Shown here: piece by piece, positions 1 to 24,205 of the stretch
Position numbering within the stretch: the stretch's first letter is position 1
How the letters are laid out: every line of letters begins with the position of its first letter
From: a virus
Direction: 5' to 3' (one strand)
IMG/VR virus record: IMGVR_UViG_3300038786_000220
Coordinates: 1-24,205 of that record
Length of the DNA: 24,205 nt
Translations under genes and position numbers: made by a program
Notes under the pieces: generated by a model
The model's input: only the letters and a program-made list of their open reading frames with translations
The model's database searches: none
Told to the model about the DNA's origin: nothing

Positions 1-1631
1 GAAGATATTCCTGAACCAACAAATCCATTAATACCTACTGGATCATCTGATAAAGTCCATGTCAGTTTATATGATGTAGAAGTTAAATCAAAAGGACCTG
101 ATAACACAGGAGTATTTGGATTTGTTACATCACCAGGTTGTGATACATTTAATGTTTTTGATACAAAACTACCTGTATTTGAATGACCAACAGGTACTTC
201 TATTGATATGTCTATCGATATATTATTTATTGTGTTTTTGGTATTGTTTACAGATTCAGAGCTTGTTAAAGTAACACTTACTGCGTTTCCAACATCATAA
301 ACTAATAATCCACTTCCTAGTCTATTCATGCTAGTAACGCTTCCGTTCCAATCATCACTAAAAAATTCATCTATAGCATTTACACCAGCATCTTGCCAAT
401 ATAAATCAGGAACTCCGATGTATATTATTTGTGGTAATTTTTTTATAGTAAATACAGATCCAGATCCAGACGATATTGATTGAGAAGATGTATTCACAGT
501 ACTGCTTATATTATAAGAAGCTGAAGCAAAGTCTGCATCCATATCAACATCAGCTCCTCCTATAATAGAAGTCACATTATTTTCATAAAAAGCAAATCCC
601 TGGCTATTAGGATCTCTATTGTTAGGATCGTTTTCTATATTATATGAAAATGAATTTAAATCAGGTGTCGGATAAGTTGATATATCGCCATTTTCTTCGA
701 TTATTTGCCAAGTTTTACCATTACATAAATACCAACCACTAAATGTATTCACTCCTGCACCAATACTTATATTTAAAGAGGTGTCTGTTGGCGAAACTAA
801 CACTTGTTGATTTATAAAAAATTCATTATCATTTGCATTATAAAAAGCAGGATCCACTGATACAATAGTACCTACTGGAATAAGTCCTCCTAATTCTTTT
901 ATTGATTTAAACACAACAGTACCATCGGCATCTCCTGATACTGCTATTTTATCTTTAGCTGCATTTTGACCTTTTATTATTAAATCACCCTTAACTGTTA
1001 AATCTACAAAATTAGATTTAACATTTACATCTAATGATTGATAATCTAACGATATTAAAGAATCTACACTGTTTGGTATATACCAATTGAATTTTTCTGC
1101 ATATTGATTATAAATACCACCTTCTTCTGAAAACCTAGTTTCCATTACACTGTTAGTATCATCATCGTTTTTTGTTAATCTATAGCTAAATGTATTATCG
1201 ACACCATCGGACTTTAATTCTAAATTACTATAAAATGTTTCATGTCTATTTAAAACAAGAGCTGATTTTTGTATAAAATAAGAATCATAATCAGGATCAC
1301 CTGCCATATATCCTATAAGAACACTTGGTGGTGGATTATTAGCATCTGACTGAATTGGCAATATAGTTTTTGATGAGTTATCTGATGACGTGTTTATTTT
1401 CCATATCTCTTGTCCATCTAATCCTTTAACGCCTCGTGCACCTCGTAAACCTTGTAAACCAATAGGTCCAATATCTCCTGTAATACCTCGTAAACCTATA
1501 ATACCTTTAATACCTTGTAAGCCTCTAGGTCCTCCACCATTAGCAACTAATTGATCAAAATTATAATTAACTTTATCCAGTTTTATATTATCAGTATCTA
1601 TTATCGATATTTGCTTTAAATTAATTGCCAT
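1..1631 (-). CDS. collagen-like tail fibre with collar-like module (3' end outside window)
   Basis: An open frame of 543 codons from an ATG at 1631 runs off the left edge without a stop. Order of parts: residues 1-31, a short docking segment resembling the N-terminus of the upstream 712-residue protein; residues 34-75, 14 uninterrupted Gly-X-Y triplets (GPR, GLQ, GIK and so on); about 230-245, a DADG turn motif; about 251-330, a tail-collar-like stretch (IPVGTI, GWYLCNGK, PDLN); near the visible end, a Pro-rich linker and a TW-containing strand that could open a fibronectin-III-like domain. Known of such families: collagen-like triplets trimerise phage fibres, and collar modules lie in fibre tips or needles. 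Inferred role: distal tail fibre or receptor-binding protein. It follows the 712-residue paralogue by 58 bases, with an A-rich leader and no Shine-Dalgarno. The function of the missing C-terminus cannot be judged. Confidence 0.85.
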   Translation of the reverse strand, partial: MAINLKQISIIDTDNIKLDKVNYNFDQLVANGGGPRGLQGIKGIIGLRGITGDIGPIGLQGLRGARGVKGLDGQEIWKINTSSDNSSKTILPIQSDANNPPPSVLIGYMAGDPDYDSYFIQKSALVLNRHETFYSNLELKSDGVDNTFSYRLTKNDDDTNSVMETRFSEEGGIYNQYAEKFNWYIPNSVDSLISLDYQSLDVNVKSNFVDLTVKGDLIIKGQNAAKDKIAVSGDADGTVVFKSIKELGGLIPVGTIVSVDPAFYNANDNEFFINQQVLVSPTDTSLNISIGAGVNTFSGWYLCNGKTWQIIEENGDISTYPTPDLNSFSYNIENDPNNRDPNSQGFAFYENNVTSIIGGADVDMDADFASASYNISSTVNTSSQSISSGSGSVFTIKKLPQIIYIGVPDLYWQDAGVNAIDEFFSDDWNGSVTSMNRLGSGLLVYDVGNAVSVTLTSSESVNNTKNTINNISIDISIEVPVGHSNTGSFVSKTLNVSQPGDVTNPNTPVLSGPFDLTSTSYKLTWTLSDDPVGINGFVGSGIS

Positions 1632-1689
1632 TTCTAACTTTTATCTTTATTTATTATAGTCTATATATTCTGTTTAAATAGTTGTAATA

Positions 1690-3828
1690 TTAAGAACATG
1701 CTACAGTATGACCTAGTGTGCTATCGTTATTAATATTAGACCTATTACTAACAGAAGGCTCGTTATCCTCTAGTAACGAAGAAAAAGTAGAGCCACTATT
1801 TGGCTTGTTTTGTTTCTTTATTTGTAAAAGAGGACCGCTTCCATTACTAACGTCTGACCATATTTTATTAACTAATACCTTACCATTTTCACTTACAATT
1901 GTACTTAAATAATAGATACCACTTGTATTCTCTACACCTTGTTCATCTGTAGAATAATAAATATGCTGCTTAGTTCCGCCAACTGAACACGTACTTGTTC
2001 CAACCGCAGAAGAAGCAATAAATTCACCAGAATATTTAACGTAGTTCTCGATAATTCCGTATGGCTCAAATAAAACACCGTCCCAGTATCTCCTAATCCA
2101 CCTATCTAAATTAACATCTGTAACTCTATACCATCCAGGATCCGCAGCAGTACCATCCATCTTTATTAAGTTTGTAGCATTTTCAAAACTATCTGATTCT
2201 ATTACGAAGTCAGTACCGACTGGTCTAGATGAAGCTTCCCAGTTCAATTCGGAAACGTCGCTATCTGTTTTTAAATTAATTAAATATTGCTCAGGACACT
2301 CGATACAAGTTGTAAATATAGATCCAGTCCATTTTCTAACAAAACCATCTTGTTGATACCATATATTAGAAGTTGCTATATTTGTATCTGCATCAAATAA
2401 AGTAACACCGTTAAAAGTGTCTTCCTTATTACTCCAGTTTTGTCCATTATATGATCCTAATTGATAAACAGTATCTTCCGCAGATCTACAAGCTTTAAAA
2501 TAAGAATCAAATGGTTCAGATGCATTAATTTGAGTAAATCCAGAAACCTCTTCGACAACAGTCTTCCAACTTAAAAATGAATTTCCTAAGTTAATAATAT
2601 GAATCCCACTACTAACCATTGATTGACCAGCAGCAATATCAAAATCTACGTCTTCTTCGTAATCACTTGCTTCTATTTTACCAGATACGTTATACCTTCC
2701 AATTCCAATGTCATAAACAGCATTTACTGTTAAATTTGATCCACCAATTATAATATTTTTAACTGGATCTCCTATGGAAGCAGCTTGAGCACCATTATTA
2801 GACTCAATATCATAACTAAATGAATTTAAATTAGGAACATCATAAAAAAGAGCACCCTGGTATTGCCATCTCTTACCGTTACATATATACCATCCTTCAA
2901 AATCAGTATTATTTTTACCTCTTCCATATGTTAATTCTAATAAATCTCCGGTTGCATTAGAAATATTATTAATATCTAAATCAAAATTATTTAAATTAAA
3001 TGTACTAGGTTCTATTGAAATAATAGATCCAACTGGAAGATTGTTAAACACAGCAGATTTATCTTTCCAAACAGCGTATCCATTAGAGTCTGCTGACACC
3101 AATATATTAGCTTCTTCTGCTCCCGTATTATACTTTATTGAATCAACTGTAATATCTTTAGTTTTAACGTGAGTTATTGTATTAAATAAAGAATTTGAGA
3201 ATGTTGCAAGGTGTAACTCGTTATGTGTATATAAGTTACTAGTTAAATTATCTAAATCATACTTAATATTTAAATTACTAATATATTCAGTATTAATAAT
3301 ACCAACGCTAAGTATTGCGTTGTCTGCTGTTTTAGTTAAATTAAATGATGATCCATTACTAGATTCATCGGTTATGCTAAAATTAATTTTAGTAGAAGAT
3401 CCATAAAATACAGAAGGCGTAAGTTTAAAACTTAAAGCGTTATTATATACATGATCATTATTTAAAGCACCTGTTACAAAACTAGCAGGTGAGAAGTCAG
3501 TTGACTCTATAGTATGTGGTCTAAGTATATCATGAATTGTAGTTACATTATCAACGACTGAACTTACGTTTAATCTATCCCATGTTTTGTAACCACTGAT
3601 CCCAGGTAAGCCTATATCACCGACAGGGCCTCTTATTCCCATTGGTCCAGTAATACCCTTTATTCCTGATCCACCATTTAAACCTGTTTTACCTATAGGT
3701 CCTCGCATTCCTCCATTTATTAATTGACCAAAATTAAAATTAAGTTTATCAACTTTATCTTTTGCCCACCAATTATAGTTATTAGGATCTAGGTCACTTT
3801 TAAATATTTCTTTAATACTTATAGCCAT
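1690..3828 (-). CDS. collagen-like tail fibre protein with collar-like module
   Basis: 712 residues. The N-terminal segment (1-38, ending FNFGQLIN) matches the style of the next gene's N-terminus and probably docks on the baseplate. Residues 40-81 are 14 uninterrupted Gly-X-Y triplets, a likely collagen-type triple helix. A beta-rich shaft follows to about 245, then SADSNGYAVWK (245-255), LPVGSI (264-269), GWYICNGK (312-319) and VPNLN (331-335), which resemble the phage tail-collar fold. The C-terminal third contains two related segments with aromatic W/Y and G-x-x-F patterns (around the RKWTGSIF and RRYWDGVLF motifs), and a low-complexity Ser/Asn tail. No membrane span or enzyme motif is visible. 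Its start lies 3 bases after the stop of the 1495-residue gene, so the two are translationally linked. Likely a homotrimeric fibre for host recognition; the receptor is unknown. Confidence 0.88.
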   Translation of the reverse strand: MAISIKEIFKSDLDPNNYNWWAKDKVDKLNFNFGQLINGGMRGPIGKTGLNGGSGIKGITGPMGIRGPVGDIGLPGISGYKTWDRLNVSSVVDNVTTIHDILRPHTIESTDFSPASFVTGALNNDHVYNNALSFKLTPSVFYGSSTKINFSITDESSNGSSFNLTKTADNAILSVGIINTEYISNLNIKYDLDNLTSNLYTHNELHLATFSNSLFNTITHVKTKDITVDSIKYNTGAEEANILVSADSNGYAVWKDKSAVFNNLPVGSIISIEPSTFNLNNFDLDINNISNATGDLLELTYGRGKNNTDFEGWYICNGKRWQYQGALFYDVPNLNSFSYDIESNNGAQAASIGDPVKNIIIGGSNLTVNAVYDIGIGRYNVSGKIEASDYEEDVDFDIAAGQSMVSSGIHIINLGNSFLSWKTVVEEVSGFTQINASEPFDSYFKACRSAEDTVYQLGSYNGQNWSNKEDTFNGVTLFDADTNIATSNIWYQQDGFVRKWTGSIFTTCIECPEQYLINLKTDSDVSELNWEASSRPVGTDFVIESDSFENATNLIKMDGTAADPGWYRVTDVNLDRWIRRYWDGVLFEPYGIIENYVKYSGEFIASSAVGTSTCSVGGTKQHIYYSTDEQGVENTSGIYYLSTIVSENGKVLVNKIWSDVSNGSGPLLQIKKQNKPNSGSTFSSLLEDNEPSVSNRSNINNDSTLGHTVACS

Positions 3829-3831
3829 CAG

Positions 3832-6800
3832 TTATGCTTGTATTTTAATATGTAGCTTTAAATTATATTTATAGCCTTGTTTTTTATTATATATTAATCT
3901 AAAACTAAGACCATCGTTTTGATACCCTTCTATTTCAAAATTAGTCTGTAATGTATACCCACCGTCTTTTATTTTTTCTGGTGAATCTACTGAAATAAAA
4001 TCAGTTTCCATGGTTTTACCAAGGATTCCATATATCGCTATGTTTTCAATAATAAATCGTTTAACAATGTTTGAATATACATATTCTTCTAAATCATCAG
4101 ATATTGTTGTTTTGTCACCAAATGAGTTTTCAGGATTTATATAGTTTGCAAATTTACTTAAGATGCCATCTCTTAATAGCTCGTTATATATAGACTTTGG
4201 TAAATAGAAATCTGCAATAATCCTAGAATCTTCTTCAATCCAATGAATAGCTGTTTCATTTAATTTATTAAATCTAACATGATCTAACGAATCAATTGAA
4301 CTTTCTGTTGTTCTAGAAAATCTAGTTAAATCATATTTATCTTTTACTTTCATGATTGTTGAAACCATAAATGATTTTAATTCAACTGGACTTCTGGTTC
4401 CATGTATTTCTTCTGTTCTGCCACCAGGTAATGACTTTGTGTAATAATTGCTAGAATACTTAGATTTAAAAATATTTAAATCTTTTTTATCTATAGCTAT
4501 TTCGCCAATTAAAGGATATAGCGGAAGCTTATCAGAAGTTTCTGATAGTTTTAGTAGATTTTTAGAATTATCATTATTTACTTTATGATAGTGTATGTTG
4601 TTTATAAATCCATAAGAATCATCTACGTTCTTATAAGAAGCAAACGCAACTCCTAAGTTTTTAAATTTACTATAAATCAAATTAGATCTAACATCGCTAA
4701 TCAAAGTATTGTCTATCGTTTTAAATCCTAGATCAGGAATATACGTGCTTTGTATATTATGAATATCAGTAAAACCTACACAATCTTTAAACAATGGATT
4801 ATATTCTCCATTCATTCTTTTCAATATAGTGAAGTATCCACCGTCTTCTCTCTTTTTAATTACCTTACCGATCTCAGTTGAAGATAATTGATAAGATTTT
4901 GGTCTATCACTATCTGATGCATTATCTAATACAGAAGGCTTAACAATATCAATACCGTCTTGTATTTCTAAAACAAAACCGTTATTGATTTCTTCATTTT
5001 TGTTAACAGTAGTATATGTTATGTCTCCATATTGATTAAATCTTTTAGCAAAGTTATATGAAACTATTTCTTCTAGTAGGTTTTTCCAACCACCTGCTCC
5101 AGCTTTCCAATAAAAGACTCTACTATTCCATGGTATTTTTTTCAATATATTTAAATCAATAGGTGGTGCGTTAAAAACAGGTCCCCTTGTTATGTTAGGA
5201 TTGTTTTCAGTATTATTTTCAAAATGCAAAACAGTTCCGTTGATTATTAACTGTTGATTATTAACTACTGAAATAACTTTAACACATCCGAACATTTCAT
5301 TTTCAGTAGAGTACTCCTCTGTGTTATCAGCAGTACCGTCATTCTCAATATAACTAAAAACCAACCACGAATACTCTCCTTCACTATCTCTATTTATACT
5401 ATTAATAAAATCTGCATTTCCTTCAAATATAGAGAAAGGTGCTGCGTTTAATGGTACTTGTTTTTTATTATTAGCAAACGGTACACTTGCTAAATCCACA
5501 CTAAACTGAAGATCATTGTCTATTATATTATCAGTTGTATCTTCCCCTTTTTTAATATCGACAGCGTCATACATTAAGGTTCTATTAAGTGATTTAATAT
5601 TATTATCTTTTACGTTTATATTAATAATAACACATATAAATTTATGTACATCATTTTTAATAACGTTATAGTCCACTGAGTTATTATTAATATCTACGCC
5701 AGTATTATAATTTAAAGTTACACCAAACTTATATCCATTAGTTTCTGATGTTTTAATAAAAGAAGTTGGAGCACTTTCTTTAAATTCTTTTCTTTTTTTG
5801 TAAACATATCTTAATCCCCTAAAAACAGTACTTGGTTCTAATTCATTAGTTCCTTTATCTAATTCAGTGTATAGCTTTTTAAACTTATCATCTACCCACT
5901 CGGATGTCTCATTATTATATGTTCCATTCCATTTAAAGTATAAGCTAAAATAATCTACTTCTTTTGACTTTAATTGCTCTATAGAAATACCATCAACAGA
6001 TACTGAACTAGTATATGATGACAAGCTCTTTAACTTATTTCCTGAATAATAATCTAAAGGTATCTGGTTAAAGTGGAAATGCTCCATATTTAATTGATCT
6101 ACATTTCTACCGGATTCATTCTGAATTTCAGGAGAAAGATTATTAGGACCAAATGCTTCATTAGTGTTTAATATGTATGGAAGATTCCTTGCATTTGTTC
6201 CATTTTTTAAAGCAAATTTTATAATAGTAGGCACTATTCTACTTGTTAAAGATGTTTCCTTTAGTTTATTCTCGTTTAACCTATCATACTCTGACTTAAT
6301 ATCTTTGGATTTAAAATCTGAATCAATAGCTTCCTGATATAAAATGGGAGACAATCCTGTAAAATAGCCAGGATCTTCTTCATGTTTTAGTTCAGATATA
6401 TCGGAGTTTGATGTACTATAAAAATCAAAGTCAAAATCTTTAAGATCATATGCTGAAAATTTACCAAAAGCAGGTCGCATCTTATTATACATCTGTATAA
6501 CATTATCTACAGGAACTTTGAATTCTCTATCAAAAATAACTCTATATATGTTTTCATCTAAAAAATCAGGCACTATATTAGTTATCTTAGAGTATTTAGT
6601 AAGATTTCTATGTTTAGCATATTGCCCTACTTTAATATCTCCAAGTTCTTCCACGTCTACTAAAAATGAAGATCCTGCATTTGATCCACCTGATGTTGTA
6701 TACAAATTCCATTTTGTAAAATCTGAACTCTCGTTAGGTGGAATAACAGCGCTTAATAAACCAATATCATTTAACTCACCAGTAATAACGTTTAAGAAAT

Positions 6801-8319
6801 CAACGCTGTTTGCATCATATACACCAAACGACATTCTTTTTCTACTATTACCACTAGCATAGTCTTCTATTGTAAATGTAGAACCTTTATAATATGTTTT
6901 ATATTCTGTTTTATATTCTATTAACCTGCTTATTGCAATCGCAATCTGATTAAGAGAACCTGCTAAAGAAAATCTATTATTTATAAATGATCCTGGCTTT
7001 AAAGAATCATCTGCTATCATAGTAAAATTATATAAACTATAAGATTCTAGTTCAATCTCAGTTTTATCTCCTATATAAAACCTGTCATTATTACTAGGCC
7101 TTTTGAGCACTTCAGCTCTTATAAATCCTTTATTTGAAATCTTTTTTGGAATTGAGTTTACTTTATTAATAGATTTTACAAATCCTTCTGTATTTATATT
7201 AGTATCTATTCCGCTAACGTGCATTCTTAATCCAGAGACAATTTTATTATTATCAACATGCAAATACAAGTCATCCGTTATGTTGATATAAGACAATATA
7301 GGTAACTTTAAGTCTGAAGTGTTTAATAACATATCTTCATGTGTAAGTCCAGCAGAGTCAACGTCATATGTTGTGGTAGTGCTATTTGGCTTAATACTTA
7401 TGATGCCGTCACTCGATACAGTATCTATGTCAAATGATCCTTCATTAATGTCGTCGACATACAATCCAAAGTACCTATAAATTTTATAGTTTTCAGCAGA
7501 ATGGTCATCAAACATAAACTCCATGTTTATTAAATTAGCAGAAATAAGTTTATGACTTTCAAATCCTTGTGTTATTAGCCCATTAGAGTCAATTTCTAAA
7601 TTATCCTTTCTAATAAAGTCATCCGCTATATAATCTTTTTTGGAAACAAAGCCTCCATTATCTGTATCTATTCCTTTATATTGAATAGCACCTGATTCTG
7701 AAAAGTTAAAATCAATAGAAGAAGTTGGCATTCCTTTATCTAAAACATGTGTGTTTAAATACTTTCCTATTTTACTGTCTTGTGTAAGATCGAATGTTTT
7801 AACAATAGTAGCCGATTCTAATAATTCTAATATTCTGGAATTTTGACCTGTTGTATTCTCGTCATATTCTTCTCGATAGTCAACACCTAAAGCTCGATAT
7901 ATTACAAATTTTCTTGGAATTCTTCTATCTAACCATATTGGCGCAAATATCTTATATTGCTCATTATATAGTTTAGTAGAATTAAAACTTGCTCCGTAAT
8001 TATATTGATTTTCATATTGATTAGAATACTCTGAATAAGGAGTAATATCTGAAGAAGTTCTTAAAGTTTGGTATCTTACGTTACCTGGTGTTCCTTTAAA
8101 AAAACGAGCAACATCGTTAGAATAAATACCACTATCAGAAATCTCGAATTTCTGATACTTTACAGCAGATAACACCTTATTAGCTTTAAAAGAGCTCATA
8201 AATATATTATCTTCTGAATCCACAACTAGCTTTAAGTTACTAGCTAGTTTTGGATTAGTTCTTAGAAGTGCAAATGATAAATTTTCTGCGTTATTTTCTG
8301 TGTTAAAATCTATAGCCAT
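3832..8319 (-). CDS. giant virion structural protein, 1495 residues (tail/baseplate periphery)
   Basis: The largest gene here. It has no signal peptide, membrane span or enzymatic motif that I recognise. The composition is beta-rich, with many Asn, Asp, Ser and Tyr residues, as is usual in phage tail appendages. Distinct N-terminal blocks: residues 18-34 (LLRTNPKLASNLKLVVD), 125-143 (FAPIWLDRRIPRKFVIYRA) and 262-290 (NMEFMFDD followed by YKIYRYFGLYVDD). I have the impression that such blocks recur in large tail proteins of phages of Bacteroidota, but I cannot verify this here. It lies between the 1227-residue protein and the collagen-like fibres, so it may connect the baseplate to them. A 60-base gap precedes it, the longest inside the tail operon, and holds an inverted repeat that may matter for its translation. 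Coding is secure; the exact role is inferred from position. Confidence 0.8.
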   Translation of the reverse strand: MAIDFNTENNAENLSFALLRTNPKLASNLKLVVDSEDNIFMSSFKANKVLSAVKYQKFEISDSGIYSNDVARFFKGTPGNVRYQTLRTSSDITPYSEYSNQYENQYNYGASFNSTKLYNEQYKIFAPIWLDRRIPRKFVIYRALGVDYREEYDENTTGQNSRILELLESATIVKTFDLTQDSKIGKYLNTHVLDKGMPTSSIDFNFSESGAIQYKGIDTDNGGFVSKKDYIADDFIRKDNLEIDSNGLITQGFESHKLISANLINMEFMFDDHSAENYKIYRYFGLYVDDINEGSFDIDTVSSDGIISIKPNSTTTTYDVDSAGLTHEDMLLNTSDLKLPILSYINITDDLYLHVDNNKIVSGLRMHVSGIDTNINTEGFVKSINKVNSIPKKISNKGFIRAEVLKRPSNNDRFYIGDKTEIELESYSLYNFTMIADDSLKPGSFINNRFSLAGSLNQIAIAISRLIEYKTEYKTYYKGSTFTIEDYASGNSRKRMSFGVYDANSVDFLNVITGELNDIGLLSAVIPPNESSDFTKWNLYTTSGGSNAGSSFLVDVEELGDIKVGQYAKHRNLTKYSKITNIVPDFLDENIYRVIFDREFKVPVDNVIQMYNKMRPAFGKFSAYDLKDFDFDFYSTSNSDISELKHEEDPGYFTGLSPILYQEAIDSDFKSKDIKSEYDRLNENKLKETSLTSRIVPTIIKFALKNGTNARNLPYILNTNEAFGPNNLSPEIQNESGRNVDQLNMEHFHFNQIPLDYYSGNKLKSLSSYTSSVSVDGISIEQLKSKEVDYFSLYFKWNGTYNNETSEWVDDKFKKLYTELDKGTNELEPSTVFRGLRYVYKKRKEFKESAPTSFIKTSETNGYKFGVTLNYNTGVDINNNSVDYNVIKNDVHKFICVIININVKDNNIKSLNRTLMYDAVDIKKGEDTTDNIIDNDLQFSVDLASVPFANNKKQVPLNAAPFSIFEGNADFINSINRDSEGEYSWLVFSYIENDGTADNTEEYSTENEMFGCVKVISVVNNQQLIINGTVLHFENNTENNPNITRGPVFNAPPIDLNILKKIPWNSRVFYWKAGAGGWKNLLEEIVSYNFAKRFNQYGDITYTTVNKNEEINNGFVLEIQDGIDIVKPSVLDNASDSDRPKSYQLSSTEIGKVIKKREDGGYFTILKRMNGEYNPLFKDCVGFTDIHNIQSTYIPDLGFKTIDNTLISDVRSNLIYSKFKNLGVAFASYKNVDDSYGFINNIHYHKVNNDNSKNLLKLSETSDKLPLYPLIGEIAIDKKDLNIFKSKYSSNYYTKSLPGGRTEEIHGTRSPVELKSFMVSTIMKVKDKYDLTRFSRTTESSIDSLDHVRFNKLNETAIHWIEEDSRIIADFYLPKSIYNELLRDGILSKFANYINPENSFGDKTTISDDLEEYVYSNIVKRFIIENIAIYGILGKTMETDFISVDSPEKIKDGGYTLQTNFEIEGYQNDGLSFRLIYNKKQGYKYNLKLHIKIQA

Positions 8320-8325
8320 CGATTG

Positions 8326-8367
8326 GACTCTTTTTATTTAAATTATATATCATAATTTTTAAGAGTC
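8326..8367 (-). promoter_or_regulatory. inverted repeat in the leader of the 1495-residue gene
   Basis: Seven-base perfect arms (GACTCTT at 8326-8332 and AAGAGTC at 8361-8367) enclose a 28-base AT-only-like loop that ends 7 bases before the start codon. In the transcript the arm nearest the start (AAGAGUC) holds the only purine-rich, ribosome-binding-like tract of this leader, so pairing could hide it. There is no U-run after the hairpin, so it does not look like a classical terminator. The long loop makes the pairing weak, and a regulatory role is speculative. Confidence 0.3.
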
Positions 8368-8379
8368 TTCTATAGCATA

Positions 8380-11300
8380 TTATATATTAGTCTCTGTTAT
8401 ATTTGGTGTTGAAAAATCAACAAGATTACTTCCAGAGCTATACACTCCACTATCGTTGTAATTATCTAACATTGATGATGTTATAGCATTAACGTTCTTA
8501 CCAGTAGCCTTATATTTAGAATAGACCTCAATATCAAATTGAAAATCATTATCATTAGAATCCAAGATATCTATTCCTATTTTCTTAGAATAAGTTAAGT
8601 TCCCAAATGTATTACTAGAAACACCACCAACTTTACCAGAACCAGTTGATCCTACTCCATAATAATCTGTCATTCTATATTGGAAAACAAGGTCAACTAC
8701 TATCGAATTCTCACTATTACCAGGTATTACTTTTTTACCTCTTTTATTACTTGAATCAACGACTATCGATTGTTTACTAAGAGGTGAAATATATAGAAAA
8801 GATCCACATGATTTTGCTCCAAGTAAATACTGGTCATTCGGTTCAAATGAATTCTTTAATGCTTTTCTAGCAATAAATTCACCTTCATTATTTTTAGCTA
8901 AAATTGCTCTAAATGGTGTTTGTTTTTTACCGAATGAATCAGAAGATCTCCTAGGAGTTGTTTTTGGCATACTAATAAATCCGTTTGAAGCTATTTCAAG
9001 AGCATTAAATCCACCAGTAGCAATAGGATGATCAATATGTATTAGTATGTTTGAATCATAAATATCTGTTCCTACTAAAGACGTTTCAATTAGACCTCTA
9101 GTTTTTCCATCAGGACCTTCAGCTGGTTCATCGCCAATATGTCCATTCCATATAAAATCATCAAGGGGTGATCCGCTTGGCTGATTATCGGGAAGAGAAA
9201 GACTTGTAAAATCTTTATATTCTAGATCTGTATTTCCTGTATCAGTTACAGTGCTTGGTTGTGGTATATTATAAGCTGTCGAAATACCATATTCGTAAGA
9301 ATCAACCCCTGATATATCTAAATGATCTATATCTCCACTTTGTCCGTCTGTTTCATTTAAATACAATCCATCATCATTTGCTATATTCTTATATCTAGAA
9401 TAAATAAACTGACCCTTTAGTTGCATTGATTGTATTGGACTTTCATTAAAGTAACTAGGACTACCAATACCAACGTCTTCTGAATCTAAATTCTGATAAA
9501 CAATAGGTACCATATCATAATTACCTTCTGTTGTATAATATGTATTTGATGAAACTTCTGAAGCGATTTCTCTTGTTCTTAATCCAAACACTCTTGCATT
9601 GCTAGAAGAAGGAGCTGGTTTTTCAACGTCCCCCAATACTCTAGCTATTAATTCTAAATCAGATGCTTGTGTATTTGCTAGTCTTATTTTAAAGTTTTTA
9701 GTAACAATAAATCCTTTATAATCCTCGGAAGGTATTTCATCTACGTAATATCCACCGAATACTTTAACAGTACTATTGTTAGTAACTGGCGTTACGTTAC
9801 CATCTTCATCAACGATCTGTACTAATAGTTCCCCTACCTTTCTTTCAATTTGTGCTCTTAATACTTTTATTTCATTTTGAAGTTCTAAAAGCTTATCATA
9901 AACTGAAATAGGATTTTGTTCTCCACTTAAAAAGCCTGAAGCTAACGCAGCTCCATTATGTGCAAAATAAGTTTCGTTAACCGTAAAAGAATCACCAATG
10001 TGATCATACAATCCAACAGATTCTAAATCTTCGTTTAGTGTAACTTTTAAATTATCTAATTCGTTTTGGTTAATTAAACTTGATATTGAATCAGTTGAAA
10101 GTTCCCCATCTGGAAATTCAACCTTAATAATTTCTGACCAATCACTCATTATAGGATTAGCAGGATATCCTGCCTCAGAAATAGATTTAACCATAATCTC
10201 TACAATTTCTCCAGAGCTTAATGGAACATCTAATGAATTAAAATTAACAACTTGTGCATCTTCTTCACTTTGAATACTCCAAAAATATTTACCATCTTCA
10301 TTTAATTCCCTTTCTCTAACAGGACTATAAACTTCTACCCAATTAGAAAAAGCTGCAGTCTTATTAGTTTGATTAGTAGAATCATTAAATCCTATTTGTT
10401 CAACCTGGCTAGTTTTACCAGAAGTAGATACGTATCTGTATCTAATCTTAAATTGAACTACTTCTTGTGAAACTTCTTCACCTATTGTCTTAGGTTCTGG
10501 TATTGGCCAAAATCCTCTAACTCTATATTTTGGAGTAACTTTAGTAATATCAGCAGACTCTGCTGATGCCTTTATTTCAGATACTATAGATGCATATAAC
10601 TTAGATTCTGATTCTCTTTCACTAACAAGAGATCTAAACTCATTATATTGTTTGTTTTTAGCAACTTTAGATTTAAACTTCTTAGTGTTTAATAAAGATT
10701 TTTTAGCTCGTATAGCCTCGTTAATATTAGATAAACTTTGTTCAGCTGAAGCTTTATCTGCTTTAAGTTGTTTAATTTTTTTAGTTGTAGTATTGTCAGT
10801 TAAATGTTTATTTATTTGAACAACTTTTAAATTATCAACAGTCACCGTAGGAGTAGTTGGTACTATACCAACACTTGATGGCGGTATGTAATCAACACTA
10901 AGTCCTTTAATAAACTGTCCAAAATCTGCAACTTCTTCGTTGTAATATGATGCTAGGTTTTTTACAGTTCCATCAACAGCAGAAATTTGTAGTTCATTTG
11001 AATAGAATCCAATACCAGGTGAATACTCATTTGATGGTATATTTGAAACAGGGTCTATTGGCTTAATAAATACAACTTGTCTTTCGTCAAATCCGATATT
11101 TATTTCAACTCCTAAATCAACATCGATGTCTTTGTATACTGATAACATATTTGATCCTACCATTATAGGTTCAAATCCTTCAATTAATTCTAACTCAACT
11201 TGTGATGTTGAGTTATCTATTGCTTTAACAATGTATCGTGTTCTTAATTCTCCAGAGTTAATAACTAGTGACTCTGCAACCTTTAAAACTTCAGTGTCCT

Positions 11301-12063
11301 GGATCGTTTTAGATGCGTCTGAGAACGTTAGCTTATTTAAAGTGAATAGTTTAATAGTCTTGGTTCGAGTCACACCGTCGACAACCTGTGACCTTTGTTC
11401 ATTAGATACTTTGGTTATATCAAAATCTCCATAATATCTTATAGTTCTTACAGGCATTTCAATAACCTCTGAATCTAAATAATGTTTTAATCCATTTTCA
11501 GCAATTGCTGTTTGAATAGCTTTATATGTTATTTCACTTTCTCCTTTATATAGTTCATCAAACTGATCCAATGTAGTAGGATCTGTTGAGTCAAATATAA
11601 ATCTTTCAATGTAAACTCTTTCAGTTTCAACAGGAAGTTGGCCACTAACATCTAATTTAATAGTTAGTAACGGATTTAAGAAATTTTCAAAGAATGAATT
11701 TAGTTTTGTGTTAAATTTAGTTGGCGCTGCAAGTGATTCAATTGGCTTAGAAGGACCCTTTAGTCTAGATGTATATAATTTTCTGAACGATCCATCCTTT
11801 AACCTAACATTTGATCCGCTACCTTCAATACCAGTCATCGATTCTAAATTAGTATTTAGTCTCTCGATTTCTCTCTTTAAATAACCGAAAGCTGGTATTT
11901 GAACAGATTTAACACCCTCATTAGTGGGGTCCCATAGATCTACTGTGACAGTTTCTTTGTCAGTAGAGATCGCTTCATTAATACGATTAAAAGTTTCTAA
12001 TGAATTAGTGTTTAATTCTAGAAACTGTTCAAGTAATTGTGATATTGAATTTTGTGCACTCAT
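8380..12063 (-). CDS. giant virion structural protein, 1227 residues, with coiled coils and FN3-like region
   Basis: Helical N-terminus (1-35), then a segment with the motif SNVRLKDGSFRKL (84-96). A strongly charged, probably coiled-coil stretch covers about 425-500 (KKIKQLKADKASAEQ and following). It leads into a beta region at about 512-652 with fibronectin-III-like features (YRVRGFWP, FKIRYRYVS, DWSEIIKVEFP). A second short coiled coil (YDKLLELQNEIKVLRAQIE, 722-740) precedes a long beta-rich C-terminus ending in Gly/Ser/Asn-rich sequence. This alternation of coiled coil and Ig-like folds is typical of phage baseplate and fibre-network proteins. Two bases separate it from the 653-residue gene upstream, so it is in the same transcription unit. 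Probably an outer baseplate or fibre component. No counterpart of T4 gp8, gp9 or gp10 can be recognised by eye. Confidence 0.78.
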   Translation of the reverse strand: MSAQNSISQLLEQFLELNTNSLETFNRINEAISTDKETVTVDLWDPTNEGVKSVQIPAFGYLKREIERLNTNLESMTGIEGSGSNVRLKDGSFRKLYTSRLKGPSKPIESLAAPTKFNTKLNSFFENFLNPLLTIKLDVSGQLPVETERVYIERFIFDSTDPTTLDQFDELYKGESEITYKAIQTAIAENGLKHYLDSEVIEMPVRTIRYYGDFDITKVSNEQRSQVVDGVTRTKTIKLFTLNKLTFSDASKTIQDTEVLKVAESLVINSGELRTRYIVKAIDNSTSQVELELIEGFEPIMVGSNMLSVYKDIDVDLGVEINIGFDERQVVFIKPIDPVSNIPSNEYSPGIGFYSNELQISAVDGTVKNLASYYNEEVADFGQFIKGLSVDYIPPSSVGIVPTTPTVTVDNLKVVQINKHLTDNTTTKKIKQLKADKASAEQSLSNINEAIRAKKSLLNTKKFKSKVAKNKQYNEFRSLVSERESESKLYASIVSEIKASAESADITKVTPKYRVRGFWPIPEPKTIGEEVSQEVVQFKIRYRYVSTSGKTSQVEQIGFNDSTNQTNKTAAFSNWVEVYSPVRERELNEDGKYFWSIQSEEDAQVVNFNSLDVPLSSGEIVEIMVKSISEAGYPANPIMSDWSEIIKVEFPDGELSTDSISSLINQNELDNLKVTLNEDLESVGLYDHIGDSFTVNETYFAHNGAALASGFLSGEQNPISVYDKLLELQNEIKVLRAQIERKVGELLVQIVDEDGNVTPVTNNSTVKVFGGYYVDEIPSEDYKGFIVTKNFKIRLANTQASDLELIARVLGDVEKPAPSSSNARVFGLRTREIASEVSSNTYYTTEGNYDMVPIVYQNLDSEDVGIGSPSYFNESPIQSMQLKGQFIYSRYKNIANDDGLYLNETDGQSGDIDHLDISGVDSYEYGISTAYNIPQPSTVTDTGNTDLEYKDFTSLSLPDNQPSGSPLDDFIWNGHIGDEPAEGPDGKTRGLIETSLVGTDIYDSNILIHIDHPIATGGFNALEIASNGFISMPKTTPRRSSDSFGKKQTPFRAILAKNNEGEFIARKALKNSFEPNDQYLLGAKSCGSFLYISPLSKQSIVVDSSNKRGKKVIPGNSENSIVVDLVFQYRMTDYYGVGSTGSGKVGGVSSNTFGNLTYSKKIGIDILDSNDNDFQFDIEVYSKYKATGKNVNAITSSMLDNYNDSGVYSSGSNLVDFSTPNITETNI

Positions 12064-12065
12064 AA

Positions 12066-14027
12066 TTATCTTATAATTTCAAGTTCGAATGTCTTGTTTA
12101 TTTCGTCAACGCAAACTAATTCAATATATGGCTTGTTACTTAATATCTCTCCGGAGTTAATCGAATTCTTTAATACCCACTTATTGCTTTTGCCTACATA
12201 TATTTTGATACCGTTATTATCTAGATTTACTATAGGATTTTTAAAAGTTATTTTGATAACTTGTCCTAATTTAAATGAAGTAACACTATCGTCTAAGTAT
12301 ATATCTAAATCATCTGAGAATGTCTCTTCATTTAAAAACACTCTAATCAAGTTATCATACTTTTTAATCCTAGTCCAAATTCCTAATCCGGAAGATGCTA
12401 AAGAAGGATTCAATGGTGAATTTGCATTAATATCCCCTAATACTTGATTAGAATTATAATCATAAATATTAGTTTTATTAATGTAATATCCGTAATTAGT
12501 ATTATTAATCTTTATTTTATTAGGAGTTGATTTATCAATAACAACACCATCTCCTGAACCTATAACATCAGTGTTATACTGGACCTCAGTTGGTATAGTA
12601 CCGCTAATTACTTGATTTAATCTTTTATTTGTTGATGATATAAGATCTAAAATAGATCCAGCATTTTTAAAATTTAATGAAGCTGCTTCTAATGCAGTTT
12701 CCATAGTTGCTACTTTAGATATCAACGTTGATTGTTCTACTGATGTTAACAATACGTTTTCTAATTCATTTAATCTAACATATAAGTCGTTATGTTTGTG
12801 ATTTGCTTCTGATAAAACTTTTGCTGCATTTTCAAGAGCACTTGTTGAATCAAAGAATATATCCATAGAAAAGGTAGAGTAGTCATTAATATTAGACTCG
12901 ATACCTACATTATCCAATGAAGAATTGAATTTTACATTTAATTTTAATGCAAACGCATTACCATTTAATCCAGTAACTTCATTTGGCTTATTTTTACTTA
13001 GTTCGGGTAAAGACCATCCAGTACTTCCTGGATCATATTTAAAATTATCTAGTATTATAACACCATATAAGTTAGTTGATCTATTTCCTGGATTAGATTT
13101 AGAATAAACGTCATAATAAACTAATATAGCATTAAATCTAAAATCTCCACCTCTTTTAGAAAAATCTAAAAGGCTGTTTAATTTTTTATCGTTAACAATA
13201 TTAGAATAAGTAGCTGAATTCCACTCAATTCCATAATTGTAAGATTCGTTTGTATTTATATTTAAGCTACCATCTGATGAATCACCGATAGATCTTAAAT
13301 TTATATTTGAATCAGGGTGATTTTGACCCTCTCTACCATTAATAGAAGTTTTAGGTATATATGAAGTAGCAGTTGTATTATAGTTTGATGATTTAAATAA
13401 AACAGTAGGTGTATATCCAACAGATGATGGTACATTTACAAAAACCTCATTATATGTGTCTCCGTTATAATTTTTATCGTTAGTCACATCAACATTTCCA
13501 AGGTATTTAACAACTTGGCTATATTCTGATCCAGTTTGTATTGAATCATCCTCTTCAACGTTCCTGTTATAACCGGCTTCTACTTCTTGAGAATTGGCTG
13601 TCCTTGTTCTAAACGCTCCAATGTGATTTAGCCACTTAAAAAATATCTTTTCAGAATCAGAATCATATAATGTATTATCAAAATCGTCATCGGATAAGAT
13701 AAAGTTTTCTAAGTTAAGTGCATAGTTTTGAAAAGACTGTGCAAAATGTCTATTTGCATTATCATCAGGATCTGTTCCATCATAATTAGGTGCTAATCCA
13801 CCTCCATCTACAGGACCACCTTCGTATAAATTATCAAATTGAATATAATTACTAGTTGCACCTTCAGTTGGCTCAGCGACAACTGGCATATCTAACAATG
13901 CAAATTTTGAATATTCAAAAACAATATCCGGATTATAATATGCACGAGTAAGGTCCTTAGCTGCACTAGAAAATGCATACATAGTACCTCCTTGTTCCTG
14001 TGGAATTCTAATTAATGGTGTAGCCAT
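12066..14027 (-). CDS. virion structural protein, 653 residues (probable baseplate component)
   Basis: N-terminus MATPLIRIPQEQGGTMYAFS, then a region rich in acidic and aromatic residues that contains SEKIFFKWLNHIGAFRTRT (125-143). A beta-rich middle follows to about 390, a helical, probably coiled-coil stretch at about 393-473, and a beta-rich C-terminal domain of about 150 residues. The coiled coil suggests trimerisation, as in proteins linking baseplate and fibres. It lies directly between the 187-residue and 1227-residue structural genes (gaps of 17 and 2 bases). The leader before the ATG at 14027 is A-rich and lacks a Shine-Dalgarno. A perfect AAGGAGGT lies inside the gene, 3 bases before Met16, which could mark an internal start. 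I keep the upstream start because the first 15 residues read as ordinary protein. The family is not recognised by name. Confidence 0.8.
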   Translation of the reverse strand: MATPLIRIPQEQGGTMYAFSSAAKDLTRAYYNPDIVFEYSKFALLDMPVVAEPTEGATSNYIQFDNLYEGGPVDGGGLAPNYDGTDPDDNANRHFAQSFQNYALNLENFILSDDDFDNTLYDSDSEKIFFKWLNHIGAFRTRTANSQEVEAGYNRNVEEDDSIQTGSEYSQVVKYLGNVDVTNDKNYNGDTYNEVFVNVPSSVGYTPTVLFKSSNYNTTATSYIPKTSINGREGQNHPDSNINLRSIGDSSDGSLNINTNESYNYGIEWNSATYSNIVNDKKLNSLLDFSKRGGDFRFNAILVYYDVYSKSNPGNRSTNLYGVIILDNFKYDPGSTGWSLPELSKNKPNEVTGLNGNAFALKLNVKFNSSLDNVGIESNINDYSTFSMDIFFDSTSALENAAKVLSEANHKHNDLYVRLNELENVLLTSVEQSTLISKVATMETALEAASLNFKNAGSILDLISSTNKRLNQVISGTIPTEVQYNTDVIGSGDGVVIDKSTPNKIKINNTNYGYYINKTNIYDYNSNQVLGDINANSPLNPSLASSGLGIWTRIKKYDNLIRVFLNEETFSDDLDIYLDDSVTSFKLGQVIKITFKNPIVNLDNNGIKIYVGKSNKWVLKNSINSGEILSNKPYIELVCVDEINKTFELEIIR

Positions 14028-14044
14028 TTATTTGTTTAATTTTT

Positions 14045-14608
14045 TTAAAATGTTAATGTAGTGTTAGCATGTGAAATAACATACCAATATCCATTAGCAT
14101 ATCTAACAGTTAATGTCCCATTATCATATATTACAAAGTTAGTTGCAACTCCTGCTATATTTGTAGCATCTATCGTAGCACCCGATGCTCCTGATGCTAT
14201 AAATGTAACTGTTTGACCAGCACTTCCATTGCTTATTATGTTAACTCCAGATAAATCATCGGCATTTAAGATATAAGTTGTCTTTAAATATGTTTGCTCA
14301 GATGGCATTACAGATACCTCCGCAATAGAGTCTCGCATTCCACCTGCTAATATTAAAGAACCGTTTAATGTAACAGGTAACGAAGCTGTTATGTCTGATG
14401 AATTAACTATAAAAGATGATGTCCCGTTATTTGTTAAGCTTAAACCAGATGCACCAATATTACCAGTAAGCGTTAAAGATTGTGAATCTGTATCTAATAG
14501 ATCAGCAATATTTGATACTTGATCGTTAATCGATTCGAAGTTATCATTAATTACTATCCTTGATGAAGATAAACTATCTGTTCCTAAAATTTTTGTTAGA
14601 CTTGCCAT
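14045..14608 (-). CDS. short fibre/tail structural protein, 187 residues
   Basis: Residues 1-35 contain SLSSSRIVINDNFESIND, a phage-fibre-type N-terminal motif (a polar stretch, then IN-x-NF) comparable to the docking segments of the two collagen-like fibres (YNFDQL, FNFGQL). A short helical linker (about 28-42) follows. The remainder (45-187) is a Gly/Ser/Thr/Asn-rich beta repeat (LTLTGNIGASGLSLTNNGTS style), as expected of a beta-helical or beta-prism fibre shaft. It has no Cys and no enzyme motif. The stop of the 947-residue gene directly abuts this ATG, so translational coupling is likely. Probably a small trimeric fibre or decoration of the baseplate. The exact function is unknown. Confidence 0.75.
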   Translation of the reverse strand: MASLTKILGTDSLSSSRIVINDNFESINDQVSNIADLLDTDSQSLTLTGNIGASGLSLTNNGTSSFIVNSSDITASLPVTLNGSLILAGGMRDSIAEVSVMPSEQTYLKTTYILNADDLSGVNIISNGSAGQTVTFIASGASGATIDATNIAGVATNFVIYDNGTLTVRYANGYWYVISHANTTLTF

Positions 14609-17452
14609 TTAAATTATGTTTAAAATATTTTTAATTGTTGTATTCGTATTTCCGTTAGAATCTAATAAATCCAATTCTACCGTGTAATATCCTTTATGTT
14701 TAAATAAATGAGTTAGTATTGGATTATTATAATATATATCTTCTACATTTAACGTATTATTAATTACTTTCCACTGTTCTGAAATTATCCCAGGCATGTT
14801 TGTTAAATCATAAGAAAACGTAACGTGATTTAATTTATGTAATTCAACCAAGTTATTTATTATATATGTATCATCAAAACCTGGGTTATAACTTATGAAG
14901 TTTAATTTTTCAACAATCATACTATCTATATTGTCATTATTAAAGTAAACATTACTAAAATCATAACTACGAGTAGCTTCTTTACCAACACATAATATGT
15001 ATATGCATTCATCTACCGTGTTCTCTTCTAAATCGCCGTCATTATCAACATCTTTAAAAATAGGATTAAAATTAAATTTAGTTAATATAGGGTGATCTAT
15101 TGAATCTAAACTAGATAACTCATCAACAACTCCTTGCCATTTTAATAAATCAGTAGGACTTCCGTTAGGGAAATCACTTGTTATTATGTAAGAATCTGTA
15201 ATAGTTTTACCATCCATCGGATTAATTTGTTCAATCATAATAGGATGTACATTAGACTCTCCTAGTATTTTAATTTGAAAAGATGAATTTATATCTCCGC
15301 CAATTCTTGTCATTTTCCAAGTTACTTCAGGTCCGTCATCCCATACATGTGTTTTAAGATCAGCCCATTGATACGGTCCAGGTGTTTCATTAAAACCACT
15401 AGGTTTTAAAACATCTAAATACCTTCTAACAGTAGAGTGTTGTATTCCAACGTCAAACTCATCATAAACATAATTACTACGATCCATTGTTAAATAGTAT
15501 GTACCAATAACGTCATTGACAGGAATTAAATTCTCTCTAGACCAATCCCAATCTGATCCACTATTATCCCATGCATGTTTGTAATTTTTCCAGTCTAATT
15601 GAGGAGGTGCTAATTGAGTTAATCCGTAAATTTCAACGTTTTTATTCTTAACCTCTATCCATTCGCTGTTAATCTTAGTACTTTTAACATTGTATAAATC
15701 ATATAAGTTAGTTTCAACACTATAAGATCCAGCATACGGTAAAGTTAACGGCATGTTATTATACTCATCAATAGGTCCTCTAAAAGATCTATTGTAATCC
15801 CTAGGTCCTGTTAATACCCATTCAATCTCATAGACACCACGATGCCACCAATTTTCCCACGTTAATAAATTATTAATAGTAGAATCATGATCTGCCATAT
15901 ATAAATCTAAGATATTACCTTGTTCATTTGTAGCAGATGCATCAGTTTTCATTACTTGTATTGCACTAGATACTTCAGCATCTTCAGCATCTTCCCATGT
16001 AAGATCAGCTAGATTCCATTCACCATCTTCTATTCCTTTAACATGCAAAGAGATAGGAGCTCCAATTGGAATTCCATCAATTGTATTAAACGTATTTAAA
16101 TTATTATCATAATACCCTTCATAGAAATTATTAATAGACTCTACAATACTCAGTTTATCATCTTTTGATATTGAATTAAAGTCTTGTCTAATACCAGTAA
16201 GTCTGTAATCTACTTTACGGAGATCTTCTATGAATATATCTCTTTTTGCTGGTACTTTAGTGGTCTTGAACTCAACACCTGCATTTTGTACTTTAATATT
16301 ATGTTGATTGTTCCATACATTTTGATTAAACTGAGAGAAATAGTCACCTTCTCCAGTTATATCTACTATTTTAGCTTGTAATGGAAGATATTCTTTTTGT
16401 AGTTTCTTTTTTAATCCATATAACTTAATTAAAACTTCATCAGGGCTATAATCCATAGTCTCTTTAACGGTAGGGATATCCCATTCGTCTTGTAAACCAG
16501 TTGGTGCATTTAATCGATATACTAATGAGAACCTAGAAGTTTTCTTCTGATTTGAATTAGGTAAATCGTTTCCTTTATTTTTATCAGCTAAAAAACCAAT
16601 AGTATCTTGGTTTGGAATGGCAACCGCCTTTAGTTTTCCGAAATTTTCAGATTGCTCATTAATGTTTAACCAGTATTCCTTTAAAGTTATTTTATCATAT
16701 CCGAAGAAATCAATAGCGTTTAATATAGCTTTGTATGTTCCTATAAATGGTTTAATTTGAGACGCTTGTAGTAATAATTCTTTACGTTTCTGATTTAATA
16801 TTATATGATCAGGTGATTGCTCTTGTATATTAGAATCCCTAAAGATATAATAATCTAAATTATCAAGATTCATACCCATATTATCTAACAAAACCTTTAA
16901 TCTCTCGTCTTCTCCTTCAACCTCACCATATACCTTTATAGATGCAATTTCTCTTGTCTCAATACCATTTACTACTTCAATAACGCTTAAAGTTCTAATG
17001 TGAAAACCTTCAGTATCTGACGATAGAGCAGCTTGTACAACAATAGGACGTGCATGTATTTGGCCTGTCACTAACTTCTTACCAATAAATGTTTGGCTAG
17101 ATGTGCTTGATGGTAGTAAACTACTTGATTGTTCTTTATCTATTTTAATATTAAATTCACCAGCTTCAGCCTTCGCACTATATAGAAATATATCGGTACT
17201 TGTATTATAGTCATCATTAAATCTAAACTTAAAGCTCACTTCACCATCTGCTTCAGCAATTGGAGTAGTATGCAAATCTTCACCTAAAGGTCCTTCGACT
17301 TCTTCTAAAATATGTAAAGTCAAGGTTTCATATAATCCTGTAGAAACCAATGGAAGATATGAAACACCTTGCCATAACTCTAATTCAGAATTATATATTA
17401 AATTTAAGTCGTTGGACTCGTTATCAAAAAATCTTAGATTATTATAAGCCAT
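14609..17452 (-). CDS. large baseplate wedge-type protein at the gp7 position, 947 residues
   Basis: It follows the gp6-like gene with only the 90-codon gene between, the place held by gene 7 in T4, whose product (1032 residues) binds two gp6 copies in each wedge. Visible parts: a beta-rich N-terminal third; a well-defined helical motif at about 220-262 (KRKELLLQASQIKPFIGTY, then AIDFFGY and LKEYW); Ig/PKD-like segments at about 537-600 (YEIEWVLTGP ... GSYSVETNLYDLYN) and at the C-terminus, about 880-947 (WKVINN ... GYYTVELDLLDSNGN). Assignment as a gp7 analogue rests on position and size. I see no diagnostic gp7 signature, and a fibre-connecting role is the alternative. Its start is 1 base after the stop of the 90-codon gene, and its stop abuts the next ATG. 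Confidence 0.7.
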   Translation of the reverse strand: MAYNNLRFFDNESNDLNLIYNSELELWQGVSYLPLVSTGLYETLTLHILEEVEGPLGEDLHTTPIAEADGEVSFKFRFNDDYNTSTDIFLYSAKAEAGEFNIKIDKEQSSSLLPSSTSSQTFIGKKLVTGQIHARPIVVQAALSSDTEGFHIRTLSVIEVVNGIETREIASIKVYGEVEGEDERLKVLLDNMGMNLDNLDYYIFRDSNIQEQSPDHIILNQKRKELLLQASQIKPFIGTYKAILNAIDFFGYDKITLKEYWLNINEQSENFGKLKAVAIPNQDTIGFLADKNKGNDLPNSNQKKTSRFSLVYRLNAPTGLQDEWDIPTVKETMDYSPDEVLIKLYGLKKKLQKEYLPLQAKIVDITGEGDYFSQFNQNVWNNQHNIKVQNAGVEFKTTKVPAKRDIFIEDLRKVDYRLTGIRQDFNSISKDDKLSIVESINNFYEGYYDNNLNTFNTIDGIPIGAPISLHVKGIEDGEWNLADLTWEDAEDAEVSSAIQVMKTDASATNEQGNILDLYMADHDSTINNLLTWENWWHRGVYEIEWVLTGPRDYNRSFRGPIDEYNNMPLTLPYAGSYSVETNLYDLYNVKSTKINSEWIEVKNKNVEIYGLTQLAPPQLDWKNYKHAWDNSGSDWDWSRENLIPVNDVIGTYYLTMDRSNYVYDEFDVGIQHSTVRRYLDVLKPSGFNETPGPYQWADLKTHVWDDGPEVTWKMTRIGGDINSSFQIKILGESNVHPIMIEQINPMDGKTITDSYIITSDFPNGSPTDLLKWQGVVDELSSLDSIDHPILTKFNFNPIFKDVDNDGDLEENTVDECIYILCVGKEATRSYDFSNVYFNNDNIDSMIVEKLNFISYNPGFDDTYIINNLVELHKLNHVTFSYDLTNMPGIISEQWKVINNTLNVEDIYYNNPILTHLFKHKGYYTVELDLLDSNGNTNTTIKNILNII

Positions 17453-17453
17453 A

Positions 17454-17726
17454 TTATCTAAAGTTTTTATAGTCTTTTTTTGTTGTGTACGATTTAAAGC
17501 CTTTTAGAAATGTAACTGAATCAATAAGATCCGACAATATCTTTTGGATTAAAATTACAAAGTCATTCATTCTAGCATTTCTGTAAATGTAAGGAGATAA
17601 TGAGTTCTTTAAAACATTATTAGTATAATCATTAACTTTGTTCTTACGATTATCGACCGCCGTTTCTCTAACACTATACGTTCTTTTCTGTCTACTCTTA
17701 AACAGATTTTGTATTAATGATGCCAT
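17454..17726 (-). CDS. small basic protein between gp6-like and gp7-position genes
   Basis: 90 residues, rich in Lys and Arg (for example KSRQKR, NRKNK, TTKKDYK at the C-terminus). A central helix-forming part (MNDFVILIQKILSDLIDSVTF, about 53-73) is amphipathic and not a clear membrane span. The ATG shares its first base with the stop of the 606-residue gene (TAATG arrangement), so it is translationally coupled and probably made in fixed ratio to the wedge proteins. The tight packing and clean frame make it a real gene. Its family is unknown to me. A small wedge cofactor or assembly chaperone would fit its location but is only a guess. Confidence 0.75.
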   Translation of the reverse strand: MASLIQNLFKSRQKRTYSVRETAVDNRKNKVNDYTNNVLKNSLSPYIYRNARMNDFVILIQKILSDLIDSVTFLKGFKSYTTKKDYKNFR

Positions 17727-19546
17727 TATATCTGCTTTCTATTTTTAGCTTGTATTTTAGAAAAAATAGTATTAGGAACAGCTGGTTCATCAAAATAAAC
17801 TGAAAGAGCTCCTTGTTCTCCTAATTTAGCGTCATCTAAAACTACAACATTATCTCTGTCTAGCCATCCTCCTCTAAATAATGCAACTTCTTCTCTGCTT
17901 AATATTATGTCTCCAAACGAATCCAAGTTAATTACTTCTTCAGGTAGTGCACTATTTGGTTCGAAGTTTATCTTCTGTTGAGTGACTGTTCTTTTAAAGA
18001 ATACATACCTTGATTTACCGTTTCCAATATCTTCAAGTATTGGTGTAGAAGGGGTAACTGTAACCTTGTCTAATACATAATAGCCTAGTCTCCTCGCATC
18101 TTCTTCAGCTTTAGATATAAATCTAACATTAACTGAATCAATACCCTCTACGTTCTCTAATATTGCTATAATGTCTGATTTTGGTAAACGATCTCTTCTT
18201 GTTATATTGATTAAATATTCAGAAATCTTAGAACGAACTTCAGAATAAAGAGTTGGTTTGTGATATCCTTCGAAATATCTAAGTTTTATATCCATTCTAA
18301 AATACTGTAAAATAGGTTCTACTATTTTAACCTCAGTCGTAACCATTTGTTGTCCACTATTTTCAAGTAGTGATAAAAATCCATTTTTTTCGTCACTCGA
18401 GAAAAAGAATTCATCTAACTCCAAATTAAAATAATCTTTGTTATTTGTTAATTTTCTTGCAGTATCAGGTAACATAAATAAATATATTACATTATCATCA
18501 TCAATATACCCATCATCTGTTGTATTATAAGCATCTAAATAAGAAAACATTCCATATCTTGAAAGAAAATGTTCATATGAATTTGGATTAGCTAATACAA
18601 ATGAATGTGATTGTAATGGTGCTATTAGTTTAGTTAATTTAATGTCTTCTGGGTCTGCTCCCATTTTAGGGGAAGTTGTAAATGAAGATTCTAGCAATTC
18701 ATTTAAATCATATTCATCTCCTAATGAATCAAAACCAGGAGTTATAAATTTAAATGTAAGATCTTTAGAACCAGTTAAGTTTCCTTTAGCTCCGTCAGTC
18801 TTTAAATATTCTACATTAATTGAAGCTCCAGTTGTAGGTATCATACCAAATGAACCATTGCCAAAATAAATGTCTAATCCTCCATTAATACCCGTTTTAA
18901 CTAAATACCCCTTAGTTCCAACCTTCATATCATATAATGAATCATATTTAGTCCATAATTCACTGTTAATACTAACTCTAACTGAATGATGATCTGTATT
19001 ACCTCTAACAACTATATTATATGATTGTAATTTTTCACCAGTTGAAGTTACAACTTGCGATTCAATTTTCCCTTGCGATATTGGTATATAAATATAATCT
19101 GAACTACCTTTATCTATTCTAAACTTATCATTGTTTGTTTTTAAGATATATTCTAATCCGTTTGATGTGCATTTAATTATAGAATTCTTAGATATATTAA
19201 GAGCATCACCTGCAATATCTTCTAAAGATGTTGTGCTCAATCTTATTTTTACTTCACCATAAGAACTTGCTCCTCTAAATGCATCATGACCAGCTAACCT
19301 AGCTAATCCATAAATAGATTCTGGATTCTGTGCAGTTAACATATTTTGCTCAACCGTAGCATCCTCTACGTAGAAGAATATTAGTTTAGTTATTTCTGAC
19401 AATACATCAAGAATTTGAGAGAAAGGTGAAGCTGTTGTAAATAACTCACCAGTTCTTCCATATATACGAGAAATATATGATCTCGTATCGGAGATCATTT
19501 CGTTTGCTTTTATTCTAGTTGTATTTAAAAAATTAAATTTAGGCAT
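17726..19546 (-). CDS. gp6: baseplate wedge protein, gp6-like (baseplate J family)
   Basis: 606 residues (T4 gp6 has 660). The N-terminal helical part includes FFYVEDATVEQNMLTAQN (57-74) and SIYGLARLAGHDAFRGASS (77-95), typical of gp6/J proteins, where this region packs in the wedge core. Residues 223-256 carry the family hallmark: a strand ending FGNGSFGMIPTTG, then INVEYLKTDGAKGN. About 405-480 is the C-terminal J-like domain (LQYFRMDIKLRYFEGY, LPKSDIIAILENVEGIDSV). In T4, two gp6 copies with gp7 form the trifurcation unit, and gp6 dimers link neighbouring wedges into the ring. The gene sits directly behind the gp25-like gene (19-base gap), the conserved 25-6 order of contractile tails. No abnormality is seen. 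The family call is firm by motif. Confidence 0.9.
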   Translation of the reverse strand: MPKFNFLNTTRIKANEMISDTRSYISRIYGRTGELFTTASPFSQILDVLSEITKLIFFYVEDATVEQNMLTAQNPESIYGLARLAGHDAFRGASSYGEVKIRLSTTSLEDIAGDALNISKNSIIKCTSNGLEYILKTNNDKFRIDKGSSDYIYIPISQGKIESQVVTSTGEKLQSYNIVVRGNTDHHSVRVSINSELWTKYDSLYDMKVGTKGYLVKTGINGGLDIYFGNGSFGMIPTTGASINVEYLKTDGAKGNLTGSKDLTFKFITPGFDSLGDEYDLNELLESSFTTSPKMGADPEDIKLTKLIAPLQSHSFVLANPNSYEHFLSRYGMFSYLDAYNTTDDGYIDDDNVIYLFMLPDTARKLTNNKDYFNLELDEFFFSSDEKNGFLSLLENSGQQMVTTEVKIVEPILQYFRMDIKLRYFEGYHKPTLYSEVRSKISEYLINITRRDRLPKSDIIAILENVEGIDSVNVRFISKAEEDARRLGYYVLDKVTVTPSTPILEDIGNGKSRYVFFKRTVTQQKINFEPNSALPEEVINLDSFGDIILSREEVALFRGGWLDRDNVVVLDDAKLGEQGALSVYFDEPAVPNTIFSKIQAKNRKQI

Positions 19547-19565
19547 TTTGTATTTTTTTATAATT

Positions 19566-19919
19566 TTATATGTAAACTCCTAACTGAAATCTAGAATCTA
19601 CAGTAATATCTAAAAACATTGCATGTCGTGTAGCATCTTCTACCATTTCAACAGTGACATCTACACTATATTTTCTAGCCAAAGGCACATGTGCATTCAA
19701 CTGTTCATCTATTATTTTCTTTAATTGGTAATCATTATATCTTAATTCATATACGTGATCTTCTAAATTAGCACCGAAATCAGGTGCTCCTAAAACCTCT
19801 CCCTTTCTAGTAAAAAGAACAGTTTCTATCTGAGTTAATAACATAGACAACTCTGCATCCTGTTGGAGTGCGTCTGGCTTGTAATTAGGTTCACCTATAT
19901 TTTTAATGTAAAATTCCAT
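19566..19919 (-). CDS. gp25: baseplate wedge subunit, gp25-like
   Basis: 117 residues (T4 gp25: 132). The core pattern of the gp25 family is at residues 30-59: QIETVLFTRKGEVLGAPDFG, then NLEDHVYEL, followed by helix YNDYQLKKIIDEQL and the C-terminal strands. gp25 is the most conserved wedge piece of contractile tails (phage, type VI secretion, tailocins). It bridges the gp6/gp7 core to the sheath's first ring. The conserved E-P-R-type core is only partly visible (E41 and P46 present; basic residues R38/K39 just before). Start at ATG 19919 after an A-rich leader, 16 bases behind the 276-codon gene and followed by the gp6-like gene, which supports the assignment. Confidence 0.92.
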   Translation of the reverse strand: MEFYIKNIGEPNYKPDALQQDAELSMLLTQIETVLFTRKGEVLGAPDFGANLEDHVYELRYNDYQLKKIIDEQLNAHVPLARKYSVDVTVEMVEDATRHAMFLDITVDSRFQLGVYI

Positions 19920-19935
19920 ATAATTATATATCCTT

Positions 19936-20766
19936 TTAAGAATGCATCATCCAATCAGTTCCTTCATCAGTTTTAATCTCTTCGATAACCGCGTCTAACT
20001 CATCTTCTCCCATTCCTTGAATAAGGTCTGCATTTACTGTAACGTTTCCTGGTAGAGTGAATCCAAAGATTCCTAATTTCTGCCCTAGTGATATTTTTAT
20101 CTTGGCGGAACAATATCTAAAAAATGCTTCATCACCAAATAATGCACATTCTGGAATTGTTTCGTAAACTTCTAATATAACATTCTTTGATGGAGTTCCT
20201 CCTGTGAATTTCAACTCATGTGTTAATTGACTATATTGAAAACTAATTGGATTTTCAATGATCTGTCTAGCAAGATCATAAAAACTTTCATTAATAACAT
20301 ATGCTTGTAAGTTTTCCGCTCCTGCTGCAGTTTGAGATCCTCCTGACATTCCATTATGCATCATTCTTTCTGCTGAAAAATCACCTTGATTAAAATTCAT
20401 ATCTGAAGATCCACCATATCTTGATCCTGTTTCTGCACATCCATATACTGAATATATTTCATTTCCTCCTGTTTCGGAATTAGGACCCGGTAACGTAATA
20501 GATCTATTAGACTTAAAATACTCTGTAGAAAATAAAGCTACAGGTATTACTACTAAACTTTCTTTAACCGAGTATTCATAATTTTTATAAAACCACTTCT
20601 TTGCTCTCTTGACAATATTTTGAACTTCTTTCTTTGGTAAATTCATCGGAATCATGCAAGAACCTGTAACGTCATCCGCTAATTCTAAAACAAATTCATT
20701 AAAACAATTACTACCAAATTGAGGATTTTCTAACCACGACTCTTCACCTACAAAAATATTACTCAT
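19936..20766 (-). CDS. virion structural protein, possible neck/connector component
   Basis: 276 residues. Segments: an acidic N-terminus; a helical basic stretch KKEVQNIVKRAKKWFYKNYEY (45-65); a strand region with VIPVALF and NRSITLPGP; a flexible Gly/Ser/Met-rich loop (about 95-150); a C-terminal domain with VILEVYETIPECALFGDEA (195-213), RYCSAKIKISLGQKLGIF and FTLPGNVTVN; and an acidic tail. My impression is of a head-tail neck-type protein of large phages, with the RAKKWFY and LG..L..F..LPG patterns, but no named family can be confirmed by eye. The position directly upstream of gp25 and gp6 supports a virion role. Fifteen bases separate it from the amidoligase-like gene. Alternative: another baseplate or tail-terminator protein. 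Confidence 0.72.
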   Translation of the reverse strand: MSNIFVGEESWLENPQFGSNCFNEFVLELADDVTGSCMIPMNLPKKEVQNIVKRAKKWFYKNYEYSVKESLVVIPVALFSTEYFKSNRSITLPGPNSETGGNEIYSVYGCAETGSRYGGSSDMNFNQGDFSAERMMHNGMSGGSQTAAGAENLQAYVINESFYDLARQIIENPISFQYSQLTHELKFTGGTPSKNVILEVYETIPECALFGDEAFFRYCSAKIKISLGQKLGIFGFTLPGNVTVNADLIQGMGEDELDAVIEEIKTDEGTDWMMHS

Positions 20767-20781
20767 TTTTTATTATTATTT

Positions 20782-22074
20782 TTAAACTTCTTTATATAAG
20801 ATCTTTTCAGTATCTTTAAATCTAGCTTGTTTTTTATCGTATCTTCCTTCTCTGAATATTCCGCCTTCCATAGAACCCTTTAGTATTCCATCACCGTATA
20901 TATAACCGTCTTTAATATTGACACTTTGATGAACATAACTACTTTTAATCTTCGAAGAAGTTATTACACAGTTATCGTAAAAATTACAGTAATTAATATC
21001 TGATCCTTCAATCTCACACTTGAATAAATCACAGTGTGCTAATTCACCTCTTACCTTACAATCTATAAAATCGTATCTTTCAAGATCAACACAATATCTA
21101 AGTTCTCCATTTTGTACTTGTACCTTTCCAGTATCTGTATCGTAGTTTATATGGCCCTTAACTAAAGTACCGTGCGTGAATAATTTCATTACAAGTTCTT
21201 TAATGTTAACCCAATGTAGATCTAATATTTGTGGATATTTAACTAGGTCAACTGTAAAGGTAACGTCATTCCATTCTTTTTCTATAAATCTCCAATCTTT
21301 CCTTGCATCTATAATACGTTGATTATCAGAAAGTATTTTCTTTAGCTCTAATGCGTTCAGTGGTGTGAAGTGGTTATCTATAGTTGAATTCCAAAGTTGA
21401 ATTAAGAATTGATCTAACATGTGAAGTATTGTTGAAGTTTTCTTTTCCCAGTCAGCTCCTCCAATATATCTAAATTCTAAGTAGTTTTTATGTCTTTTGT
21501 CGAAATTGATTCCGTAGTATTTAGAATCAGGATAAATGAAGTTTTGTGAATGTATTTGCTCACCGTTAAATAAACTCATACCTGTTTTAGGTAATACGAA
21601 TTTTACAGATTTTGCATATGCTGAATTTTTTCTTTCAGGAAAGAATTTGAATACTTGATCTTCTTTAAAATCTAGTATAAACTTAAGCACGTTCATTTTA
21701 GAGATACGGTACTTGTCTTCTATTTTGTTTTTATCAAACGATAAATTTAAGTGAATTGACGTTCTATTATTTGTATATCCATTTTCTTCAATCCAACGGC
21801 ATACATTTATAATCATTAACCTTGCACCGTAATATTCTTGAGGTCCTGTAACAAGCTCCATTAGCTTCTCACCACCACTCATATCTGGTTCTATTTTAAA
21901 TTCGTCTTTGGTAACTTCAAAGTCACTATGTGCTTTTTTCTCTACTCTAATCTTTTTATTTAATAAACTAGCAAGTTCTTTCGCAGTTTTATCAATTGAT
22001 AGATTTGAATAAAACTCGAATTCTACGCCGACAAGGCAGTTTTTTAGTACTTCTGAATCGTTAAATGTGTTCAT
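20782..22074 (-). CDS. amidoligase-like (carboxylate-amine ligase) enzyme with pentapeptide-like C-terminus
   Basis: 430 residues. Residues 14-206 show the pattern of the putative amidoligase family, relatives of glutamate-cysteine ligase and glutamine synthetase that join a carboxylate to an amine using ATP. Key parts are GVEFEF (16-21; E18 and E20 likely metal/ATP ligands), EPDMS (62-66), MELVTGP (72-78), SIHLNLSF (106-113; H108 and N110) and NYLEFRYIGG (197-206). A helical middle follows. Residues about 333-411 then form short F/C/I-centred turns (YDFIDCKV, HCDLFKCEIE, NYCNFYDNCV) like a pentapeptide-repeat right-handed helix. The gene heads the tail operon and is followed 15 bases later by a virion gene. 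Substrate unknown: it may modify a virion or host protein or make a small peptide-like product. The leader holds an AT-rich inverted repeat. Confidence 0.78.
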   Translation of the reverse strand: MNTFNDSEVLKNCLVGVEFEFYSNLSIDKTAKELASLLNKKIRVEKKAHSDFEVTKDEFKIEPDMSGGEKLMELVTGPQEYYGARLMIINVCRWIEENGYTNNRTSIHLNLSFDKNKIEDKYRISKMNVLKFILDFKEDQVFKFFPERKNSAYAKSVKFVLPKTGMSLFNGEQIHSQNFIYPDSKYYGINFDKRHKNYLEFRYIGGADWEKKTSTILHMLDQFLIQLWNSTIDNHFTPLNALELKKILSDNQRIIDARKDWRFIEKEWNDVTFTVDLVKYPQILDLHWVNIKELVMKLFTHGTLVKGHINYDTDTGKVQVQNGELRYCVDLERYDFIDCKVRGELAHCDLFKCEIEGSDINYCNFYDNCVITSSKIKSSYVHQSVNIKDGYIYGDGILKGSMEGGIFREGRYDKKQARFKDTEKILYKEV

Positions 22075-22078
22075 TATC

Positions 22079-22113
22079 GAATATATATTAAACTTAAGTT
22101 AGTTTATATATTC
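22079..22113. repeat. AT-rich inverted repeat just upstream of the amidoligase-like gene
   Basis: Arms of 9 bases (GAATATATA at 22079-22087 and its complement at 22105-22113), with further AAC/GTT pairing after a short bulge and the 10-base palindrome AACTTAAGTT (22091-22100) in the middle. It ends 4 bases before the start codon (minus strand), inside the 5' leader of the tail operon. It could be a late-promoter element, an operator or a translation-control hairpin. AT-only arms arise easily by chance, so the function is unproven. Confidence 0.35.
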
Positions 22114-22158
22114 AATTTATATTTAATTAATTTCGTAATATGTGCATACTTGAATAAA

Positions 22159-22317
22159 CTATGTTGCATTTGATAACCACTTATAAAACAATCTGCCTAT
22201 TAAACTTTTACTAGGGTCTAAGAAGTAATATTCAGATGTTATACCACCGAATTGTACCAGCCTAAACAATACTATAATTAACGATAATGGCACAATTATA
22301 AGCAACTTAAACGCCAC
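22159..22317 (-). CDS. possible 52-residue single-span membrane protein (GTG start)
   Basis: An open minus-strand frame from GTG 22317 to TAG 22159 inside an otherwise empty gap. Residues 4-23 (KLLIIVPLSLIIVLFRLVQF) form a convincing transmembrane helix with a basic residue before it. The C-terminal part, YYFLDPSKSLIGRLFYKWL, has a protein-like mix of residues and Gly/Pro/Asp codons uncommon in random AT-rich DNA. There is no ATG in frame; the frame is open further up to a stop near 22339. An ATG (22349) in another frame with a better A-rich leader begins MVIKSFLYIAM, and a single extra base would join it to this frame. So either GTG is used, the gene is frameshifted, or the frame is spurious. 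Function unknown. Confidence 0.4.
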   Translation of the reverse strand: MAFKLLIIVPLSLIIVLFRLVQFGGITSEYYFLDPSKSLIGRLFYKWLSNAT

Positions 22318-22408
22318 ATTGCAATGTATAAAAATGATTTAATTACCATCTTAGTAGTTTTTTCTATAATGTATTTAATTAATCTTTCCAGGTCTATTTA
22401 TCTAAGGT

Positions 22409-22433
22409 GTTATTATACCATAGTTAGCCACAA
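22409..22433 (-). repeat. 3'-end element E (copy of 22766-22790)
   Basis: Gene-sense edge TTGTGGCTAAC, followed by TATGG and TAATAAC. It matches the element at 22766-22790 in 21 of 25 positions in the same orientation, and contains the stop codon of the 89-codon gene (22424-22426). Two diverged copies, each at the end of a different small gene, are unlikely by chance. GGCTAAC nearly fits the RYYYAAC outer box of integron attC sites. Confidence 0.6.
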
Positions 22434-22693
22434 TTGATTGCTCGAAGTAGGTCTTCTGCTAAAATATCAGTGCATCCTTGTTTGTGTATGTATTCTAAGT
22501 CGGTTTTGTTTAATTCCGCAATTAACAGTTCCCTTTGGTGGCTAACACCAGATAAAATTAATTGCTCTTTATGTTTTTTTAATAGAGCACATACCTCGCT
22601 GTAGTGGTAGTAAACGCCATTTTGTGTTTCTGTTCCTTTTGCATTATTTATAATAAATTTTCCTATTGGTTCTTTATTTTTATTGTTTCCCAC
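22424..22693 (-). CDS. small unknown protein with HKEQL-x-LSGV motif; GTG start, probable 5' frameshift
   Basis: 89 codons from GTG 22693, the only start in frame. Nineteen bases upstream an ATG (22712) with an A-rich leader of the kind used elsewhere here opens a five-codon frame MTNQN followed by TAA. Deleting one T from the AATTAAA run would give MTNQNKVGNNKNKEP in frame, so the true gene probably starts at 22712 and is broken or mis-read by one base. Residues 41-50 are HKEQLILSGV, shared with the 81-codon gene at 23091-23336. The rest differs: a Tyr-rich turn, then a helical acidic C-terminus with Cys at 74 and 88. No known family. The stop lies inside palindromic element E. Confidence 0.6.
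   Translation of the reverse strand: MGNNKNKEPIGKFIINNAKGTETQNGVYYHYSEVCALLKKHKEQLILSGVSHQRELLIAELNKTDLEYIHKQGCTDILAEDLLRAINCG
22544..22573 (-). repeat. 30-base direct repeat copy 1 (codes HKEQLILSGV)
   Basis: Identical at 29 of 30 bases to 23205-23234, in the same orientation and codon phase. The single difference changes Ile to Thr. Similarity falls off sharply on both sides, so this is a shared module inside two otherwise different genes. Confidence 0.8.
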
Positions 22694-22739
22694 TTTAATT
22701 TTGATTTGTCATTGTTTTTTTATTAATTGGTTTCAAAAT

Positions 22740-22790
22740 GTGTTATTAATTTAACACCCTTTTTAGTTATTAAGCCTTAGTTAGGCACAA
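22740..22790 (-). repeat. 3'-end element D with attC-like boxes
   Basis: It begins 2 bases after the stop of the 77-codon gene. In gene sense: TATTGTGCCTAAC, a small hairpin GCCT/AGGC, then about 20 bases on, the perfect hairpin GTGTTA/TAACAC (22740-22757). GCCTAAC fits the integron attC R'' consensus RYYYAAC exactly, and GTTAAAT in the far hairpin fits R' GTTRRRY, though the two boxes pair only over four bases. Bases 22766-22790 are repeated at 22409-22433. Confidence 0.6.
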
Positions 22791-22792
22791 TA

Positions 22793-23026
22793 TTACCCAA
22801 CCTTGTTTATACCACTAAATTGTGTCTTTAAAAGTTCCATAGCTTTTTTAAAGTTGTTTTCTACACTATCAACTTCATCTTTATATTCAGAAGAACTATC
22901 TGCATATAGTATAGTCCATCCATTTTTACCAGCTTGTATCGTTACTATTAATTGGCTCATTCCAACCTTAAAACGTTTTTCTTGTGCTATCTCACTAGAT
23001 GGCATCATTCCCATAAATCTATTCAT
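22793..23026 (-). CDS. small unknown protein, 77 residues
   Basis: Soluble, mixed alpha/beta appearance: N-terminal MNRFMGMMPSSEIAQEKRF, a strand region VGMSQLIVTIQAGKNGWTIL (21-40), an acidic turn YADSSSEYKDEVD, then a C-terminal amphipathic helix (NNFKKAMELLKTQF). Four methionines (1, 5, 7, 8) leave the start uncertain; I chose the first because the A-rich leader (TTAAATAGATAAAG) precedes it. No Cys, no membrane span, no family recognised. It lies in the row of small genes and is followed by palindromic element D. Phage accessory genes of this kind often act early on host functions, but nothing here shows that. Confidence 0.7.
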   Translation of the reverse strand: MNRFMGMMPSSEIAQEKRFKVGMSQLIVTIQAGKNGWTILYADSSSEYKDEVDSVENNFKKAMELLKTQFSGINKVG

Positions 23027-23051
23027 ATCTTTATCTATTTAATTTTGCTAT

Positions 23052-23093
23052 TAATTACGCAACGTGGCATATACAATACGTTGTATGCAATTA
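23052..23093 (-). repeat. 3'-end element C, nested imperfect palindrome
   Basis: Outer arms TAATT (23052-23056) and AATTA (23089-23093) and inner arms CAACGT (23060-23065) and ACGTTG (23078-23083) are separated by unequal internal loops of 3 and 5 bases around a 12-base centre. An alternative hairpin GCAT..ATGC (23067-23088) overlaps. The outer arm contains the stop codon of the 81-codon gene. In gene sense the left edge reads AATTGCATACAAC and the right side GTTGCGTAATTAATA, both close to element B. The asymmetric double-arm form is like that of attC sites. Confidence 0.6.
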
Positions 23094-23336
23094 GTTTGCT
23101 TTAGGGCAGTTACATAAAGATTGTGTTCTAACACCTTCACTTATCTCTGTTATCCATCCAACATCGTCACATTTTTCGCAAACTAACTGTTCGCTTTGCA
23201 ATACAACACCAGATAAAGTTAATTGCTCTTTATGCCATTTTAAAAAATCAGTTAAAGATTGTTCCATTTCTAAAACACTTGTTGCTGTAAACAAATCTTC
23301 TCTACCGTTTATGTATTCTTTTAAATCTATTTTCAT
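23091..23336 (-). CDS. small protein with HKEQL-x-LSGV motif and zinc-finger-like cysteines
   Basis: 81 residues. N-terminal helical half ending FLKWHKEQLTLSGV (31-44), the motif shared with the 89-codon gene. The C-terminal half has CEKCDDVGW (53-61) and later CNC (75-77), giving a C-x2-C...C-x-C set that could bind one zinc ion. The C-x2-C-x2-x-G form resembles single DnaJ-type or ribbon knuckles in many small phage proteins. Possible roles are nucleic-acid or protein binding; none is shown. The leader TTAAATAAATAGAT before ATG 23336 follows the local A-rich pattern without a Shine-Dalgarno. The stop is embedded in palindromic element C. Confidence 0.72.
   Translation of the reverse strand: MKIDLKEYINGREDLFTATSVLEMEQSLTDFLKWHKEQLTLSGVVLQSEQLVCEKCDDVGWITEISEGVRTQSLCNCPKAN
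23205..23234 (-). repeat. 30-base direct repeat copy 2 (codes HKEQLTLSGV)
   Basis: Second copy of the module at 22544-22573 (29/30 bases identical, same frame). It lies at residues 35-44 here and at 41-50 in the other protein, with unrelated flanks downstream. Confidence 0.8.
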
Positions 23337-23359
23337 ATCTATTTATTTAAGTATGTCAT

Positions 23360-23402
23360 TATTCACGCAACTAATCTTATCTGCGGTACGTTGTACACAA
23401 TA
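23360..23402 (-). repeat. 3'-end element B, imperfect palindrome abutting a stop codon
   Basis: Outer arms TATT/AATA and inner arms CAAC (23368-23371)/GTTG (23390-23393) are separated by unequal loops (4 and 5 bases) around an 18-base centre, the same plan as element C. In gene sense it starts TATTGTGTACAAC, directly after the TAG of the 59-codon gene, and ends in GTTGCGTGAATA. It includes the small palindrome GTAC-GTT-GTAC (23386-23396). Confidence 0.6.
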
Positions 23403-23582
23403 CTACTTTACGTCTATTTCAACAATGCTAACCATACCATCTTCTTGCACTTCTTGTAAAGTATATTCTGTATAATCTTCCCACGCTTCTTTATCAATAG
23501 CTTCTTGTGCTTTTTCTCTAGTTTTAAATGTACCTTGTGCTGTTGGCATTTCCCACTCGCACTCAATTTTGTAAATTTTCAT
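23403..23582 (-). CDS. small unknown acidic protein, 59 residues
   Basis: ATG 23582 to TAG 23403, reading MKIYKIECEWEMPTAQGTF at the start, then a charged helix (KTREKAQEAIDKEAWEDYTE, about 20-39) and a C-terminal strand (MVSIVEIDV). This is a compact beta-alpha-beta-like layout with strong acidic bias (about one residue in four is Asp or Glu), which supports a real protein over a chance frame. The leader AAATAAATATAATAAAT matches neighbouring genes. Palindromic elements lie on both sides: element B directly after its stop, element A upstream. No family is recognised. A small acidic phage protein could be a DNA-mimic inhibitor, but this is speculation. Confidence 0.7.
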   Translation of the reverse strand: MKIYKIECEWEMPTAQGTFKTREKAQEAIDKEAWEDYTEYTLQEVQEDGMVSIVEIDVK

Positions 23583-23610
23583 ATTTATTATATTTATTTG
23601 TTAATATTCC

Positions 23611-23670
23611 GTACAGTGTACAACAACGTGTATAGCACATTAAAGCGCGGCCGCCATATACAAACCGTTA
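23611..23670 (-). repeat. 3'-end element A, long imperfect hairpin with GC-rich core
   Basis: Arms AACGTGTATA (23625-23634) and TATACA-AAC-CGTT (23657-23669) pair over ten bases with a 3-base bulge. The centre contains GCGGCCGC (23647-23654), the most GC-rich spot of the region. Next to it is the perfect palindrome GTACA-G-TGTAC (23611-23621). The outer arm overlaps the stop codon of the 81-codon gene at 23668-23670. The position at a gene end and the bulged stem agree with elements B-E, although its sequence is more diverged. Confidence 0.55.
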
Positions 23671-23913
23671 TGAAACATTAATTTTAAAGAACTCGTTAAA
23701 ACTATAAGCTTCTCGCTTATTATTAGATACACCTATTGTGTCAGTGTAAAATGTACAGTTTTTCATAGTCCTAAAATGTATGTATTTAAAATCCGCGTCT
23801 TCAAGTCTCATTTCATTATCACAATTATCAAATTGAGCAATGGCGTAACCTTTTTGCCATTCAAATTCACACAAGACGCATATAGGTCTAGTAATTAATT
23901 CGGTTAGTATCAT
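23668..23913 (-). CDS. small unknown protein, 81 residues
   Basis: Reads MILTELITRPICVLCEFEWQ at the start (Cys12 and Cys15 in a C-x2-C pair), then a region with further cysteines (C31, C53), aromatic residues (FKYIHFRTMKNCTFY) and a C-terminal YSFNEFFKINVS. The isolated C-x2-C could be half of a metal site, but no second pair is clear. No membrane span or known family. The leader TTCAAATAAATTAATATT is A-rich like the others. The upstream gap to the next gene (51 bases) has no palindromic element, while element A overlaps its own stop. It is the first gene of the palindrome-ended row. Confidence 0.68.
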   Translation of the reverse strand: MILTELITRPICVLCEFEWQKGYAIAQFDNCDNEMRLEDADFKYIHFRTMKNCTFYTDTIGVSNNKREAYSFNEFFKINVS

Positions 23914-23964
23914 AATATTAATTTATTTGAAACTTGTCTTTCTATTTAGTTCATTTATAATTTA

Positions 23965-24183
23965 CTATCTTTCTAATATAACATACTCACCAAATGTATC
24001 ATCAAATACCGATAATAGATTTTCGTAATCACCGCTCATCATTTTTTCAATAATAGGTTCTACTGGTATATTTAATTGTGTACAAAGTCTTCTAGCATAG
24101 CTCATTAAAGCGTATGCATTTCCATCAGGTCCTGTTAAATCTATTACTATTGGTCCTTCGTGTTTTTGTTTTTCTCTAATCAT
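23965..24183 (-). CDS. small unknown phage protein with IDLTGPDGNAYAL motif (start uncertain, near window edge)
   Basis: 72 residues from ATG 24183, but the frame stays open to the right edge (upstream codons read QEEKLEE), so the gene may begin outside the window and be longer. The distinctive part is GPIVIDLTGPDGNAYALMSY (residues 10-29), then a basic helix ARRLCTQLNI and an acidic C-terminus ending FGEYVILER. Small phage proteins with an IDLTGP-x-GNA core occur in various tailed phages, as far as I recall, without known function. The helix-forming residues before Met1 make either start plausible. No palindromic element follows its stop, unlike the next five genes. Confidence 0.65.
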   Translation of the reverse strand: MIREKQKHEGPIVIDLTGPDGNAYALMSYARRLCTQLNIPVEPIIEKMMSGDYENLLSVFDDTFGEYVILER

Positions 24184-24205
24184 TTCTTCTAGTTTTTCTT
24201 CTTGT

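Follow-up and report, generated by a model that had tools for sequence, protein, structure and literature searches.

The DNA analyzed here (the window) is a 24,205-base IMG/VR virus record, and the minus strand of its last third carries a gene for a predicted amidoligase fused to a C-terminal coil, followed by genes for a neck protein and two baseplate wedge proteins (Table 1). The amidoligase-coil open reading frame (ORF) is far beyond chance, because it matches the Pfam family Amidoligase_2 (PF12224) over amino acids 14 to 207 with 32.8 bits and an E value of 8.6e-8 (the curated cutoff of this family is 22 bits), because homologue searches returned hundreds of relatives, and because dN/dS against close relatives is low (about 0.05 to 0.09 overall and about 0.05 to 0.14 in the coil region). 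The gene is under purifying selection. All four motifs that a first-pass annotation had read in the protein were located, namely, GVEFEF (residues 16 to 21), EPDMS (62 to 66), MELVTGP (72 to 78), and SIHLNLSF (106 to 113); the catalytic Glu of MELVTGP, however, is residue 73 and not residue 74, as it had been numbered there. LEFRY (E200-F-R202), a further motif absent from that list, is equally invariant.

A PHROGs search gave no family matching the amidoligase-coil protein, and no defense family was matched with PADLOC. Among NCBIfam models, HalA was matched weakly in two relatives, in the coil region and far under the HalA cutoff. When patterns derived from the family profile were run against 84,980 genomes of bacteria and archaea, no relatives were retrieved; therefore, within the limits of such a pattern search, the family looks confined to phages.

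Table 1. Features of the amidoligase-coil gene and its downstream neighbors in the window
Feature	Coordinates	Strand	Basis
Amidoligase-coil protein, whole gene	20782..22074	(-)	ATG start, 430 aa
Catalytic domain, residues 1-236, predicted GS/GCS-type carboxylate-amine ligase fold	21367..22074	(-)	PF12224 aa 14-207; domain-only AF2 model
GhExE signature G16-V-E18-F-E20, core strand 1, putative metal/ATP site	22015..22029	(-)	G16, E18, E20 in 102/102
E62-P63-D64, acids of the next strand	21883..21891	(-)	E62 in 101/102; P63, D64 in 102/102
E73 of LMELVTG, motif counterpart of E. coli GshA E67 (LLEFITP)	21856..21858	(-)	102/102
H108-L-N110, [HD]x[NH] motif, core strand 4 (GshA H150 in VHYNFS)	21745..21753	(-)	102/102
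R148, possible arginine finger in a loop that precedes the last core strands	21631..21633	(-)	102/102; putative role after PMC2588565
E200-F-R202, Ex[RK] motif, core strand 6 (GshA E328-x-R330)	21469..21477	(-)	102/102
Helical linker, residues 237-302, least conserved part	21169..21366	(-)	2/66 positions invariant in alignment A2; AF2 helices
C-terminal beta hairpin and pentapeptide-like coil with conserved GGxFRxG end	20785..21168	(-)	AF2 strands; HMM matches; Pentapeptide_4 in 6/35
Linked gp13-type (T4) neck protein of 276 aa, starting 15 bases after the enzyme gene	19936..20766	(-)	Profile against PDB, T4 gp13, E 7e-4
gp25-like baseplate wedge protein	19566..19919	(-)	PF04965 E 8.6e-5, under the Pfam cutoff; order fixed in relatives
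gp6-like baseplate wedge protein	17726..19546	(-)	phrog_219 E 3.7e-32

The full chain was modeled with AlphaFold2 (AF2) from an alignment of the window protein and IMG/VR loci only (35 aligned relatives), which gave a pLDDT of 90.6 and a pTM of 0.81. When this model was compared with the PDB, the best matches were glutamine synthetases (GS; E 1.9e-4, probability 1.00), with glutamate-cysteine ligases (GCS), including E. coli GCS, lower down. A model of the first 236 residues only reached a pTM of 0.86, and the best 50 PDB matches listed for it were all GS or GCS, the best GS match having an E value of 1e-3, a probability of 0.99, and a TM-score of about 0.43. The models thus present the domain as a divergent member of the GS fold and offer no competing fold; comparison with the GS and GCS ligases had been suggested in the first-pass annotation, and the predicted fold is theirs and not an unrelated one.

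Conservation was assessed across 102 relatives with pairwise identities below 97% and reaching down to 30% (the Atu_ph07 protein was left out). Invariant in all 102 are G16, E18, E20, P63, D64, S66, E73, T76, G77, H108, N110, S112, R148, K185, Y187, N190, E200, R202, and G205, whereas E62 and T101 are present in 101. Invariant positions cluster in the catalytic domain (45 of 236 positions, versus 6 of 128 in the coil part), and every residue that had been singled out beforehand for a conservation check (E18, E20, D64, H108, and the Glu now numbered E73) is kept. The carboxylate-amine ligase superfamily has been defined by a GhExE signature, acids in strands 2 and 3, an [HD]x[NH] motif, and an Ex[RK]x2D motif, and its features include arginines both within core strand 5 and in the preceding loop (PMC2588565). 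The first three of these motifs are present in the amidoligase-coil protein, and the fourth is present in its ExR part only. In the model, G16-V-E18-F-E20 sits on predicted strand 13-23, H108-L-N110 on strand 106-113, and E73 on strand 71-75, while E62 and D64 lie at or just past strand 58-63, these strands being the putative equivalents of those in the definition. E200-F-R202 falls on predicted strand 199-205, where residue 205 is an invariant G and not the D of Ex[RK]x2D; a D is found at position 208 in at least 90% of family alignment A2. R148 is located in a loop, and no strand-5 arginine was identified, K185 being invariant instead.

Of 35 diverse members, 27 matched Amidoligase_2 at an E value of 0.1 or lower, and the most distant members lie near or under the Pfam threshold. 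Profile-sequence alignment to E. coli GlnA and GshA was tried and gave no match, so that the link to the superfamily rests on motifs and fold. The motifs of GshA correspond one for one (GLERE at residues 25 to 29, LLEFIT at E67, VHYNFS at H150, and YIEVR at E328-R330), and three of the four are matched in GlnA (GPEPE, MHCH, and IEVR); however, neither protein gave a significant sequence alignment, the window domain is about half their size, and TM-scores are about 0.4. We consider membership of the amidoligase/GS-GCS class very probable, and the catalytic set, as read from the aligned sequences, appears intact and complete.

Beyond the linker, residues 340 to 408 are predicted to form short strands mostly spaced five residues apart, with a pLDDT of about 93 (about 89 to 96 by block). 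In a comparison of the family profile with PDB sequences, the enzyme domain had no match and only the coil was matched, to AlbG/McbG-like proteins, MfpA, and Qnr (best E 8.5e-4, for AlbG). Pentapeptide-repeat proteins are built from tandem A(D/N)LxX repeats wound into a right-handed quadrilateral helix. AlbG (E 0.013) and the pentapeptide protein 6fls were also among the fold matches of the full-chain model to the PDB, presumably via the coil. The Pentapeptide_4 model was matched in 6 of 35 members, and hydrophobicity at period 5 in the single sequence was marginal (p 0.025). The C-terminal pentapeptide-like coil of the first-pass annotation is therefore well supported in one respect, as a structure that AF2 predicts with high confidence, and less so in another, as sequence alone makes it a borderline pentapeptide repeat; the term “pentapeptide-like” seems right by predicted structure and borderline by sequence. 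The coil is retained in relatives down to 30% identity, and when the coil region alone was used as the query against the phages collection, only huge-phage relatives were retrieved.

The gap of 15 bases to the next gene, reported earlier, is present, and the protein encoded by that next gene was identified by a profile whose sole PDB matches are T4 gp13 chains; its homologue in Tenacibaculum phage PTm1 is annotated as “neck protein.” The enzyme had been described as lying among baseplate genes; more precisely, its immediate neighbor is this gp13-type neck protein, and gp25 and gp6 come after it. A neighborhood survey for a fixed link to the 276-codon gene, as had been proposed, showed that in 92 of 92 nonredundant marine-clade relatives the enzyme is encoded on the strand of the neck gene and precedes it within 300 bases. 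Since circularity had to be avoided, a second set of loci was retrieved with the neck protein as the query, and the enzyme was upstream in 78 of 79 of them, with spacings of −14 to +18 bases; the 79th locus was too short to judge, making the count 78 of 78 assessable loci. In most relatives, genes for a gp5-type OB-fold hub protein and an S1-domain protein of ∼420 amino acids lie upstream of the enzyme gene, which places it, as a rule, inside a hub-neck-wedge block. The earlier description of the enzyme as heading an operon holds only in the window; in relatives the gene usually follows the S1 and hub genes.

The ∼420-amino-acid protein contains two to three S1 RNA-binding domains, and its gene immediately precedes that of the amidoligase in most marine relatives (positions 8417-9682 of locus L032; also in G001, G003, G007-G009, and W01-W05). 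Homologues of this protein are also present in Lak-A1 and in each of the five huge phages. The window itself carries an insert of ∼1.8 kb (22159-23913) between a conserved gene for a 72-amino-acid protein (23965-24183) and the amidoligase. This insert contains several minus-strand ORFs of 50 to 89 amino acids, and it was seen in no fetched relative. Two of its ORFs share HKEQLxLSGV (70-nucleotide direct repeat, 77%), palindrome-like short stretches follow several of them, and the insert looks like an array of gene cassettes. Elsewhere in the window, a 712-amino-acid protein (1690-3828) has a collagen-like Gly-X-Y stretch near its N terminus, of the kind frequent in tail fiber proteins. A 947-amino-acid protein (14609-17452) has a core (about residues 140 to 390) common to all T4-like Bacteroidota phages tested and longer stretches shared with the marine clade and LR756500 only; its match in Lak-A1 is crossed by TAG codons.

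Relatives with 31 to 39% identity were found in uncultured huge phages of 462 to 735 kb, of which the genomes over 634 kb probably belong to the Mahaphage clade, for which hosts among the Bacteroidetes were predicted (PMC7162821). Records of 634,780 to 735,411 bases keep the enzyme and the coil, mostly without the link to the neck gene. In LR756500, the enzyme gene lies 844 bases before the neck gene; in LR756504, it is ∼2.3 kb from the neck gene and on the other strand; and in LR756501, LR756502, and LR745206, both the neck gene and the gp6 gene are remote from the enzyme, the former by hundreds of kilobases. Because these phages keep the enzyme without the link, linkage does not require a neck or baseplate substrate, and the adjacency to the neck gene may stem from shared late expression and not from a shared substrate. 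Second, weak amidoligase profile matches were observed in LR756501 (380912-381295; E 2e-4) and LR756502 (208702-209247; E 0.002) and are possibly diverged paralogues.

No match to family profile A2 was found in Lak-A1, PTm1, MA9V-2, MaF61, pT24, or PAU. gp6-like genes are common to these six phages, and Lak-A1, PTm1, and MA9V-2 also have a homologue of the neck protein. As six phages with related virion genes do without the enzyme, it is not a general T4-type assembly part, in agreement with the earlier view that it falls outside the standard T4 set.

Among viral proteins, the predicted fold of the window protein matches models of phage proteins carrying the name “amidoligase enzyme.” Most of the phage amidoligase models listed match part of the chain only, whereas the window protein has a fused beta-helical coil, and its gene sits in a neck-baseplate block. 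The closest viral model, A0A6J5PQ40 from an uncultured Caudovirales phage (439 amino acids, “Uncharacterized protein”), is a full-length structural match covering enzyme and coil (TM 0.84) at 22% identity to the window protein, and many of the other viral matches are named amidoligase. The enzyme domain is also homologous to that of the amidoligase gp196 of Agrobacterium phage Atu_ph07 (profile A2 E 6.4e-19; hhalign, 97%), but the coil is not aligned and the phage lineage differs. The Atu_ph07 amidoligase gene (locus L007, 9524-11026) lies near portal and prohead core genes, on the opposite strand. A search of titles and abstracts for amidoligases associated with baseplates, virions, or pentapeptide repeats retrieved no such fusion. 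The enzyme-coil architecture is thus widespread and one for which we found no prior description, while the kind of enzyme is itself known.

From the residues, the fold, and the gene order, we infer an activity, late expression, docking by the coil, a protein substrate, and a virion target. The enzyme would be made late in infection, together with the neck and baseplate proteins, and would bind ATP and metal through the residues of the GhExE, E62/D64/E73, HxN, and ExR motifs. A carboxylate, probably that of glutamate, aspartate, or a C terminus, would be phosphorylated and then coupled to an amine. The coil would most likely provide the surface by which the enzyme docks onto a protein substrate, most likely a virion protein or another late phage protein, and the product would be an added amino-acid-like group or an isopeptide bond on the target. 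We give slightly less than an even chance to the reading that we tentatively favor, in which a protein ligase is produced late and acts on a protein of the virion or on some other late protein of the phage. That a neck or baseplate protein gains an amide or isopeptide bond or an amino acid during assembly, with the coil recognizing the particle, is possible but somewhat unlikely. The strongest support for a virion-linked role comes from the strict operon in the marine clade, and the strongest counterevidence comes from the three huge phages that break the link and from the related phages that do without the enzyme. The apparent lack of a conserved partner peptide in the operon also counts against the favored reading. 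The C terminus of the neck protein was considered as a candidate substrate, as its DEGTDWMMHS motif is strongly conserved in the marine clade, and was rejected because it does not track the enzyme: the neck proteins of enzyme-bearing huge phages end in FFFMVKK, FFFCIKK, and SWFKMAR.

Alternatively, the enzyme could modify the host late in infection, acting, for example, on cell wall peptides or an envelope protein and thereby excluding other phages or timing lysis. Its retention in huge phages without a virion link fits such a virion-independent role, and a role of this kind has been proposed for other phage PF12224 proteins: the cassettes of the podoviruses phiEco32, LUZ24, tf, and RIO-1 contain a PF12224 enzyme, as does the window family, and have been suggested to alter peptidoglycan against superinfection (PMC5498523, PMC10580990). 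However, these cassettes also contain a type II GATase, an ATP-grasp protein, GGACT, and a second COOH-NH2 ligase and lie away from virion genes, whereas none of these partners adjoins the window-family enzyme, whose neighbors are the S1, neck, gp25, and gp6 genes. GATase_6 was found in none of 14 family records (nine contigs of 130 to 236 kb, which may be incomplete genomes, and five huge phages), with phage tf scoring positive, and GGACT was found in four of the 14, far from the enzyme gene; the window-family enzyme is therefore most likely not the podoviral peptidoglycan cassette. In phage tf, moreover, the amidoligase cassette lies outside the virion module, in contrast to the position of the window gene inside the neck-baseplate module, and the coil family profile gives no match to the tf enzyme. 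On this evidence, we regard host modification as unlikely.

Small molecules are the substrates of most characterized superfamily members, which counts in favor of the synthesis of a gamma-glutamyl peptide or an amine conjugate, with the neck adjacency reflecting shared late transcription only. The broken neck link in several huge phages points the same way, as does the absence of a Pup-like neighbor, which has been taken to favor small-molecule or peptide synthesis over protein conjugation (PMC2588565). Small-molecule synthesis nevertheless seems unlikely to us, at about the level of host modification, given that the conserved block holds no other metabolic gene, that the fused coil would be of no evident use to such an enzyme, and that a bystander would hardly be expected to show the strict spacing to the neck gene seen in all 92 loci.

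The fixed place in the neck-baseplate block would also suit a structural role in the virion or its assembly, for which the enzyme fold was recruited while its catalysis was lost or became unimportant; many virion proteins have beta-helical coils. Against this, the tested catalytic residues are invariant or nearly so in 102 proteins, with the invariant positions concentrated in the catalytic domain, and relatives that share the neck and baseplate genes do without the enzyme; we consider a purely structural role very unlikely. Conjugation of the Pup type, in which the enzyme would join a small modifier protein to its targets, has a model in PafA, a GS-fold carboxylate-amine ligase that acts on proteins and whose modifier gene is always adjacent (PMC2588565), and the third gene past the neck gene is conserved and encodes a 90-amino-acid protein. 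Such conjugation is nevertheless highly improbable, as no conserved small gene was found between the S1, enzyme, and neck genes, the 90-amino-acid protein ends in NFR and not in G[EQ], and the window family, which differs from PafA also in its C-terminal coil, has the strand-6 motif ExR, as in GS and GCS, and not the [QH]x4D of PafA.

Phage amidoligases are usually explained as cell wall or metabolite enzymes encoded in separate cassettes. The family described here is a distinct and very common branch, present in hundreds of contigs and in huge phages of 462 to 735 kb, that carries a fused coil and, in the marine clade, keeps a fixed place next to the neck and baseplate genes. Were its target in the host, the enzyme would be a late effector common among marine phages and missing from the literature searched. 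With a phage protein as the target, amide bonds would be formed at the expense of ATP in the course of phage assembly, a kind of chemistry that, to our knowledge, would be new in the morphogenesis of tailed phages. Given the conserved residues and the compact operon, the function of the enzyme is open to direct tests.
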